From Candidatus Krumholzibacteriota bacterium (GTDB lineage Bacteria > Krumholzibacteriota > Krumholzibacteriia > JAJRXK01), in assembly GCA_029262065.1 (NCBI GenBank), contig JAJDAC010000021.1, forward strand, positions 1 to 64,000: DNA of 64,000 nt. Direction: 5' to 3'. Of the stretch, positions 1-64,000 are shown piece after piece (positions within the stretch are counted from its first letter, which is position 1; each line of letters opens with the position of its first letter). The notes under the pieces were generated by a model. That model made no database searches and had not been told where the DNA came from. It worked only from the letters and a program-made list of their open reading frames with translations. Position numbers and translations under genes: made by a program.

Positions 1-876
1 TTGCTGGGCAAGAACATCCTGGGCAGCGGTTTCGACTGCGAGATGATTGTGCACAAAGGCGCGGGGGCCTACATCTGCGGCGAGGAAACCGGGCTCATCA
101 ACAGCCTGGAAGGTCGCAAGGGCCAGCCCCGCATCAAGCCACCGTTCCCCGCCGTGGTTGGTTTCCTGAATTGCCCCACGGTGGTCAACAACGTCGAGAC
201 GGTGGCGGCGGTGCCTTACATAGTTACCGAAGGGGCTGACGCCTATCGCGCGGTGGGCACCGAGAAGAGTCCTGGCACCAAGTTGTTCAGCCTGAGTGGT
301 CCGGTGAAACGACCGGGCAACTACGAGATCCCGTTGGGATTGCCGCTGCGCGACCTGATCTTCGGCGAGGAGTACGGCCAGGGCATGCTCGATGGCGTTG
401 AACTCAAGGCGTGCATTCCCGGCGGTAGCTCGGTGCCCGTGCTCACGGCCGAGGAAACCATGGAGGCCGAGTTGGACTACGAGTCCCTGGCCCAGAAGGG
501 GACCATGTTGGGGTCGGGCGGTGCCATCGTCATCGGCGACGACGCCAGCATGCCCGAAGTACTGAAGGTCATCCTGCAGTTCTACCACCACGAGTCGTGT
601 GGTCAGTGCACTCCGTGTCGTGAAGGTACGGGCTGGTTGGACATGGTCGTAGGACGCATGGTGGCGGGCGAAGGACGCCCCGAAGATCTGGATTTGTTGG
701 AGCGGGTGTGTGTCGGAATGGCCGGTACCACCATCTGCGTGTTGGCCGACGCGGCCGTCATGCCCGCACGAAGTTTCATTTCGAAATTCAAGGACGAGTT
801 CGTCGCGCTGTTGCCTGAAGCCGACGAGCCGGAAGACTTCGTGCCCACGGCCACCGCGGCCGAGATGCCGAAGTAG
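1..876 (+). CDS. nuoF: NADH-quinone oxidoreductase subunit F, 3' part
   Basis: C-terminal 291 codons of the NADH-binding subunit of complex I, which carries FMN and 4Fe-4S cluster N3 in the peripheral arm and passes electrons from NADH into the iron-sulfur chain. The frame is open through the left edge, so the TTG at base 1 is an internal codon and the start lies outside. The end of the FMN-binding region is visible as GAYICGEET (codons 22-30). The N3 ligands are C200, C203, C206 (motif SCGQCTPCR) and C246. The TAG is followed 13 bases later by nuoG. The order F-G-H-I-J-K-L-M-N is the standard nuo order, so subunits A-E probably lie to the left. Confidence 0.97.
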   Translation: MLGKNILGSGFDCEMIVHKGAGAYICGEETGLINSLEGRKGQPRIKPPFPAVVGFLNCPTVVNNVETVAAVPYIVTEGADAYRAVGTEKSPGTKLFSLSGPVKRPGNYEIPLGLPLRDLIFGEEYGQGMLDGVELKACIPGGSSVPVLTAEETMEAELDYESLAQKGTMLGSGGAIVIGDDASMPEVLKVILQFYHHESCGQCTPCREGTGWLDMVVGRMVAGEGRPEDLDLLERVCVGMAGTTICVLADAAVMPARSFISKFKDEFVALLPEADEPEDFVPTATAAEMPK

Positions 877-889
877 GGGAGTCTGTAAC

Positions 890-2485
890 GTGGCCAAGAT
901 GACCATCGACGGGAAGGAACACGAGTTCGAAGACGGGATGAACCTCTTCGAAGCGTGCGCTGTTGCCCGCGGTGAGAACCTTCCGCACTTCTGCTACCAC
1001 CCGGGGCTGTCCATCGCGGGCGTCTGCCGGATGTGTCAGGTGGAAGTGGAGGGCATGCCCAAGCTGATGATTGCCTGCAACAGTCAGGTCAAGGACGGCA
1101 TGGTCGTGCACACCCGCAACGAGCGCGTCGATGGCGCGGTGCGTCAGATCCTGAATTTCCACCTGCTACACCACCCCGTCGACTGCCCGGTGTGTGACCA
1201 GGCGGGCGAGTGTTCGTTGCAGGACTTCTACATGGCCAATGGGCTTTATGAAGCCGACGTCGACATCGAAGACAAGATCGCCAAGGGCAAGGTAAAGCCC
1301 ATCGGCGAGATGGTCATGTTGGATGCCGAACGCTGCGTGTTGTGTGCGCGCTGCACCCGGTTCACCACCGAGATCACGCAGACCCACGAGATGGGGATCT
1401 TCAACCGGGGCGATCACAGTGAGATCGATGTAGCCCCGGGTAAGACCCTGGACAACAACTACAGTCTGAATACCGTGGACATCTGTCCGGTGGGTGCGTT
1501 GACCAGCCGCGATTTCCGTTTCCGCCGTCGGGTGTGGTGGCTTAGCGAGACCGACGGCATATGTCACGGTTGCGCCACCGGGTGCAACATGTCGATCCAT
1601 CACTCCGAAGGTATCGTGTACCGCACGAAGCCGCGCGATAACATGGACGTGAACCGCTACTGGATGTGCGACCACGGACGCACGCTGTACCACGAGATCG
1701 CCGAGTCCGACCGTTTGACGCAACCCAGCGTGCGCAAGGCCCGGGGCGAGCTGGCGCAAACGGCCAGCTGGGACCATGCCTACCGCAGCATCGAGGCCGC
1801 CGGCAAGGCGCTCGGCGGTGATGACGCCGCGCTCATGATCATTCTCAGCCCTCATGCCACGGTGGAAGAACTCTACGCCGCGAAGTCAGTTCTGAGTGAC
1901 TCGGTAGGCGGCGCGTTGTTGGGGTATCGCCTACGCGGCAGTGAAATCGGCGAAGGCGACGAGCTCCTGTTCGATGCCGATCGCACGCCCAACGCCGCGG
2001 GCGCGAAGAAGTTGGGGTTGGCCGAATACGACGCCAAACAGCTCGAGGCCGCCGCCAATGAGAAGACCATGTTGTTGGTGGTCGGCGGGGATCTGGCCTT
2101 GGCGGCGCCCGACGCGGGCGCCGCGTTGTCGAAGTTCGGCTGTGTCGTGTACCTGGGTTGGCAGGAGAACTCCACCTCCATGCTTGCCGACATCGTGCTA
2201 CCCACGTCCCACTACGCCGAGCGCGAGGGAACCTTCGTGAATCGAGAGGGTCGCGCGCAGACATTCGCCGCCGCGATCGATGCTCCCGGTGAGGCGCGGG
2301 ACCCGTTGCGGGTCATTCGCGAGCTGGGCGCCTTGTTCGGCCACGAACCCACCTGGGACGGTATCGAAGCGGTTCGCAGCGAATTGTGTGCAAGGGAAGG
2401 CGCTTTCGCGGCCATGGCCCAGGGTGTGGGGCCACTGGGGCTGGCGCTCGACGCCGCCGCCGAATCGGAGGTGGAGCGTGCCTGA
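890..2485 (+). CDS. nuoG: NADH-quinone oxidoreductase subunit G (short form)
   Basis: Iron-sulfur subunit of the complex I peripheral arm, 531 residues. The GTG at 890 has GGGGAG eight bases upstream; ATG at 899 is the alternative. Ligand sets are visible in order: 2Fe-2S C35, C46, C49, C63; cluster N5 H95, C99, C102, C108; a CVLCARC/DICPVG pair for N4 near residues 145-200; and C225, C228, C232, C260, which match the spacing of cluster N7 of enzymes such as E. coli and Thermus. The molybdopterin-oxidoreductase-like C-terminal part is much shorter than in E. coli (about 900 residues) but still ends in an ADIVLPTSHYAEREGTFVN segment typical of that fold. It overlaps nuoH by 8 bases. Confidence 0.96.
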   Translation: MAKMTIDGKEHEFEDGMNLFEACAVARGENLPHFCYHPGLSIAGVCRMCQVEVEGMPKLMIACNSQVKDGMVVHTRNERVDGAVRQILNFHLLHHPVDCPVCDQAGECSLQDFYMANGLYEADVDIEDKIAKGKVKPIGEMVMLDAERCVLCARCTRFTTEITQTHEMGIFNRGDHSEIDVAPGKTLDNNYSLNTVDICPVGALTSRDFRFRRRVWWLSETDGICHGCATGCNMSIHHSEGIVYRTKPRDNMDVNRYWMCDHGRTLYHEIAESDRLTQPSVRKARGELAQTASWDHAYRSIEAAGKALGGDDAALMIILSPHATVEELYAAKSVLSDSVGGALLGYRLRGSEIGEGDELLFDADRTPNAAGAKKLGLAEYDAKQLEAAANEKTMLLVVGGDLALAAPDAGAALSKFGCVVYLGWQENSTSMLADIVLPTSHYAEREGTFVNREGRAQTFAAAIDAPGEARDPLRVIRELGALFGHEPTWDGIEAVRSELCAREGAFAAMAQGVGPLGLALDAAAESEVERA

Positions 2486-3770
2486 TATCACCGAACTGCT
2501 GTGGGCGTTGGGCAAGATCGGCTTCATGCTGGCGGTCATCCTGGGCACGTTACCCGTCATGATCTGGGCCGAGCGCAAGGGCGCGGCCTATATCCAGGAT
2601 CGCAGCGGTCCCAACCGCGCTTCCATCGGCGGCGTGTTCCGCCTGGGTGGCTTGATCCATCCGTTGGCCGATGTCTTCAAACTGGTCTTCAAGGAAGAGA
2701 TCGTGCCGGCCGGCGTGAATGTCTTCTTCTACCATCTGGCGCCGATCATCATGATGACGGTGGCGTTGAGCACCTTCGCGGTCATTCCGTTTGGTGACGT
2801 GTTGCTGTTGGGCACGCGCGAGATTCCCCTGCTGGTTGCCAACCTGAACGTGGGCATCCTCTACATCCTGGCCATTTCGAGCCTCACGGTGTACGGCACC
2901 GTATTGGCCGGTTGGTCGTCCAACAACAAGTTCGCCTTCCTGGGTGGTCTGCGAGCATCGGCCCAGATGATCTCCTACGAGATCAACATGGGGTTGGCCG
3001 TGCTGGCGCTGATCCTGGTGTACGGAAGCGTGCGGTTGAACGACATGGTCGTGGCCCAGGGCGACCTCCTGTGGGGATTCATTCCGGCGTGGGGCGTGGT
3101 ACTGCAGCCCGTGGGATTCGTACTGTTCCTGGTGGCGTTGTTCGCCGAAACCAATCGTAACCCGTTCGATCTGCCCGAGGGCGAGAGCGAGCTCGTGGCC
3201 GGCTACCATCTGGAGTACAGCAGCCTGAAGTTCGCGCTGTTCTTCATGGCTGAGTATTGCAACATGATCGTGGGCGCGGCCGTGGTGTCCACGTTGTACT
3301 TCGGCGGTTGGCAGGTTCCGTGGCTCACCACCGAGGGGCTGCGCGAGAATGCCGGTACATTGCTCACGGTATCGCTTTCGGTGGGTACGCTGTTGAACCT
3401 GCTGTTCGCCACCGGCCTTTGGCGCAAATTCCAGGGTGAGCGCGGCACGTTGGGCGACCGTCGCGAACTGGAGTCCGGCATTCTGGCCGTGGTGTTTCTG
3501 GGCCTGGCCTTGGCCACCGGCGGCTATCTTCTGGTGGGCAAGCCATGGGACATCGGTCCCGCGGCCTCCGCACACTTCGCAACCGTGATGCAGATCGGGC
3601 AGTTCATCACCAAGACGCTGCTGTTCAGCTGGGTCTTCATCTGGGTGCGCTGGACGTTGCCTCGGTTTCGCTATGACCAATTGATGCGTCTGGGCTGGCA
3701 GTACATGCTGCCGCTGGCGCTGTTGAATTTCGTGGTAACGGCCGCGTTCGTACTGTTCACGCACGGCTAG
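2478..3770 (+). CDS. nuoH: NADH-quinone oxidoreductase subunit H
   Basis: Membrane subunit of complex I that forms much of the quinone site between the peripheral and membrane arms; 430 residues with about eight or nine membrane helices. The GTG at 2478 overlaps the end of nuoG and is preceded by GGAGG, giving an N-terminus MPDITELL that leads straight into the first helix. Family hallmarks are AERKGAAYIQDRSGPNR near residues 30-47 and the acidic loop AETNRNPFDLPEGESE, typical of quinone-chamber loops. It is longer than E. coli NuoH (about 325), with extra residues mainly toward the C-terminus. A 46-base gap containing a hairpin precedes nuoI. Confidence 0.96.
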   Translation: MPDITELLWALGKIGFMLAVILGTLPVMIWAERKGAAYIQDRSGPNRASIGGVFRLGGLIHPLADVFKLVFKEEIVPAGVNVFFYHLAPIIMMTVALSTFAVIPFGDVLLLGTREIPLLVANLNVGILYILAISSLTVYGTVLAGWSSNNKFAFLGGLRASAQMISYEINMGLAVLALILVYGSVRLNDMVVAQGDLLWGFIPAWGVVLQPVGFVLFLVALFAETNRNPFDLPEGESELVAGYHLEYSSLKFALFFMAEYCNMIVGAAVVSTLYFGGWQVPWLTTEGLRENAGTLLTVSLSVGTLLNLLFATGLWRKFQGERGTLGDRRELESGILAVVFLGLALATGGYLLVGKPWDIGPAASAHFATVMQIGQFITKTLLFSWVFIWVRWTLPRFRYDQLMRLGWQYMLPLALLNFVVTAAFVLFTHG

Positions 3771-3785
3771 TAGTGCATCGAAATT

Positions 3786-3800
3786 CGAGGCTGAGCCTCG
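3786..3800 (+). other. Small hairpin in the nuoH-nuoI gap
   Basis: CGAGGC at 3786-3791 pairs with GCCTCG at 3795-3800 around a TGA loop. It sits in the largest untranslated gap of the nuo cluster, just upstream of the GGGGAA ribosome-binding site of nuoI (3805-3810). It has no U-run, so it is not an obvious terminator; it may affect mRNA processing or stability. Confidence 0.45.
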
Positions 3801-3816
3801 GATAGGGGAATTCGAA

Positions 3817-4338
3817 ATGGGATACTCCGTGCACGGGCCGAAAGCCCGCACCGGCGGCCAGGGACAAGGCCTGCTGCCGAAGGAGTCCTTGTATCTCATC
3901 GAGATCTGCAAGGGTCTGTTCATTACCATGCGGCACCTTGTGCGCAACGTGTTCCACATGGGCGACATGCCCACGTTGCAGTACCCCGACGAGAAGCCCG
4001 ACTACGGTCCGTGGTTGCGGGGGCGTCACCGTCTCATGAAACGCGAAGATGGTTCGCCGCGCTGCGTGGCGTGCCAGATGTGCTCTACCATCTGCCCGGC
4101 CGACTGCATCAGCATCATGGCCATGGACGACGACCGACCCGACGTGGAAAAGTCCCCCGAGACCTTCGATATCGATCTCTTGCGGTGCGTCTACTGCGGT
4201 CTGTGCGTGGAAGCCTGCCCCTGTGACGCGATCCGCATGGACACGGGAATTTTCGAGATCGCCGCCGACAACCGGGCTGCGTTCCAGGTGGACATGGACT
4301 TCCTGTTGAACAACACGACCGACGGGGTGAAGAGCTGA
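3817..4338 (+). CDS. nuoI: NADH-quinone oxidoreductase subunit I
   Basis: Ferredoxin-like subunit of complex I that carries the two 4Fe-4S clusters N6a and N6b and delivers electrons towards N2 and quinone; 173 residues. Two classic CxxCxxCxxxC sets are present: C83, C86, C89, C93 (CVACQMCSTIC) and C124, C127, C130, C134 (CVYCGLCVEAC). The N-terminal 60 residues hold the amphipathic membrane-associating segment seen in the family. The start is ATG after GGGGAA. The TGA overlaps the ATG of nuoJ by one base, implying translational coupling. Confidence 0.97.
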   Translation: MGYSVHGPKARTGGQGQGLLPKESLYLIEICKGLFITMRHLVRNVFHMGDMPTLQYPDEKPDYGPWLRGRHRLMKREDGSPRCVACQMCSTICPADCISIMAMDDDRPDVEKSPETFDIDLLRCVYCGLCVEACPCDAIRMDTGIFEIAADNRAAFQVDMDFLLNNTTDGVKS

Positions 4339-4934
4339 TGGAAGCGGTGTTCTTCTACGTGTTCGGAACGCTCGCGGTGATTTCGGCGTTGCTCACGGTA
4401 ACCCGGCGTGATGCGGTGGCCTCGGCCTTCTGGCTCATCTTCTGTTTCCTGAGCGTGGCGGCTCTGTTCGCACTGTTGTCGGCTCACTTCATGGCCATCC
4501 TGCAGATTCTCTTGTACGCCGGCGCGATCATGGTGTTCTTCCTGTTTGTCATCATGTTCCTGGGCAAGAGCCAGGATCGCGTGAAGACATCGGATTGGCG
4601 AGTGGTGGCCCTGGGCGTGCTTTCGCTGATTGGCGCCACGGTGGTATTGACGCGCCTGGTGGGTTCGACGCACGCGCCGTTTCCCGCGGTGGCCGATAGC
4701 TACGGTGGCATCGAGGCCGTGAGCGAAGTGCTCCTTACCAAGTACCTGTTTGCCTTCGAGCTTACCGGGTTGTTGCTGACCGCCGCGGTCATTGGTGCGG
4801 TGTACCTGGCCCGTCGTGAAGCGCCGGGCTCAAGAGGCGCCAAGGCGCCGGTGGTGCGGGGCCTGACATCGCAGGCGGCGACATCGACCGCGTCAAGTTC
4901 CGCCGTGCAACACGAGGATGTGCCGCATGCCTGA
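4338..4934 (+). CDS. nuoJ: NADH-quinone oxidoreductase subunit J
   Basis: Membrane-arm subunit of complex I, 198 residues, five predicted helices. The segment ILLYAGAIMVFFLFVIMFLG is the conserved third helix, where the family carries its pi-bulge implicated in coupling. The C-terminal 40 residues are rich in Ala, Ser and Arg and not obviously conserved. It starts at an ATG overlapping the nuoI stop by one base and overlaps nuoK by 8 bases. Recognised from position in the cluster and from this helix. Confidence 0.95.
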   Translation: MEAVFFYVFGTLAVISALLTVTRRDAVASAFWLIFCFLSVAALFALLSAHFMAILQILLYAGAIMVFFLFVIMFLGKSQDRVKTSDWRVVALGVLSLIGATVVLTRLVGSTHAPFPAVADSYGGIEAVSEVLLTKYLFAFELTGLLLTAAVIGAVYLARREAPGSRGAKAPVVRGLTSQAATSTASSSAVQHEDVPHA

Positions 4935-5250
4935 CCTGACGACGTTGCACGTGCACCTGGGCCACTACCTGACGCTGTCGGCCATCTTGTTCTTCATTGG
5001 CGTGTCCGGCGTAGTGTTTCGACGCAATGCCATCATCATGTTCATGTCGATCGAGCTCATGCTGACCGCCGTGAACCTTACGTTCCTGGCCGTGAGCCGG
5101 CAGCTGGGTGACCACCAGGGACACGTGTTCGTGCTGTTTGCGTTGGCCGTAGCCGCGGCCGAAGCCGGCGTGGGTCTGGCGATCCTGGTGGAGATCTTCA
5201 AACGACGCGGGTCAATCGACGTGGATGACTTCAGAAAGTTGATGGAGTAA
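4927..5250 (+). CDS. nuoK: NADH-quinone oxidoreductase subunit K
   Basis: Small three-helix membrane-arm subunit of complex I, 107 residues, part of the proton path. The two functionally important buried glutamates of the family correspond to E43 (in MSIELMLTAVN) and E80 (in AAAEAGVGLAIL). The ATG at 4927 is preferred over the in-frame ATG at 4918 because GAGGA lies just upstream and the resulting N-terminus has the usual length. It overlaps nuoJ by 8 bases and is followed 4 bases later by nuoL. Confidence 0.96.
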   Translation: MPDLTTLHVHLGHYLTLSAILFFIGVSGVVFRRNAIIMFMSIELMLTAVNLTFLAVSRQLGDHQGHVFVLFALAVAAAEAGVGLAILVEIFKRRGSIDVDDFRKLME

Positions 5251-5254
5251 GCCG

Positions 5255-7291
5255 ATGCACGAGGGTTCCCCCGCCGAGTTCCTGCGTTGGATCGTGTTGT
5301 TGCCGCTCATCGGCTTCGCCATCAACGGTCTATTGAACAAGCGTTTGCCACGGGCCGTGTCCGCCACCGTGGGGGTTGGTTCGGTAGCCGGTGCATTCGT
5401 CCTGTCGGTCATGGCCTTCCTGAAACTTCGGGCGCTGCCCGCTGATGAGCGCGTGCTGGTGGATCATCTGTTTTCGTGGATTCCCGTGGGCGAGCTGAAC
5501 ATCGACGCGGGCCTCATGGTCGACCCGCTATCGGCCTGTATGATCCTGCTGGTGACGGGGGTGGGTTCACTCATCCACCTGTACAGCGTCGGCTACATGG
5601 CCAAAGACGAGGGCTTCGCCCGCTTCTTCGCATATTTGAATCTGTTCGTGTTTGCCATGCTGGTGCTGGTGCTCGCCGACAGCCTGCCGCTCTTGTTCGT
5701 GGGTTGGGAGGGCGTGGGCCTGTGTAGCTACCTGCTCATCGGTTTCTGGTTCCAGGACCTGGCCAACAGCGCCGCCGGCAAGAAAGCCTTCGTGGTCAAT
5801 CGGGTGGGCGACTTCGGATTCCTGCTGGGGATGTTCTTCATCGCCGAGAAACTGGCGGGCCAGGTCGGCGATGGAAACGTGTTGGGCTTCGCCACCATGG
5901 CCGCTCACCCGGAATTGTTGGCCCCGGTGGCGACGGTGGCGGGCCTGCTGCTGTTCCTGGGGGCGACCGGTAAGAGCGCGCAGATTCCCTTGTACGTTTG
6001 GCTGCCCGACGCCATGGCCGGTCCCACGCCGGTATCGGCGCTGATCCACGCCGCTACCATGGTCACGGCCGGTGTGTACATGATTGCCCGCATGAACTTC
6101 CTGTACGTGCAAACCGAAGTGGCCATGGGGGTCATCGCCGTGGTGGGTCTGCTCACGGCCCTCGTGGCGGCCACCATCGCCCTGGTTCAGACCGACATCA
6201 AGAAGGTCTTGGCGTACTCCACGGTGAGTCAGCTGGGCTACATGATGCTCGCGTGCGGTGTGGGGGCGTTCGCGGTGGGCATCTTCCATGTCCTTACCCA
6301 TGCGTTCTTCAAAGCATTGTTGTTCCTGGGCGCCGGCTCGGTGATCCACGCGATGCATCACGAGCAGGACATGCGGTCCATGGGCGGCCTGCGTTCGGTC
6401 ATGCCGTGGACGTTCCGCACCATGTTCGTGGCCACGCTGGCCATCGCCGGTGTGTTTCCCTTCGCCGGCTTCTTCTCCAAAGACGAGATCCTCTACAAAG
6501 CCTTCCTGGAGAGTCCGCTGTTGTGGGTCGTGGGTTTCGCGGTGGCCGCGCTTACCGCTTTCTACATGGCTCGTCTCATGGTCATGACGTTCTTTGGCGA
6601 GAACAGGGCTGACGCCAACACGAAATCGCATCTGCATGAGTCGCCGCTCATCATGACCGCGCCGCTCATGGTACTAGCCGTGTTGAGCGTGGTCGGTGGT
6701 TGGATGGGCTGGCCCGAGTTTCTGGGTGGCAGCAACTGGTTGCATCATTGGCTGGAGCCGGTGTTCGCGGGGGTCGGCGCCCATGGGGCCGAGGTGGTTG
6801 GCCACGTGGCTGGAGCTACACAGGGGGTGGCGACGCACGCGGTCGACGCTTCGCACGCCGCCGATGCATTGCACACGGGCGGCCATTCGGTGGTTACCGA
6901 GTGGGTCCTGGCGCTGGCTTCGCTGTCTGTCGCACTGGGCTCGCTTTGGTTTGGTTTCACGGTATACACACGACGCCAGTCCGTGGCCACGCAAGGCCAG
7001 GCGTTCCTGGGCGGCGCTCCGCATCGCCTGCTGTCGGGCAAGTACTTTGTCGACGAACTCTACGAATACGCCATCATCCGGCCCATCGGCTGGCTGTCCG
7101 ACAATGTGCTGTGGCGTTTTGTCGACGCGGTCATCATCGACGGCCTCCTGGTCAATGGCGTGGCTCGTTTCCTGGCCATGATCGGTCACGTGGTTCGCAT
7201 TCTTCAGAATGGACTCGTCCGTTGGTACGCCTACTCGTTCGCGGTCGGGGTCTTCGCCATGCTCATCTACCTGACGCGGAAGGGAGGGTGA
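5255..7291 (+). CDS. nuoL: NADH-quinone oxidoreductase subunit L
   Basis: Distal antiporter-like proton-pumping subunit of complex I with the long lateral helix; 678 residues. The functional Glu lies in GWEGVGLCSYLLIGFWF and the lysine-helix region is GKSAQIPLYVWLPDAMAGP followed by SALIHAATMVTAGVY. A loop between residues about 497 and 550, before the lateral-helix region, is unusually rich in His, Ala and Val (segments such as GAHGAEVVGHVAGA and HAVDASHAADALH). The C-terminal part (DELYEYAIIRPIGWLS) is the conserved lateral helix and last transmembrane anchor. It is followed one base later by nuoM. Confidence 0.97.
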   Translation: MHEGSPAEFLRWIVLLPLIGFAINGLLNKRLPRAVSATVGVGSVAGAFVLSVMAFLKLRALPADERVLVDHLFSWIPVGELNIDAGLMVDPLSACMILLVTGVGSLIHLYSVGYMAKDEGFARFFAYLNLFVFAMLVLVLADSLPLLFVGWEGVGLCSYLLIGFWFQDLANSAAGKKAFVVNRVGDFGFLLGMFFIAEKLAGQVGDGNVLGFATMAAHPELLAPVATVAGLLLFLGATGKSAQIPLYVWLPDAMAGPTPVSALIHAATMVTAGVYMIARMNFLYVQTEVAMGVIAVVGLLTALVAATIALVQTDIKKVLAYSTVSQLGYMMLACGVGAFAVGIFHVLTHAFFKALLFLGAGSVIHAMHHEQDMRSMGGLRSVMPWTFRTMFVATLAIAGVFPFAGFFSKDEILYKAFLESPLLWVVGFAVAALTAFYMARLMVMTFFGENRADANTKSHLHESPLIMTAPLMVLAVLSVVGGWMGWPEFLGGSNWLHHWLEPVFAGVGAHGAEVVGHVAGATQGVATHAVDASHAADALHTGGHSVVTEWVLALASLSVALGSLWFGFTVYTRRQSVATQGQAFLGGAPHRLLSGKYFVDELYEYAIIRPIGWLSDNVLWRFVDAVIIDGLLVNGVARFLAMIGHVVRILQNGLVRWYAYSFAVGVFAMLIYLTRKGG

Positions 7292-7292
7292 C

Positions 7293-8849
7293 ATGCCAGC
7301 ATTCATCGAATCGCATTTGTTGAGTTGGATCATCTTCCTGCCCGTGGTTGGCATCGCGCTACTCCTGGTGGCGCCGCGCAGCCTGATTCGACCCGTCGCC
7401 ATGGCCGTCGCCTTGCTCGATTTCCTGCTTTCAGTGCTCATGTTGCGCGGATTCGAGAGCACGGCGGCGTTGCAGTTCGTGGAGAGCGTGAATTGGGTGC
7501 CGCAATTCGGCATTCGCTACGCGTTGGGTGTCGACGGCATCAGTCTGTGGCTCATCATGCTCACCACGTTCCTGGGGCCGGTGGTCATCCTTTCCACGTG
7601 GGAGTCGGTGACCTCGCGCGTACGAGAGTTCCATGTGTTCCTGCTGTTGCTGCAGGCGGCCATGCTGGGCACGTTCTGCGCCCAGGATCTGGTGCTGTTC
7701 TACGTTTTCTGGGAAGCCATGCTGTTGCCCATGGCTCTGCTCATCGGTATCTGGGGCGGAGCGCGCCGTCTCTACGCGGCGGTCAAGTTCTTCCTGTATA
7801 CCGCGGCCGGTAGCGTGCTGATGCTCGTGGGTATTCTGTACATCTATACCAAGACCAATGGCAGTTTCGCGCTGGCTGACTTCATGCGCGTCTCGTTGAC
7901 GCCAGGGGAGCAGGCCTGGTTGTTCGGCGCCTTCGCGTTGGCCTTCGCCATCAAGGTGCCATTGTTCCCGCTACACACCTGGTTGCCCGACGCCCACGTC
8001 GAGGCTCCCACCGCGGGCAGTGTGATCCTGGCCGGCGTCATGCTGAAGATGGGAACCTACGGTTTGCTGCGTTTCGCCATTCCCCTGTTCCCTTCGGCGG
8101 TGGAGCAGTTTGCACCGCTGATGGCGGGCTTGGCGGTGGCGGGTATCATCTACGGCGCGCTGGTGGCCATGGTGCAGCGCGACATGAAGAAACTGGTGGC
8201 CTACAGCTCGGTCAGCCATCTGGGCTTCGTCGTGCTGGGATTGTTCGCATTGACCCCCGAATCCATCTCGGGCGCGGTGTTCGTCATGCTGGCCCACGGG
8301 CTTTCCACCGGCATGCTGTTCCTGTTGGTGGGCGCCATCTACGAGCGCCGCCATTCTCGCCTCATCGCCGACTTCGGCGGCCTGGCCCACGGTCTGCCGC
8401 GATATTCCATTGCCTTCATGATCGCCACCCTGGCCAGCGTGGGGCTGCCCGGTTTGGCTGGCTTCGTGGGCGAGTTCCTGGTGTTGCTGGGATCGTTCAA
8501 GAGCGGCAGCCTGGCCCATTCGCACACGTTCGTCGCCCTGGCGGCGACCGGCGTCATTCTCGGCGCGGTGTACATGCTTTGGATGGTCCAACGCGTGTTC
8601 TTTGGGCCTTGCGACAAAGAAGAGAACCAGAAACTCACCGACCTGTCGTTGCGCGAGGTACTGGTGGTGGTGCCGCTGGTGGTGTTCATCTTCTGGATGG
8701 GCGTGTATCCCAAACCATGGCTCTCGCGCATGGAGCCAGCGGTGGTGAAGGTCATCGAGACGCACCAGGCGCGCATGGCCATTCAAGACGCCGCGGTCAG
8801 TCCGGCGAACGACGCGGTGCGGTTCGTTGAGAACGGGGAAGAGCGATGA
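7293..8849 (+). CDS. nuoM: NADH-quinone oxidoreductase subunit M
   Basis: Antiporter-like proton-pumping subunit of complex I, 518 residues with about 14 helices. The conserved Glu is in YVFWEAMLLPMALLIGIWG and the lysine region is FAIKVPLFPLHTWLPDAH followed by VEAPTAGSVILAGVMLKMG, which is diagnostic of NuoM. The start is ATG with GGGAGG just upstream at the end of nuoL. It overlaps nuoN by 4 bases (ATGA). Confidence 0.97.
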   Translation: MPAFIESHLLSWIIFLPVVGIALLLVAPRSLIRPVAMAVALLDFLLSVLMLRGFESTAALQFVESVNWVPQFGIRYALGVDGISLWLIMLTTFLGPVVILSTWESVTSRVREFHVFLLLLQAAMLGTFCAQDLVLFYVFWEAMLLPMALLIGIWGGARRLYAAVKFFLYTAAGSVLMLVGILYIYTKTNGSFALADFMRVSLTPGEQAWLFGAFALAFAIKVPLFPLHTWLPDAHVEAPTAGSVILAGVMLKMGTYGLLRFAIPLFPSAVEQFAPLMAGLAVAGIIYGALVAMVQRDMKKLVAYSSVSHLGFVVLGLFALTPESISGAVFVMLAHGLSTGMLFLLVGAIYERRHSRLIADFGGLAHGLPRYSIAFMIATLASVGLPGLAGFVGEFLVLLGSFKSGSLAHSHTFVALAATGVILGAVYMLWMVQRVFFGPCDKEENQKLTDLSLREVLVVVPLVVFIFWMGVYPKPWLSRMEPAVVKVIETHQARMAIQDAAVSPANDAVRFVENGEER

Positions 8850-10303
8850 CCTGGTCCGACGCAAGCCTGATCGCGCCAATCCTATGGGTCACGCTGGGAG
8901 GCGTGGCGGTGCTCATGACCGACGCTTTCTGGCGTCGCGCCGGCACCGGGCACCTGACCGCCGTTTCCGTCGTGTTCCTGACCATCGCCGCCATCTACGC
9001 TGCGCGCTCCGACGCCAGCGGATCGGCATTCGCCGGCGCCCTGGCGGCCGACTCGTTCAGCGCCTTCTTCAATCTCACCTTCATCGTGGTGGCCTTGATC
9101 ACGTTGGCCCTGGGCAGCAGCTACTTCGCCGACGAAGAGCAGCCCCTGGTGGAGTTCTTCCCGTTGGTGATGTTCGCCACGGTGGGAATGATGGTCATGG
9201 CCGCGGCCACCGACATGATCACGATCTTCCTGGGTCTCGAGACCATGTCAATTTCGCTGTACGTGCTGGCCGCGTTGCAGCGTCGCTCCATTCTGAGCAT
9301 GGAAGCCGGGTTCAAGTACCTGATCCTCGGCGCGTTTTCTTCCGCCTTCCTCTTGTACGGCATGGCGTTGCTCTACGGCAGCACCGGTTCCACGCACCTG
9401 CCCACCATGGCCACGGCCATTCAAGGGGTGGGTTTTGATCGCGACCTCCTGTTCTGGATGGGCTGGGGTTTTCTGCTGGTGGGGCTGGGCTTCAAGATTG
9501 CCATGGTGCCCTTCCATATGTGGACGCCCGACGTCTACGATGGTTCGCCCGCACCCGTGGCTGGCTTCATGGCGGCCGGTGTGAAGGCGGCCAGTTTCGC
9601 AGCCATGCTGCGCGTGGTCTGGACCGGCCTGCCGGCCCTGGGTGACATGTGGATCGACATGCTGGTCGTGTTCGCGGTGGTTACCATGACCGCGGGCAAC
9701 CTGATCGCGCTGGCCCAAAGCAATCTGAAGCGCATGCTGGCCTACAGTGCCATTGCCCATGCTGGTTACCTGCTGGTGGGCATCGTGGCGACGACGCCGT
9801 CGATGACCGATCCCGCTGCGCGCGGCATCTTGTTCTACCTCATGGTCTACGCGCTCATGAACCTGGGTGCGTTCGCACTCATCACGCTGGTCAGTTCGCG
9901 CGAGGGCGAGAAGGTGGATCTGGCCGGCTTCGCCGGACTGGCCCGACGTCACCCGGTCATTTCAGCCTGCGTAACCGTGTTCATGCTCAGCCTGGCCGGT
10001 ATTCCGCCCACCGCGGGATTCTGGGGCAAGGTCTACGTGTTCGAGGCGGCCGTGCGCGACGGCCACACGGTATTGGCGGTCATCGCTCTGCTCAACAGCG
10101 CGGTCGCCATGTTCTATTACCTACGGGTCGTGGTGCTCATGTACATGCGTGAGCCCGAGGACGAGGCGTACACCGGACTCGATCCCCAGGTTGGCGCGGC
10201 CATGGTGGTTCTGGCGGTGGCTCTTCTCTGGATTGGTCTGTTCCCCGGACCCATGGCCGAACTGGCCCGCCAGGGCGTGTCCGCGCTCGCCGGTTCCTTC
10301 TAG
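8846..10303 (+). CDS. nuoN: NADH-quinone oxidoreductase subunit N
   Basis: Third antiporter-like subunit of complex I, 485 residues with about 14 helices. The conserved Glu is in FLGLETMSISLYVLAALQR, and the lysine region is GFKIAMVPFHMWTPDVYDG with the NuoN-typical APVAGFMAAGVKAASFA following. The ATG overlaps the nuoM stop. The TAG at 10301-10303 is directly followed by the ATG of a non-complex-I gene, so transcription very probably continues past nuoN. Confidence 0.97.
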   Translation: MTWSDASLIAPILWVTLGGVAVLMTDAFWRRAGTGHLTAVSVVFLTIAAIYAARSDASGSAFAGALAADSFSAFFNLTFIVVALITLALGSSYFADEEQPLVEFFPLVMFATVGMMVMAAATDMITIFLGLETMSISLYVLAALQRRSILSMEAGFKYLILGAFSSAFLLYGMALLYGSTGSTHLPTMATAIQGVGFDRDLLFWMGWGFLLVGLGFKIAMVPFHMWTPDVYDGSPAPVAGFMAAGVKAASFAAMLRVVWTGLPALGDMWIDMLVVFAVVTMTAGNLIALAQSNLKRMLAYSAIAHAGYLLVGIVATTPSMTDPAARGILFYLMVYALMNLGAFALITLVSSREGEKVDLAGFAGLARRHPVISACVTVFMLSLAGIPPTAGFWGKVYVFEAAVRDGHTVLAVIALLNSAVAMFYYLRVVVLMYMREPEDEAYTGLDPQVGAAMVVLAVALLWIGLFPGPMAELARQGVSALAGSF

Positions 10304-12298
10304 ATGCCATTGCCAGCGGGTCCACGTCGCGGTGGATTCGACGACCTGATCTGGGTCGTGGTCGCGGGCGGATTGCTTGGCCTGCTGGAGGCCATGTATC
10401 ACGCTGTGCTTCCCGCTCCGCCCGCTGGGATGCCGGGTCATGCTGGCCCCGGGTTCGTGGCCTACGTGGCGCTCATGGCTTCGTGTCTCTTCCTGCCGGC
10501 CCTGCTCGCGGCCCTGGCCACGTTCTATCTTCCCGCCCGTCTGGCTCACTGGTGCGTCTGGTTCGCCGCGTTCGTGCCTACTGGCTTCGTGGTGCTGGAC
10601 CATGTGATCCACGAGCGCGGTGTGCCTGGCTTTGGCGTCCAGCAGGGCGGTGCCTCACACTTCGCGCGCGTACTGCTGGTCGCCGCGTTTCTGGCCACGG
10701 TGGGCGCGCTCGTCGCGAGCCGTCTGGCGCAAGCGCGACTGCGGCAATGGTTGCGGCGTTGGCCAATGATCAAACCCGTGCCCCTTGGCTTGCTGGCCGG
10801 CGTAGTGGCTCTGTTGCTTGCGAGTTGGCAGTTTTCAGAAGTGCCGCTGCGCAGCGACGCGGGCTCGGACACCAACATGGGGGCTGGGTCAGATATGGCA
10901 GTAGGTGCATCAGACTCCCGCCCGAACATCCTGCTGCTTACCATCGACACCCTGCGACGGGATGCGGTGGGGGCTTACGCCGCCGGCGACGGCGCGAGCG
11001 ACACGCCGAATCTGGACACTCTGTTTTCCCAGGGGATCGTAGCCGACGGCTGGGCGCCATCTCCCTGGACGCTGCCATCGATGGCCGCGCTGTTCAGTGG
11101 CGTCAGTGCCACCGGTAGTGGCGCCCGTTTCAACCATGCTTTGCACGAGGACATTGACTGGTGGCCGCAACGATTGCAGGAGGCGGGCTATGTCACCCAG
11201 GCGGTCGTCTGCAATCCGCATATGGTGCGCCGCTTCGGCTTCGGTCGTGGTTTCGATCGTTTCGAGCACGCGGCGGAACTGGAACGGTTCGAACCGGTTG
11301 CGCAGTCGTTCGTACTGCGGTGGTTGCAGCGGCAGTTGGTGGGGCGTGCGCACATGAACCGCGGGGACCGCATCGTCAACCGTGCCCTCAACTGGCTGGC
11401 CGACGTGGAGGCCCAGTCGGCGCCATGGTTTCTGTGGGTACATCTGATCGACCCTCACATGCCGTATCACCTGCGAGGCGAAGACGGGGCCTTGAAACCT
11501 CAACAGGACCCGCCTTGGCTGGCCCAGGTGGAAGAAGATCTCGACGCTCAACGTCGCTTCACGGACCTGTGGGGAGCCCGCGACAGTACGTCGGTGACGA
11601 CGCCGGTGGCACGGGCGGCTCTGCACGAAATGTATCGCTCGGAGGTGCGTTACACCGACTACCAGGTGGGGCGCCTGTTGAGTGCGGTGGGAGAGTTCGA
11701 GCGGCCGCTGCTCTGGGTCACCACCAGCGATCACGGCGAGGAATTCTGGGACCACGGTGGTTTCGAACACGGGCACTCCATGCACGATGAGTTGCTTCGG
11801 GTACCGCTGGCCATGGGAGGCCCCGGTTTTCCCGCGGGTCAGGAAGTGGGGGCCATGCGGCTTCAGGACGTGGGTCCCACGTTGCTTTCGGCCCTGGGTC
11901 TCGCCATGGAACCCAGTCGCGGCAGTGGCCTGACCGAAGACGACGCGGCCCTGATGCCTTACGTCCTGGGGCGTGACCTGCGATCGGATTGGCCGGCGCC
12001 GGCCCGGTGCCAACCGCCCCGGTTGTTGGCCGAGGGAATGTTGTACGGGGCCGACCGCGTGCGATTGATCGAACCGAGCGGGGCGAATTTCCTATGGTCG
12101 GAAGGTGCGATCCAAGCGCGTAATTCCTGTGCCGCCGACTCATCTTCATGGCACGAATTGTCCGACCACGATCGCGATCCACAGCTCTGGATGAATCTGG
12201 AACTCTGGCGGGGCCGCAACCAGCCACGCGCACGACGACTGGAACTGGATTCGACCCAGGAAGAACAGCTGAAGGCCATTGGCTATGTCGATGGTTAG
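10304..12298 (+). CDS. Membrane-anchored sulfatase-fold protein with Thr at the nucleophile position
   Basis: 664 residues. About five N-terminal helices (residues 15-185) are followed by an alkaline-phosphatase-superfamily domain. The metal-binding start is RPNILLLTIDTLRRDAVG (D215), and the later motif TTSDHGEEFWDHGG contains D476 and H477. At the place of the sulfatase C/S-x-P-S-R motif the sequence reads W-T256-L-P-S-M, so there is no Cys or Ser for formylglycine formation; a Thr nucleophile is the rule in phosphoethanolamine/phosphoglycerol-transferase relatives. The active site would face the periplasm. It starts with no gap after nuoN and overlaps the next gene by 14 bases. The substrate is unknown; a phospho- or sulfo-ester on an envelope glycan or lipid is an inference. 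Confidence 0.82.
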   Translation: MPLPAGPRRGGFDDLIWVVVAGGLLGLLEAMYHAVLPAPPAGMPGHAGPGFVAYVALMASCLFLPALLAALATFYLPARLAHWCVWFAAFVPTGFVVLDHVIHERGVPGFGVQQGGASHFARVLLVAAFLATVGALVASRLAQARLRQWLRRWPMIKPVPLGLLAGVVALLLASWQFSEVPLRSDAGSDTNMGAGSDMAVGASDSRPNILLLTIDTLRRDAVGAYAAGDGASDTPNLDTLFSQGIVADGWAPSPWTLPSMAALFSGVSATGSGARFNHALHEDIDWWPQRLQEAGYVTQAVVCNPHMVRRFGFGRGFDRFEHAAELERFEPVAQSFVLRWLQRQLVGRAHMNRGDRIVNRALNWLADVEAQSAPWFLWVHLIDPHMPYHLRGEDGALKPQQDPPWLAQVEEDLDAQRRFTDLWGARDSTSVTTPVARAALHEMYRSEVRYTDYQVGRLLSAVGEFERPLLWVTTSDHGEEFWDHGGFEHGHSMHDELLRVPLAMGGPGFPAGQEVGAMRLQDVGPTLLSALGLAMEPSRGSGLTEDDAALMPYVLGRDLRSDWPAPARCQPPRLLAEGMLYGADRVRLIEPSGANFLWSEGAIQARNSCAADSSSWHELSDHDRDPQLWMNLELWRGRNQPRARRLELDSTQEEQLKAIGYVDG

Positions 12299-13913
12299 CA
12301 ACGGTACGTCCCGACGCTGGATCTTGAGCATCGTGCTGGGCGCGCTGGTGGCGGGTGCGCTCCCCTTGGTGCTGTCAGGTAGTGTTCCCTGGCGAGACGT
12401 GCCCGCGGTGCGCGAGGGGGCCGATCCGTTGCTCCAATCGGCCATCTTGCAACAGACGCTGCGTGAGCCTCCCTTGACCCTGGAAAAGTGGCACGCTCCG
12501 TTTCATTGGCCATCGCGTTGGAGCCTGGCCTACATGGACCCTCTGCTGGGCCAGGCATTGATGGTGGCCTGGATTCCCGGCGCCAAGGGCTCGCCGGCCT
12601 TGGCGTACAACGCCGCCATGTTCTTGACGCTGGCTCTCGCGTTCCTGGCGGCCACGCTGTTTGCGCGGGGGTTGGGCTGGAACAAGTGGGCCGCGTGGCT
12701 CACGGGCTGGGCCTACGCTACTTCCCCCTACGCGGCGGCCAACTATCACCACCTGAATCAGCTTCCATCCCCGTGGTTGCCGCTGGCCTTGTTGGGTGTG
12801 CTGCAGCTTTCGCGCGGGCATCTCATGGGCGGCGTGCTGTTGGCGGCGGCAGGCTTGTTGCAGTTGATCAGTGGCGTCTACTACACGGCCGTGTTGGCCA
12901 TCGCGGTGGTCCTCTGGCTGCCGTTCCTGGCGCGTCGGATTCCGTTGCGAAGCTGGGTTGCCCTGGTATTCGTAGCGCTCGGGCTGCTGGCGTTGACGGC
13001 GCAATGGAGTGAGCCGTATCGCCTGGCGGCGGCCGAGGTGGACGGCTACGTCCGCGGTGCGGAGAACGTGGGTCCCAACGCGGCCCGGTGGTTCGATCTG
13101 TTCCACGCGCCGCGATATCACGCACTGCCATGGCCCGAAGCGCAGTCGAATCGTCCGGGAACCTACCCCGGATTGCTCTGGGTCCTGTGGTCGGTCGTGG
13201 GATTGTGGGTGTTGGTGACGCGTCGCGAGGTAGACCTGCCCGTGCGCACGGTGGCGGCGGCGTTCGTGGTGTTGGGAATCAGCGGAGTGCTCCTGTCGTG
13301 GGGACGCACGCATCCCATGCCGGGCATGGATGGTGAGCTGACCATGCCGTTGGCCTACCTTCAGGATCGACTCTGGCCGTTGCGCGCGTTGCGTGACCCC
13401 TCGCGGTTTTTTCTGCTCACCAGCCTGATACTGTCAGCCACGGCCAGCCTGGGCGTATGTACCCTGCTGCAACGCCGCGGCTGGCAACGCATCTTGGCGG
13501 CTTCGTTGGGGTTGTTGGCCCTGGCCGACCTGGCTCCGGGGCCGGGACCGCACGTCCGGGCGGCACTCACCGAAGGTGAACGCCAGCTGGTTGCCCAGCT
13601 CGAGTCGCCATGGACCTACCTGCCGCAGCCGTGCAATGAGCAGGGCGAGGGCCCCCGCGACGGTCGCGCGATGCAGTTTGCCGCCCTGAGCGCACAACCG
13701 GTCATGGGGGGGAGCACGGGTTTTCAACCCGCGGTCATTCAGCAGATGCGCACGGCGTGTTGCGACGGAGTCGACCTGAATTGTCGGGCCCGTTGGCGCG
13801 ACGCGGGCGTCAAGCAGGTGATCGTGGACCGGACGAGCAACGTGCGTCCCCACGCCAGCTGGCGACTTCGCTACGAAGACGAGGCGTGGGCCCTGTATGA
13901 TCTGGGGCCGTGA
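12285..13913 (+). CDS. GT-C-like multi-pass membrane protein
   Basis: 542 residues from ATG 12285 (GAAGG nine bases upstream; TTG 12279 and ATG 12291 are alternatives). About 10-12 membrane helices occupy residues 10-430, followed by a periplasmic-type C-terminal domain with several Cys (CNEQGEG, ACCDGVDLNC). The pattern PYAAANYHHLNQLPSPWLPL, a first loop with RDVPAVREGADP and the overall size resemble GT-C fold or YfhO-like lipid-sugar-handling membrane proteins, but I do not recognise a specific family. It overlaps the upstream sulfatase-fold gene, so the two are probably co-translated and act on the same envelope component. Confidence 0.7.
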   Translation: MSMVSNGTSRRWILSIVLGALVAGALPLVLSGSVPWRDVPAVREGADPLLQSAILQQTLREPPLTLEKWHAPFHWPSRWSLAYMDPLLGQALMVAWIPGAKGSPALAYNAAMFLTLALAFLAATLFARGLGWNKWAAWLTGWAYATSPYAAANYHHLNQLPSPWLPLALLGVLQLSRGHLMGGVLLAAAGLLQLISGVYYTAVLAIAVVLWLPFLARRIPLRSWVALVFVALGLLALTAQWSEPYRLAAAEVDGYVRGAENVGPNAARWFDLFHAPRYHALPWPEAQSNRPGTYPGLLWVLWSVVGLWVLVTRREVDLPVRTVAAAFVVLGISGVLLSWGRTHPMPGMDGELTMPLAYLQDRLWPLRALRDPSRFFLLTSLILSATASLGVCTLLQRRGWQRILAASLGLLALADLAPGPGPHVRAALTEGERQLVAQLESPWTYLPQPCNEQGEGPRDGRAMQFAALSAQPVMGGSTGFQPAVIQQMRTACCDGVDLNCRARWRDAGVKQVIVDRTSNVRPHASWRLRYEDEAWALYDLGP

Positions 13914-13949
13914 GTGCGAACAGACATTTCCTCTGAAAAGCGAGCTACC

Positions 13950-14834
13950 ATGACGGACACTACTTCGCCGCTGCAGCGACTGCGGGCTGTCGCGTTGCGG
14001 GCGGGGGCCACGCTTCTCGATTGGGACGCCCGGCGCGAATCGTTGGTGGTCGAAACCAAAGGCGCTTCGGTCGACCTGGTGACCGGGGCCGACCGTGCGG
14101 TGCAGGATCAGGTGCTGGCCGAGCTCGCGCGCGAGTTTCCCGGCGAACTCGTAGTGGGCGAGGAAGGCGATTTTCCCGCGCACGCGTGGGAAGAAGACGT
14201 GGTGTGGTTCGTGGATCCGCTCGACGGAACCACCAACTTCGTCCACGGGTTCCCGTTCTATGCGGTGTCCCTGGCGCGATGCGTGGCGGGCACGCCGCAG
14301 ATGGGCGTGGTCTACGCGCCGGCGTTGGACGAACTGTTCGCGGCCGAGCGGTCCGGGGGCGCCACGCTCGAGCGACCCCAGCGCGGCCTTGACCCGCGGC
14401 CTATTTCGATTTCCAATCGAACTTCCATTGCCGAGTCGTTGTTGGCCACGGGGTTTCCCTACCAACGCGGCCGGCGCGCGCGGTTGAACCTGGCCTGCAC
14501 GGCGCAGGTGCTACATCACTGTCGGGGCATCCGGCGCGCGGGCTCGGCGGCGCTCGATCTGTGCTACGTGGCGGCGGGGCGACTCGACGGTTTCTGGGAG
14601 AGTGGCCTGTCGCCGTGGGACGTGGCCGCGGGCATGGTGATTGCGCACGAAGCCGGGGCCGAAGTAAGCGGTCTGTCGGGGCAGGATCCGCTACGCCAGG
14701 GCCGACTGTTGGCAAGCGTTCCGGCCATCCACCAGGAGGTTCACGCGCTGCTGGACGCGGCCCTGGCCGATCCAGAGCATTGGCCTCTGGGCGAACCGTT
14801 CACCGGTCCGACGGACTGGGACATAGGAGAGTGA
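13950..14834 (+). CDS. Inositol monophosphatase family protein
   Basis: Mg-dependent phosphatase of the IMPase/FIG superfamily, 294 residues. The metal site is complete: E71-E72 in GEEGDFP, D89-P-L-D92-G-T-T in motif 1, and D224 in SPWDVAAGMVIAHEAGA. Family members hydrolyse inositol-1-phosphate, but some act on 3'-phosphoadenosine-phosphate, fructose-bisphosphate or histidinol-phosphate, so the substrate is not certain. A myo-inositol-1-phosphate synthase at 57480 in this window makes the inositol-phosphate role attractive. ATG 13950 is chosen because it gives the usual family N-terminus; GTG 13914 would add 12 residues. It lies 36 bases after the membrane protein and 4 bases before cutA. 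Confidence 0.88.
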   Translation: MTDTTSPLQRLRAVALRAGATLLDWDARRESLVVETKGASVDLVTGADRAVQDQVLAELAREFPGELVVGEEGDFPAHAWEEDVVWFVDPLDGTTNFVHGFPFYAVSLARCVAGTPQMGVVYAPALDELFAAERSGGATLERPQRGLDPRPISISNRTSIAESLLATGFPYQRGRRARLNLACTAQVLHHCRGIRRAGSAALDLCYVAAGRLDGFWESGLSPWDVAAGMVIAHEAGAEVSGLSGQDPLRQGRLLASVPAIHQEVHALLDAALADPEHWPLGEPFTGPTDWDIGE

Positions 14835-14838
14835 ACCC

Positions 14839-15165
14839 ATGGCCGACCAGATCGTCGTTGTGAAGACCACGGTTGGAAACGCAGAAGAAGCACGCACCCT
14901 CGCCGACGCGCTGGTGGGCGAGAACCTGGTGGCATGCGCCCAGTGCACCTCGGCGGCCGTCGAATCCACCTACGTGTGGAAAGGCGAACTGCATCACGAA
15001 AGCGAAATCCAGGTGTGGCTGAAGACCAGCGTGGACCGTGAGCCGACGGTGCGCGATCGCCTATCGCAGTTGCATCCCTACGACGTTCCCGAGATTCTCT
15101 CCTGGACCGTCAGGGCCAACAGCGCCTACGCGGCCTGGGTTCGCAGGGCCTGCAATCCGTTGTAG
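14839..15165 (+). CDS. cutA: Divalent-cation tolerance protein CutA
   Basis: 108 residues, the normal size of this trimeric ferredoxin-like-fold protein. The family core is recognisable: the N-terminal strand IVVVKTTVGNAEEARTLADAL, ENLVACAQ, STYVWKGEL and HPYDVPEILSWTV. AGGAGAG precedes the ATG. It is the last gene of the co-directional run that starts with nuo. CutA has been linked to copper and other divalent-cation tolerance in E. coli, but its biochemical role is unsettled. Confidence 0.93.
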   Translation: MADQIVVVKTTVGNAEEARTLADALVGENLVACAQCTSAAVESTYVWKGELHHESEIQVWLKTSVDREPTVRDRLSQLHPYDVPEILSWTVRANSAYAAWVRRACNPL

Positions 15166-15187
15166 TGCGTGTCGCGAACGGTCGCGC

Positions 15188-16039
15188 CTATTCCTGTTTC
15201 ACCGCGGCGTTCAACTCTTCAAAGCCGGGTAGGCTCGACAGATCCGGCACCACCACGATCTCGATCCGGCGGTTGGCCGCCTTGCCTTCCGCCGTGTCGT
15301 TCGCGGCCGCGGGTCGGTTCTCACCGAAGCTGGCTGCGCTGATGTGTTCGGGTTTCATACCGTTCTGCAGCATGGCCTCCACCACGACCAGCGCGCGGGC
15401 CGACCCCAGGTGCCAGTTGGATGGAAATCGCTCGCTGGAAATGGGTACGGTGTCGGTGTGACCCTCCACCTGGAACTGACGGTCGCTGAGCGTGGCCAGC
15501 ACGCCGGCGACTTCGCCGATGGTCTCGCGTCCCGACGCCGACAGCCGGGCCGAACCCGACGCGAACAAGATGTCCGACTGCAGTTCCAGCACCATCCTGC
15601 CGTCGACGATCTTCACGCTGAGCGTGCCCGCGTCGATCAGGGTGCGGAATCGATCGAGCAGCTCACGGAACTGCGCCAAGCGGGCTTCGGCCGCGCGACG
15701 TCGCACGGCGTTGGCGGCCAGGGCTTGTTGCAGCTCCTGGGCCGACTGCTGAAACTGCGATCGATCGTGCATGACCGAGGCCAGCTCGCGCTGCGTGTCC
15801 TCGAGCAGGCTTTGCAGCTCGGCCTCCCGTTTCGTCAGTCGATCTACCTCGGCCCGCGACTTCCCCAACGCGGAGTCGAGCGCGGCGATGCGTTGATCGC
15901 GGACGGCGATTTCCTCGGCCATCGTCAATTGCGTGGTGCCCAGTTCGTTTTCCAGGGCGTTGTATTTACCCGAGGAAACGCAGCCGTACAGCGGCACGAA
16001 AGTGAGGATCGCGGCCAGGATGGGAAGTACTCGTCGCAT
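15188..16039 (-). CDS. OmpA-family lipoprotein with coiled coil
   Basis: 283 residues. The ATG at 16039 has AGAGG just upstream and gives a clean lipoprotein signal, MRRVLPILAAILTFVPLYGC, with the lipobox Cys at residue 20. Residues about 30-115 are heptad-rich (coiled coil). The C-terminal 120 residues are an OmpA/MotB peptidoglycan-binding domain: EGHTDTVPIS, NWHLGSARALVVVEAML, ASFGENRPAAAN and RRIEIVV. Likely an outer-membrane lipoprotein that tethers the envelope to peptidoglycan. It is divergent from the NhaC-type gene, with about 165 bases between them, and tail-to-tail with cutA. Confidence 0.9.
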   Translation of the reverse strand: MRRVLPILAAILTFVPLYGCVSSGKYNALENELGTTQLTMAEEIAVRDQRIAALDSALGKSRAEVDRLTKREAELQSLLEDTQRELASVMHDRSQFQQSAQELQQALAANAVRRRAAEARLAQFRELLDRFRTLIDAGTLSVKIVDGRMVLELQSDILFASGSARLSASGRETIGEVAGVLATLSDRQFQVEGHTDTVPISSERFPSNWHLGSARALVVVEAMLQNGMKPEHISAASFGENRPAAANDTAEGKAANRRIEIVVVPDLSSLPGFEELNAAVKQE

Positions 16040-16205
16040 GCGGCAACCTCTTGAGGACATTGAATGGGAATGGGCAACGCAGCCGGATCCAGAGTGCACG
16101 GACCAGAGGGCTTCGCCGGCATGGTGCCTCGGCCAAGCCCATTCGTCGAGCAGAAACCAGTGGGCGCTTGACCCACTTCGCGTGGCCCGCCAAACTGCAC
16201 GGATT

Positions 16206-18212
16206 GTGACTTCCACCTATCCGCGCACCTGTATCCGGCTTCGTCCGCCCGTTCCCGTCTACGTGGCCCGTATCGCCTCGGGCGCGTGGGTTGCGTCGGT
16301 TGCGTGGGCACTGTTGCTGGTGCTCAGCGCCCCCTGCTCAGCTCAGCCGCTGGTGGGAACCAGCTCCGAGAAGCAGGTCCTGAGTGGTCGCCCCGCCACC
16401 ATCGTGTTCACGGTGCGAGATCAGAACGCCGAGCCGCTGGCCAACACTCCGGTCACGTTGATTTTGGCCCAGCCCTGGGTCGACGCGGACGGACAATCGT
16501 TCAGTGACCTGGCGCTCGTGACCGACGCCGATGGAACCGTGACGCTCCACGACGTTGCGGTGGGCGATGGCCAGTTCGCCCTGCGTACGTCCGGCGGTGA
16601 GGTACAGGGCAAGATCAACGTGGTGGGAGAGTTCTGGGTGCTGGTGCCGCCGTTGGTGGCGATCGTGCTGGCGCTGTGGCTGCGTCAGGTCCTGCTTGCG
16701 CTGGCGGCCGGCGTGTTCGCGGGGGCCTGGATTCTGTACGGGAATCCCATCAGCGCCTTCCTGGAAGGCCTGCGCTCGATCGTCGTGGGGTCGGTCGCCG
16801 ATGACTTCCACGCAGCCATGCTCATCTTTACCGCGGCGCTGGGCGGCATGGTGGGAGTCATGGCCGCGAGCGGCGGTACCCATGGCATCGTGGAGTCGGC
16901 GCGCAAGCACATTCGTGGTCCCCGTAGTGCTCAGCTCATGACGGCGCTCATGGGACTGGTCATCTTCTTCGACGACTACGCCAACACCTTGCTGGTGGGC
17001 AACACCATGCGTCCGGTGACCGATCGCATGCGGGTTTCGCGCGAGAAGCTGAGTTACCTGGTGGATTGCACGGCCGCTCCCGTGGCTACCATCGCGCCCA
17101 TTTCCACCTGGGTTGGCTACCAACTCGGTCTGATCGGCACGGGGCTGGTGGCCATTGGCGACACACGCAATGCCTACGACCTGTTCATCACCAGTATTCC
17201 GTACTCCACCTACTCCTGGTTCGCGCTGGCCCTGGTGTTCTGGGTCATAGGATTGCGTCGCGATTTCGGACCCATGCTCAAGGCCGAAACGCGCGCTCGC
17301 TCCACCGGTAAGGTCGTGGCCGACGGCGCGACGCCCCTGGTCGACGATGTGGGCGAGTCGATGGCGCCCAAGGAAGGCGCACCGCGCCGGGCGCACCAGG
17401 CGCTGCTGCCGATTGCCGCGGTGTTGCTGGTGACCGTGGTCGGACTGTATTTCGATGGCCGGACGGCATTGCTCGCGCAAGTCGGCGCCCAGGGCATGTC
17501 GCAGCTGGCTCTGCGAGACATCTTTTCGGCGGCTGACCCGGCGGCTTCATTGCTGTGGGCGGTCATGTCGGGGTGCATCCTGGTGGTGGCGCTCACCGTG
17601 GGCGAGCGTTCGCTGAAGTTGTCCGAGGCCATGGACGCCTGGACCAAGGGAGCCAAGGCCATGCTGCCGGCCCTGATCATCCTGGTGCTGGCCTGGTCGG
17701 TGGGTACGGTGTGTGAGAGATTGGGTACCGGCGATGTCGTGGTGGGTTGGGCCACCGGCAATCTATCGGCTCGGCTCGTGCCCACCGTGTCGTTCGTGGT
17801 GGCCGCCATCCTGGGCTTCAGCACCGGAACCAGCTGGGGCACCATGGCCATCCTCATGCCCATCGTCATACCCATGGCCCATGAACTCCCGTTGGCCGCC
17901 GAGTTGGCCGACGGAACGCGCAATAGCCTGTTCCTGGCCAGCGTCGCCTCGGTGCTCAGCGGGTCGGTGTTCGGCGACCATTGTTCGCCCATCAGCGACA
18001 CCACCATCATGAGTAGCCTGGCTTCGGGTGCTGATCACGTGGACCACGTGAAGACGCAGATTCCCTACGCCCTGTTGGCCGGTACCCTGGCCGTGTTGTT
18101 GGGCGCTTTGCCCGCGGGATTCGGCGTACCGCCCTACATCACGTTGGTCCTGGGCGTTGCGTTGCTTGGGGTGGTGATGCGCTTCGTGGGGCGTTTTCCC
18201 TCACCCGAATGA
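16206..18212 (+). CDS. NhaC-family Na+/H+ antiporter with N-terminal periplasmic domain
   Basis: About 668 residues. After a signal-type segment (VASVAWALLLVLSAPCSAQ) there is a beta-rich stretch of about 100 residues (GRPATIVFTVRDQNAEPLA, ANTPVTLIL, DADGTVTL) like a bacterial Ig-type domain, then about 12 helices with NhaC-family marks: FFDDYANTLLVGNTMRPVTD, DCTAAPVATIAPISTWVGYQ, STGTSWGTMAILMPIVIP and SVFGDHCSPISDTTIMSS. The transport domain should exchange Na+ and H+ or a related substrate across the inner membrane. The start is uncertain: GTG 16206, GTG 16182 and GTG 16263 are all in frame and none has a good ribosome-binding site. The extra N-terminal domain is unusual for NhaC. Confidence 0.85.
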   Translation: MTSTYPRTCIRLRPPVPVYVARIASGAWVASVAWALLLVLSAPCSAQPLVGTSSEKQVLSGRPATIVFTVRDQNAEPLANTPVTLILAQPWVDADGQSFSDLALVTDADGTVTLHDVAVGDGQFALRTSGGEVQGKINVVGEFWVLVPPLVAIVLALWLRQVLLALAAGVFAGAWILYGNPISAFLEGLRSIVVGSVADDFHAAMLIFTAALGGMVGVMAASGGTHGIVESARKHIRGPRSAQLMTALMGLVIFFDDYANTLLVGNTMRPVTDRMRVSREKLSYLVDCTAAPVATIAPISTWVGYQLGLIGTGLVAIGDTRNAYDLFITSIPYSTYSWFALALVFWVIGLRRDFGPMLKAETRARSTGKVVADGATPLVDDVGESMAPKEGAPRRAHQALLPIAAVLLVTVVGLYFDGRTALLAQVGAQGMSQLALRDIFSAADPAASLLWAVMSGCILVVALTVGERSLKLSEAMDAWTKGAKAMLPALIILVLAWSVGTVCERLGTGDVVVGWATGNLSARLVPTVSFVVAAILGFSTGTSWGTMAILMPIVIPMAHELPLAAELADGTRNSLFLASVASVLSGSVFGDHCSPISDTTIMSSLASGADHVDHVKTQIPYALLAGTLAVLLGALPAGFGVPPYITLVLGVALLGVVMRFVGRFPSPE

Positions 18213-18216
18213 GCCC

Positions 18217-18978
18217 GTGAAAATCATCACGTTGGGAACTGGAACGTTGGTCCCTGAGGCCCAGCGGGCGTCGTCCGGCGTGGCGTTGCAATGTGGCGAC
18301 CAACATCTGCAACTGGATCTGGGCCGCGGCGTGGTTCAACGCATGGCCGACCAGGGGATCAATCCACTTGGTCTGGATACCATTGGCTTGAGTCATATCC
18401 ACCCCGACCACTGTTGCGATCTGGTGCCGTGGCTGTTCGCGCGTAACTATGTGGATCCGCCGGCATCGGCGTCTCCGTTGGTGCGTCTGTTCGGTCCGCC
18501 GGGCGTGTCCCAGTTGTGCGAGGATCTGGCGCGAACCTGGTCCTGGCTACGACCTCGCTTCGATTTCCAGGTCACCGAGTCCGACAACGGTACTTTTTCG
18601 TGGGGCGGGGGACAGGTAGAAATGGTATCGATGGCGCACGGCAGCTTGCCCAGTATCGGGTTCCGAGTCACCATGGGTTCGCAAGTTGTTGCCTATACGG
18701 GTGATACGGGACCTGGCGTGGGGCTCTTGAGTCTGGCCCGCGACGCCCATATCTTGATATCCGAGTGTTCGTACCCCGATTCCGAGGCGTCCGCCAAACA
18801 CATGTCGCCGACCGCTCTTGCTGATGCAGCCCAGCGGTGCAATGTGGAACATCTGGTGGTCACGCATCTCTACCCCCAAACGGACCCGGGCGAAGTAGAA
18901 CGAGTGATTCGAAGCAGGTTCACCGGTCGGGTGGATCTGGCGCACGACGGTCTGACATTGTACGCGGGAGACTCATAG
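18217..18978 (+). CDS. Metallo-beta-lactamase-fold hydrolase, ribonuclease Z-like
   Basis: 253 residues with the zinc motif H60-I-H62-P-D64-H65 in LSHIHPDHCCDLVPWLF, then YTGDTGPG, ISECSYPD and VTHLYP, which are the later metal ligands of the RNase Z/ElaC-like branch. The N-terminal strand KIITLGTGTLVPEAQRASSG also fits that branch. Whether it processes tRNA 3' ends or hydrolyses a small ester cannot be told from sequence; the long flexible arm of RNase Z is not evident. It starts with GTG 5 bases after the antiporter stop and shares one base with the next gene. Confidence 0.85.
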   Translation: MKIITLGTGTLVPEAQRASSGVALQCGDQHLQLDLGRGVVQRMADQGINPLGLDTIGLSHIHPDHCCDLVPWLFARNYVDPPASASPLVRLFGPPGVSQLCEDLARTWSWLRPRFDFQVTESDNGTFSWGGGQVEMVSMAHGSLPSIGFRVTMGSQVVAYTGDTGPGVGLLSLARDAHILISECSYPDSEASAKHMSPTALADAAQRCNVEHLVVTHLYPQTDPGEVERVIRSRFTGRVDLAHDGLTLYAGDS

Positions 18979-19154
18979 TGTTGTTCCTGACCGCCAAGGT
19001 GGTACAACTCATGGGCATCGCGACCACGGGCTTCGGGCTCTACGTGGGGCTGACCCGCGAACAGGCAATGGTGGAAGAGCTTCGGCTGCTGCTAGCCGGA
19101 TCAGCGATCTTCCTGGCCGGTTGGTTCCTGCAAAAACGAGGAGAATCAGTTTGA
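18978..19154 (+). CDS. Small two-helix membrane protein
   Basis: 58 residues beginning MLFLTAKVVQLMGI, with two hydrophobic helices (about 5-24 and 36-52) around a short charged loop (TREQAMVEEL) and a basic end (QKRGESV). The GTG overlaps the previous TAG by one base and has GGGAG seven bases upstream. The stop overlaps the TTG start of the lipoprotein gene. The tight overlaps on both sides make it very likely a real gene; the function is unknown. Confidence 0.72.
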   Translation: MLFLTAKVVQLMGIATTGFGLYVGLTREQAMVEELRLLLAGSAIFLAGWFLQKRGESV

Positions 19155-19942
19155 GCCACCTCTTTGGAACACGGTCGGGTAAACGATTGTGGGCAAGGCG
19201 AGCGCTGCTGCTGACGCTATGCCTTTCGATGGCCATGTCGGCTGGGTGCTCCCGCTACACGGTGAGATTCCTGTATCCCAAGGAACAGAACACGAACTTC
19301 TTCAACGATCGTCCGGCGCTGGCGCTGTTCGTGGCCGAGCCGGTCGATCTCCGGCCCAGTTCCGAACGACGGGGCAAGGGGCGGTTCCTGACCCTGCGTT
19401 TCCCGGCCGATGACAAACTGGACATGCCAGCGTCGCAGATCGTACAGCGGGCCCTCATGCAGGATCTGCTACAGACGCGTGTCGCCAGCCTGGTTTCCAA
19501 CCCCGACAACGCCGACTACGTGGTGTCGACCAAGCTCACCAGCATGACCACCAAACTGTCGCGGCCGGCTGGGGCCTGGTTCTTCCCCGTGGCCGCGGGC
19601 CTGGCGGCGGGCATGATTGCCGGCGCCAGCACCGATTTCAGCCATGGCTTCAAGTGGGGCCTGGCGGGCGCCTTCCTGGGCACCTTCATTCCCGCGCCGG
19701 CGAACACCGAGGCCACGGTGGAGGTCATGCTGGAGCTCCGTGATCGTGCCACCGACGAGATAGTGTGGTCGACCACCTGCGAGGGAACGTACGCCAAACG
19801 CATCCGGCTGGGGCTTACGGCCCGGGAAGACAAGAAGATCTCCGAGGAATTCCTGCCCAAGGCCCTGAAGCGGGCCAACGCCTGCGCGGTGGGGCAACTG
19901 TACTCGTTCTTCCAGGAGCAGGATCCCACCGTGGGACGGTAG
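19151..19942 (+). CDS. Hypothetical lipoprotein
   Basis: 263 residues from a TTG start (19151) with GAGGAG six bases upstream. The signal segment WARRALLLTLCLSMAMSAGC ends in a lipobox Cys. The mature protein has a DUF-like fold I do not recognise: a region on DRPALALFVAEPVDLRPSS, a middle part on ADYVVSTKLTSMTTKLSRPA, a glycine/alanine-rich hydrophobic hairpin (about residues 145-185, GLAAGMIAGAS), and a final part on EIVWSTTCEGTYAKR. The glycine-rich hairpin suggests membrane insertion or oligomerisation. It overlaps the small membrane protein gene by 4 bases. Confidence 0.8.
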   Translation: MSHLFGTRSGKRLWARRALLLTLCLSMAMSAGCSRYTVRFLYPKEQNTNFFNDRPALALFVAEPVDLRPSSERRGKGRFLTLRFPADDKLDMPASQIVQRALMQDLLQTRVASLVSNPDNADYVVSTKLTSMTTKLSRPAGAWFFPVAAGLAAGMIAGASTDFSHGFKWGLAGAFLGTFIPAPANTEATVEVMLELRDRATDEIVWSTTCEGTYAKRIRLGLTAREDKKISEEFLPKALKRANACAVGQLYSFFQEQDPTVGR

Positions 19943-19968
19943 GCGTCGGGTGTTGCAGGATCGGGGCT

Positions 19969-19998
19969 TTGCGAGTTTCATGGTAACTCACGTATTAC
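19969..19998 (+). promoter_or_regulatory. Putative sigma-70-type promoter of metH
   Basis: TTGCGA (19969-19974) and TATTAC (19993-19998) are separated by 18 bases and lie about 20 bases before the metH ATG. The prediction is by eye only. Confidence 0.45.
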
Positions 19999-20001
19999 CA
20001 T
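19980..20001. promoter_or_regulatory. Dyad (operator-like) over the metH promoter
   Basis: ATGGTAA at 19980-19986 is the exact reverse complement of TTACCAT at 19995-20001, with an 8-base spacer. The right arm covers the putative -10 box, which is where a repressor of metH would be expected to bind. No protein is identified. Confidence 0.4.
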
Positions 20002-20019
20002 CGACTCGCCGGAGCTCCA

Positions 20020-23000
20020 ATGACCCACCGCCCAGCCATTGATCCCCAGCGTATTGCTCAGCTCGAGCAAGCGCTCACGGAACGCATTCTGGTCATCGAC
20101 GGTGCCATGGGCACCGCGATCCAGGACCGTGATCTCGCGCCCGACGACTTCGGCGGAGCCGACCTGGACGGTTGCAATGAGGTCCTGGTTCGCACGCGCC
20201 CCGATGTGTTGCTGGACATTCACCGGGCCTATCTCGAGGCCGGCGCCGACATTCTGGAAACCGATACGTTCGGCGGCACCCCTCTGGTGCTGGCCGAGTA
20301 CGGACTCGAGGCAGAAGCCCACGAGCTGAACCGCCTGGCCGCCGAGTTGGCGCGCCAGGCCGTGGCGGAGTGGACGGGTGGCCCCAAATGGGTAGCCGGT
20401 TCCATGGGCCCTACCACGAAGGCCATATCGGTAACGGGCGGCGTCACGTTTCCCGAGTTGGTGGATCACTTTCGCGTCCAGGCGGCGGGACTGCTGACCG
20501 GCGGCGTCGATCTGCTTCTGGTGGAGACGCAGCAGGACACGCGCAACGTGAAGGCCGCCGTACTGGGCATCCAACGCGCCTTCCAGGAACTCAGCGTCCG
20601 CGTGCCGCTCATGGTCTCGGGCACCATCGAGCCCACCGGTACCATGCTGGCGGGGCAGACCGCCGAAGCGCTCGCGGTGAGCCTGCGACATCTGGATCTA
20701 CTTTCCATTGGCCTGAACTGCGCCACGGGCCCCGAGTTCATGACCGATTCCATTCGCTCGTTGGCCGGTTTGGCGCAGACGCGTTTGTCGTGCGTACCCA
20801 ACGCCGGACTACCCGATGAAGATGGCAACTACCAGGAAGGGCCGCAGGCCATTGCCTCGGTGCTCGAACGATTCGTCGATGCTGGATGGTTGAACATCGT
20901 GGGCGGTTGTTGTGGTACCACGCCCGCGCACATCGAAGCACTGGCCACCATGGTCAAAGGCAAGACGCCGCGGCGACCCGAGGACAATCAGCGTGCGTTG
21001 TACAGTGGCATCGACCTGGTCGAGTCAACCGATGACAATCGCCCGCTGCTGGTGGGCGAGCGTACCAACGTAATTGGCTCGCGAAAGTTCAAGCGCCTCA
21101 TTCGCGAAGAGAAGTTCGAAGAGGCCAGCGAGATCGCGCGGTTGCAGGTCAAGAACAGCGCGCAGATTCTCGACGTGTGCCTGGCCGATCCCGACCGCGA
21201 AGAAATGGCCGACATGGAGGCGTTTCTCGAGCAGGTCATTCGCAAGATCAAGATTCCGCTCATGATCGACAGCACCGATGCCGAGGTGATTGAGCGTTCG
21301 CTGACCTACAGTCAGGGCAAGGCGATCATCAACTCGATCAACCTGGAAGACGGCGAGGAGCGGTTCGAGCTGGTAGTGCCCATTGCCCTGCGCTACGGCG
21401 CGGCGTTGGTGGTGGGAACCATCGACGAGGATCCTGAGTCGGGTATGGCCGTCACGCGTGAGCGCAAGCTGGAAGTGGCCGAGCGCAGCTACGAGTTGCT
21501 CACGCAGAAATACGGTGTGAAAGCCGAAGACATCATCTGGGATCCGCTGACATTTCCCTGCGCCACGGGCGATCAGAACTACGTGGGCAGCGCGGTGGAA
21601 ACCATCGAGGGAATACGACTCATCAAAGATCGGTACCCCGAGACCAGGACAATCCTGGGCGTGAGCAACGTGAGTTTCGGACTTCCGCCCGCCGGGCGCG
21701 AAGTGCTGAACGCAGTGTTTCTGTATCACTGCACCAAGGCCGGCCTCGACATGGCCATCGTCAACACCGAAAAACTGGAGCGCTACGCCAGTATTCCCGA
21801 CGAAGAGCGTCAGCTGGCCGAGAACCTTCTTTGGAACCGCGGCGAAGATCCCATCGCCGAGTTCGCCGCGCACTTCCGCGGCCGTTCCTCGCGGTCGCAC
21901 AAGCCGGCCAGCGAGCTGTCGCTCGACGAGCGACTCCAGATGTACATCATCGAAGGCACCAAAGAGGGCCTGGTGGAAGATCTGGAACTCAAACGGGCCG
22001 ACACCATTCCGCTGGATATCATCAATGGCCCACTCATGGTTGGCATGGCCGAAGTAGGCCGTCTGTTCAATGGCAACGAGTTGATCGTGGCCGAAGTGTT
22101 GCAAAGCGCCGAGGCCATGAAGGCCGCGGTCGCGCACCTGGAACAGTACATGGAGAAGAGCGAAAGCAGTTCCAAGGGCAAAGTGGTACTGGCCACGGTG
22201 AAGGGTGATGTGCACGACATCGGTAAGAACCTCGTGGACATCATTCTTACCAACAACGGCTACAACGTCATCAACCTGGGTATCAAGATTCCCTCGCAGA
22301 TCCTGCTGCAGGCGGTGCGCGACCACCAACCCGACGCGCTGGGTCTCAGCGGGCTTTTGGTGAAGAGCGCGCAGCAGATGGTGCTGACCGCGACCGATCT
22401 GAAAGAAGCCGGAGTGTCGTTGCCGCTGTTGGTCGGTGGCGCCGCGCTTTCTTCCAACTTCACGCGCCGCAAGATCGCTCCTGCGTACGAAGCGCCGACC
22501 ATCTACGCCAGGGACGCCATGGACGGCCTGGATCTGCTGAACCGGATCATGCGCGATGGCGGCGAAGAGGTGGCCGGTGGCCAACAGGCCGACTTTTCGG
22601 GCAAGGCGCCGTCGACGCCGGCGAAGGACCTGGCGCCGGAGACCCACGTCCGTAGTTCGTTGGTGAGCACCGATGTGAAGATACCTAGCGTGCCGGACAC
22701 GGCCCGCCACGCACTCGACGTCGAGGACCTGGACGAAGTGTGGAGCTACGTGAATCCGCAGATGCTCTACGGCAAGCACATGGGGTTCCGGGGCAACGCG
22801 ATGCGCGCCCTGGAGCGCGGCGACGAGAAGATGGTGAAGCTTCAGGCCCAGATCGAAGCCATCAAGGAAGAGTGTCGAGCGGGACTCATGAAAATCCGGT
22901 GCGCCTGGCAGTGGTTTCCGGTGCGGTCCACGGGGAACGAGATATCGTTCCTGGATCCGCAAAGCGGTGAGGTTGCGGCGACCGTCCAGTTTCCCCGGCA

Positions 23001-23499
23001 ACGACGCGAAGATGGACTGTGTCTCTCAGACTATGTAGTGAACGGCGCGGATGGCAAACCCGACCACGTGGCACTGTTCGTGACCACGGCCGGCCAGGGA
23101 ATCTCCGCGCGAGCGGCGCAGGCGCGCGACGCGGGTGAGTACGTGTTGAGTCATGGTCTGCAAGCGTTGGCGCTGGAATCGGCCGAGGCGGCCGCGGAGT
23201 GGCTGCATACGAAACTCCGGGCTGACTGGGGCTTCGCCGACCCGTCGGGGACCACCACCAAAGATGTGATCCAGGCGCGCTACCGTGGCCGTAGATATAG
23301 CTTCGGCTACCCTGCCTGTCCCGATCTGGCCGGTCAGGAACACCTGTTCCGTTTGCTGCAGCCCGCCGACATTGGCGTCGACCTGACCGAAGGGTATATG
23401 ATGGATCCCGAAGCCAGTGTGTCCGCGCTGGTGTTCCACCATCCCGATGCGACCTACTACTCGGTGGGATCCCGGGAGGGAGAAGAGGCGAGCGTCTAG
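20020..23499 (+). CDS. metH: Cobalamin-dependent methionine synthase
   Basis: 1159 residues. It transfers the methyl group of 5-methyltetrahydrofolate through methylcobalamin to homocysteine. Four modules appear in order: the homocysteine domain (residues about 1-320) with zinc ligands C234, C297 and C298 (GLNCATG, VGGCCGTTPAHI); the pterin-binding domain (about 340-620, VGERTNVIGSRKF); the cobalamin domain (about 640-880) with D730-V-H732-D-I-G, whose His coordinates cobalt; and the AdoMet reactivation domain (about 900-1159, RRYSFGYPACPD). Slightly shorter than E. coli MetH (1227). No cobalamin riboswitch fits in the 77-base upstream gap. Confidence 0.97.
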   Translation: MTHRPAIDPQRIAQLEQALTERILVIDGAMGTAIQDRDLAPDDFGGADLDGCNEVLVRTRPDVLLDIHRAYLEAGADILETDTFGGTPLVLAEYGLEAEAHELNRLAAELARQAVAEWTGGPKWVAGSMGPTTKAISVTGGVTFPELVDHFRVQAAGLLTGGVDLLLVETQQDTRNVKAAVLGIQRAFQELSVRVPLMVSGTIEPTGTMLAGQTAEALAVSLRHLDLLSIGLNCATGPEFMTDSIRSLAGLAQTRLSCVPNAGLPDEDGNYQEGPQAIASVLERFVDAGWLNIVGGCCGTTPAHIEALATMVKGKTPRRPEDNQRALYSGIDLVESTDDNRPLLVGERTNVIGSRKFKRLIREEKFEEASEIARLQVKNSAQILDVCLADPDREEMADMEAFLEQVIRKIKIPLMIDSTDAEVIERSLTYSQGKAIINSINLEDGEERFELVVPIALRYGAALVVGTIDEDPESGMAVTRERKLEVAERSYELLTQKYGVKAEDIIWDPLTFPCATGDQNYVGSAVETIEGIRLIKDRYPETRTILGVSNVSFGLPPAGREVLNAVFLYHCTKAGLDMAIVNTEKLERYASIPDEERQLAENLLWNRGEDPIAEFAAHFRGRSSRSHKPASELSLDERLQMYIIEGTKEGLVEDLELKRADTIPLDIINGPLMVGMAEVGRLFNGNELIVAEVLQSAEAMKAAVAHLEQYMEKSESSSKGKVVLATVKGDVHDIGKNLVDIILTNNGYNVINLGIKIPSQILLQAVRDHQPDALGLSGLLVKSAQQMVLTATDLKEAGVSLPLLVGGAALSSNFTRRKIAPAYEAPTIYARDAMDGLDLLNRIMRDGGEEVAGGQQADFSGKAPSTPAKDLAPETHVRSSLVSTDVKIPSVPDTARHALDVEDLDEVWSYVNPQMLYGKHMGFRGNAMRALERGDEKMVKLQAQIEAIKEECRAGLMKIRCAWQWFPVRSTGNEISFLDPQSGEVAATVQFPRQRREDGLCLSDYVVNGADGKPDHVALFVTTAGQGISARAAQARDAGEYVLSHGLQALALESAEAAAEWLHTKLRADWGFADPSGTTTKDVIQARYRGRRYSFGYPACPDLAGQEHLFRLLQPADIGVDLTEGYMMDPEASVSALVFHHPDATYYSVGSREGEEASV

Positions 23500-23537
23500 T
23501 TCCGACTCTCGGCTCAGTCCCATCAGGAGGTTCGTCC

Positions 23538-25082
23538 ATGGTCGCCCGCACGGTCTTGTTCCTCGCGCTCGTTCATTTCAGCCTACTGACCGCGGCCAAC
23601 GCGTTGGCCCAGCCCGAACCCATTGCGCAGTGGGGTACCGCCGGTTCCGGCGATGGCGAGTTCAGTGGGCCCACGCGCGTCGCCGCCGACCCGTACGGCG
23701 GCCCCGTATGGGTGTGCGACACCGGGAATCATCGGGTACAGAAGTTCGACTCCGACGGAAACTTCCAGATGGTCCTGGGGTCGCAGGGTTCCGGTCCGGG
23801 TCAGTTCGAGTCGCCCTCAGGTGTGGGCACGGACGGCTTCGGCAACGTCTACGTGGCCGACACCGGCAACCATCGCATCCAGAAGTTCGATGCACTCGGT
23901 CAGTTCCTGACGCAATGGGGTGGCCAGGGTACCGGCGACGGTTTCTTCGAGTCACCCCAGGGTGTAGCCGCGGTTCCGTTCTCGGGCGAAGTGTACGTGG
24001 CCGACACGGGAAACCACCGCGTACAGGTGTTCAGTGCCACGGGCGTGCACCAGCTCACGCTGGGCAGCTTCGGTACGGTACCCGGCCACTTCGTGTCACC
24101 CGAGGATGTGGCCGCCTACTTCGACGAGGTGTTCGTTGTCGATACGGGTAACGACCGGGTGCAGAAGGTGGCGGGATTCCTGCCCGGATTGGTTTTCGGT
24201 AGCTCGGGTTCGGGCGCCGGTCAGTTTTCTGGCCCGCGCGGCATCGGCGTAGACTGCGACGGCAGCGTACTGGTGGCGGACACGGGCAATCATCGCGTGC
24301 AACGATTCGATACGGCTGGTGGGTTCATCGAAGAGCTCGGTGGGTTCGGCAGCGCGATCGGGCAATTCGATGGGCCGGTCGACGTGAGCGGTGCGGTTTC
24401 GTTGGCCGTGCCGCGAATGGACACACCGGCCGAAGCGCGGCCTGAGGCAAGCGCCGATTCCAAGATCATCCAGACTCCGGATTGGTACGTCGTGGACACC
24501 GGCAACTCACGCGTTCAGAGCTTCGATGTGTACTGTTTGTGCGGTGGAATCATCGGCATTCCCGACCCCGGAAGAAGCTACGCTACTACCCCGGGTGGAT
24601 CCCTATTCATAAAGCCGGACGGAGCGGGTCCGACTTTGGCTAGCATAGGCAGCGTGGTCGAAGTTTATGTCCTGGACCCGTGCGAAGCTGGCATTCCGGG
24701 CTACCCGTTCCAGGACATCTGGCTCGGGCACGCCGGCGGCGCCGACGTGTCCTTGTGCCAAGGTGGCTCGGTGGCCGACGGCAATACCAACGTCGACGGA
24801 TTCACCACCATCAGCGGCGCGATTGCCGGCGGTGGATCCACCCAGGTTGGAATGCAGGTCTACCTGGCCGGCGTTCAGATCCCAAGTCCAACACTGCCGA
24901 TCCTGGTGAACAGTCCCGACGCCGACGGTGATCTCGACGTGGACCTGGCCGATGTCGGACTGTTCGCGGCTTGGTTCTTCAACGGAAGCTACGACTTTGC
25001 CGGCGACTTCACGCACGACGGCACCGAGAACCTGGCCGACGTGGCGGTGCTGGCGAACGCAATGGGCGCGACCTGCCCCTGA
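23538..25082 (+). CDS. Secreted NHL-repeat protein with dockerin-like C-terminus
   Basis: 514 residues with a signal peptide (ending ANALAQ). Residues about 30-340 contain six NHL repeats, each with a VADTGNHRVQKFD-type core, predicting a beta-propeller. A second domain (about 355-455) contains a probable disulfide-linked loop. The last 57 residues form two Asp-rich EF-hand/dockerin-like repeats (NSPDADGDLDVDLADVGLF and FTHDGTENLADVAVLANA). NHL propellers bind proteins, RNA or carbohydrate; the dockerin-like tail may bind calcium or a partner. It starts at ATG 23538 with AGGAGG upstream, 38 bases after metH. Confidence 0.85.
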   Translation: MVARTVLFLALVHFSLLTAANALAQPEPIAQWGTAGSGDGEFSGPTRVAADPYGGPVWVCDTGNHRVQKFDSDGNFQMVLGSQGSGPGQFESPSGVGTDGFGNVYVADTGNHRIQKFDALGQFLTQWGGQGTGDGFFESPQGVAAVPFSGEVYVADTGNHRVQVFSATGVHQLTLGSFGTVPGHFVSPEDVAAYFDEVFVVDTGNDRVQKVAGFLPGLVFGSSGSGAGQFSGPRGIGVDCDGSVLVADTGNHRVQRFDTAGGFIEELGGFGSAIGQFDGPVDVSGAVSLAVPRMDTPAEARPEASADSKIIQTPDWYVVDTGNSRVQSFDVYCLCGGIIGIPDPGRSYATTPGGSLFIKPDGAGPTLASIGSVVEVYVLDPCEAGIPGYPFQDIWLGHAGGADVSLCQGGSVADGNTNVDGFTTISGAIAGGGSTQVGMQVYLAGVQIPSPTLPILVNSPDADGDLDVDLADVGLFAAWFFNGSYDFAGDFTHDGTENLADVAVLANAMGATCP

Positions 25083-25107
25083 GCTGGCCCGGAACGATCC
25101 GCCGAAG

Positions 25108-25920
25108 TCAGAGGTTGGGCGCTGGATTCCTTCGCTGACGTACTGCCTCGAACAATAGCACCGCGGCCGATACCGATACGTTGAGCGAATCCGCGTGACC
25201 GGCCATGGGGATCCCCACCGGGTTCTCCGACCTCCAGGCATCGGTCAATCCGTCGTGTTCCGCTCCCAGAACCATGGCGCAACTGTGTCGGTAGTCGTGG
25301 TCGGCGTAGCTTCTGGCTGCCCCGACCACGGCGCTCACCGCGGCAACACTGCGGGTCGCGAACAATCGTTTGGCCTCGACCGACGTTCCCACGAATACAG
25401 GCACCGTGAAGATGGTCCCCAGACTCGCTCGCACCGCGTTCGGGTTCGTCGCATCCACCGCCGCGTCGCAGAGAATCACGGCGGTCACGCCGGCCGCGTC
25501 GGCCGTGCGTAGAATCGCGCCCAGGTTGCCGGGTTTTTCCAGCCCTTCGAGCACCAGGTAGAGCGCGTTGTCAGCCGCGGGTAGTTCAGCCAACGGCCGT
25601 GGCTGCCAGGCAATGGTAGCGCAGATTCCCTCGTCGCGATCGCCGTACCGGATCTTCTCGTAGACCTCGTCGGATACCGCTTGCAGTTTGGTTCCCCGCG
25701 CGGCCGCACGCATAATGAGTTCGCCCACGCTTGGCTTGCCCTGTGCCGACTCGACGTGATAGATGCAAGAGGGTACCAGCCGTGCATCGAGCGCCCGCTG
25801 CAGCTCGATGACGCCGTCGATGCGCGTCAGACCCAGTTCCTTGCGGGCACGCGCCTGACGCAACCGCACCAGCTCCTTCACGCGCGCGTTCGTCAGGCTG
25901 CGAATGGTCTCTTCGCTCAT
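25108..25920 (-). CDS. TrmH/SpoU-family RNA methyltransferase
   Basis: 270 residues of the alpha/beta-knot (SPOUT) 2'-O-methyltransferase family. The three family motifs are present: LEGLEKPGNLGAILRTADAA (motif 1), VLGAEHDGLTD (motif 2) and IPMAGHADSLNVSVSAAVLL (motif 3). An N-terminal region (residues about 1-95) resembles the substrate-binding domain of 23S rRNA and tRNA members. The target nucleotide is unknown. Its ATG overlaps the stop of the upstream methyltransferase gene (ATGA), so they are co-translated. Confidence 0.92.
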   Translation of the reverse strand: MSEETIRSLTNARVKELVRLRQARARKELGLTRIDGVIELQRALDARLVPSCIYHVESAQGKPSVGELIMRAAARGTKLQAVSDEVYEKIRYGDRDEGICATIAWQPRPLAELPAADNALYLVLEGLEKPGNLGAILRTADAAGVTAVILCDAAVDATNPNAVRASLGTIFTVPVFVGTSVEAKRLFATRSVAAVSAVVGAARSYADHDYRHSCAMVLGAEHDGLTDAWRSENPVGIPMAGHADSLNVSVSAAVLLFEAVRQRRNPAPNL

Positions 25921-26855
25921 GGCAGCGTATCGAGTTCGGGGCCCGAACCGTCGGCCCACCACGCGGCCCAATTGCCGCTGGGTAGAAGTGGGCCGTCGTG
26001 TTCGGGGGTGATCCACATTTCGCCGCAGTCGGTGGATCCGGCGCGACGGCCGATGGTGTCCAGTACGAGTTGTCGCAGGGCCAGTCCCGATACCCCCGGT
26101 GTATGCGCCGAAAGGAGGAAGAACGACGCCTTGTCGCTGAGCAACTCGCCGCAGGCTTCCAACAGCGGTAACAGGTCACGCTCGAACTTCCAGACCTCAC
26201 CCTTGTTACCGCGGCCAAAGCTGGGCGGATCCAGAATGATCGCGTCGTAGGCACGTTCGCGCTTCACCTCGCGCCGCACGAACTTGCCGGCGTCGTCGAC
26301 GATCCATCGAATTGGGGCATCGGTCAGATCGCACAAATCGGCGTTCTCACGCGCCCATTGCACGATGCCGCGGGATGCGTCGCAGTGCGTCACGCGGGCC
26401 TTGCCCTGGGCGGCCGCCAGCGTGCTGCCACCCGTATAGGCAAACAAGTTGAGTACTTCGAGCGTACGCACCGAACACTGGTGGCGGATCCAGCGCCAGA
26501 ACGGAATCTGTTCGGCGAATAATCCCACGTGTCCGAAACCCGTGGGCTTGGTCAGCAGCTTCAGGCCGCCGGTTTCGATCGTCCACGACTCGGCGAGGCG
26601 ATCGCGCACGGTCCAGTCGCCGCCACCACTTCGATCGCGGTGGTAGGTGGCCACGGCTTCGTGCCAGATATTCGTGGGTAGTCGTTGCGGCCAGATGGCC
26701 GCCGCGGCCGGACGCTCCAGGACCACGCGACCGAAGCGTTCCAGCTTCGAGAACTGCCCCGAGTCGATGAGCGCGTAGTCTCCGTAGGTGGCCGGCGACG
26801 ACGCGGAGGAGCCCAGGGTTGAATCTGGCGTTGAATCGGGCGTTGGGTCAGGCAT
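25917..26855 (-). CDS. Class I SAM-dependent methyltransferase, RlmI/YccW-like
   Basis: 312 residues with the SAM-binding motif VLNLFAYTGGSTLAAA and catalytic-type motif YDAIILDPPSFGRG, as in the PF10672/RlmI-like rRNA cytosine methyltransferases. The PUA domain of RlmI is absent; the N-terminus instead has a short repeated PDSTPDST stretch whose DNA is a near-tandem duplication. Probable role: rRNA base methylation, with the target not assignable. It overlaps lgt at its 5' end and the TrmH-type gene at its 3' end. Confidence 0.86.
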   Translation of the reverse strand: MPDPTPDSTPDSTLGSSASSPATYGDYALIDSGQFSKLERFGRVVLERPAAAAIWPQRLPTNIWHEAVATYHRDRSGGGDWTVRDRLAESWTIETGGLKLLTKPTGFGHVGLFAEQIPFWRWIRHQCSVRTLEVLNLFAYTGGSTLAAAQGKARVTHCDASRGIVQWARENADLCDLTDAPIRWIVDDAGKFVRREVKRERAYDAIILDPPSFGRGNKGEVWKFERDLLPLLEACGELLSDKASFFLLSAHTPGVSGLALRQLVLDTIGRRAGSTDCGEMWITPEHDGPLLPSGNWAAWWADGSGPELDTLP

Positions 26856-27600
26856 GGGCCGGTTGCGATCGCTTCTTTTGCCAGAGCAGTACGCCGGCTA
26901 GGAGGATTCCCACGCTGATCCACTGGGCGACCGACATGCCGCCGGGACGGTCGGGGCGGACCCGCCAGATTTCCGAGATCCAACGCTCGATGCCAACGAA
27001 CATGAGATAGAAGCTGAACAGCCAGCCGGGTGCGCGCACGCGGGTGCGCATTTTCCAAAGTGCTGACGTGACCACGATCATCATGAGCACTTCGTACACC
27101 GGCGTGGGGTGACACGCCTCGATGCTCGGGACCACGCCGTTGGGGTAGGCCGTGGCCCAGGGCACGTCGCTGGGGGGGCCGTAGTCACCGTCGCCCGCGA
27201 GTTGGCAGCCGATGCGCCCGACGCCGTACGCCGCGGCCAGCCCGGGGGCGAACGAGTCGCAGATGGACCACAGGTTCTGCTTGCGGCGGCGGGCCAGGTA
27301 CAGGACGGCGGCCGCACCGCCGATGAGCCCGCCGTACCAGGTGAGGCCGGCGCCGTCGAAGATGGTCCCCATGGGGTTCGCGATCAGCTGATCGAAATGG
27401 GCCATCAGATAATAGACTCGCGCGCCGACGATGCCGCCGACCAAAGCCAGCAGCGGATAGCCCTCCAGGTGATTGGGCTCGAGCTTGCGGCGCGTGAGCT
27501 CCAGCGTGGCAAGCCATCCGCCCACCAGGAACGCCATGACCACCATGAGCCCAAAGCTGTAGAGTTTCAGCGGACCGATTTCAAAGAGAATGGGATACAA
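26848..27600 (-). CDS. lgt: Prolipoprotein diacylglyceryl transferase
   Basis: 250 residues, about seven helices. It transfers diacylglycerol from phosphatidylglycerol to the lipobox Cys of prolipoproteins in the inner membrane. Family features are the start MYPILFEIGPLKLYSFG, the segment PLLALVGGIVGARVYYLM, and the Lgt signature region GRIGCQLAGDGDYG, where many family members read GRIGNFINxExxG. This fits a lineage in which the signature is partly altered. Several lipoproteins in this window (15188, 19151) are its potential substrates. It overlaps the downstream methyltransferase by 8 bases. Confidence 0.92.
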   Translation of the reverse strand: MYPILFEIGPLKLYSFGLMVVMAFLVGGWLATLELTRRKLEPNHLEGYPLLALVGGIVGARVYYLMAHFDQLIANPMGTIFDGAGLTWYGGLIGGAAAVLYLARRRKQNLWSICDSFAPGLAAAYGVGRIGCQLAGDGDYGPPSDVPWATAYPNGVVPSIEACHPTPVYEVLMMIVVTSALWKMRTRVRAPGWLFSFYLMFVGIERWISEIWRVRPDRPGGMSVAQWISVGILLAGVLLWQKKRSQPAHA

Positions 27601-27626
27601 GTTAGCCTCGGGGCTGAAGGGGTGCC

Positions 27627-28922
27627 TTACAACAGCTCGGCGGCCAGGGCCGCCAGATCGCTGCGTTCGCTCTTGTCCAATCGGACATGACCGAACACGC
27701 TTTGCTCCTGGAACTTGTCGACCAGCGTCGACAGGCCGTTGCTGGATGCATCCAGGTAGGGATTGTCGATCTGGTAGGGATCGCCCGCCATGACCACCTT
27801 GCTGTCCTTGCCGGCGCGACTGACGATGGTCTTGACCTCGTGCGGCGTGAGGTTCTGGGCCTCGTCAATGATGATGAACAGCTTCGGCAGACTGCGACCG
27901 CGAATGTAGGTTACCGCCTCCACCTCGATCCAGCCACGCTCGAACAGATAGTCCACCTTGTCCTCGGCCGATTCCAGCGCCGGGTCTACCAGGAACTGCA
28001 GGTTGTCGAAAATGGGCTCCATCCAGCTCTCGAGCTTCTCGTCCTTGGAGCCGGGCAGGTAGCCGATGTCGCGTCCGAGTGGAACGATGGGCCGGTACAC
28101 CAGGATGCGCCGATAGACGTCGCGTTCGGCTACCTGCTCCAGGCCCGCGGCCAGTGCGAGCAGCGTCTTGCCCGTGCCTGCCTTGCCCATGAGCGTGACC
28201 AGTTGCACTTCGGGGTCCATCAGCAGTTCCACCGCGAAGTGTTGCTCCATGTTCAAGGGGCGCAGTTTCCAAGGGTGCGTCTCCTGGTGGCGCAACGGAA
28301 TCAGCCGGCCCTCGTGGTGGCGGGCCAGGGCGGAGTGCTTGGGGTTGGCCGAGTCGCGTAGGATGGCGAATTCGTTGGGGTTCATGCCCGACGGCGCTTC
28401 GACGCTACCGTTGCTGTAGAACTCGTCGACCCGGGCGCGCGGTACGTCCAGCGTCTGGTAGCCACGGTACAGATCCTCGAAGACGACCTTGTCGGGTTCG
28501 TAATCCACCGCCAGCAGGCCCAGCGCGGTGGCCTTGACACGGGCGTTCAGATCCTTCGTGACGAAGGTCACTTCGCGGTTTGACTCGCGGCGCAGGTGCA
28601 GCGCACAGGCGATGATGCGGTTGTCGGGGTTGGCCACGTCCATCGTCGACGGCAGGTTCTCCAGGTAGCCGCGTAGGATGACCACCAGCCGTCCGCCGTT
28701 GGGCAGCTTGACGCCCTCGCTCAGGGCGCCAACCTGGCGCAGGGAATCGAGAAACCGAATGGCCTGTCGCGCCGATCGTCCCAGTTCACTGCCGGCCGAC
28801 TTGAACGAATCGAGTTCTTCCAGCACGTCGACGGTGATGACGATTTCACCGTCGGGAAAGGCGTCGAGCGAGTGGGCATCGTGCAACAGCACGTTGGTGT
28901 CCAGCACGTACGTTTTGATCAT
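27627..28922 (-). CDS. PIN domain-PhoH ATPase fusion
   Basis: 431 residues. The N-terminal PIN nuclease domain (residues 1-135) has the acidic residues expected, TYVLDTNVLLHDAHSLD and ITVDVLEELD. The C-terminal PhoH-type P-loop domain (about 220-431) has Walker A GKAGTGKTLLA, Walker B IIIDEAQNLTPHE and MAGDPYQID. PhoH2/YlaK-type proteins of this arrangement have been described as RNA-unwinding ribonucleases. The ATG at 28922 follows a 347-base intergenic region that has a putative promoter for this gene. It ends 26 bases before lgt and is probably its own transcription unit or co-transcribed with lgt. Confidence 0.93.
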   Translation of the reverse strand: MIKTYVLDTNVLLHDAHSLDAFPDGEIVITVDVLEELDSFKSAGSELGRSARQAIRFLDSLRQVGALSEGVKLPNGGRLVVILRGYLENLPSTMDVANPDNRIIACALHLRRESNREVTFVTKDLNARVKATALGLLAVDYEPDKVVFEDLYRGYQTLDVPRARVDEFYSNGSVEAPSGMNPNEFAILRDSANPKHSALARHHEGRLIPLRHQETHPWKLRPLNMEQHFAVELLMDPEVQLVTLMGKAGTGKTLLALAAGLEQVAERDVYRRILVYRPIVPLGRDIGYLPGSKDEKLESWMEPIFDNLQFLVDPALESAEDKVDYLFERGWIEVEAVTYIRGRSLPKLFIIIDEAQNLTPHEVKTIVSRAGKDSKVVMAGDPYQIDNPYLDASSNGLSTLVDKFQEQSVFGHVRLDKSERSDLAALAAELL

Positions 28923-29047
28923 GAGTGTCCTCGGGCCGCCGAGAAAAGGGGGCCTCTGTGGTTCGAGCCAGGTCCTGTCTTGAGGAGTCCAGGGGGCGCG
29001 CCAGTGCCTGGCGTGGTGCCTCCCGCTGCCGGTTCCGGCGGAACCCT

Positions 29048-29077
29048 AAGCTATTCCCCGGCCGGCGACGGCATCAA
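29048..29077 (-). promoter_or_regulatory. Putative promoter of the PIN-PhoH gene
   Basis: On the minus strand TTGATG (29077-29072) and TAGCTT (29053-29048) are 18 bases apart. This would give a leader of about 120 bases before the ATG at 28922. Hand-read; moderate match only. Confidence 0.35.
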
Positions 29078-29111
29078 GCGGAACTTCAGGTCATTGGGCA
29101 CAGGGTGTCTG

Positions 29112-29168
29112 GGCCATAGTGATTCGAAAAAACTGCACAAACTGCAAAAAACAATGAGCACTATGGCC
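29112..29168. repeat. 10-bp inverted repeat upstream of glnA
   Basis: GGCCATAGTG (29112-29121) and CACTATGGCC (29159-29168) are perfect reverse complements separated by 37 A-rich bases. The right arm overlaps the -24 element of the sigma-54-like promoter. It could be an operator pair or a large stem-loop. Confidence 0.55.
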
Positions 29169-29179
29169 TGATTTTGGCT
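29164..29179 (+). promoter_or_regulatory. Putative sigma-54 promoter of glnA
   Basis: TGGCCTGATTTTGGCT carries the invariant GG (29165-29166) and GC (29177-29178) exactly 10 bases apart, as in -24/-12 promoters, with TGGC and a final GCT also conserved. It lies about 90 bases before the glnA start, a gene commonly under NtrC/sigma-54 control in other bacteria. No activator site was identified. Confidence 0.45.
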
Positions 29180-29269
29180 AAGATCAGGTCTTCTGACCCA
29201 CGAATTGTGCAAGATGTGAATATTTTGCCGTTCGGGTTACAGTTCACCCGCTCCTCAGGAGACCCCCGC

Positions 29270-30592
29270 ATGACCCGTCGCGAAGTTGTCGCGCAGCTCA
29301 AGAAGCACAAAGTCCGATTCCTCCGCCTCATGTTCACCGACATCATGGGTGCCATCAAGAACGTAGAGGTACCCGAGAGCCAATTTGCCAAGGCTCTCGA
29401 CGGCGAGATCATGTTCGACGGGTCCTCGATCCAGGGGTTCTCCCGCATCGAGGAGAGCGACATGCTGCTCAAGCCCGACCTGGACACGTTCGTGGTGTTT
29501 CCGTGGGCCGATGGGCGGGGAACGGTCGCGGGGCTGATCTGCGATGTTTTCAACCCCGATGATTCGCCCTTCGCCGGTTGCCCGCGCACCATGCTGCGTC
29601 GCAACCTGGAGGCGGCCAAGAAGAAGGGCTACGAGGTCATGTGTGGACCTGAGCTCGAGTTCTTCCTGTTTCGCCGTGACGAGAACGGCAACGCCACCAC
29701 TGTGACCCATGACGCCGGGGGATACTTCGATCTGCTTCCCGTGGATCGGGGCGAGGAAACGCGTCGTGATATCGTCAATGCGCTGGAGGCCATGAAGATT
29801 GAAGTGGAGGCCGCGCATCACGAGGTGGCGCCGGGTCAGCACGAGATCGATTTCAAGTACGCCGACGCGCTTACCACCGCCGACCGCGCCATCATGTTCC
29901 GGTTGGTGGTCAAGAAGTTCGCCCGCGATCACGATCTGCACGCCACGTTCATGCCCAAGCCTATTTTCGGCGAGAACGGCAACGGCATGCATGTCCATCA
30001 GTCATTGTTCAAGGCCGGTAAGAACGTATTCTACGGCCCCAAGCGTCCCTACGAGCTGAGCGACATCATGCTGCAGTACATCGGCGGTTTGCTGCGGCAC
30101 GCAAGGGCAATCTGTGCCATCAGCAATCCCATCGTGAACAGCTACAAGCGACTGGTGCCCGGCTTCGAGGCTCCGACCAACGTCGCCTGGAGTCAGCGCA
30201 ATCGGTCACCTCTGGCGCGCGTTCCGGCCCGCCGCGGCGTGGGTACGCGCGTGGAATTGCGCATGCCCGACCCCAGCTGCAATCCGTACCTGACGTTTGG
30301 TGTCATGTTGGCCGCGGGCCTGGATGGAATGGCCAACAAGATCGATCCGGGCGCGCCGCTGGACAAGAACATCTTCGCCATGAGCCAGCGCGAGAAGCGG
30401 AAACACAAGATCGATCAACTTCCCGCCAATCTGAACGAGGCCATCGGCTTCCTGCGCAAGGACAAGGTGCTGGAGACGGCGCTGGGCGAACACATCTTCA
30501 ATCACTATCTGGATGCCAAGGACCAGGAGTGGGCCAGCTACATCAGCTCGGTGCACCAGTGGGAGCTGGATCGCTATCTGACCACGTACTGA
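29270..30592 (+). CDS. glnA: Glutamine synthetase, type I (alpha subgroup)
   Basis: 440 residues; ATP-dependent ligation of ammonia to glutamate. Family motifs are FDGSSIQGF, the EIDFKYADALTTADRA metal region, NGMHVHQSLF, and the NVAWSQRNRSPLARVPA ATP region. The length and the region after MSQREKRKHKIDQLP match the GSI-alpha group. The Tyr adenylylation loop of GSI-beta enzymes is replaced there by NEAIGFLRKDK, so control by adenylylation is unlikely. The ATG at 29270 has CAGGAGA upstream. Ends tail-to-tail with the MOP exporter gene. Confidence 0.97.
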   Translation: MTRREVVAQLKKHKVRFLRLMFTDIMGAIKNVEVPESQFAKALDGEIMFDGSSIQGFSRIEESDMLLKPDLDTFVVFPWADGRGTVAGLICDVFNPDDSPFAGCPRTMLRRNLEAAKKKGYEVMCGPELEFFLFRRDENGNATTVTHDAGGYFDLLPVDRGEETRRDIVNALEAMKIEVEAAHHEVAPGQHEIDFKYADALTTADRAIMFRLVVKKFARDHDLHATFMPKPIFGENGNGMHVHQSLFKAGKNVFYGPKRPYELSDIMLQYIGGLLRHARAICAISNPIVNSYKRLVPGFEAPTNVAWSQRNRSPLARVPARRGVGTRVELRMPDPSCNPYLTFGVMLAAGLDGMANKIDPGAPLDKNIFAMSQREKRKHKIDQLPANLNEAIGFLRKDKVLETALGEHIFNHYLDAKDQEWASYISSVHQWELDRYLTTY

Positions 30593-30603
30593 TCTGGTCG
30601 TTC

Positions 30604-31929
30604 TTATCCTGTCTCAGGAATCGCATGGGTTCCCACGAGCTGCAGGCGTCGCGAGGCGGTAATCCCCAGGATTACCGCCTCGACCATTTCCACCAGCGAA
30701 ATCAACAGCACGCCCAATACCGCCCCGTTCACTTCGGGCGCTATTTTCACGGCGCTCATTCCCACCACAACGGCGGTCCCCAGGTAGGTGGCGGAGCTCC
30801 ACGTGATGATCTTCGTATCTCCGGTGGCCAGGATGACGCCCTTGGTGGCCGCTCGCAGACCAAGGAAGAACGGGGCCAGAAACAGGAAGGTCATGGCCGG
30901 ATCCACGTAGTGAAGCAGTCGAGGTGGCAGTGTGAACGCTTGCGTGAGCAACCAGATACGCACCGGCTCGATCCAGCCGAGGATCCCGGTTACCGTGGCC
31001 AGGACCAGGGTGGTGACGAACGCGAACGCCAGGAAGCTGCGCGCGCGACTGCGATCGGTGGCCAGCACCTGACCGGTTGCCTGCAGGCCCCACAGGGCGC
31101 TCGCGGCCAGCAGGATCAGCGGGTGGAGCACTCCGAAACTGGCTTGCGCCGCTTCGCTGTCGGCACAGCGACCCAGGATTCCGTTTACCAGGGGCCTCAA
31201 GCCGGTCCACGCGTACCCCGACAGCGCCAGGGGAAAGGCGAAATCAAACATTCGCCTTGGACTCAGGGCAGTCTCGCCCGCCGCCGCCATTTCGCCCAGC
31301 ACGTGGCGCGTACGCCAGGTGATCCATGCGGTTTCAGTGGCGATGCCCATGGTCAAAGCCCAGGCGGCTTGGGGCGCGCTACGCCAACCCATGGCGTACG
31401 CCAGGACCAGGAACAAGACGATGGCGCTGAGGCGCGAGAATGTGGACCGGGTCAGGTGACCGGTGCGCTTGGTGGACATGGCCAGGCCCATGCCCATTCC
31501 ACGCAAACCCAACAATATGGGAATCGGCGCGAAGCTGGCCGCGGTGCGCTGGGCCTGGGCGGCCACGCGAGGAGTACAGTCGAGCAGGCCCTCGAACAAC
31601 AGACGCCCCAGCGGCGTGAAGGCCAGGGCCAGGTCGGCCAAGGCCAGCAGTAGGCCCAGGGCCAGCGCGGTGCGCAAGACCTGACGGTAGCTCGCCGGTC
31701 CCTTGACGATGCCGGCGCTTACGTTGGGCGTAATGAGCAGGGGCGCATGCAGGAAAACCGTTGCACCAAAGCACACGCTGTAGGCGGCCAGCTCGACCGT
31801 CGGGTCCTGGCCACGAGAGAGGTGCAGGTTGATGAGCGGGTTGCTCAGCGTCATCATTTGCGAGGTGAGTACCAATGGCCCGTAGAAGGACCAGATGTCG
31901 CGAACTCGCAGTTGTTGGGGCGCTGGCAT
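30604..31929 (-). CDS. MOP-superfamily multi-pass exporter
   Basis: 441 residues, about 12 helices arranged as two similar halves, as in the MATE/flippase (MOP) superfamily. The N-terminal region WSFYGPLVLTSQMMTLSNPL and the loop RGMGMGLAMSTKRTGHLTR are unlike classic DinF or NorM, and some bacterial ANKH-like members look similar, so no substrate is given. The ATG at 31929 has no ribosome-binding site, and a promoter-like element places the transcript start almost at the ATG, so the mRNA may be leaderless. Divergent from the phzF-type gene. Confidence 0.75.
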   Translation of the reverse strand: MPAPQQLRVRDIWSFYGPLVLTSQMMTLSNPLINLHLSRGQDPTVELAAYSVCFGATVFLHAPLLITPNVSAGIVKGPASYRQVLRTALALGLLLALADLALAFTPLGRLLFEGLLDCTPRVAAQAQRTAASFAPIPILLGLRGMGMGLAMSTKRTGHLTRSTFSRLSAIVLFLVLAYAMGWRSAPQAAWALTMGIATETAWITWRTRHVLGEMAAAGETALSPRRMFDFAFPLALSGYAWTGLRPLVNGILGRCADSEAAQASFGVLHPLILLAASALWGLQATGQVLATDRSRARSFLAFAFVTTLVLATVTGILGWIEPVRIWLLTQAFTLPPRLLHYVDPAMTFLFLAPFFLGLRAATKGVILATGDTKIITWSSATYLGTAVVVGMSAVKIAPEVNGAVLGVLLISLVEMVEAVILGITASRRLQLVGTHAIPETG

Positions 31930-31936
31930 AGCTGAT

Positions 31937-31964
31937 AGACTACCGGCCCCGTGGGCTGCCGCAA
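31937..31964 (-). promoter_or_regulatory. Putative promoter of the MOP exporter gene
   Basis: Minus-strand TTGCGG (31964-31959) and TAGTCT (31942-31937) with a 16-base spacer. The predicted start is at about the ATG, which would explain the missing ribosome-binding site. Confidence 0.35.
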
Positions 31965-32010
31965 GGCACAGTTCACCCAAAGTTCCACTCTTCCGCTCGC
32001 GCCCTTCCAA

Positions 32011-32913
32011 ATGTCCTACCGATTCCTGCTCGTGGATGTGTTCACGGAGACCCCTTTCGGCGGCAACCAGTTGGCCGTGTTTCCCGATGCGACCGACATT
32101 CCCGACGCTTTGCTGCAGACGATCGCGCGTGAGTTGAATTTTACCGAGACCACGTTCGTCTATCCCTGCACCAGCGACACACTGGCTCGGCTTCGGATCT
32201 TCACCCCTGAAGCCGAGGTCCCGTTCGCGGGACACCCGGTGGTGGGGACTGCATTCGCGCTCGAACACGAGGGCCGGCTAAGGGACTGTTCGAGCGACGT
32301 GGTTCTGGAGCTCGAGGGCGGCGACTGTCCGGTTCACTTGAATCGTGGCGACGATGGTCGCCTGTTGCGCGCGGTCATGACGCAGCAGAAGCCGGTGTTC
32401 CTGGGCGAATCGCACCGCACGGATATTGTGGCCGAGGCGCTCGGAATCGACGTGGCCGACATTGCCATCACCGGCCTCCCCTGCGAGGTGGTGTCCACGG
32501 GCCTGCCCGTCCACATGGTGCCCGTAGGTAGCCTCGAAGCCATGCGTCGCATCCAGATTCACCCCGATAAACTGACTCAGCTCAGCAACGCCATTGGATT
32601 CGGTGATCTGTTCGTATTCACGTTCGACACCGTGGATCCGACGGCCACGGTTCATTGCCGCATGTTCGCGCCATCGTTCGGAATCCCCGAGGATCCCGCC
32701 ACAGGCAGCGCCAACGGTTGCCTGGGGGCCTATCTGGTGCGCAACCGCGCGGTGCCCATGTCGCGCCTCATCCGTATCGAGAGCGAGCAGGGAATTGAAA
32801 TGGGTCGCCCCAGCCGGCTATCGATCGAGATCGAGACAGCGGGCCAGCGAATCGTCGCGGTACGCGTCGGTGGAGCGGCCGTGGTAGTGGGCGAGGGGAC
32901 TCTACTCGCCTGA
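32011..32913 (+). CDS. PhzF-family isomerase/epimerase-like protein
   Basis: 300 residues of the diaminopimelate-epimerase-like PhzF family. Visible marks are FTETPFGGNQLAVF, the segment ARELNFTETTFVYP with the catalytic-type Glu, VPFAGHPVVGTAFAL, and PATGSANGCLGAYLV, the phosphate/ligand-binding loop. PhzF itself isomerises a phenazine precursor, but most family members have unknown substrates and no phenazine genes are nearby. ATG at 32011. Divergent from the MOP exporter with 81 bases between. Confidence 0.88.
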   Translation: MSYRFLLVDVFTETPFGGNQLAVFPDATDIPDALLQTIARELNFTETTFVYPCTSDTLARLRIFTPEAEVPFAGHPVVGTAFALEHEGRLRDCSSDVVLELEGGDCPVHLNRGDDGRLLRAVMTQQKPVFLGESHRTDIVAEALGIDVADIAITGLPCEVVSTGLPVHMVPVGSLEAMRRIQIHPDKLTQLSNAIGFGDLFVFTFDTVDPTATVHCRMFAPSFGIPEDPATGSANGCLGAYLVRNRAVPMSRLIRIESEQGIEMGRPSRLSIEIETAGQRIVAVRVGGAAVVVGEGTLLA

Positions 32914-33008
32914 CGCGACTCTTGCGCTCGACCGACGAAACCGCAATGTTACCAATGTCCAGGTCCTCGCGATTGCGCGCCCCAATCCCCAGATATTCGG
33001 AGTACTTC

Positions 33009-33713
33009 ATGAACCGTCGTCTATTGGTCCCAGTTCTCGTGATTGGGTTTGCGTTGGCCATCATGGTGCAACCGATGCCCGTCCGTGCTGGAGAAAAGGG
33101 ATCGTGGGTGCTCAGTTTCCACGGTGGTCTTTCGGCCGCCGGCGAGCTGTTTCGAGCCACGTCCGAGACATCGCGCGATTGGATCACGCCGGACGGCCGG
33201 CGGTTGCAGGGCGTGACCCTGGAAACCGAGATCGAGGAATTCTTTGGCGGCGGACTGCGGGTGGGTACGTATCTCACGCCCAAGGTATTCTTGCAGGCCG
33301 GTCTAACCGTCAGTGATCTCAATATCACGGCCGTGCATCGCACCGCCGCCGACGCATTCCTATCGACCGACTACGATCAGATGTTCTATCTGGGGGCCGA
33401 CCTGTTGGCTGCGTACGATCTGGTGGCTGAAGGCAACACGCCCTACATCCAAGCCGGGGTGGGCCTGGCCAACCTGGCGTTCGAGGGCAGAGCCGACGGT
33501 GATTCGCTCGATCAGACCAACGTGGGTGTGGTTCTGGGTGGGGGCTTGCGCGTGCGCTCGCTCGAGGGAGTCAACATCGATCTGGATATTCGCGCCACGC
33601 TCGTGAGTCCCGATCTGAGCAACGAAGCGGCCCGCTTCAACGCCGACACATTCGATGCCAATGGAACCGTGGCCCTCTGGCAGTTGGGCGTGAACTGGAA
33701 TTTCACGTTCTAG
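33009..33713 (+). CDS. Outer-membrane beta-barrel protein, OmpW/opacity-like
   Basis: 234 residues with a signal peptide (to about residue 27, MPVRAG). The mature part alternates hydrophobic and polar residues in about eight strands (SWVLSFHGG, FFGGGLRVGTYL, VFLQAGLTV, MFYLGADLLAAYD, TPYIQAGVGLANLAF, VGVVLGGGLRV, INIDLDIRAT-type strands) and ends in a Phe (VNWNFTF), the usual C-terminal signal for barrel insertion. Function unknown. It ends by sharing four bases (CTAG) with the stop of the converging ABC transporter gene. Confidence 0.82.
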   Translation: MNRRLLVPVLVIGFALAIMVQPMPVRAGEKGSWVLSFHGGLSAAGELFRATSETSRDWITPDGRRLQGVTLETEIEEFFGGGLRVGTYLTPKVFLQAGLTVSDLNITAVHRTAADAFLSTDYDQMFYLGADLLAAYDLVAEGNTPYIQAGVGLANLAFEGRADGDSLDQTNVGVVLGGGLRVRSLEGVNIDLDIRATLVSPDLSNEAARFNADTFDANGTVALWQLGVNWNFTF

Positions 33714-35587
33714 CTGGCGTCGACGCTCGCACTCTTCAACTGCATATCCACGAGGCGTCGGTACAGTCCGTCATGGTCCATGAGTTCGCGGTGGGTTCCC
33801 TGTTCGTGCAGACGCCCTTTGTGGAGCACCAGGATCCGGTCGGCGTTGCGTACGGTGGAAAGCCGGTGGGCAATGGTGATGCTGGTACGACCGCGTAGCA
33901 GCTCTTCGATGGCGGCCTGGATCCGCGCTTCGGTCTCGGAATCGACGCTGGCCGTGGCTTCGTCGAGCACCAGGATCGGCGGGTCGTGGGCCAGCGCGCG
34001 CGCGAATGCCACGAGTTGTCGCTCTCCGGTGCTCAAGCGGCTGCCACCTTCCCGCATGACTTCGTCGATTCCATCGGGCAGCCCCGCAATGACCGAATCC
34101 AGCCCGACGCGCTCGATCGCGTCATCGAGTTTGTCCACGTTGTCGCGCCAAAGCGTCAGGTTTTCCCGCAGCGTGCCGCTGAACAAGCGGGGGTCCTGAA
34201 GCACCACGCCGATGTTGTGCCGCAGTCCACGTGGTTCCCATTCACGTACGTCGACGCCGTCGACCAGGATGCGTCCTTCCTGAACGTCGTAGAACCGCGT
34301 CATGAGGGAAATGACCGTGGTCTTGCCGGCACCCGTGCTACCGACGATGGCAATGCGTTCGCCGGCCTCGACGCGGAACGACAACCCATCGAGCACGATC
34401 TTGCGCTCGCGGGGTTCGTCATCGCTGCCGTTGTTGGCCATGCTGTCATTGTTGCCGCCATCATTGCTCGTAGCCTCGTAGCCAAAGCGCACGTTGTCGA
34501 AAACGACTTCGCCGCGCACCCGGTCGCTACCTTTGGGCTCAGCCACGGTGCGGATGTTCGGCTGCCGATCGAGCAGCTCGAAAATGCGTTCGCTGGCCGC
34601 CATTGCCCCCTGCAGAATATTGACCTTCTCGGCGAGGTCGCTGATAGGGCGGTAGAACCGTTGGGCGTATTGTACGAATGCGACCAGCGTTCCCAACGTG
34701 ATGGCTTCGCTGGCCACCAGGCCGGCACCCTTCCACAACAACAACGTGACCGCGGCCGTGCTCAATACCTCAACCGCGGGAAAGAACACCGAGAAAGCCG
34801 CGACGGTCTCGAGGTGGGCGTTGGTGTGGTCTTCATTCAATTGGTCGAACCGACGCAGTCGGCGCGGCTCCTGGCCGAAGGACTGCACCACCGAGATTCC
34901 CGCCAGGTGTTCCTGAAGGAAGCTATTGATGCGGGCCACGCGCACGCGGATTTTCCGGAACGCACGTCGAACGCGGCTGCGGAATACCATGGACAGTAGG
35001 AACAAGCAGGGAATGATGGAGAAACTCAACAACGCCAGTCGCCAGTCCATCCACACCATGGCGCCCATGATGAACACCAATGTGAACACGTCCATGGCCA
35101 CGGTCACCACGCCGCTCGTGAACAGTTCGTTAAGTGCATCTATGTCGCTCGTAAGGCGAGTCATCAGCCGGCCCACGGGCTGCCGGTCGAAGAGAGTCAT
35201 GTCCTGGCGCAACAGGTGGCGGAAGAGCTGACGTCGCAGGTCGAACATCACCCTTTGGCCGGTTGTCTGCAGCATCATGATCTGCGCGTAGTGCACACCC
35301 GCGGTAACCACCAGCACGCCGATGTAGATCCCCGTGATCCGCAGCAGCATGGTCAAGCGTTCCGCGTTGCTGGCGTCGCTGGTCAAGGCGCGATCGATCG
35401 TAAGCTTCACCAGCCAGGGGCCGGCGATTCCCAGGGCGGAAACGATCACGAGCAGCAACAGGATCACGACGACCTGAGGCATGTAGGGACGCAGGTAGCC
35501 CATGAGTCGACGCAACAGGTGGGCGTCGCTCCCAGTTGCCTTCTGGTCTTCGTGTTCCTGTTCGAATATGTCGTTGTAGGCGGTCAC
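33710..35587 (-). CDS. ABC exporter half-transporter, deviant signature motif
   Basis: 625 residues: six helices (about 30-340) then a nucleotide-binding domain. Walker A GSTGAGKTT, Walker B ILVLDEATASVD with the catalytic Glu, and H-loop TIAHRLSTVRNADR are intact, but the signature reads LSTGERQ instead of LSGGQ. Between the transmembrane part and Walker A there is a low-complexity acidic/Asn insert (SNDGGNNDSMANNGSDDEPR). It pairs naturally with the upstream gene, whose Walker B is degenerate. The GTG start overlaps the upstream stop (GTGA), so the two are co-translated. Substrate unknown. Confidence 0.9.
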   Translation of the reverse strand: MTAYNDIFEQEHEDQKATGSDAHLLRRLMGYLRPYMPQVVVILLLLVIVSALGIAGPWLVKLTIDRALTSDASNAERLTMLLRITGIYIGVLVVTAGVHYAQIMMLQTTGQRVMFDLRRQLFRHLLRQDMTLFDRQPVGRLMTRLTSDIDALNELFTSGVVTVAMDVFTLVFIMGAMVWMDWRLALLSFSIIPCLFLLSMVFRSRVRRAFRKIRVRVARINSFLQEHLAGISVVQSFGQEPRRLRRFDQLNEDHTNAHLETVAAFSVFFPAVEVLSTAAVTLLLWKGAGLVASEAITLGTLVAFVQYAQRFYRPISDLAEKVNILQGAMAASERIFELLDRQPNIRTVAEPKGSDRVRGEVVFDNVRFGYEATSNDGGNNDSMANNGSDDEPRERKIVLDGLSFRVEAGERIAIVGSTGAGKTTVISLMTRFYDVQEGRILVDGVDVREWEPRGLRHNIGVVLQDPRLFSGTLRENLTLWRDNVDKLDDAIERVGLDSVIAGLPDGIDEVMREGGSRLSTGERQLVAFARALAHDPPILVLDEATASVDSETEARIQAAIEELLRGRTSITIAHRLSTVRNADRILVLHKGRLHEQGTHRELMDHDGLYRRLVDMQLKSASVDAS

Positions 35588-37329
35588 GAACTGTCTCCCA
35601 GCGCATGGATCTCGGCCTCGGTGAGTTGCTGCCGGAACAGGCGGGCGTAGAGCCCGCCCTGTTGCACGAGGTCGGCGTGGCGGCCCTGTTCGACCAGGCG
35701 TCCGCCGTCCATGACCAGGATCTGATCGGCTTCCTGCACGGCCAGCAGGCGGTGCGTCACGAGAACCACGGTGCTGCCGCTCCACGCTTGTCTCAACTGC
35801 GACAGAAGTTCGGCCTCGGTTTCGGTATCGACACTGCTGAACACGTCATCCAGCAACAACAGGGTGGGGTCGTGGGCCAGGGCGCGGGCAATGCCCACGC
35901 GTTGTTTCTGGCCGCCGCTCAACGTCACGCCGCGTTCACCCACCGGCGTGTCCCAACCTTCCGGGAACCGCGCGCGGTCTCGCGCCAAACGGCTGACCTC
36001 CGCCAGTTTCTCCAGGCGGGCCTCGTCCAGGTCGGGCGCACCGAAGGCGATGTTCTCGCGCAGCGTGTCGCTGAACAGGTAGCCGTCTTGTGGCGCGTAC
36101 CCAAGTCCCCGCCTCAGGTCGGTCAGCGCGATCTGCCGCAGGTCGGTTCCGTCGAATTCGATGGTTCCTCCGTACCCATCGTACTGACGGGACAGCAAAC
36201 GGATGAGCGTTGTCTTGCCCGATCCGGTGGGTCCGACCACGGCCGTCCAACTGCCCGCCGGCAGATCGAAGCCAACTTCCTGCAGGCTGGGCGTGGGTGC
36301 GTCGGGGTAGGAGAACGAGAGGTCGCGCACCGTCACCGCGCCCTTGCGCAACCAGGGTTGTGGATTCTCGTGTTCGACGATCTCGGGCTCGGCTTCGAAC
36401 ACCTTGTCGATCCGGTCCAGGCTGGCCAGCCCCCGCTGCCATATGTTGATGGTCCAACCCAGCGCAATGACCGGCCAGGTCAGCTGGCCAACGTAGGCCA
36501 GGAATGCCACCAGCGTGCCCACCGTGATCGAACCGTTGATGACCATGCGTCCGCCGAAGAACAAACATGAGCTCGCCGCGATGCCCGCCAGCATGCTCAT
36601 CATGGGAAACATGGTGGCCTGGACGCGGAAGAACGAGATGTTCTTCTTCATGTAGTCGTGGGATTGCTCGTCGAAGCGGTCGCCCATGCCGTCTTCCTGG
36701 GCGTAGCTCTTCACCACCCGGATGCCGGTGAGCGCTTCCTGGGCGGTACTGGTGACGGCCGCGAACTGCGATTGCACCAGGCTGAATCGACGATAGGTGA
36801 GTTTGGTGGCTTGCTGAACCGAGAGGGCCAGAAGGGGCAGGGGGATGAAGGCCAGGAGCGTGAGTTTGATGGACATGCTGGCCATGAGGGCGATGGCCAC
36901 CGAGAGCGTGATGGTGGTGTTCGCCATGTACATGATCCCCGGCCCGAGGATCATGCGAATGGCATTCAGGTCGTTGGTGGCCAGCGCCATCAGGTCGCCG
37001 ACCTTGTGTTGGTCGTAGTAGCGGGGCGACAGCTTGAACAGGTGCTCGGTGAAGTCGTGCCGCAGGTCTCGCTCGATGTGCCGACTGGCGCCGATCATCC
37101 AGCGTCGCATGATGAACTTGAACAGACCGCCAACGGCGGTTACGGCCAGCATCAGCAGAGCGGCCCGGCGCGCCGCATCCAACTGGTTGTCGCCCAGGGC
37201 GTCGATGGCCTGCTTCAGCAGGTAGGGGGCCGTGAGCAGCAGGGCGTCGCCGACCACGATCGACACCAGGCCTATGAGCAGCGCGCCCCGATGTTGACGC
37301 AGGTATGGCAAGAGTCTGGAAATACGCAT
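35584..37329 (-). CDS. ABC exporter half-transporter, degenerate Walker B
   Basis: 581 residues: six helices then a nucleotide-binding domain with Walker A GPTGSGKTTLIRLL, canonical signature TLSGGQKQRVGIARALA and H-loop VTHRLLAVQEADQ. The Walker B reads LLLLDDVFSSVD, so the catalytic Glu is Asp. With its partner's deviant signature (33710 gene) this gives the one-degenerate-site arrangement of heterodimeric exporters such as TM287/288 and BmrCD. The start is taken as ATG 37329 (MRISRLLPYL), with a weak ribosome-binding site. Confidence 0.9.
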   Translation of the reverse strand: MRISRLLPYLRQHRGALLIGLVSIVVGDALLLTAPYLLKQAIDALGDNQLDAARRAALLMLAVTAVGGLFKFIMRRWMIGASRHIERDLRHDFTEHLFKLSPRYYDQHKVGDLMALATNDLNAIRMILGPGIMYMANTTITLSVAIALMASMSIKLTLLAFIPLPLLALSVQQATKLTYRRFSLVQSQFAAVTSTAQEALTGIRVVKSYAQEDGMGDRFDEQSHDYMKKNISFFRVQATMFPMMSMLAGIAASSCLFFGGRMVINGSITVGTLVAFLAYVGQLTWPVIALGWTINIWQRGLASLDRIDKVFEAEPEIVEHENPQPWLRKGAVTVRDLSFSYPDAPTPSLQEVGFDLPAGSWTAVVGPTGSGKTTLIRLLSRQYDGYGGTIEFDGTDLRQIALTDLRRGLGYAPQDGYLFSDTLRENIAFGAPDLDEARLEKLAEVSRLARDRARFPEGWDTPVGERGVTLSGGQKQRVGIARALAHDPTLLLLDDVFSSVDTETEAELLSQLRQAWSGSTVVLVTHRLLAVQEADQILVMDGGRLVEQGRHADLVQQGGLYARLFRQQLTEAEIHALGDSS

Positions 37330-37344
37330 CTTACGTGATTGGCC

Positions 37345-37373
37345 TTGCCATGGAAGTGGGTCCAAACTAATCT
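37345..37373 (+). promoter_or_regulatory. Putative promoter of the orphan parA-type gene
   Basis: TTGCCA (37345-37350) and TAATCT (37368-37373) with a 17-base spacer, giving a leader of about 60 bases to the TTG start at 37440. Hand-read. Confidence 0.4.
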
Positions 37374-37439
37374 ACCAGGCGATTGTGCTTCCCAGTCGCC
37401 AGAAGCGCCCTTTTATGCCGTCGTGCCAAGGAGTCTGAA

Positions 37440-38255
37440 TTGAGTAACGTGATCGCTGTCGTCAATCCAAAGGGCGGTTCGGGCAAGACCACCACCACGC
37501 TCAACGTGGCTGCGGGTCTCCTGCGCTACAGCGAGATCACCTCGTCGGTCCTGGTCATCGATATGGACCCCCACGGGTGTTCCACTTCGACCCTGCTGGG
37601 CAAGGTAGAGGGGAACGCGCCCTCCCGCAGCATCTTCGATGTACTGCGGCGCGCCATCACGCCCCACGACGGTATCACCAATACCGTATTTGCCGAGAAC
37701 ATCGATATCATTCCGTCGAGTCCGCATCTCGAAAGCATGGCCAAGACCCAGATCTTCGATCGCCTGAAGAAGGTCACCGAAGCACTGGCCAGCAGCTACG
37801 GTTGGATTCTCATCGACACGCCGCCCAACCTCGGAGTCCTGACGCAGAACTCCCTCGTGGCCGCCGGCTACGTCCTGGTGCCGTCGCCTATCAACGGGTT
37901 GTCGGTGGGCACCATGCGGCTCCTGAAGGACACGCTCGATGCGGTCCAGAACTCGAGCAACGACCTTCTCCAGATGCTCGGCATCCTGGTCACCATGAAG
38001 GACGCGCGTACGAAGCTCAACGAGAAGTTGGTCAAGGAAGTCACCGACATCTTCGGCGAGGATGCGATCTTCAAGACGCACATCACCACCAATACGAAAT
38101 TGGAAGAAGCACCGGCTGAATTCCAGAGCATCTACTCCTACGACAGCAGTTGTGTGGGGGCTACGGTGTACCGTGACTTCCTGAAGAAGGAACTGCTGAA
38201 CCGACTGGGAGAACTCGAGAAGAAGCGCACCGAGCTGATCGAGGCCCGTTACTAA
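37440..38255 (+). CDS. ParA/MinD-family ATPase (no parB partner)
   Basis: 271 residues from a TTG start with a strong AAGGAG six bases upstream. The deviant Walker A is VVNPKGGSGKTTTTLN, switch/Walker B motifs are VLVIDMDPHG and ILIDTPPNLGVLTQN, as in chromosome- and cargo-positioning ParA ATPases. There is no parB, mipZ or chemotaxis gene next to it and no CBM domain, in contrast with the ParA at 61408. The cargo is unknown. It ends 47 bases before the converging Wzi-like gene. Confidence 0.9.
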   Translation: MSNVIAVVNPKGGSGKTTTTLNVAAGLLRYSEITSSVLVIDMDPHGCSTSTLLGKVEGNAPSRSIFDVLRRAITPHDGITNTVFAENIDIIPSSPHLESMAKTQIFDRLKKVTEALASSYGWILIDTPPNLGVLTQNSLVAAGYVLVPSPINGLSVGTMRLLKDTLDAVQNSSNDLLQMLGILVTMKDARTKLNEKLVKEVTDIFGEDAIFKTHITTNTKLEEAPAEFQSIYSYDSSCVGATVYRDFLKKELLNRLGELEKKRTELIEARY

Positions 38256-38289
38256 CCGTAACCAGAACCCAGTCACTGGAGCCAGTTAC
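38248..38289. repeat. Cluster of short inverted repeats between converging genes
   Basis: GTTAC (38248-38252), GTAAC (38258-38262) and GTTAC (38285-38289), plus CCAGT/ACTGG (38269-38279), can form alternative small hairpins. It lies at the meeting point of the parA-type and Wzi-like genes and may act as a weak two-way terminator. No U-run is present. Confidence 0.3.
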
Positions 38290-38302
38290 CGGAGCCAGCG
38301 CG

Positions 38303-39988
38303 TCAATCGATCGGTTCAGAGCGAGCCCACTCGAGCGTGGGGCCTCGGAGCGTGACCGCGAACCGTATTTCAACAACGTCCTCGCTCCGCTGCGAATTGT
38401 TCAGATCGGATACATCGTGGAAAGCCGCCTGCAGGGCGGCTTTCGCGTACGGGGCCAGATCCACTTCCACCGTCATCCGGGCGATGTTGCGCACCTCGAC
38501 GTTGCCCAAAGGAAACGGGCGGCCGGCGTTGCCCATGCGCGACGCCAACGATGTGATGCGGTTTTCGCCGCGTCGCAGGCGTTCGACTTCCAGCGCCATG
38601 GACCAGCCGTGTCCGTTGCGATATCCCACGCGTACGTTGTGCAGATCGGTGTCGGGTCCCTCGGGCGCGCCCAGCGGTCGGAAGAAGTGCCGGTAGTCGG
38701 TGGCGTCGCCGCGGTGCAGGTAGGTCCAGCTTCCCACACGACGCGACTCAACTCCAAGTAGCCAAGGTGAACGGGCCGACGGCGACCAGTCGGCGCCGAG
38801 CGTCCAGCCCAACTGATCGGGGTTGTTCTTGCGGCCTTCTTCGGCAATCTGCAGATCGTCGACCAGGAACGAACCGTACAGGTGTACGCCCGAGTGTCCC
38901 AGGAACGCGTCGAAGTCCAGCGAGTTCATGACGTTCACCTGCACCGACGCCCCGCCGTCCTGCTCGGTCTGTGCTTGCGCGTAGAACTGGATGGGGTTGA
39001 GGTAGAGCAGGTTCAAGCCTTCGCCGGGTCCGGCCACCAGTGCGGTCTCGCTCAGGCCCACGCGCAGGCGTGTGGAGTTCTGGGCACCAAACCACAGATC
39101 GAGGCGGTGCCCGTACAGAAACCGTCGATGTTGCGTGACGCCAGGATCCAGCGTATTGAGCGTATCGGCGGCGGCCACGCCCTCCGAAGAGAGCTGCGCG
39201 GCGAACGCCTGGATCTGATGGCGATCGAGTTGGACATGTCCGTGGAGCATGTCCAGGTACGGCGCCGTCGACGACAGAATGAGGCTGCCCAACCGCTCGG
39301 GTCCCCACTGCAGGGGGGCGCGTCCCAACACCACGCCCCAGGTCCTTCCGGCCCAGCGCACGTACGCTTCGTCGACGTTGTTGCTGGAATCGAGTTGTTC
39401 GAACTGGCGCGTACGGTTCAACGGGTTGTTCCGGCCGTCGGTATCGAACGCGAAGCGGAAGTGGCCGGAGAGCGTTTCGTTGACCGCCGCATCCAGCCGC
39501 AGCGCGGCCCGGGCCCGCACGCCATCGTCAACCTGATCGTGTTCACCGATGTCGGCGTAGCGGGGCTGCATCTGCAGATGTGGATCGGTGCCGTGGGTTT
39601 CGACCCAGACCTCGGGTTGCAGAGCAAATCCCACGGTTGTTTCGCGCGCGCCGTAAGCCAGCCAACGGCGGAGCTGGGCCCCCGGCCCGGTTGCGAACGC
39701 CGCGGGGTCCAGCCACAGGCGGTCACGACCCACCGGTAGATTGGGCTCGGACAGATACGCGGTATCGCCGGCGTGGCCCTCGCGAAGATGTCCTCGGCGC
39801 CAGAGTTCCCGTACCAGCTCGAACTCCAGGTCGAGCGGTGAAAACCACGCACCGTGGGCCAGCTGGGAGCGCGCCCCGAATGGTCGGTTGGGCGCTTCGG
39901 TCGTGGTCTGCGAACGCGTGGCCGTCGCTGGCCACAGCGCCATGGTCACGACGAACGCAATCCACGTTGGTTTCAATGCGTGGCGCAA
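38303..39988 (-). CDS. Wzi-like outer-membrane capsule-assembly protein
   Basis: 561 residues from a TTG start at 39988 with GGAGG six bases upstream, which gives a proper signal peptide (IAFVVTMALWPATATRSQ). The mature protein looks like an outer-membrane barrel with Wzi-family traits: an early PRYADIGEHDQVDDG-type segment, the conserved YVRWAGRTWGVVLGRAPLQW-type stretch, and many alternating strands with terminal VEIRFAVTLRG. Wzi binds capsule at the cell surface in enterics. Here it is about 1.5 kb from the exopolysaccharide locus, which supports a linked role. Confidence 0.72.
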   Translation of the reverse strand: MRHALKPTWIAFVVTMALWPATATRSQTTTEAPNRPFGARSQLAHGAWFSPLDLEFELVRELWRRGHLREGHAGDTAYLSEPNLPVGRDRLWLDPAAFATGPGAQLRRWLAYGARETTVGFALQPEVWVETHGTDPHLQMQPRYADIGEHDQVDDGVRARAALRLDAAVNETLSGHFRFAFDTDGRNNPLNRTRQFEQLDSSNNVDEAYVRWAGRTWGVVLGRAPLQWGPERLGSLILSSTAPYLDMLHGHVQLDRHQIQAFAAQLSSEGVAAADTLNTLDPGVTQHRRFLYGHRLDLWFGAQNSTRLRVGLSETALVAGPGEGLNLLYLNPIQFYAQAQTEQDGGASVQVNVMNSLDFDAFLGHSGVHLYGSFLVDDLQIAEEGRKNNPDQLGWTLGADWSPSARSPWLLGVESRRVGSWTYLHRGDATDYRHFFRPLGAPEGPDTDLHNVRVGYRNGHGWSMALEVERLRRGENRITSLASRMGNAGRPFPLGNVEVRNIARMTVEVDLAPYAKAALQAAFHDVSDLNNSQRSEDVVEIRFAVTLRGPTLEWARSEPID

Positions 39989-40036
39989 GATTTTCCTCCG
40001 GAAGAGAACGAGCGAACTGGTGCAACGTGGCAACTG

Positions 40037-40065
40037 GATCTAGTCTTGTCCAGGCAGGAATTCAA
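40037..40065 (-). promoter_or_regulatory. Putative promoter of the Wzi-like gene
   Basis: Minus-strand TTGAAT (40065-40060) and TAGATC (40042-40037) with a 17-base spacer, about 50 bases before the TTG start. It overlaps the upstream region of the divergent SDR gene. Confidence 0.35.
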
Positions 40066-40081
40066 CCGAAACGAGGATCAC

Positions 40082-40780
40082 GTGAATGAACTGAAAGACA
40101 AACTGGCGGTCGTTACCGGAGCCAGCCGCGGCATTGGTTTGGCCATCGCCCGGTCGCTGGTCGCACAAGACATGCGGGTGGTCATGACCGGGCGAGAACA
40201 GGCAACCATAGGTGCGGCGGCCGAAGCAGCGGGGGCGGGGGCGACCGGCTTGGTGTGCGACCATGCCGATCCCCAGGCCGTGCGGCGCTTCGCCGACCAG
40301 GTGCTGAAGTCCCACGGTGCCCCGGACATCCTCGTGAACAACGCCGGTGTCATGAAGTGGGGGCCGGTGCTCGACATGGATCTCGAGCTGTGGAACGACG
40401 TGATCGCCACCAACCTCACCGGCGTGTTCGTGACCACGCAGTCGTTTCTGCCCGAAATGCTCAAACTGGAGCGGGCCGACATCTTCATGATCAGCTCGAT
40501 GAGCGGCAAGAAGGGTGACCCTGGGGCCTCAGCCTATGCGGCCAGCAAGTTCGGACTTCAGGGGTTTTCGCAGTCGCTCATGTACGAGGTGCGCAAGCAT
40601 GACGTACGCGTGATGGTGTTGAATCCCAGCAGCGTCGACAAGTCCACCAGTGACCGTGAGTTTGGTGCCGGCCTGCATCTGCACGCCGACGATATCGCGG
40701 CCACCGTGGTTCATCTGGCGAAGTTGCCCGGACGCACGCTCATCCGCGACATGGATATCTACGGTACCAACCCCGCGTAG
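40082..40780 (+). CDS. Short-chain dehydrogenase/reductase
   Basis: 232 residues, a complete classical SDR. The NAD(P)-binding glycine motif is TGASRGIGLA (residues about 13-22), followed by NNAGVMKWGP, the catalytic Ser in ISSMSGKKGD and the YxxxK pair in SAYAASKFGLQGFS. It resembles 3-oxoacyl-ACP reductase-type SDRs, but the substrate cannot be inferred. GTG 40082 has GAGG upstream. Its last 22 bases overlap the end of the converging pgeF-type gene. Confidence 0.92.
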   Translation: MNELKDKLAVVTGASRGIGLAIARSLVAQDMRVVMTGREQATIGAAAEAAGAGATGLVCDHADPQAVRRFADQVLKSHGAPDILVNNAGVMKWGPVLDMDLELWNDVIATNLTGVFVTTQSFLPEMLKLERADIFMISSMSGKKGDPGASAYAASKFGLQGFSQSLMYEVRKHDVRVMVLNPSSVDKSTSDREFGAGLHLHADDIAATVVHLAKLPGRTLIRDMDIYGTNPA

Positions 40781-41472
40781 GCGATGTGCCGGCCGCAGAT
40801 GCCGCCGTCGCGGCGGTAGCTCCAGTACAGACCGTGGTGTTCAAAGGTGCAGTGGTCACTTGCGGCAATGCGAGCCGGGTCGAGCCCCGTGTCGGCCAGC
40901 CTGGATCGAGCGGCCAGTTTCAGGTCCACGTGCGGCTTGGGTTGTTGGGGCGGCCGTGGTTGCCGTACGAACCGTGGGTCGAACTGCTCGGCGACCTCCG
41001 GCCCCACCTCGAACCTATCCACACCGATGCTGGGGCCGATCCACGCGTTCAGCTTCTCCACGTTCGCGCCCTGGTCGCTCAGCGATCGCACCGTGGCCTC
41101 GAGCACTCCGCCGACCATTCCGCGCCAACCCGCATGGGCCGCCGCCACGACGTCTCGGTTCCAAACCAGAACGGGGCAGCAGTCGGCCACCGATATGAGA
41201 ACGTAGAGTCCGCGGGCGGTCGTGAACAACGCGTCTCCGTCGCCCTGCAGTCCTCCTTTGGTGGCGGCCCGGACCCGAGCGCCGTGGACCTGGTGGCACC
41301 AGGCCAGACGAGCGGGCTCGGTGCCCAGCGCGGTCGCCAGAATCTGGCGCGCTTCTACCCGCGTTGGTTCGGGGTCTTTGGCGTCGTTGTAGGGAAAGCC
41401 GAGCCGGGTGGAGATGCCACCACGTACTGGCCCGGTAGCGAGGCGGGCGTCCAGGTGCAGAACCGGGTTCAT
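40759..41472 (-). CDS. pgeF: Peptidoglycan editing factor/laccase-domain protein
   Basis: 237 residues of the YfiH/LACC1 family. The metal-binding residues are H63 (HQVHGARV), C98 (ADCCPVLVW) and H113 (AAHAGWRGM), with spacing like that of E. coli YfiH. Family members have purine nucleoside phosphorylase/deaminase activity, and PgeF was reported to keep L-Ser out of peptidoglycan peptides. ATG overlaps the stop of the upstream glycosyltransferase (ATGA), so they share an mRNA. Confidence 0.9.
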   Translation of the reverse strand: MNPVLHLDARLATGPVRGGISTRLGFPYNDAKDPEPTRVEARQILATALGTEPARLAWCHQVHGARVRAATKGGLQGDGDALFTTARGLYVLISVADCCPVLVWNRDVVAAAHAGWRGMVGGVLEATVRSLSDQGANVEKLNAWIGPSIGVDRFEVGPEVAEQFDPRFVRQPRPPQQPKPHVDLKLAARSRLADTGLDPARIAASDHCTFEHHGLYWSYRRDGGICGRHIAYAGLVP

Positions 41473-42998
41473 CCCGCGAAGGCGAGCAAGGCGCGACCAA
41501 CCCACAGACCGAACGCCAGCAGCGAAAGACAGGCTACCAGCGACGCGAGCGACAGCAGGCGATCCATCTGCCGCCCCAAGGACGAAAGCCCCACGTAGGT
41601 GAAGCCGGCCAGAAAGAGCAGAAGAAATGGAATGGCCACGTAGCGTTGACTCTGCACGGCGACGATCAGGCCCACGCCGAAGTAACCGGCCAGGGCCAGT
41701 TCCAACCACGTGAGCCAATGGTGCCTGAGTCCGTACGCGAACGATCGACGCGTCTTCGTGCCACCCTCGCCGTATTTGGGCGTGCGCATGAACGGCGAGC
41801 GATGCCCCAGGAGCGCTTCCATCACCGCGCGTCCATTGTTCATGGAGAGTCCGATACCCAGTGACAGCAACGCGGGCATTACCTTGATGGTAGACCACGT
41901 ACTGCGGCCGGCGGCGCGTTGACAGACCACATGGTAGGTACCAACGCAAAGCGTGGTCAGGGCCATGGCCGTGGCGAATGCAATCATCCACGGCCGGTCG
42001 GTGTCAAACCGCGCGCTCAGCGTGGGTACCCAGAGAAAGCACGGAATGGCCATCAGCAAATAGGTCATGTTGTTGGTCAGGTGCAGCACGGCTTCTACCT
42101 TCACGCGCCATGGCAGCGAACTGCGCAAAACCAACGGTAGGATCTTGCGGGCCGTCTGAATGCTGCCCTTGGCCCAACGATGCTGCTGCGCCTTGAAGGC
42201 ATTCATGTCGATGGGAAGTTCCGCGTCGCTGGAAAGATCGTCGAGGTAGACGAATCGCCAACCCTTGATCTGCGCGCGGTAGGAAAGATCGAGGTCTTCG
42301 GTCAGCGTGTCGCCTTGCCAACCGCCGGCGTCGTCGATGCACTCGCGACGCCAGACCCCCGCGGTGCCATTGAAGTTGAAGAAGCGGCCAGTGCGGTTGC
42401 GGGCGACGTGCTCAATGTGGAAGTGCCCGTCGAGAAAGATGGATTGCAGCCGCGTGAGAAGCGAATACTCTCGGTTCAGATGACCCCAGCGCGCCTGCAC
42501 CATGCCCACGTCGGAGCTCTTGAAGTACGGCACGATCTTGCGCAGGAACTCGGTGGGGGGAATGAAGTCCGCGTCAAACATGGCCACGAGCGATCCGCGC
42601 GCGCTACCAAGACCTTCGGCCAGCGCGCCGGCCTTGAAGCCCGATCGGTCCTCACGGTGGATATGTTCGATGGGAATACCAACGCGTTGAAGCCGGCGTG
42701 TGAGTTTGGCCAGCAGGGCGCGGGTCTCATCGGTCGAGTCATCCAGGAGTTGGATCTGCAACCGATCGCGGGGATAGTCCAACCGGGCGGCGGCCATGGC
42801 CAGGCGGCGCGCCACGTAGCGCTCGTTGAACAGAGGTAGCTGCAGCGTTACAAACGGCAGGTCCCCTTCTTCGAGTACCGTTTCCTGGGGCCTGCGGTTT
42901 CGGACCCGCCAGTACAGGACGAGCAGGAAGAAGCGATGAAGACCGAACAACGCCAATCCCGCGACGGCTGCGAAGTATATGAGAAGGATTGGCGACAT
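41469..42998 (-). CDS. Processive-type GT2 glycosyltransferase (cellulose-synthase-like)
   Basis: 509 residues. One N-terminal helix (3-24), then a GT2 catalytic domain with VTLQLPLFNERYVARRL, DDSTDETRALL, the DxD motif MFDADFIPPTEF, TEDLDLSYRAQIKGWR and QQHRWAKGSIQ (the QxxRW motif of processive synthases such as BcsA and HasA), then about four to six C-terminal helices. No PilZ domain. It probably polymerises or adds a hexose at the inner membrane for a surface polysaccharide or glycolipid. Start ATG 42998, with a weak ribosome-binding site. Confidence 0.88.
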   Translation of the reverse strand: MSPILLIYFAAVAGLALFGLHRFFLLVLYWRVRNRRPQETVLEEGDLPFVTLQLPLFNERYVARRLAMAAARLDYPRDRLQIQLLDDSTDETRALLAKLTRRLQRVGIPIEHIHREDRSGFKAGALAEGLGSARGSLVAMFDADFIPPTEFLRKIVPYFKSSDVGMVQARWGHLNREYSLLTRLQSIFLDGHFHIEHVARNRTGRFFNFNGTAGVWRRECIDDAGGWQGDTLTEDLDLSYRAQIKGWRFVYLDDLSSDAELPIDMNAFKAQQHRWAKGSIQTARKILPLVLRSSLPWRVKVEAVLHLTNNMTYLLMAIPCFLWVPTLSARFDTDRPWMIAFATAMALTTLCVGTYHVVCQRAAGRSTWSTIKVMPALLSLGIGLSMNNGRAVMEALLGHRSPFMRTPKYGEGGTKTRRSFAYGLRHHWLTWLELALAGYFGVGLIVAVQSQRYVAIPFLLLFLAGFTYVGLSSLGRQMDRLLSLASLVACLSLLAFGLWVGRALLAFAG

Positions 42999-43084
42999 TT
43001 TGGCTCGTGCGGCGGGGAAGGTCCGCGGGGGGTGGACGGGGCGCCATGCAGTGAACCGTCTGGGCCTCACTGGGGTGCATCGCC

Positions 43085-44368
43085 ATGTTAGTGCTGACGG
43101 TACGGCGAAACAAGCCCGCGATCTTGCTGGCCCTGGCATCACTCCTAGTGTACGCAGTCGCCGCCTACTTCGCCCGCGCACCGGAACAAACCCCATGGTG
43201 GCTTTTGGCTTACGCCATTTCCTGGGGGCTGTACCTGATCACGTTTCGTGCTCGGGCCGACGATGAGTTCGTGGCGAGTCCGTGGGTCATTCTGGCCTGG
43301 GCTGCCCTGGCGCGACTCCTGTTGGTGCCTACCGAGCCCTGGCTCAGTGACGATCTCTACCGCTACTTGCTGGACGGACGGGTCCTGGCCTCGGGCATCA
43401 ACCCATTTCGCTATGCACCCGAGCACGAAGTAATCACAGGTCTGTTCCCCGCATTGGCCGCCCGGGTGAACCATCCCGACGTACCCACCATCTACCCGCC
43501 GGTGGTCCAGGCGGTGGCCTGGGTCGCGGCCCGACTGCATCTGGATGCCACGGGGTGGCGTGTTCTGATGACCGGCGTCGACCTGGGAGTCGTCTGGGCG
43601 GTCAGTCGGCTGTTTGGCAAGGGCGCGCGCGGGTGGCGGGCCGCGGCGGTATATGGGCTGTGTCCGTTGGCGATCTGGGAAACCGGCGCCAATGGCCACC
43701 TCGAGCCGCTGGTTGCGCTGCCGTTGGTGCTGGCCGCGTGGTGGTGGCATCGCCACGCGGTGTGGGCGGGCGTGGCACTGGGCCTGGCGATTCTGGCCAA
43801 ATTCTATCCAGTTGTGATCCTGGCGGCGTGGCTTCGCCAGCGAAACGCGTTGAAGATCATGGCGCTGGCCGCGGTGATCGCAGTCCTGGGGTTGTTGCCG
43901 TTCATGGCCCATGGCGTGGACATTTTCGCCGGAATGCGTACATACCTGGCGCATTGGAGCTTCAATAGTCCCTTCTATTCCATTCTGGAAGCGTGGACGG
44001 GCCAGCGTGCGTTGCTGCGGGTACTCCCATTCGTGGTGATTCTGGTGGCTGGCCTGGTTGCTGCACTGCGACGCGAGGATCCTGTTCGTTCGACTCCCAT
44101 GCTCCTGTTCGGGTTGCTGGTGCTTGGACCTACCTTGCAACCGTGGTACGCCCTGTGGGTTCTCCCTTGGCTGGGAGATCGACCCCACACCGGCCTGTGG
44201 TCGTTTGTCGCGGCCATGGGGGGTGCGTACGCGGTGTGGTGGGAAGTCGCCCGGACCGGACTGTGGGAGTTGCCGCCGGGCGTCGCCGGATTACTCTGGG
44301 GACTGGTCGTCCTCGGGTGGATGGTGGCCTGGTGGAAAGACAGTGAACTGGGTGCCGAAACCGCTTGA
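43085..44368 (+). CDS. GT-C mannosyltransferase-like membrane protein
   Basis: 427 residues, about 11 helices. The first periplasmic loop contains D89-D90-L-Y-R-Y-L-L-D-G-R, the acidic motif typical of GT-C/GT87-like alpha-mannosyltransferases that use polyprenyl-phosphate sugars, then GINPFRYAPEHEV and VPTIYPPVVQAVAW. The expected role is addition of a hexose on the periplasmic side. It opens the plus-strand part of the polysaccharide locus. Start ATG 43085; the ribosome-binding site is weak and the Wza-like gene follows 89 bases after its stop. Confidence 0.82.
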   Translation: MLVLTVRRNKPAILLALASLLVYAVAAYFARAPEQTPWWLLAYAISWGLYLITFRARADDEFVASPWVILAWAALARLLLVPTEPWLSDDLYRYLLDGRVLASGINPFRYAPEHEVITGLFPALAARVNHPDVPTIYPPVVQAVAWVAARLHLDATGWRVLMTGVDLGVVWAVSRLFGKGARGWRAAAVYGLCPLAIWETGANGHLEPLVALPLVLAAWWWHRHAVWAGVALGLAILAKFYPVVILAAWLRQRNALKIMALAAVIAVLGLLPFMAHGVDIFAGMRTYLAHWSFNSPFYSILEAWTGQRALLRVLPFVVILVAGLVAALRREDPVRSTPMLLFGLLVLGPTLQPWYALWVLPWLGDRPHTGLWSFVAAMGGAYAVWWEVARTGLWELPPGVAGLLWGLVVLGWMVAWWKDSELGAETA

Positions 44369-44386
44369 ATGGCGGGGAAAACCAAG

Positions 44387-44416
44387 TTGTCACCTTCGGT
44401 CGCCGTCCATTAGGGT
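44387..44416 (+). promoter_or_regulatory. Putative promoter of the exopolysaccharide export operon
   Basis: TTGTCA (44387-44392) and TAGGGT (44411-44416) are separated by 18 bases, about 40 bases before the ATG of the Wza-like gene at 44458. Confidence 0.4.
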
Positions 44417-44457
44417 GGCGCGCGGGCCTCGCAACGTCCCTAGGGAAACGCTGATTC

Positions 44458-46821
44458 ATGCCCAGAGCCAATCTCGAATCCAGGACCAGATCCATTCCAC
44501 GCCACAAGCTGTGGCTGGCGTTTGCTATTCTGGCACTGACCGGATCCGTCTTTGCGACGGCGACCGCGACGGCCCAGACGCCAGCCGAAACCGCTGACCT
44601 TCTCGAGCGGGTCGAAAATCTGTCGCCCGCGCAGAGAGCGCTCCTGATGGAGCGCCTGCGCGGGGCGCCGATGGTGGCCGACTCCACCGTAACCAATCCC
44701 AGCGCCCAGCCCATCGACGATCGCTTCGAGGCCAGACCGCTGGGTCAGTCGTTGGATGTCGCCGATTCGCTGACCGCGTTGTCATCGAAGCGGCCCCAGT
44801 TGGCTCAGGCCGAGCTGCGCCGATTTGGTCAATCGCTTTTTGACCAGTCGCCCGAAACATTCTCGCCGGGTTCGTTCGGGCCAGTACCCGCCGACTACGT
44901 CATTGGCGTTGGCGACGAACTTGTCGTGGAAATCTGGGGCGACGTAAGCCTACGCGACACTTATCGAGTCGACCGCTCCGGCAGCATCCTCGTGCGCGAT
45001 GCCGGTCGCATCACGTTGACGGGCATGACCCTTGACGCGGCGCGCCGCACGGTCGAACGACAGCTGGCGCGCGTGATCAGCGGCGTGAAGCCGGGCGGCG
45101 GCGGAAGCACCTTCGTAGACGTTACCATGGGCCGCCTGCGTGCCATTCGCGTGTTCGTGATCGGCGAAGCCACGCGTCCGGGCGGTTATGAAGTGAGTGC
45201 GGTTTCAACCGTTTTTCAGGCGTTGTACGCCGCGGGTGGTCCCAGCGAAATTGGTTCCATGCGGGCGATTCAACTCATTCGCAACAACCGGATCACGGCC
45301 GAGTTGGATCTGTACGAATGGCTCACGCGTGGTCTACGCACCCAGGACCTCACGCTGCGCGACGGCGACACGGTGTTCATTCCGGTCACCAATAGTACCG
45401 TGACCATGCAGGGTGAGGTGCGACGTCCCGCCATCTTCGAATTGAAACCCGGCGAGGGCGTACGCGAACTCGTGGCGTTCGCCGGCGGGCTTGGCGCCAA
45501 CGCGCGAGCCGACCTGGCGCACGTGGAGAGGGTGCGGCCGCATGAAGATCGTGCCGTCGGTCAGCTGGATCGCTTGCATCTGGATCTGTCCCTGGAAGGG
45601 GTGTTCGACGTAGGCGCACCTTCGGTCCCCTTGGCCGACGGCGATCGCGTGACGGTGCTTCCGCTAAGCGACCGGGTGGAAGCCTACGTAAGCATCGGCG
45701 GCAGCGTGGGTCTTCCCGGTCGCTACGGATACGAATCGGGCATGCGCCTGAGCGATCTTGTTCAGCGCAGCCAGGGGTTGTGGCGAGACGCCTATCGCGA
45801 TCGCGCCGTCCTGGTGCGCGTGCGCGATGATTACACGCGCCAGAGCATTCCCGTGAATCTCTCCTCGATACAGCCGGATTCCGCCGGTGACGTGACGCTG
45901 GCGCCGATGGACTCGCTGCACGTGTTCTCGCGTGAGATCTTCCAGGAAGAACGCATGCTGTCGATCCACGGCGAGGTTCGCGTTCCGGGCGAGTACCCGT
46001 ACTTCGAAGACATGACTCTTCAGGACCTGGTACTGGCGGCCGGTGGACTTCTGGAGTCAGCCGAGGCGCGCTCAGCCCAGGTGAGCCGCGTCACGCTCGA
46101 TGGCGAGGGCGGCGACGGGCTGGCCGAGCTGTTCGACGTAGAGTTGGGGCGCGATGGATCATCGCCAGAGTCGGCTACCTTCGGGCTTTCCAACCATGAC
46201 CATGTGTTCGTGCGCAAGCTTCCCGGCTACGAGCTGCAGCGCAACGTCATCGTCGAGGGCGAGGTACGTTACCCGGGTGTGTACACGTTGCATTCGCGCG
46301 AGGAACGACTGTCGAGCGTGATCGCCCGCGCCGGCGGATTGCTCGACACGGCCTATCCCACCGGCTTTCGCTTCGTCCGCAGCGAAGGCGATGTGGGCAA
46401 CGTGGGTCTGGACCTGGCCAAGGCCATGAAGGATCCCGGCGGCGCCAACGACATCATCTTGATGGCGGGTGACGAGATCGTCATTCCACCCCAGCCCATG
46501 AGCGTGCGCGTGGTGGGTGCGGTGGGTTTTCCCACCAGCGTGGTGTTCGAAAAGGGCAAGAGCATTGGCGACTACGTAAAGAACGCCGGTGGTTTCACGC
46601 GCGATGCCGACAAGGGCGGCACCAAGATCGTGTACCCCAATGGTCTTTCCGGCGGTGTGCGCAGGTTGTGGCCCGACCCGGGAGTGAAACCGGGATCGAC
46701 CATCTTCGTGCCCAGTCGCGATCCCACCGAGGGTGTGGACTGGGGCCAGGTGATCGTGGGTACCACGTCGATCATCTCGAGTCTGGCGACCATCTATCTG
46801 GTCATCGACAGGACGAACTGA
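44458..46821 (+). CDS. Wza/OtnA-type polysaccharide export protein with multiple SLBB domains
   Basis: 787 residues with a type I signal peptide (to about residue 40, TATAQ) and no lipobox Cys. A Poly_export domain (PADYVIGVGDELVVEIWG, about residues 145-230) is followed by about six SLBB-type repeats to residue 770, several recognisable by a VxGEVRxPGxY core (IHGEVRVPGEYPY, IVEGEVRYPGVYTL). A C-terminal hydrophobic helix (VIVGTTSIISSLATIYLVI) ends the protein. It should form the periplasmic/outer-membrane export channel. The length (787 versus about 380 for Wza) is from extra SLBB repeats. Its TGA overlaps the Wzz-like start. Confidence 0.93.
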   Translation: MPRANLESRTRSIPRHKLWLAFAILALTGSVFATATATAQTPAETADLLERVENLSPAQRALLMERLRGAPMVADSTVTNPSAQPIDDRFEARPLGQSLDVADSLTALSSKRPQLAQAELRRFGQSLFDQSPETFSPGSFGPVPADYVIGVGDELVVEIWGDVSLRDTYRVDRSGSILVRDAGRITLTGMTLDAARRTVERQLARVISGVKPGGGGSTFVDVTMGRLRAIRVFVIGEATRPGGYEVSAVSTVFQALYAAGGPSEIGSMRAIQLIRNNRITAELDLYEWLTRGLRTQDLTLRDGDTVFIPVTNSTVTMQGEVRRPAIFELKPGEGVRELVAFAGGLGANARADLAHVERVRPHEDRAVGQLDRLHLDLSLEGVFDVGAPSVPLADGDRVTVLPLSDRVEAYVSIGGSVGLPGRYGYESGMRLSDLVQRSQGLWRDAYRDRAVLVRVRDDYTRQSIPVNLSSIQPDSAGDVTLAPMDSLHVFSREIFQEERMLSIHGEVRVPGEYPYFEDMTLQDLVLAAGGLLESAEARSAQVSRVTLDGEGGDGLAELFDVELGRDGSSPESATFGLSNHDHVFVRKLPGYELQRNVIVEGEVRYPGVYTLHSREERLSSVIARAGGLLDTAYPTGFRFVRSEGDVGNVGLDLAKAMKDPGGANDIILMAGDEIVIPPQPMSVRVVGAVGFPTSVVFEKGKSIGDYVKNAGGFTRDADKGGTKIVYPNGLSGGVRRLWPDPGVKPGSTIFVPSRDPTEGVDWGQVIVGTTSIISSLATIYLVIDRTN

Positions 46822-47867
46822 TGTCGGTCGACCAAATTGCCCGTGAAGTGGCGCAGGAAGTCGAGCGGCAGCGTTCGGCGGCGGTGGCGGCCGAACGGGT
46901 CCGAACCGATCCATCGACCGACAATCTGCGCGCCCTGATTTCGCGTTGGCGCGTGGTAGCTACTATCACGTTGGCCGGAAGCGCTCTGGCTACCGCATAC
47001 GCATTCCTGACGCCCACGATCTATCGAGCTGAAGCGACTGTGCTGCCGTCGTCTGCAATTTCCTCGTCGTCCGGTCTGGCGCAGCTGGGCAACCTGGGTG
47101 ACGCGGCCACGCAGCTGGGCCTCAACCTGGGGGGCAATGGCGCCGACCCATCGGCGCTCTTTCCGAAACTTCTGCGTAGCCGCGGTCTGGGGTTGGCCGT
47201 GTTGTCTCGCGAGTACACCGGCGAGGACGGCCAGTCGCGTACCTTGTTCGAGGTGCTCGGAGTCGACGAGGCCGACGAGCGCCGCCGCCAGGAAAGAGCC
47301 CTTCGCCGGTTTCACTCGGGTGTGCTGCGCTATGGCCACGATCGCAAGAGCGGTGTGAGCTCCGTCGCGGTTGAAATGGAAGACCCGGTCGTCGCGGCGG
47401 CCGTGGCCAATGACCTCATCGACGAACTGGACCAGCGTAGCCGCGAGATCAAATTGGAACAGGCCCAGAACCAGGTCGATTTCGTTTCCGAGCGCGTGGC
47501 GGCAATTGCCGTGGACCTGGCCAAATCCGAAGAACGCCTGCGCGAGTTCCGGTCGGCCAACCGGCAAACCGGTGGGTCGCCCACGCTGATGTTGGAAGAG
47601 GCGCGTCACATGCGCGACGTGGAACTGAATCAGCAGTTGTTCATTACGCTGAAAGCTCAGCAGGAGATCGCCCTGATCGAAGAAGGGCGAAACACGCCAC
47701 TCATCGCGGTCATCGATCGTGCCGTAGTGCCGGTGCGCAGGCATGCACCCGACCGTGCGGGAATCATGCTCAGCGGCTTCTTCCTGTCCCTGATTCTGGG
47801 CGCGGCGGCAGCGGTGGTGTTGCACCAGTGGACGACGGTCCGACGCGCCTGGGCGGGGAGCGCTTGA
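46821..47867 (+). CDS. Wzz/chain-length-determinant protein
   Basis: 348 residues with two membrane helices, near residues 45-63 and 310-330, around a periplasmic region with long coiled coils (SREIKLEQAQNQVDFVSERV and the following part). The GNVTLPSS-like start (RAEATVLPSS) and the end (VVPVRRHAPDRAGIM) match the Wzz/VPS_EpsG layout. No tyrosine-kinase P-loop is fused, and no BY-kinase or phosphatase gene is in the window, so the usual phospho-switch for chain length is not visible. ATG overlaps the stop of the Wza-like gene by one base. Confidence 0.9.
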   Translation: MSVDQIAREVAQEVERQRSAAVAAERVRTDPSTDNLRALISRWRVVATITLAGSALATAYAFLTPTIYRAEATVLPSSAISSSSGLAQLGNLGDAATQLGLNLGGNGADPSALFPKLLRSRGLGLAVLSREYTGEDGQSRTLFEVLGVDEADERRRQERALRRFHSGVLRYGHDRKSGVSSVAVEMEDPVVAAAVANDLIDELDQRSREIKLEQAQNQVDFVSERVAAIAVDLAKSEERLREFRSANRQTGGSPTLMLEEARHMRDVELNQQLFITLKAQQEIALIEEGRNTPLIAVIDRAVVPVRRHAPDRAGIMLSGFFLSLILGAAAAVVLHQWTTVRRAWAGSA

Positions 47868-47868
47868 A

Positions 47869-49206
47869 TTGCCCACTGACACGGAAACCCATGCGTACCG
47901 GTCCCGGTTCTCGCTTTCGGTTTTCACGGCAATCCAGATAGTTCTTTCCTTCTCCATCCAGTGGTACGCAGCCTACCGGTTGGGTGCGGGGCACCAGATC
48001 GACGCTCTCTACGCGGCCCTGACGCTACCGCAGCTCATCTCGGCGTTCGCCTTCGATTCGTTGCGGGCCATTCTGGTGCCCTGGTGGGCCAGCCAACCGC
48101 GCGCCGAGCAAACCCGGTCGCAGTTCTCCCTGTTGATCACGGTGGGCGGGCTGGCGCTGGTTACCGCGGCGGTGGTGATTGCGATTGCTCCGCTGTCGCA
48201 GAAGGTCCTGGCTCCGGGTTTCGACGCGGCGACTTCGCGCCTCAGCGTGGACCTGCTGCGCATCGTCGGGTTGATCGTGCCCGGCGCCGCGCTGTTCGCG
48301 GTCCTGGCCGCCTACGATCAGGCCCGCGGTCGGTTCGCACGCGTGGCCTTGGCCAGCGTGGTGAGCACGGCCCTCGCGTTTGGTCTTCTGGTGTTTGGCC
48401 TGGAGCGTGGCGGAATCCATTTGGTGGCCTGGGCGCAGGTGGTTGCGCTGGGTGGTCCGGCGATTTTTCTGGTGTCGAGCGTGGCGCGCCCGTCGGCGTT
48501 TGACCCTGCGTTTGGCCGTGAGTTGTGGAGACGACTGCGCGTGGTCTACATGGGCACCGCGGTTGTCCGGTCGGGGTTCGTCGTCGACCGCTTGCTGGCG
48601 TCGTTTCTGGCTCCCGGCAGCATTACCCTGCTCGATCTGACCCAACGCATCCACGGCGCCATTGTGCGCACTCTGAATCAAGGTGTCGTGACGCCCGTCG
48701 TCCCGTCATTGGCGGTTTCCGCTCATCGGCCCGGGCGGGCGGAATTCCACCGAATGAGCCGCCGCACGCGAGATCGCATCCTGGTAATCAGCGCGATCGT
48801 CGTCCTTCTGATTCTGGTGGGCATCGGCGCCGGTCGGTTCTGGTCGAACGGATTCGGACCGGAAGAATCATTTGGTGCGTTTGACGCGCCTACTTTGCGG
48901 ATGTTTTTTCAGCTGCTGGCTCTGGTGTCGGGTATCACGCTCTTCGGCGGCGCGGTCCACGCCTGGACCAGTACGTTCTACGCGGCCGACGACGCGATGA
49001 GCCCCACCAAGGCCGCGGTCATTGCATTCGCAGTGGGTTTGGTATTCAAGTTGTTGGGATTCTGGTGGGGGGGCGTACTGGGGCTGGCCGCGTCCATTTC
49101 GGTGCAGTACGCGGTCCACTGGATTCTTCTCGAGCAGAGGGCCCGGGGCCAGCGCAGTCGCGATCACGAGCCCATCGTTCCCGTCGCTCCGACCGTGGCG
49201 CGGTGA
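47869..49206 (+). CDS. Polysaccharide flippase, MurJ/Wzx-type
   Basis: 445 residues from a TTG start with GGGGAG eight bases upstream; about 12-14 helices. The N-terminal pattern LGAGHQIDALYAALTLPQLIS and the later RSGFVVDRLLASFLAPGSIT are MurJ-like, where MATE-fold lipid II flippases show G-x-x-x-D-A-F-x-x-A-x-x-x-P. In this position, between Wzz and a GT4, it should flip the undecaprenyl-linked repeat unit. TTG, one base after the Wzz TGA; it overlaps the GT4 start by one base. Confidence 0.88.
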   Translation: MPTDTETHAYRSRFSLSVFTAIQIVLSFSIQWYAAYRLGAGHQIDALYAALTLPQLISAFAFDSLRAILVPWWASQPRAEQTRSQFSLLITVGGLALVTAAVVIAIAPLSQKVLAPGFDAATSRLSVDLLRIVGLIVPGAALFAVLAAYDQARGRFARVALASVVSTALAFGLLVFGLERGGIHLVAWAQVVALGGPAIFLVSSVARPSAFDPAFGRELWRRLRVVYMGTAVVRSGFVVDRLLASFLAPGSITLLDLTQRIHGAIVRTLNQGVVTPVVPSLAVSAHRPGRAEFHRMSRRTRDRILVISAIVVLLILVGIGAGRFWSNGFGPEESFGAFDAPTLRMFFQLLALVSGITLFGGAVHAWTSTFYAADDAMSPTKAAVIAFAVGLVFKLLGFWWGGVLGLAASISVQYAVHWILLEQRARGQRSRDHEPIVPVAPTVAR

Positions 49207-50174
49207 TGGCGGTGCGTGTGCTTTCGGTCATCCCGGGTGAGGACGGCGGTTCGTCCATGATCTTCGCGAAACGTCAGAGTTCGTGTCTGGCCGCGTTGGG
49301 ACTGCACGTGACCGATTTCTATCTGACCGCCCGAACCGAACCGATTTCGGTTTGGCGCGAAGTAAACCGTTTGCGCCGGACGCTGCGCGAAGTTCGGCCC
49401 GATCTTGTCCACGCACACTACGGGACGGTCACGGCATTGGTCTGCGTGATCGCTTCTTCGGTTCCGGTGGTGGTCACCTACCGCGGTAGCGATCTGAATC
49501 CATCGCCCGCGGTGGCGGCGTGGCGTACCCTTCTGGGGCGATTGTTGTCGCAGCTGGCTGCATTGCGGGCGTGCGGCATCATCTGTGTCAGCGATCAGCT
49601 CAAGAGCCGGCTCTGGTGGCGACGCGATCGCGCCGTGGTCATCCCCAGCGGTGTCGATCTCGATCATTTTTCGCCGCGGCCGCGGGCCGAGGCTCGGCAG
49701 CGGTTGGGCTGGGACGATCGGCCCGTGGTCATGTTCAATTGTGGGCTCGATCCCTGGGTCAAGCGTATCGAGATGGCCGAGGCATCGGTGGAGCTTGCCC
49801 GACGGGAGTTTCCGTCGTTGCGGTTCGAGGTGATGCGGGGCGACGTGGATCCCGCCCGCGTCCCGCTGCTCTTCAACGCGGCGGACTGTCTGCTCGTGAC
49901 CAGTCGATTCGAGGGCTCACCCAACGTGGTCAAGGAAGCGCTGGCCTGCAATCTGCCCGTGGTGGCGGTGGACGTGGGCGACATACGGATTCGTATCGAG
50001 GGCGTCGACGGTTGTTTCGTGGTGCAGCCCGAACCCGCGGCGTTGGCCCAGGCACTGATGGGCGTGTTGCGGAAGGGCCAACGAATAGCTGGCCGTGAAC
50101 GCGTACGCGAACTGGGACAGGACCACGTGGCCCAGAGGGTACGGGCGGTCTACGGTGCGGCGGTGATGCGCTGA
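49206..50174 (+). CDS. GT4-family glycosyltransferase
   Basis: 322 residues with GT-B fold features: N-terminal VRVLSVIPGEDGGSSM and LVHAHYGTVTALV (acceptor domain), IPSGVDLDHFSP linker, and FEGSPNVVKEALACNLPVVA carrying the E-x7-E motif that binds the nucleotide-sugar donor. It probably adds one sugar to the lipid-linked repeat unit on the cytoplasmic side. ATG overlaps the flippase stop by one base; it overlaps the next start by one base. Confidence 0.92.
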   Translation: MAVRVLSVIPGEDGGSSMIFAKRQSSCLAALGLHVTDFYLTARTEPISVWREVNRLRRTLREVRPDLVHAHYGTVTALVCVIASSVPVVVTYRGSDLNPSPAVAAWRTLLGRLLSQLAALRACGIICVSDQLKSRLWWRRDRAVVIPSGVDLDHFSPRPRAEARQRLGWDDRPVVMFNCGLDPWVKRIEMAEASVELARREFPSLRFEVMRGDVDPARVPLLFNAADCLLVTSRFEGSPNVVKEALACNLPVVAVDVGDIRIRIEGVDGCFVVQPEPAALAQALMGVLRKGQRIAGRERVRELGQDHVAQRVRAVYGAAVMR

Positions 50175-51562
50175 TGGTCCATCTGCTCGTACTCGTGGGC
50201 GCCACGGTCCTGATTGGCCTGTTGGCGTGGGCGACGTGGAAGCGTACGCGTAGCCTGGCGTTCCTCATAGGGACGGGCGCGCTGTATCTGTGGTCACTGT
50301 ACGGCGCATGGTTCATCGTCGGCGACGATCACGTGGGTAACCTGGACGGCAGTTATCAGTATCTGTTCCAGAAGCTGTTTCCCGTGGCCGTTGACGCGAT
50401 GTACCTGCAAGCGATTCTCCTATACACGTTGTTTCTGGTGTCAGTCCAAACCGCGGTGTTGTTGACCGCCCGACGTGACGTGGCGCAAAGCCAGTTCGAT
50501 CCCATTCGGGTCTCGCACACCATGCTCTGGATCATGGGTGCCGTGGCTCTGGGCGGTAGTTTCCTCATCGTTCGTGACAACCTGGTCGAGGCCGCGCTGT
50601 TCAACCGTAGTGGCTACGCGGTCACCGCGGCGGGCCACGAAGCCACGCCGTTGTTTGTGATTCATCAGGTGCTGAGTCGGTTCGCGATTATTCCCGCCGG
50701 CCTGGGGCTGGCCATCGTGGCCAGCGGGCCGGGGGGGCGCTGGTTGGTGGGAGGTCGCGGCCTCCGGGTCGTTACGGGCTATGTCGCGCTCTTGATGGCC
50801 ACCTTTGCCTTCAGTCTGGCCATGGGCAACAAGAACGAGCTGCTGTTCGCCCTCATCTTTTCGTTGCTGTTCTACGTGGGAAATTCGCCGGCGCCGCGTG
50901 TAGGTCGCCTGGCCGTGATTGGGACCGTCGCGTTCCTGGGCGTGGCCTTGGTGGACTTCGTGCGCGCTTTACCGTTGCTCGATCTGGCTACCGGCTTCGA
51001 TGCGGCCAAGGCATGGGCCGTGGTTTCGAACATCTGGACGAGCAACGAAGCCTTCGCGGCCCACATGTCCATGTACGGCGTGCTCCACGAGCACGTTCCG
51101 CTCACCTATGGCAGCAGCCTGGTGAGTTTGGCCGCGTCGGTCGTTCCTCGCGTATTGTGGGAAAGCCGTCCGGCCGAAATCTACTATCACTACGTGGCCA
51201 GCGTTGGCGCCGCCGAGGGGCAGGGCTACACCATTCATCACGCCACGGCCTGGTATCTGAACTTCGGCGTGGCGGGCGTGGTCATGGGCGGCGCAATGTT
51301 GGGCCTGATCTGGAGTTGGTTGCGCGAGCGGCAACTCGTCAGCCGCGGAGGGTCTGGCCTGATACGGTGCGCCTGGACCGTGGGTTTCTTCGCGTTTACG
51401 GCGGGGCTGCCCAACTTCGTGCGTTCGGGACCCGAGGCCTACAAACCCATCGTCGTGTATTCAATTCTTTTTCCTGCGTTCATCGTGTGGGCTTCGGCCC
51501 TGGCGGTTCGTTTCGCCCGGGCCCTCGATCGCGCCAGGACGGCGGAGGTGCTCGTCGAATGA
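50174..51562 (+). CDS. Oligosaccharide repeat-unit polymerase (Wzy-like)
   Basis: 462 residues with about 11-12 helices and a large periplasmic loop near residues 290-350 (YHYVASVGAAEGQGYTIHH). The pattern resembles the O-antigen polymerase/O-antigen ligase-like oligosaccharyl polymerases, and the location between a GT4 and a methyltransferase supports Wzy. Sequence similarity is weak in this family, so the assignment rests on topology and context. The ATG overlaps the GT4 stop by one base. Confidence 0.78.
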   Translation: MVHLLVLVGATVLIGLLAWATWKRTRSLAFLIGTGALYLWSLYGAWFIVGDDHVGNLDGSYQYLFQKLFPVAVDAMYLQAILLYTLFLVSVQTAVLLTARRDVAQSQFDPIRVSHTMLWIMGAVALGGSFLIVRDNLVEAALFNRSGYAVTAAGHEATPLFVIHQVLSRFAIIPAGLGLAIVASGPGGRWLVGGRGLRVVTGYVALLMATFAFSLAMGNKNELLFALIFSLLFYVGNSPAPRVGRLAVIGTVAFLGVALVDFVRALPLLDLATGFDAAKAWAVVSNIWTSNEAFAAHMSMYGVLHEHVPLTYGSSLVSLAASVVPRVLWESRPAEIYYHYVASVGAAEGQGYTIHHATAWYLNFGVAGVVMGGAMLGLIWSWLRERQLVSRGGSGLIRCAWTVGFFAFTAGLPNFVRSGPEAYKPIVVYSILFPAFIVWASALAVRFARALDRARTAEVLVE

Positions 51563-52224
51563 GCGAAGTCGAACGCATCCACGAGCGGTACGAACGCCGC
51601 ACCAAGGCCGGCGTTGGCGCGCGGGAAGTCGAAGCCTACGTCGCGCGCGTCAAGTCAGAGCGCCAGGCGTTGTACGCTCGAATACTACGGTCGGGTTGGC
51701 CTTCTCTGGATGACGTGTCCTTGCTGGAGATCGGCGCGGGCAGCGGCGACAACCTACGGTACTTTCGTGAACTGGGAATGGCGCCCGCCAACCTGGTGGC
51801 CAACGAGTTGTTACCCGAGCGAGTGGAGACCCTGCGATCGCGGTTTCCCGACGTGGAAGTTCACCCGGGTAACGCGTTGGAGTTGGACTTCGATGGACGC
51901 TTCGACGTGGTCTTCCAGTCCATGGTGTTCACGTCGATTCTTGACGCTCAATTTCGCAAGGATCTGGCGGCCGCGATCCTGCGCTGGTTGAAGCCCGGGG
52001 GTATTTGCCTGTGGTACGACTTCGTATATGACAATCCACGCAACCCGGATGTGCGCGGAATCCCCACGCGCGAGCTGACCACGCTGTTCTCCGATGCGTC
52101 TTCGATCGAGACGCACAAGGTGACGTTGGCGCCGCCAATCGGTCGTCGGGTTCCGTGGTTGTATACACCGCTGAACGCCGTTCCCTGGCTCAGGACACAC
52201 GTGGTGGCCGTAATTCGTCCCTGA
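51559..52224 (+). CDS. SAM-dependent methyltransferase
   Basis: 221 residues. The class I motif is VSLLEIGAGSGDNLRYFRE (residues about 54-72), followed by the acidic NELLPERVETL and the FDVVFQSMVFTSI segment. Likely modifies a sugar or terminates a chain in the polysaccharide pathway, in line with position after the polymerase (inference). The ATG overlaps the polymerase stop (ATGA). Ends tail-to-tail with the GT2 gene. Confidence 0.85.
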   Translation: MSEVERIHERYERRTKAGVGAREVEAYVARVKSERQALYARILRSGWPSLDDVSLLEIGAGSGDNLRYFRELGMAPANLVANELLPERVETLRSRFPDVEVHPGNALELDFDGRFDVVFQSMVFTSILDAQFRKDLAAAILRWLKPGGICLWYDFVYDNPRNPDVRGIPTRELTTLFSDASSIETHKVTLAPPIGRRVPWLYTPLNAVPWLRTHVVAVIRP

Positions 52225-52269
52225 ACGTTGCCAAGCGGGGTCAGAGATTCCGGTCCGGTTCGAGGCGGG

Positions 52270-53325
52270 TCAGCGCGTCAATTCCGCGGCTGCGCCGGGG
52301 CCACGGCCGAGGGCATGGCCGAGCAGTCCGTTGAGGAATCCGACGCCGTAGGACACATGGAATGTAGCGATGGTCAGCGGCAGCAGGGGCAGGAGAGTCC
52401 ATCCCTTACGCGCGGCGATCCCCACGGATCCCGCCAACACGAAGGTGGCGTAGATCGCCAGAAGCCCCACCAGAAGAAGTCTTCCGAGTTGCGAGAACGT
52501 CGCCGCCACGGCGAGCAACGCCAGCGTGGCCACGAATGCGCTGGGCACGAGGTGTCGTACCGAGGCAGGGATCCGATGTTTCCGGATGACGGCTACCTTC
52601 CAGTACCCGTACTGGTAGTACTGGCGGGCGAGCGCCCGCAACGAGGCACGAGGTTGATACCACGACTGGATGGCGGGCGATTGCCATATGCGATGGCCAG
52701 CGCGGCGTATGCGTAGGTTGTGTTCATCATCCTGGTTTCGCACCAGGTTCTCGTCAAACAGTCCTACTTCATCGAAGAGGTCGCGTCGCCAGCATCCGTA
52801 GGTGACCGTGTCCACTTCACCCTCGTAGTCGGGGAAATGGAATTGGGCACCGCCCACCGCGAAACGGGATCCATAGGCCGCGGCAATGGTCCGACCCATG
52901 CGACCTTCGGCCACCGTGCGGGCGGGGCCGCCCACATTGGCGGCGCCGGTCGTTTCGAGAGTTTCGACGCATCGCTCCACGTAGTCGTCGGCGTAGCGGG
53001 TGTGCACGTCCATGCGCACGATGGTGGCGCCGCGCGCGACCTCGATCGCTCGGTTCATACCGCAGCTGACGATCTTCCGGGGATTGTCGATCACGCGGAC
53101 GTTGGGGTATTCCTGGCTCCAGCCGTCCAGGATCTCCCGCGTTCCGTCGTCGCTTGCTCCGTCCACGATCAGCAGTTCGATTCCGCCTTCGGGCGGACGC
53201 TGGGCCAGCAAATCCCGCATGAACGCGTCGATCGTCGTACGCTCGTTGCGGCAGGGGACGATGACCGAAACGGCGGGGCCGATGGTCGCGCGGTGCATGC
53301 TCGTGGTCTGCGGCTGCGTTTGCAT
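52270..53325 (-). CDS. GT2-family glycosyltransferase with C-terminal helices
   Basis: 351 residues. The GT-A domain has SVIVPCRNERTTIDAFMRD, LLIVDGASDDGTREIL, and the acidic MDVHTRYADDYVERCVETL near residue 105, and ends near residue 235. Three hydrophobic segments follow (about 240-340). Similar to ExoA/succinoglycan-type enzymes; the sugar is unknown. The start MQTQPQTTSMHRA follows the stop of the initiating transferase gene by 5 bases, so it is in the same operon. Confidence 0.88.
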   Translation of the reverse strand: MQTQPQTTSMHRATIGPAVSVIVPCRNERTTIDAFMRDLLAQRPPEGGIELLIVDGASDDGTREILDGWSQEYPNVRVIDNPRKIVSCGMNRAIEVARGATIVRMDVHTRYADDYVERCVETLETTGAANVGGPARTVAEGRMGRTIAAAYGSRFAVGGAQFHFPDYEGEVDTVTYGCWRRDLFDEVGLFDENLVRNQDDEHNLRIRRAGHRIWQSPAIQSWYQPRASLRALARQYYQYGYWKVAVIRKHRIPASVRHLVPSAFVATLALLAVAATFSQLGRLLLVGLLAIYATFVLAGSVGIAARKGWTLLPLLPLTIATFHVSYGVGFLNGLLGHALGRGPGAAAELTR

Positions 53326-53330
53326 ACGGG

Positions 53331-53924
53331 TCAGATCTTCAGAACCGCTTTGCGCACCGTCTCGGCGATCACGCCCATATCGCGCCAGCCGCTACGATGC
53401 TCCAGGTACTCGGCGTTGATAGCCAGTTTCTGGGGCAGGATCTCCTCCACGTAGAAGCGCTCGGGATCTTCCACCGTTTGCAGCATGGCGCTCTCGTTGC
53501 GGAACTGGATACTCGCGGGGTCGGTAATTCCCGGTGGCACCAGAAGCACCGCTCGTTGCACTTCGTCGTACAAGCGAACGTATTCGGGCACCTCGGGCCG
53601 GGGGCCCACGAATTTCATGTCGCCGCGCAGCACGTTCCAGAGCTGGGGCAACTCATCGAGTTTGAACTTTCGCAGGGCGACTCCCACCCACGTCACGCGG
53701 GCGTCGGCGCCAATGGTCAGCGGTCCGCCGACTTCGCGGGCGTTACAGACCATCGTGCGAAATTTGATGATATTAAAGGACTTACCACCGCGACCCACTC
53801 GTTCCTGGCGGAAGAGTATGGGACCCGAAGACGTCAGCGCGATCGCGACGGCGCAAAGCAAGAGTACGGGTGATGCTACCGCCAAACCCGTGGCGGCAAA
53901 AAGCACCTCTCCCCACCGGTGCAT
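53331..53924 (-). CDS. PglC/WbaP-type initiating sugar-phosphate transferase
   Basis: 197 residues, a monotopic phosphoglycosyl transferase: a reentrant N-terminal helix with the Ser-Pro break at S18-P19, FRQERVGRGGKSFNIIKFRTM, the catalytic D90-E91 dyad in FKLDELPQLWNVLRGDM and FVGPRPEVPEY. It should transfer a sugar-1-phosphate from UDP-sugar to undecaprenyl phosphate to start the repeat unit. Size is that of PglC-type short forms, not the long WbaP. Strong AAGGAGG ribosome-binding site six bases before ATG 53924. Confidence 0.94.
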   Translation of the reverse strand: MHRWGEVLFAATGLAVASPVLLLCAVAIALTSSGPILFRQERVGRGGKSFNIIKFRTMVCNAREVGGPLTIGADARVTWVGVALRKFKLDELPQLWNVLRGDMKFVGPRPEVPEYVRLYDEVQRAVLLVPPGITDPASIQFRNESAMLQTVEDPERFYVEEILPQKLAINAEYLEHRSGWRDMGVIAETVRKAVLKI

Positions 53925-54007
53925 CCTGGACCTCCTTGTCCGCGGCGCGTGGGAGCGACACACCGACATGACTGCTCGCGACTGCAAGCAAGTCCTCGGC
54001 CGAAGTG

Positions 54008-55210
54008 TTACTGCCTCGCTACCTTCGTTGCGCGCTTCCTTGCACGCTCGAGAGCCGCGGGAATCGCGTCGATTACCCGTTTCATCTGGTTGTCGGTCAT
54101 CGCGGGGAAGATCGGCAGACTCACTTCGGCTTCGAAGCACCGAAGTGCCACCGGGAAGTCTTCCGGTTGCAGCCCGTACCGATCGCGGTAGTACGGCTGC
54201 AGATGCAGGGGAATGAAATGCACGCTGGTGGAAACACCGGCTTCCGAGAGCTCCTCTATGAAGGCATCGCGGACCTGCCTTCCTCCATCGACCCGTAGGG
54301 GATACAGGTGCCAGGAGTGCAGATCGCCGGTGGCGGCGTCGACGGGCAGGGTAACGCCGTCGAGCGCCGAGAGACCGTCGTTGTACGTGCGGGCAATGCG
54401 GGCGCGCGCGTCACGGAATTTGTCCAGTCGCCGCAATTGGCTGAGCCCCAGCGCGGCCGCGATGTCACCGAGGTTGTACTTGAACCCAGGCGCCACCACT
54501 TCGTAGTACCACGAAGGCGCGCTGTCCCGGTAGCGGTCGAATACGTCCTTGCTGATGCCGTGCAGTCGCATCGTCCGCATTCGCTTGGCCAGCTCCTTGT
54601 CGGCGGTAACGGCCATTCCGCCCTCGCCGGTGCACAGTGTCTTGGTGGCGTAGAAGCTGAATACGGATATGTCGCCCCATTGACCCACGGGCTTGCCATC
54701 TACCCGCGTCGGCAGAGCGTGGGCCGCGTCGTCAACGATGCGAAGGCCAAACTCCCGGCCCAGTTCCTCAAAGCCGGCCATATCGCACGCCAGGCCGGCG
54801 TAGTGCACGGGCATGACGGCTTTCACTGAGCCGCGTTGCTCGGACGTCATGGTCTTGAGCGCGGCGCGCACATCCGAGGGTTGCAGGTTGAACGTAGCCT
54901 CGTCGACATCCACGAATACCGGGTCAGCGCCGAGGTAACGAATGACCTCGGCGGTGGCTGTGAACGTGTAGGGGGTGGTAAGAACCCGATCGCCTGGACC
55001 CAGGCCGATGGCCTCCAGGGCCAGGTGGAGGCCCGCGGTGGCCGAGTTGACGGCCACGCACTCGAGCTGGCCGCCTAGCGCCCGGCCGAACTCGGTTTCG
55101 AACTCGCGGCATTTCGGGCCGGTGGTCACCCAGCCTCCGCGCACGACCTCCACGACGCCCGGAATGTCTTCCTCGTCGACCGAAGGTACATGAAATGGAA
55201 TGGGTTCCAT
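54008..55210 (-). CDS. DegT/DnrJ/EryC1-family sugar aminotransferase
   Basis: 400 residues, a PLP-dependent sugar aminotransferase. The PLP-lysine is K190 in SFYATKTLCTGEGG, the PLP-phosphate/ring Asp is near VDDAAHALP (residues 159-167), and EATFNLQPSDV and VMPVHYAGLACDM fit the family. With the dehydratase at 55439 it probably makes a 4-amino-4,6-dideoxy sugar (PglE-like), the substrate of the PglC-type enzyme. Start ATG 55210; a TTGACA promoter lies about 45 bases upstream. First gene of a three-gene minus-strand operon. Confidence 0.94.
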   Translation of the reverse strand: MEPIPFHVPSVDEEDIPGVVEVVRGGWVTTGPKCREFETEFGRALGGQLECVAVNSATAGLHLALEAIGLGPGDRVLTTPYTFTATAEVIRYLGADPVFVDVDEATFNLQPSDVRAALKTMTSEQRGSVKAVMPVHYAGLACDMAGFEELGREFGLRIVDDAAHALPTRVDGKPVGQWGDISVFSFYATKTLCTGEGGMAVTADKELAKRMRTMRLHGISKDVFDRYRDSAPSWYYEVVAPGFKYNLGDIAAALGLSQLRRLDKFRDARARIARTYNDGLSALDGVTLPVDAATGDLHSWHLYPLRVDGGRQVRDAFIEELSEAGVSTSVHFIPLHLQPYYRDRYGLQPEDFPVALRCFEAEVSLPIFPAMTDNQMKRVIDAIPAALERARKRATKVARQ

Positions 55211-55254
55211 GATTCTCCTGGCCCGGAACTGGTGCGTGGGGAGGGCCTAGGCGG

Positions 55255-55283
55255 ACGCTATCCCCGCCTTGCCTCGCTGTCAA
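55255..55283 (-). promoter_or_regulatory. Putative promoter of the DegT-PglC-GT2 operon
   Basis: On the minus strand a perfect TTGACA (55283-55278) is followed after 17 bases by TAGCGT (55260-55255), about 45 bases before the ATG at 55210. One of the better hand-read promoters in the window. Confidence 0.5.
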
Positions 55284-55307
55284 CTCGTGTCCCAAGCCTC
55301 AAGCCCG

Positions 55308-55321
55308 CGGCCGATCGGCCG
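55308..55321. promoter_or_regulatory. 14-bp perfect palindrome upstream of the dehydratase gene
   Basis: CGGCCGATCGGCCG is its own reverse complement. It lies between the divergent DegT aminotransferase promoter and the dehydratase gene. It may be an operator, but chance occurrence in GC-rich DNA is possible. Confidence 0.25.
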
Positions 55322-55438
55322 ATAGAAGCAAGGCTGATGAGAACGATTGCGCCCGCGTGGTCGTGTTCTTGCTTTGTGCACGGACGCGGTCACGTGTCGA
55401 GGCTCCCAACTCATCCTGACCTGGGAGGAACGAGGCAC

Positions 55439-57367
55439 ATGTCAGTGCCCACCGCGATGCTTCGCGCCCGAAGCGTCTGCCTTTTGACCGCCCAATCTGC
55501 CTTGGTGGCCGTGTCTCTGGCCAGCGCCTTCGCGCTGCACGAGGGCACGTTGGGCTCGCGATATTTCTGGGCGGGCTTGCCCATCGTACTCTCCGTGAAA
55601 CTGGCCATGGCCGCGCTCGCGGGCTTGCATCGTGGCATCTGGCGCTACGCCGGAATCCGCGACCTGATGGCCACCGCGCGCTGGACCGGCGCTTCCAGTC
55701 TTCTACTGGTGATCATGGTCCTGGCCGCCGGCCTGCCACTGGGCCTTCTGGCCGTGGCCGTCATCGACGGCCTGCTATCTTTCGTGTTGTTCGTAACCGC
55801 CCGCGTTGCCCCTCGGGTGCTGCGCGAGTTCGCGCCCAGTGCCGCGGACGTGCGCAGTCTCGTGGTGGTCGGAGCCGGCGACGCCGGCGAAGCGGTGGTG
55901 CGTGAGCTCGTGGCTCGCAGCGCCGGCTACGTTCCCGTGGCCTTCGTCGACGACGACCCGCGCAAGCGGGGCATGTCGATCCACGGTGTCCCGGTGCAGG
56001 GCCGCACTTCAGACCTGGCCGCCATCGTCGAACGGCACGACGCCGACGCCGTGCTCGTGGCCATGTGCGGCGTGGGGGCGCAGCGCAAACGAGAGATCCT
56101 GGAAATTGCCCGCGCCACGGGGCGGCCGGTGAAACGGATTCCCAGTCGGGACGAAATGCTGGGTTCGGGCGCCGCCATTGGCGACCTGCGCGACCTGACC
56201 CTCGAAGATCTTTTACCGCGGCGCCCGGTCCGCACCGATCGGGAGCCGGTGACCGGACTTCTGACCGGACGAACCGTCCTGGTCACGGGTGCCGCGGGTT
56301 CCATTGGTAGCGAGCTGGCGCGGCAGGTGGTGGCGCATCGGCCGGCGCGACTGCTCATGCTCGACTCGAACGAAAACGCTCTGTTCGAACTGGAGCACGA
56401 AATGCGGGCGCGAAGCGCCGGCGTGCACTGCGTCCCGCTGCTGTGTTCGGTGCAGGACAAGGACCGACTCGACCGCATCTTTCGCCAGTACCGACCCGAG
56501 GTGGTCTTCCACGCGGCCGCTTACAAACACGTGCCGGTGCTGGAACACTTCCCGGAAGAGGCCGTGCGCAACAACGTGAAGGGGACGCGGTGCGTGGCCG
56601 AGTTGGCGCACGCCTACGGCGCCGATCGCTTCGTGCTGATCTCGACCGACAAGGCCGTGCGACCCACCAGCGTCATGGGTACCACCAAGCGCGTGGCCGA
56701 GATGGTGGTGCGCGAGATCGATCGCCGCAGCGACACGCGTTTTCGGGTCATCCGGTTCGGCAATGTGTTGGGCAGCAATGGTAGCGTGCTACAGCTCTTC
56801 CGGCGTCAGATCGCCGAGGGTGGACCGGTCACGGTTACGCACCCGGAGATCCGGCGCTTCTTCATGAGCATTCCCGAGGCGGTCGAGTTGGTGCTGTTCG
56901 CGGCCGCGCTCGAAGGCGAGGGTCGCACGTTCATTCTGGACATGGGCAAACAGGTGCGCATCTACGACCTGGCTCGACACTTCATTCGCATGTGTGGGCT
57001 CGAGCCCGAACGCGACATCCCGATTGAGTTCGTGGGGTTGAGGCCGGGCGAAAAGCTCTATGAAGAGCTTTGGACCGAAGCGGAAGTACCCGTGGCCACC
57101 GAACATCCCTCGATCCTCTGCGCACCGCTGGCCGACGACGAGCTGTTGGGCTTGCCGCAGCGGGTTCAATCGCTGATCGATTGGGCCGAGGAAGGCAATC
57201 GCGAGCAACTGGTGGCGCACCTGCGCGCGTTGGTTCCCGACTACAACGGAACCCCCGTGGGAATGGAACCTCCGCCGGTGAACGGATCGGCGATCGAAGC
57301 CGTGGCGCATCTGGTGGCGAGGGAGCGCGACCTGGCCGAAAACGAGCCTTCGTTGGCGACCGCCTAG
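55439..57367 (+). CDS. Membrane nucleotide-sugar 4,6-dehydratase (PglF/WbpM/CapD type)
   Basis: 642 residues. Four N-terminal helices (about 5-115), then a Rossmann domain (LVVVGAGDAGEAVVREL, about residues 139-155) and the catalytic SDR domain starting VLVTGAAGSIGSE at 281. The catalytic region has HAAAYKHVPVLE (K363) and LISTDKAVRPTSVMGTTKR, as in UDP-GlcNAc C6 dehydratases PglF and WbpM. Should give a 4-keto-6-deoxy sugar for the DegT enzyme. ATG 55439, preceded by GGGAGGAACGAGG. The stop codon lies within a hairpin. Confidence 0.93.
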   Translation: MSVPTAMLRARSVCLLTAQSALVAVSLASAFALHEGTLGSRYFWAGLPIVLSVKLAMAALAGLHRGIWRYAGIRDLMATARWTGASSLLLVIMVLAAGLPLGLLAVAVIDGLLSFVLFVTARVAPRVLREFAPSAADVRSLVVVGAGDAGEAVVRELVARSAGYVPVAFVDDDPRKRGMSIHGVPVQGRTSDLAAIVERHDADAVLVAMCGVGAQRKREILEIARATGRPVKRIPSRDEMLGSGAAIGDLRDLTLEDLLPRRPVRTDREPVTGLLTGRTVLVTGAAGSIGSELARQVVAHRPARLLMLDSNENALFELEHEMRARSAGVHCVPLLCSVQDKDRLDRIFRQYRPEVVFHAAAYKHVPVLEHFPEEAVRNNVKGTRCVAELAHAYGADRFVLISTDKAVRPTSVMGTTKRVAEMVVREIDRRSDTRFRVIRFGNVLGSNGSVLQLFRRQIAEGGPVTVTHPEIRRFFMSIPEAVELVLFAAALEGEGRTFILDMGKQVRIYDLARHFIRMCGLEPERDIPIEFVGLRPGEKLYEELWTEAEVPVATEHPSILCAPLADDELLGLPQRVQSLIDWAEEGNREQLVAHLRALVPDYNGTPVGMEPPPVNGSAIEAVAHLVARERDLAENEPSLATA

Positions 57368-57397
57368 CGCGACCCGGATCCGGTCGCGTCCTAGGCG
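57361..57397 (+). terminator. Hairpin spanning the dehydratase stop codon
   Basis: CGCCTAG (57361-57367, including the stop) pairs with CTAGGCG (57391-57397); inside, GCGACC (57369-57374) pairs with GGTCGC (57382-57387). It has no U-run directly after it. It probably cooperates with the second hairpin as a terminator for the plus strand. Confidence 0.5.
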
Positions 57398-57412
57398 GCC
57401 CGACATCTCTGA

Positions 57413-57448
57413 GAAAAAAAGCGCGACCCCGGCATGCCAGGGTCGCGC
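57413..57448 (-). terminator. Rho-independent terminator for the inositol-phosphate synthase gene
   Basis: GCGCGACCC (57421-57429) pairs with GGGTCGCGC (57440-57448) around a 10-base loop. On the minus strand the stem is followed by a U-run (the A-run at 57413-57420 on the plus strand). This gives a clear terminator 30 bases past the synthase stop; it may also act for the plus strand. Confidence 0.8.
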
Positions 57449-57479
57449 TCTTCGTTTCGATCCGGGCGGTGACCCAGGA

Positions 57480-58796
57480 TCAGCTGTCGTAGTACTCCGT
57501 GCCCAGGTGGGTAATGAGATCCTCACCCATCCAGTGTCGCAGCGTGTTCTTCAGCTTGGTCTGCTGGATGAACAGATCGTGCTCGGGGTACAGCTCCTTG
57601 GCAACCTGCGGGCTCTTGAAGTAGAAGCTGAGCCATTCCTGGATGCCACGCTGGTCGGCGCGGCTGGCCAGGTCCATGAACAGCGCCAGGTCGAGCACGA
57701 TGGGCGCGGCCAAAATGCTGTCACGGCACAGGAAGTCGACCTTGATCTGCATCTGGTAACCCATCCATCCGAAGATGTCGATGTTGTCCCATCCCTCTTT
57801 GTTGTCACCGCGCGGGGGATAGTAATTGATGCGAACCTTGTGATAGAGGTCCTTGTACAGGTCGGGATACTGATCGGCCTGAAGGATCGATTCGAGCACG
57901 CTGAGCTTGCTGACTTCCTTGGCCTTGAAGCTGGCCGGGTCGTCGAGCACCTCGCCGTCACGGTTGCCCAGGATGTTGGTGCTGAACCAACCATTCATGC
58001 CGAGCAGACGTGCCTTGAAGCCGGGCGCCAGAATGGTCTTCATGAGCGTCTGACCGGTCTTGAAGTCCTTGCCACACACGGGCACGCGGTTCTCCATGGC
58101 CAGTTCCAGAATCGCCGGCGCATCGACCGTCAGGTTGGGCGCACCGTTGGCGTAGGGGATGCCCATCTTCAGGGCGGCGTACGCGTAGATCTGACTGGGG
58201 GCGATGCTCTCGTTGTTGTTCTTCAGTCCTTCTTCGAATGCGCGCAGCGTCTGGTGAACCTCGCTGGGCACTTCGTAGGCCTCGGTGCTACCGCACCACA
58301 CCATGACCAGGCGATCGCACTTGTTCTTCTCTTTGAAATTCTTGATGTCGTCCATCAGCTGCTCGGCCAAAGCCATCTTGGTGGCGCCCGTCTTCACGTG
58401 GGTGCCCTCGAGCTTCTTCACGAACTTGGGGTCGAACACGGCGGTCATGGGTTGGATGGCCGACAGTTCGTCCTTGATGGGAAGCAGGTCGCGCTCTTCC
58501 AACACACCGGCGGTCATCGCCGCATCGAAGGCATTTTCGGGAATGGGATCCCAGCCACCGAAGACCAGGTCTTCCATGCCGGCCAGGGGAACGAATTCCT
58601 TGATGAGCGGATTACGGTTGTCGGTACGCTTGCCCAGACGGATATGACCCATCTGGGTGAGTGAGCCAATAGGCTTCGTGTGGCCCTTGCGGGCGCCCAA
58701 TACACCAGCGTAAAGCGTAGTGGCCACAGCTCCCATTCCCGGCGTAAGCACGCCGAGACGGCCTTGGGCAGGACGGATTTTCATTTTGTCGCTCAC
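57480..58796 (-). CDS. myo-Inositol-1-phosphate synthase
   Basis: 438 residues. It converts glucose-6-phosphate to inositol-1-phosphate with bound NAD. Family marks are VLTPGMGAVATTLYAGVL (NAD-binding start), VMVWCGSTEAYE, YAYAALKMGIPYANGAPN, KDFKTGQTLMKTILAP with the active-site Lys-rich segment, NGWFSTNILGNRDGEVLDDP and KVRINYYPPRGDNKEGWDN. It is like the bacterial (Bacteroides/actinobacterial) type in size. A LysR-type gene diverges from its promoter, suggesting regulation of inositol synthesis. An IMPase-family gene is at 13950. Confidence 0.95.
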   Translation of the reverse strand: MSDKMKIRPAQGRLGVLTPGMGAVATTLYAGVLGARKGHTKPIGSLTQMGHIRLGKRTDNRNPLIKEFVPLAGMEDLVFGGWDPIPENAFDAAMTAGVLEERDLLPIKDELSAIQPMTAVFDPKFVKKLEGTHVKTGATKMALAEQLMDDIKNFKEKNKCDRLVMVWCGSTEAYEVPSEVHQTLRAFEEGLKNNNESIAPSQIYAYAALKMGIPYANGAPNLTVDAPAILELAMENRVPVCGKDFKTGQTLMKTILAPGFKARLLGMNGWFSTNILGNRDGEVLDDPASFKAKEVSKLSVLESILQADQYPDLYKDLYHKVRINYYPPRGDNKEGWDNIDIFGWMGYQMQIKVDFLCRDSILAAPIVLDLALFMDLASRADQRGIQEWLSFYFKSPQVAKELYPEHDLFIQQTKLKNTLRHWMGEDLITHLGTEYYDS

Positions 58797-58870
58797 AGCG
58801 GTCCTCCAGGACTGGATTGGAAAGCATGAAGAGGGGCGCGGGTAGGAGCTCGGGCACCCTTTGCGAAGCC

Positions 58871-58899
58871 AAGCTACGGGTTGGATCTATATTGGACAA
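58871..58899 (-). promoter_or_regulatory. Putative promoter of the inositol-phosphate synthase gene
   Basis: Minus-strand TTGTCC (58899-58894) and TAGCTT (58876-58871) with a 17-base spacer; leader of about 70 bases. The AT-rich stretch on the other side (58880-58920) carries the upstream region of the LysR gene, so the two promoters are back to back. Confidence 0.45.
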
Positions 58900-58918
58900 A
58901 TGGATTTATTTTGACTAA

Positions 58919-59815
58919 ATGTTAAGAATGTCTAATCAAATAAGAAGCCAGTCACGCGCGCCCTACAATCTGCACCTCCAACAGTTGGCCTATCTGCGGG
59001 AGGTTGAGCGCAGCGCCACGTGGGGCGAAGCGGCCACGCGTCTGCACGTCAGCCAGCCGGCGCTGTCGCAGGCGTTGGCCGAATTGGAGCGGCGACTGGG
59101 TGTGGCGCTGTTCGAACGCGTAGGTCGCCGTAAGCGGCTGACCTCGGCCGGGCGTGAGGCGGCCGCCTTTGCCCAGCGCGTCCTTTCGGATGCCGCGGAC
59201 CTGCAGGCCAGGTTGCAGGAGGTAGCCGGTGGCGCCGGCGGCGATCTTCGCGTGGGCATGATCGACGCGGCCAGCCTGTATATCCTGCCCTCGGCCGTCG
59301 GCAAGTTTCGGCAGAGCCACCCGGGCGTGCGTCTGGAACTGACGGTGGAGTCGAGCGGAGGGTTGCTCACGAAGTTGCGCAACCTCCAGCTCGACCTGGC
59401 CTTCGTGACCGGGCCGCGCCACGACGCCGATCTGCAGCTGAATCGAATCTACGACGAACCCATGTACCTGTATGGCCCAACCGCCCGGCCGACCGAAGAA
59501 TCGGACTGGGTGTTGTACCCGCGAGGTAGTCAGACCCGGGACCAGATCGACGCCGGTCTCGAGTCGGCCGGTTACCAGCCCCGCGTGATTCTCGAGAGTG
59601 GGAATCCGCAGGTATTGCGACAACTCGTGGCTTTGGGATTGGGGTGGTCGGTTTTGCCGGCTGCCGTGGCTGAATCGCGACCAGCGTCGCTCGAACGTCG
59701 GCGCAAGCGGGCGGTTTCGCAGCGATCCTTGCTTGCTGCACGGAGGGCGGGGGCCCCGGACGATGCTCGCGCCGACGCCTTTCTGGAGTTGGCGCGCCGG
59801 GCGGCGCGTCGATAG
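58919..59815 (+). CDS. LysR-family transcriptional regulator
   Basis: 298 residues. The winged HTH is LHLQQLAYLREVERSATWGEA then ATRLHVSQPALSQALAELERRL (about residues 20-70), followed by a two-lobe effector domain (GDLRVGMIDAASLYILPSAV onward). The effector is unknown. It diverges from the inositol-phosphate synthase gene across 122 bases, so it most likely controls that gene and itself. ATG 58919 or 58928; no good ribosome-binding site for either, and the AT-rich promoter is very close, so a leaderless mRNA is possible. Confidence 0.93.
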   Translation: MLRMSNQIRSQSRAPYNLHLQQLAYLREVERSATWGEAATRLHVSQPALSQALAELERRLGVALFERVGRRKRLTSAGREAAAFAQRVLSDAADLQARLQEVAGGAGGDLRVGMIDAASLYILPSAVGKFRQSHPGVRLELTVESSGGLLTKLRNLQLDLAFVTGPRHDADLQLNRIYDEPMYLYGPTARPTEESDWVLYPRGSQTRDQIDAGLESAGYQPRVILESGNPQVLRQLVALGLGWSVLPAAVAESRPASLERRRKRAVSQRSLLAARRAGAPDDARADAFLELARRAARR

Positions 59816-59893
59816 CGCTTCACTGTTGTCGACCAATCGTCGATACCCAATGGTAGCGAAGCTGCGGGCCGTAATCTGATCGACGGAGAATTC

Positions 59894-60820
59894 GTGAGAC
59901 GTTGGGTTGGCATTCTGACTTTGCTGGTGCTGGTAACGGCGCCTGCCAAAGCATTGGCCGAAGCATTGGCCGAAGAACCCACCGTCCGTGTGCCGTCGCT
60001 GGGCAGCACGCTCACGCCGCCGCCGGAGCCGGTGAATCTCTGGCGTCGCGGCGGAATGGTAGCCTCGTACGCGGGTCTCTACGCCGGGGCCACGAAGGTG
60101 GGCAGCCGTTTCGGCCTGGAGTCTCGCTTCAAGATCGTTCGTCTCGAGTCGGCGTACGCCTACGACCTCGTGGCTCACGTCTTCAATGTACGCGAGATCG
60201 CGAATCTCATGACGTCGGTAGGACGGCTGGGTGGGGTCAGTGAATCCCGTGCACGCACGCTGGGGGCGTGGGTGGGAGGATTCGGTTCCCTGACCTACAT
60301 GGAAGTGATCAATGGGTTCATGCCCGGTGTGCGCTTCGACCCGTTGGACCCATTCGCCAACGCGTTGGGAGCCTGGTTGGCTACGGGGGGGCGCGATCTG
60401 GCCGCCCGTCATCCGCACCTTCAACGGTTCTCGCTTCAATTCGGATTCAAGTCGTGGAGCCGGGCGTTTGGACCCGCGCAGTCCAATGGCTTTCTGGGAA
60501 ACTTCTGGCACGACTACCCCAATGGTCGTTTTGGCGTGGGCTATCGCGTCGGCTCCATGGAACGGCCGGTGTTGGACCTGATGGCGACCTACGAAATAAC
60601 CAGTTGGGACCTGCCCGAGCTGCGCAACCGTTTCGGCTTCGGCGTCGAGTTGCAGCCGGTGGCCTGGGTGACTCCGTGGCTGAATCTGGCTCCCGGAGGG
60701 CGGCATCTGGTTGCGCTGTTCGAGTGGTTCAACGACCGCCTGTTGGTCCCCGGGTTGTTCATCGAATTGTTCTCGTTCGACGTGGCGCCATTCAGCGATC
60801 GTGATCCTTTCCTCGAGTAG
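59894..60820 (+). CDS. Exported protein of unknown function (DUF2279/YfiM-like)
   Basis: 308 residues from a GTG start with GGAGA ahead. The signal peptide ends in a 12-base tandem repeat (59951-59974) that makes ALAEALAEEP. The mature part shows WRRGGMVASYAGLYAG, a Phe/Tyr-rich core (LESAYAYDLVAHVFNVREIAN), PFANALGAWLAT, and a pattern of alternating strands in the C-terminal half (GRFGVGYRVGSMERPV, RFGFGVELQPVAWVTP), which suggests an outer-membrane-associated protein. A DUF2279-like relation is an impression only. Confidence 0.68.
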   Translation: MRRWVGILTLLVLVTAPAKALAEALAEEPTVRVPSLGSTLTPPPEPVNLWRRGGMVASYAGLYAGATKVGSRFGLESRFKIVRLESAYAYDLVAHVFNVREIANLMTSVGRLGGVSESRARTLGAWVGGFGSLTYMEVINGFMPGVRFDPLDPFANALGAWLATGGRDLAARHPHLQRFSLQFGFKSWSRAFGPAQSNGFLGNFWHDYPNGRFGVGYRVGSMERPVLDLMATYEITSWDLPELRNRFGFGVELQPVAWVTPWLNLAPGGRHLVALFEWFNDRLLVPGLFIELFSFDVAPFSDRDPFLE

Positions 60821-60833
60821 GCCGTGCGCCGGG

Positions 60834-60863
60834 TTGACCCCTTGCTGGGTTTGCGCCTACCTT
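60834..60863 (+). promoter_or_regulatory. Putative promoter of the divergent-PAP2 gene
   Basis: TTGACC (60834-60839) and TACCTT (60858-60863) with an 18-base spacer. The predicted start is within a few bases of the ATG at 60874, which has no ribosome-binding site. Confidence 0.4.
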
Positions 60864-60873
60864 TTCGATCGCC

Positions 60874-61338
60874 ATGCTACCTATTCCCGCCACAATCCTG
60901 ATGCACGACGTCGGTTGGGCCAGCCTCATCAGCCTGCTGGTGGCGCAGTTCGTCAAGCCGTTCATTGCCGTGGCCAGTGGACATTCGTTCCGCGTGGGTC
61001 GGATGTTCTACACCGGCGGCATGCCCAGTAGCCATACGTCCCTCGTGACCACCCTGACCCTCAGCATCTGGGGGATCGAGGGGTCGGACAGTATCCTGTT
61101 CAGCATGTCCCTCATCTTCGCGCTGTATTTCGTGTTCGAGGCGACGGGGCTGCGACAGGAGGTGGGCCATCAGGCGCGCGTTCTGAACGAAATGCTGGAC
61201 GAGCTCACCAAGACCCAGAAGGTGGATCGCGGTCGACTGCGCGAGCTGGTGGGGCACACCTGGTCCGAGGTGCTGGGTGGCGTCGTCGTGGGCGTGATGG
61301 TGTTTTGGGCCTACCAACACCTCTGGCTGGGTCGCTAA
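60874..61338 (+). CDS. Divergent PAP2-family membrane protein
   Basis: 154 residues of the YuiD/divergent-PAP2 family (PF02681 type). The family core is FYTGGMPSSHTSLVTTLT, containing the P-S-S-H of acid-phosphatase-like members, then FEATGLRQEVGHQARVLNEM and VLGGVVVGVMVF near the end. About four helices. Members are assumed to handle a phosphorylated lipid or sugar, but no activity is established. No ribosome-binding site; possibly leaderless. Confidence 0.86.
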   Translation: MLPIPATILMHDVGWASLISLLVAQFVKPFIAVASGHSFRVGRMFYTGGMPSSHTSLVTTLTLSIWGIEGSDSILFSMSLIFALYFVFEATGLRQEVGHQARVLNEMLDELTKTQKVDRGRLRELVGHTWSEVLGGVVVGVMVFWAYQHLWLGR

Positions 61339-61355
61339 CGCGTTCGCATTTTTTC

Positions 61356-61361
61356 TTGACA
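61356..61361 (+). promoter_or_regulatory. Perfect -35-like TTGACA upstream of the ParA-CBM gene
   Basis: TTGACA at 61356-61361 is a perfect -35 hexamer. No good -10 box is seen at 16-18 bases downstream, where the 20-bp dyad begins, so either an activator-dependent promoter or a chance match is possible. Confidence 0.3.
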
Positions 61362-61375
61362 CATATTTCCCCCAC

Positions 61376-61395
61376 GGACGAAGGTGCCTTCGTCC
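61376..61395. promoter_or_regulatory. 20-bp dyad in the ParA-CBM leader
   Basis: GGACGAAGG (61376-61384), TG, CCTTCGTCC (61387-61395): 9-bp perfect arms. It lies 13 bases before the ATG at 61408, between the -35-like TTGACA and the ribosome-binding site AGGGG. Could be an operator for a dimeric regulator, or a hairpin that hides the ribosome-binding site. Confidence 0.5.
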
Positions 61396-61407
61396 CGAGG
61401 GGAAACT

Positions 61408-62499
61408 ATGCGGATACTTTCCGTGGCCAACCAGAAGGGCGGTTGTGGCAAGACCACGGTCGCCGTCAATCTGGCGTCGGCGTTGGCGCGTCGCGGGCGT
61501 CGTGTACTGGTCGTCGACAACGACCCCCAGGGCCACGCTTCGATGGCGTTGGGCGTGGGGTCCAAGGACTTTTCGCTGTCGACTCGCGACTTCTATCTCA
61601 CCAGTGACATCTATGTGGAAGACGCCCGGATCGAGGTTGGACCTCGTCTGCATGTCGTCCCGTCCGATATCGACCTGAGTTCGGTGGAAGCGGCGTTGCA
61701 GCACGAGCCGCGCAAGCTGCAGCGGCTATCCGAACGTCTCGCGGTGTCGGAAACTCCCTACGATGTGGTGTTGATCGACAATCCGCCCAACGTCGGCGTA
61801 CTCACGTTCAATGCATTGATGGCCAGCCGCGAGGTCGTGGTTCCGGTTGATCCCGGTAAGTTCAGTCTCGATGCCGTGGGCCGGTTGCGGGAAACATTGG
61901 ACCTGCTGACCCTCGAACGCGGCCATCGTGTGACGTTGCAGTTGGTGGCCAGCGGTTTCGACCTGCGAACGCGCTACGCGCGCGAAATCCTGGCCGCGTT
62001 GGACGAGCTGTACCCGGGGGATCGCCTTCGTACCCTGATTCATCACACGGTGCGACTGCGCGAGGCGGCCGCGGCCGGCCGTGCCATCGACGATTTCGAC
62101 GAGGGTTCGCGGGGAGCCGTTGATTTCGCGGCCCTGGCCGAAGAACTCGATGGGCGTGGTGCCGATATCGGTGACGTTGACGCTTCAACCTGGTCGCGGT
62201 TGCTAAGCGGAGGGCGGGCCCGTGGGCCGGGCGTCGAGTTCATCGCGGAATTTCCCCGCGCGAAGCGCGTGGCAATTACCGGCGACTTCACCGGCTGGTC
62301 GGTCGAAGGCGAGCCCATGGAGTTGATTTCCGATGGCCGCTGGCGTCTGGAGGTTCCCGTGCCGGCGGGTTGCTACGAGTACAAGTACATCGTCGACGGC
62401 GTCTGGAAAGTGGATCCCGAGAACCCCGAGCGCGTTCGCAATAGCTACGGACAACTCAATTCCATCATCGTGGTTCCCGCCGCGGATGACGCGTCGTGA
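61408..62499 (+). CDS. ParA-type ATPase fused to a glycogen-binding (AMPK/CBM48) domain
   Basis: 363 residues. The N-terminal ParA/MinD domain (1-260) has the deviant Walker A NQKGGCGKTTVAVNLA (K10-T17), VLVVDNDPQGHAS and DVVLIDNPPNVGVLTFN. A linker with a Ser/Trp-containing end joins a C-terminal AMPK1_CBM-like domain (about 277-360): VAITGDFTGWSVEGE (W297), YEYKYIVDGVW (K326 and W333), and RNSYGQLNSIIVV (N351). These match the starch/glycogen-contact residues of AMPK-beta in identity and approximate spacing. Predicted: a carbohydrate-tethered positioning ATPase. Co-translated with the next gene (GTGA overlap). Confidence 0.88.
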   Translation: MRILSVANQKGGCGKTTVAVNLASALARRGRRVLVVDNDPQGHASMALGVGSKDFSLSTRDFYLTSDIYVEDARIEVGPRLHVVPSDIDLSSVEAALQHEPRKLQRLSERLAVSETPYDVVLIDNPPNVGVLTFNALMASREVVVPVDPGKFSLDAVGRLRETLDLLTLERGHRVTLQLVASGFDLRTRYAREILAALDELYPGDRLRTLIHHTVRLREAAAAGRAIDDFDEGSRGAVDFAALAEELDGRGADIGDVDASTWSRLLSGGRARGPGVEFIAEFPRAKRVAITGDFTGWSVEGEPMELISDGRWRLEVPVPAGCYEYKYIVDGVWKVDPENPERVRNSYGQLNSIIVVPAADDAS

Positions 62500-63050
62500 A
62501 TTGGTCGGCGCGTGACCGCCGGTTGAACGATGTCGCGCGGGCTTACCTGAGGCGACCGTCAACGGCGCCGGTTTCCATGGTTGTCGCCAGTTGGGATGCC
62601 AAAGTCGGGGAACACGCCCTGCGTGCGTTGGCGTGCGCTGCGCAAGAACTCCAGGTGGTGTTGGCGTCGCGCTCGCGCCCGAGTTCGGCGGCCGATGTCC
62701 TGGTCTCGGCGGTACTTGGTTTCGAAGAAAGCGACGTGTCACGATTGGGCTCGCGGCCGGCCAACTCGCTGGCGGATGGATTGGTCTGGGCGATCGATCA
62801 GGGGCTGTCCCGCGGCCAGCTCTACGCCATGTCGGTCCTGGGCTTTCGATTGGGGGTGCGTCGCGTCATCGTGCTGAGCCCCGATGTGGCCTCCGCCCAA
62901 TCCATGAATGCTGGGCTGAGCCTCACCGGGAACGCCCGCCGGATCGAGAACGTGGCCTGGAGTCCGGGCGACGGATCCGCCGCGAACGCCTGTATGGTCC
63001 GGGTGTTGCAGAGCTTTCTGGCCCATCGAGCGCCGACATCGTTCCGCTGA
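62496..63050 (+). CDS. Hypothetical protein coupled to the ParA-CBM gene
   Basis: 184 residues beginning with GTG in GTGA overlap with the upstream stop. No signal peptide or membrane helix. The sequence alternates hydrophobic strands with Ala/Arg-rich helices (SMVVASWDAKVGEHALRALA, VLASRSRPSSAADVLVSAV, GLVWAIDQGLSRGQLYAM, RRVIVLSPDVASAQSMNAG) as in a Rossmann-like alpha/beta protein, but no motif is recognised. Likely a partner of the ParA-CBM protein. Confidence 0.75.
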   Translation: MNWSARDRRLNDVARAYLRRPSTAPVSMVVASWDAKVGEHALRALACAAQELQVVLASRSRPSSAADVLVSAVLGFEESDVSRLGSRPANSLADGLVWAIDQGLSRGQLYAMSVLGFRLGVRRVIVLSPDVASAQSMNAGLSLTGNARRIENVAWSPGDGSAANACMVRVLQSFLAHRAPTSFR

Positions 63051-63076
63051 GTCGAATTGCCCTGGGAGCCGGGCCC

Positions 63077-63628
63077 GTGCCAGACCTGCCGAAAGCCCGC
63101 ATTCGCGTCTTCATAGCCGCGATCATTGCCCTCCTGGCGGCCACCACGGCCCACGGCCAGGAGAATGTGCGCGTGGAGGTGCGTGGACTACAAAAGGCAG
63201 CACCCGGCGCCGACCTGCACGTGGGGCCGTCCTGGAGTCTCCGCGCGGCCCCGGGTCATGTCGTCTGGGGTGAAGACGGTACCTCGGTAAAATTCAGTGC
63301 ACCAAGAGAGGATCTGCGGATTCAGGTGGGCGATAGCCTCCTGGCCCTTGGCCCCGGTGAAACCAGGATCGAATCCTCGTTCGTGCTGCGGACGCCGAAC
63401 GTGGATCTGGTGGCTCGTCGTGGCAGCGTGAGCATTGAAGGCTCGACCATTCACGTTCGCGTGGTCTCGCAGGGAGGCATGAGCGGTCGCGGCGCCTGGG
63501 CCATGGCCGTGGGGATGGGGTTGGTGGTACTGGTGCTCATGCGACGCGCTTCCCTGGTCCAGCGAAGCCTCGATCGTCCCCGGACGTCCGTGCGGTCTCG
63601 CACCGGTCGTAGCGGCGGCCGCGAGTGA
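63077..63628 (+). CDS. Exported protein with C-terminal membrane anchor
   Basis: 183 residues from GTG 63077 (GGGAG eight bases upstream). An N-terminal signal segment (RVFIAAIIALLAATTAHGQ) is followed by about 120 residues of beta-rich sequence (ADLHVGPSWSLRAAPGHVVWG, VKFSAPREDLRIQVGDSLLA) and a C-terminal helix (WAMAVGMGLVVLVLM) followed by a very basic tail (RRASLVQRSLDRPRTSVRS). This signal-domain-helix-basic tail plan resembles proteins sorted by C-terminal signals, but no PEP, LPXTG or other known motif is seen. Function unknown. Confidence 0.68.
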   Translation: MPDLPKARIRVFIAAIIALLAATTAHGQENVRVEVRGLQKAAPGADLHVGPSWSLRAAPGHVVWGEDGTSVKFSAPREDLRIQVGDSLLALGPGETRIESSFVLRTPNVDLVARRGSVSIEGSTIHVRVVSQGGMSGRGAWAMAVGMGLVVLVLMRRASLVQRSLDRPRTSVRSRTGRSGGRE

Positions 63629-63700
63629 GGTTCCTGAGATAGACGGGGTTGCAGCCACCGTGCTATTCGTCACCACGCTTCTCTTGTGCACGGAGAGATC

Positions 63701-64000
63701 GTGTCCTACGTACAACGAATCGCGACGGCCTCCTTTCTGGGGGCAGTCTTTACTGCTCCTTGGGTAGGCCTGGGTACGACGGAAGTTGTTCTCGGTCGTC
63801 GATTGGGCATGGGGCTGCAGCCCGCACTGTTGTTGGGGCTGCTTTCGTTCGCCGCCGCGGCGTGGGTCAGGCGCAGCCACCGACCGCCTTGGCCGGTGAC
63901 GGCGGCGCTGGTTTGGACCACGGCCAGCGCGGCCTCTGTCGCGGCCGTCGATCACATGGGGTTGATCGGCGAAGTCCCTTGGTTGAAATCGGCCAAGCAG
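63701..64000 (+). CDS. Multi-pass membrane protein, 5' part
   Basis: 100 codons open to the right edge from GTG 63701, with GGAGAG upstream. The start (VSYVQRIATASFLGAVFTAP) leads into several hydrophobic segments. The pattern, including VVLGRRLGMGLQPALLLGLL, suits the N-terminus of O-antigen ligase/polymerase-type or similar membrane proteins, but the piece is too short to assign. Its frame has no stop up to the window edge. Confidence 0.62.
   Translation, partial: MSYVQRIATASFLGAVFTAPWVGLGTTEVVLGRRLGMGLQPALLLGLLSFAAAAWVRRSHRPPWPVTAALVWTTASAASVAAVDHMGLIGEVPWLKSAKQ

Follow-up and report, generated by a model that had tools for sequence, protein, structure and literature searches.

A ParA-type ATPase fused to a CBM48 domain recurs across bacterial phyla beside candidate partners with a ParB-like N-terminal peptide

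ATPases of the ParA/MinD family are responsible for placing DNA, carboxysomes, flagella and chemoreceptors in the cell; a large number of them are 'orphans', their partners being hard to recognise. Among the described systems closest to the protein analysed here is ParA–ParB, in which the LGRGLxAL peptide of ParB has an experimentally established role in activating ParA; in M. xanthus, ParB contacts ParA via L11, L15, L18 and I19, with R13 as the sole basic residue, and R238 of ParA is required for non-specific DNA binding (PMC12462528). In the carboxysome-positioning system McdA–McdB, the dedicated and highly variable partner McdB acts via a basic N-terminal peptide (PMC12204374). BcsQ–BcsR (cellulose secretion) and CpsD/Wzc (capsule) include ParA/MinD-fold ATPases that serve polysaccharide assembly. 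In AMPK-beta, LSF1 and SEX4, all of them eukaryotic, a CBM48 domain brings a protein without glucan-building activity to alpha-glucan.

In this study, we analysed a protein, ParA-CBM, that shares features with each of these systems and is encoded at 61408–62499 on the plus strand of a 64,000-nucleotide stretch of Candidatus Krumholzibacteriota DNA (the window). Like ParA/Soj, it has a deviant Walker A motif, a catalytic Asp, DNA-binding Arg/Lys residues and a hydrophobic pocket for a partner peptide, and the peptide of its putative partner can be placed in the register of ParB L11-R13-L15-L18 (PMC12462528). It differs from ParA/Soj–ParB in having a C-terminal CBM, a partner without the ParB fold and a canonical ParAB pair elsewhere in the genome. 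With McdA–McdB it shares the combination of a ParA-type ATPase and a dedicated, variable partner, but McdB binds a protein-compartment cargo, whereas in ParA-CBM the ATPase itself bears the predicted glycan-binding domain. BcsQ–BcsR and CpsD/Wzc have other partners and no such fused CBM, and ParA-CBM scores far under the BcsQ and eps_fam cut-offs; none of the eukaryotic CBM48 proteins is fused to a ParA ATPase. In the searchable literature, with most subscription papers outside its reach, we found no description of a ParA fused to a glycogen-binding domain.

A single frame of 363 codons, free of internal stops, runs from an ATG at 61408 to a TGA that ends at 62499, and its product has a two-domain architecture of ParA plus CBM48 (Pfam AAA_31 and AMPK1_CBM). 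A frameshift or assembly artefact was ruled out by the continuous frame and by the recurrence of the fusion in many genomes. Residues 1–250 (61408–62157) form the ParA/Soj ATPase domain, as judged from residue conservation and Foldseek matches, with AAA_31 covering residues 1–168 (E 4.7e-42). Residues 251–271 (62158–62220) are a low-confidence linker, and residues 272–363 (62221–62496) are the AMPK-beta/CBM48 domain, in which AMPK1_CBM covers residues 285–359 (E 4.9e-13, 49.5 bits versus a cut-off of 26.8) and CBM_48 is also above its cut-off. An AlphaFold2 model from an 80-row alignment (mean pLDDT 90.8) predicts a ParA fold that is joined by a poorly ordered linker (pLDDT below 50 at 254–267) to an all-beta C-terminal domain of the AMPK-CBM type. 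The closest folds to the whole protein were Soj/ParA structures (9a6n, 8ray and 2bek), with McdA and BcsQ lower in the Foldseek list, while the isolated C-terminal domain matched the AMPK-beta2 CBM 2f15 (E 3.9e-7) and also the plant glucan phosphatase-related LSF1 and SEX4. The sequence-only reading of this DNA had proposed a ParA/MinD-type ATPase with an intact deviant Walker A, continuing without a stop into a domain of AMPK-CBM fold that keeps the AMPK-beta glycogen contacts, and each of these points was borne out: the Walker A reads KGGCGKTT, and W297, K326, W333 and N351 align to the W/K/W/N positions of the 2f15 CBM, the known AMPK sugar contacts.

ParA-CBM is a variant among the ParA/MinD positioning systems whose profile scores fall under the cut-offs of the curated families. 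This holds for BcsQ (TIGR03371; 73 bits versus an equivalog cut-off of 157.85), MinD (TIGR01968; 38.6 versus an equivalog cut-off of 212.9) and the BY-kinase domain (TIGR01007; 34.1 versus a subfamily cut-off of 108.05), and the protein was also under the cut-offs of the curated ParA-partition equivalogs of NCBIfam.

The same domain order had been proposed as something to seek in other genomes, and a scan of GTDB representatives found at least 80 full-length relatives, with best-segment identities of 32–51% among the matches listed. Those matches came from Krumholzibacteriota, Latescibacterota, Omnitrophota, Planctomycetota, Desulfobacterota, Myxococcota, Rokubacteria, Acidobacteriota, Auribacterota and others. 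The fusion was also present in approximately 47 of the 58 nearest genomes; this recurrence, together with that in 80 or more further genome records, places the architecture far beyond chance. In a phylum-wide sample of 145 Omnitrophota genomes, 90 had matches at E <= 1e-58, mostly full length, and in Desulfobacterota there were matches in 10 of 148 genomes, CBM-less relatives among them. In an unrooted tree of ParA domains, whose non-fusion rows came from the window's class only and whose fusion rows were chosen as relatives of the window protein, one branch (SH-aLRT 98) separated 46 fusion proteins from 20 other ParAs, a pattern that fits a single origin of ParA-CBM.

Five CBM-less close relatives were found in Desulfobacterota (L137, L138, L139, L140 and L141), which have 44–48% identity to the fusion protein of L036 across the ATPase and differ in their C-terminal tails. 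Three records grouped by their ParA-CBM gene and its neighbours with a phylum other than that of their label: L089 (labelled a Methanomassiliicoccales archaeon) with Desulfobacterota, L029 (labelled Gemmatimonadales) with Krumholzibacteriota and L088 (labelled Planctomycetales) with Omnitrophota. Mislabelling or contamination of these MAGs is the probable cause.

The best indication of mechanism comes from a feature absent from the sequence-only reading, namely a neighbouring partner gene whose product begins with a ParB-like peptide. In 41 loci the next gene after parA-CBM opens with the peptide [basic]-x-[LI]-x-x-[IV]-[AS]-H-x-F-L, as determined by searching 8126 six-frame ORFs with a 15-residue HMM derived from candidates near parA; the count covers non-redundant loci at >=9.3 bits, five further duplicate loci being excluded. 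In all 41 the match opens the neighbouring co-directional ORF, and no other ORF of these loci scores as high; this adjacency is partly built in, since the motif seeds were picked near parA. The peptide has a basic residue (R, H or K) at position -2 in 40 of 44 sequences, L or I at 0 and I or V at +3, followed by A or S at +4, H at +5, F or Y at +7 and mostly L at +8. Because positions -2, 0 and +3 correspond to R13, L15 and L18 of M. xanthus ParB, the basic and the two hydrophobic positions lie in the ParB register. In addition, a G[RK]G core occurs in 11 of 46 partners, versus ~0.17 expected. A downstream partner of this kind is found in most non-Omnitrophota loci, and it combines a fast-evolving body with a recurrent N-terminal peptide. 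The opposite-strand neighbour of the CBM-less ParA of L137, a convergent gene, begins MLKKKPYGIDRVAHHFLS, which is the same motif, and this suggests that the peptide goes with the ParA domain and does not require the CBM. The partner would most likely switch ParA-CBM in a ParB-like manner.

In the window, the corresponding ORF (62496–63050, plus strand) encodes 184 residues from a GTG start that overlaps the parA stop by 4 nt, and its place matches that of the motif-bearing partner of relatives; it had no match in Pfam, NCBIfam or PHROGs. Its N-terminal peptide RRLNDVARAYL (62517–62549) is a candidate ParA-binding motif by its place and by the pattern [LW]xxVARxYL, which occupies the same position in the four genomes examined from its genome family f1 (three members besides the window's own). 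The motif HMM gives this peptide 0.4 bits and the ORF does not stand out within the window, and we regard it, with less confidence than elsewhere, as a diverged form of the partner motif. The proposed relation between ParA-CBM and its partner is thus well supported across phyla and weaker in the window. In several loci a further gene follows the partner: a conserved protein of ~220 residues (L035:7864-8538 and similar second downstream genes; no Pfam match in L035), whose cluster spans 12 loci, including ones from Desulfobacterota and Myxococcota.

In the window's lineage, parA-CBM and its partner gene lie within a Wzy-type exopolysaccharide cluster. Directly upstream, and conserved there in relatives, is a DUF212 divergent PAP2-family membrane protein (60874–61338, plus strand), preceded by an uncharacterised protein (59894–60820, plus strand) that is conserved in the same genome family (47–53% identity in G001 and G003). 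Downstream of the partner, a Wzy_C-type O-antigen ligase/polymerase (63686–64000, plus strand) starts a polysaccharide cluster; beyond the window edge it goes on with a GT, a WecA-type transferase and a methyltransferase, as seen in L104. Further upstream are a UDP-GlcNAc 4,6-dehydratase-like polysaccharide biosynthesis protein (55190–57367, plus strand; Polysacc_synt_2, E 3.4e-110), a DegT/PseC-like sugar aminotransferase identified by Pfam (54008–55210, minus strand) and a bacterial sugar (polyprenyl-phosphate) transferase (53331–54140, minus strand; Bac_transf, E 1.9e-53). A Myo-inositol-1-phosphate synthase-like gene (57480–58796, minus strand; NAD_binding_5, E 3.9e-97) adjoins these polysaccharide genes, and a 1739-aa secreted-type protein that has repeated D-rich motifs and ends in a sorting-like tail is encoded 3' of the downstream cluster, beyond the window (L104:9646-14865).

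Wzy_C, GT4 and WecA-type genes adjoin parA-CBM in the f1 and f5 genome families. Almost all of these genomes that have both Wzy_C and the fusion carry them on one contig, with Wzy_C a short way downstream (a contig end truncates the gene in G042). A chain-length-determinant-like gene, whose GNVR match is below the cut-off, lies between partner and Wzy_C in G001. Since the genus g33 (G040, G050 and G054) retains the Wzy_C-GT-WecA block without ParA-CBM, the module is an accessory of the cluster and not a core enzyme. In Planctomycetota and Desulfobacterota the neighbours of parA-CBM are not obviously polysaccharide genes.

The arrangement in Omnitrophota is a different one. Directly upstream of parA-CBM is a conserved gene for a protein of ~192 residues with the N-terminus [DE]IY[DE]HLAQVYLGK, one predicted transmembrane helix and then an outer beta domain, whose best fold matches in an AlphaFold2 model (pLDDT 83.5) are CBM11 structures (7e-8). 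There is no basic residue at position -2 of the N-terminal peptide, and for that reason we describe it as resembling the downstream partner motif and do not call the two homologous. The CBM11-like membrane protein at L083:5413-5997 and 23 relatives have nine invariant positions, three of which are tryptophans. Among 110 proteins scanned from the neighbourhoods of Omnitrophota parA-CBM genes were 19 Alginate_exp beta-barrels and eight GH57 enzymes.

We propose that ParA-CBM and its partner form a glucan-tethered module for positioning or regulation that would serve a polysaccharide assembly or envelope-glycan system, a proposal whose chances we judge to be evenly balanced. The module would be a dedicated second ParA system besides the canonical ParA. 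ATP-bound ParA-CBM dimers would associate with the nucleoid via the conserved basic residues, while the C-terminal CBM48 may tether the protein to an alpha-glucan or similar glycan. The ParB-like N-terminal peptide of the operon-encoded partner would then dock at the ParA dimer interface and promote ATP hydrolysis, and so the place or activity of the polysaccharide assembly or envelope-glycan apparatus would be coupled to a self-organising ParA cycle. The hypothetical cargo is most likely glycan-related. In the window's lineage, the apparatus would most likely be the adjacent Wzy-type exopolysaccharide system, and in Omnitrophota the membrane partner with its outer CBM11-like domain. A carbohydrate-linked positioning ATPase had been suggested from the window's sequence, with either glycogen granules or a polysaccharide machine as cargo. 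The latter is now the better supported, by the Wzy/GT/WecA cluster in the window's lineage and by the Alginate_exp porin, GH57 and CBM11-like membrane partner in Omnitrophota. Glycogen granules are the weaker candidate, as glgA was undetected in several fusion-bearing relatives, including one single-contig genome.

Residue conservation was followed over 93 distinct ParA-CBM sequences in both halves of the protein. In the ATPase, K10, K15, D37, D39 and D124 (the deviant Walker A KGGxGKT, including its lysines, and the catalytic Asp) are kept in all 93; R187 and R216 are likely non-specific DNA-binding residues, R187 being present in 92 and K or R at 216, the equivalent of R238 in M. xanthus ParA, in 85. 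Most of the residues that line the ParB pocket remain hydrophobic (129, 131, 134 and 166). In the CBM, F294, W297, Y325, W333 and D336 are invariant. Since ATPase, DNA-binding and CBM residues are all conserved in the family, both halves look active. E-set domains of the AMPK-CBM type can serve as protein modules, and one alternative is that the C-terminal domain has lost sugar binding and now recruits or senses the partner. Consistent with this, the family has R, K or Q at position 326 (80 of 93 carry K or R), and at position 351 either N (76 sequences) or D (17), so that the site is not strictly AMPK-like. However, the two invariant tryptophans W297 and W333 form the sugar platform and are retained in a domain where many other positions vary, and the motif-bearing neighbour of the CBM-less L137 suggests that the peptide is independent of the CBM; we consider loss of sugar binding unlikely.

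It is also rather unlikely, in our assessment, that ParA-CBM positions or partitions glycogen granules, with the CBM binding cytoplasmic granules and the ParA cycle spacing them or sharing them between daughter cells. The conserved AMPK-type glycogen contacts would suit such a role, as would the LSF1 and SEX4 matches, in which CBM48 brings non-glucan proteins to glucans. Alpha-glucans are still in play because glgB adjoins the gene of L089 and GH57 genes are nearby in eight Omnitrophota-type loci. Most neighbours of parA-CBM are not glycogen genes, however, and the distribution of glgA, which was above the TIGR02095 cut-off in 45 of the 58 relatives, does not closely follow that of the fusion. 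The gene was undetected in G012, G015 and G020, all of which retain ParA-CBM (G015 is a single contig with two copies and no recognisable glgA), and seven relatives have glgA with ParA-CBM undetected. When partial glgA copies were counted as present, 11 of the 58 lacked glgA, approximately 11 lacked the fusion and four lacked both, which is near the ~2 expected by chance. A tight link to glycogen synthesis was accordingly rejected for these relatives, and the granule idea is not favoured in the window's class because the fusion persists without recognisable glgA.

The proposed glucan-tethered module has a further competitor in a carbohydrate-sensing switch that is not a positioner, in which the CBM would sense a glucan or glycan and alter the state of the ATPase, and the partner, in many cases a degenerate ParA-like protein, would relay this to polysaccharide synthesis or transcription. 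AMPK and the BY-kinases are precedents for such a regulatory relay, and a Wzz/BY-kinase-like gene comes after the CBM-less L141. The partner bodies offer some support as well: in the set from other phyla one group is ParA-like with the P-loop degenerate or lost (hhalign probability 92, E 6e-7), HTH domains occur in two partners and RodZ_C in one. Of the 36 partners scanned against Pfam, seven matched CbiA (best 6.6e-10); other bodies had no known family, and when Krumholzibacteriota-type partners were compared with ParA by profile, the probability was 21. The conserved DNA-binding residues and the ParB-like peptide point instead to a spatial cycle of the ParA type, and we regard such a switch as improbable. 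Lastly, a ParA that partitions a chromosome or plasmid and whose fused domain is incidental is disfavoured as very improbable: the closest curated and structural matches are indeed ParA/Soj, but none of the 36 partners has a ParB-family Pfam match, the fusion is conserved across phyla, and another contig of the same genome encodes a canonical ParA next to a ParB-type protein (LGRGLSALL). In the window's genome and relatives, ParB-type proteins beside canonical ParAs (G000, G008, G015, G026 and G044) read LG[RK]G[LI]xAL, so that the window's organism has an ordinary partition system apart from ParA-CBM.

The tethered module proposed here may belong to an undescribed, phylum-spanning ParA class in which a carbohydrate polymer is part of the matrix or cargo; a glucan-binding ParA would be driven by partners with nothing in common but a ParB-like activating peptide, and in Omnitrophota membrane-spanning, outward-facing CBM11-like partners would link glycans inside and outside the cell, a broader reading that we put forward tentatively. 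If it is true, glycans or glycan-making machines would join the list of ParA/MinD cargoes, and a ParB-like peptide on otherwise unrelated bodies would be an easily searched signature of partners. ParA-CBM covers largely uncultured phyla in which cell organisation is almost unstudied.
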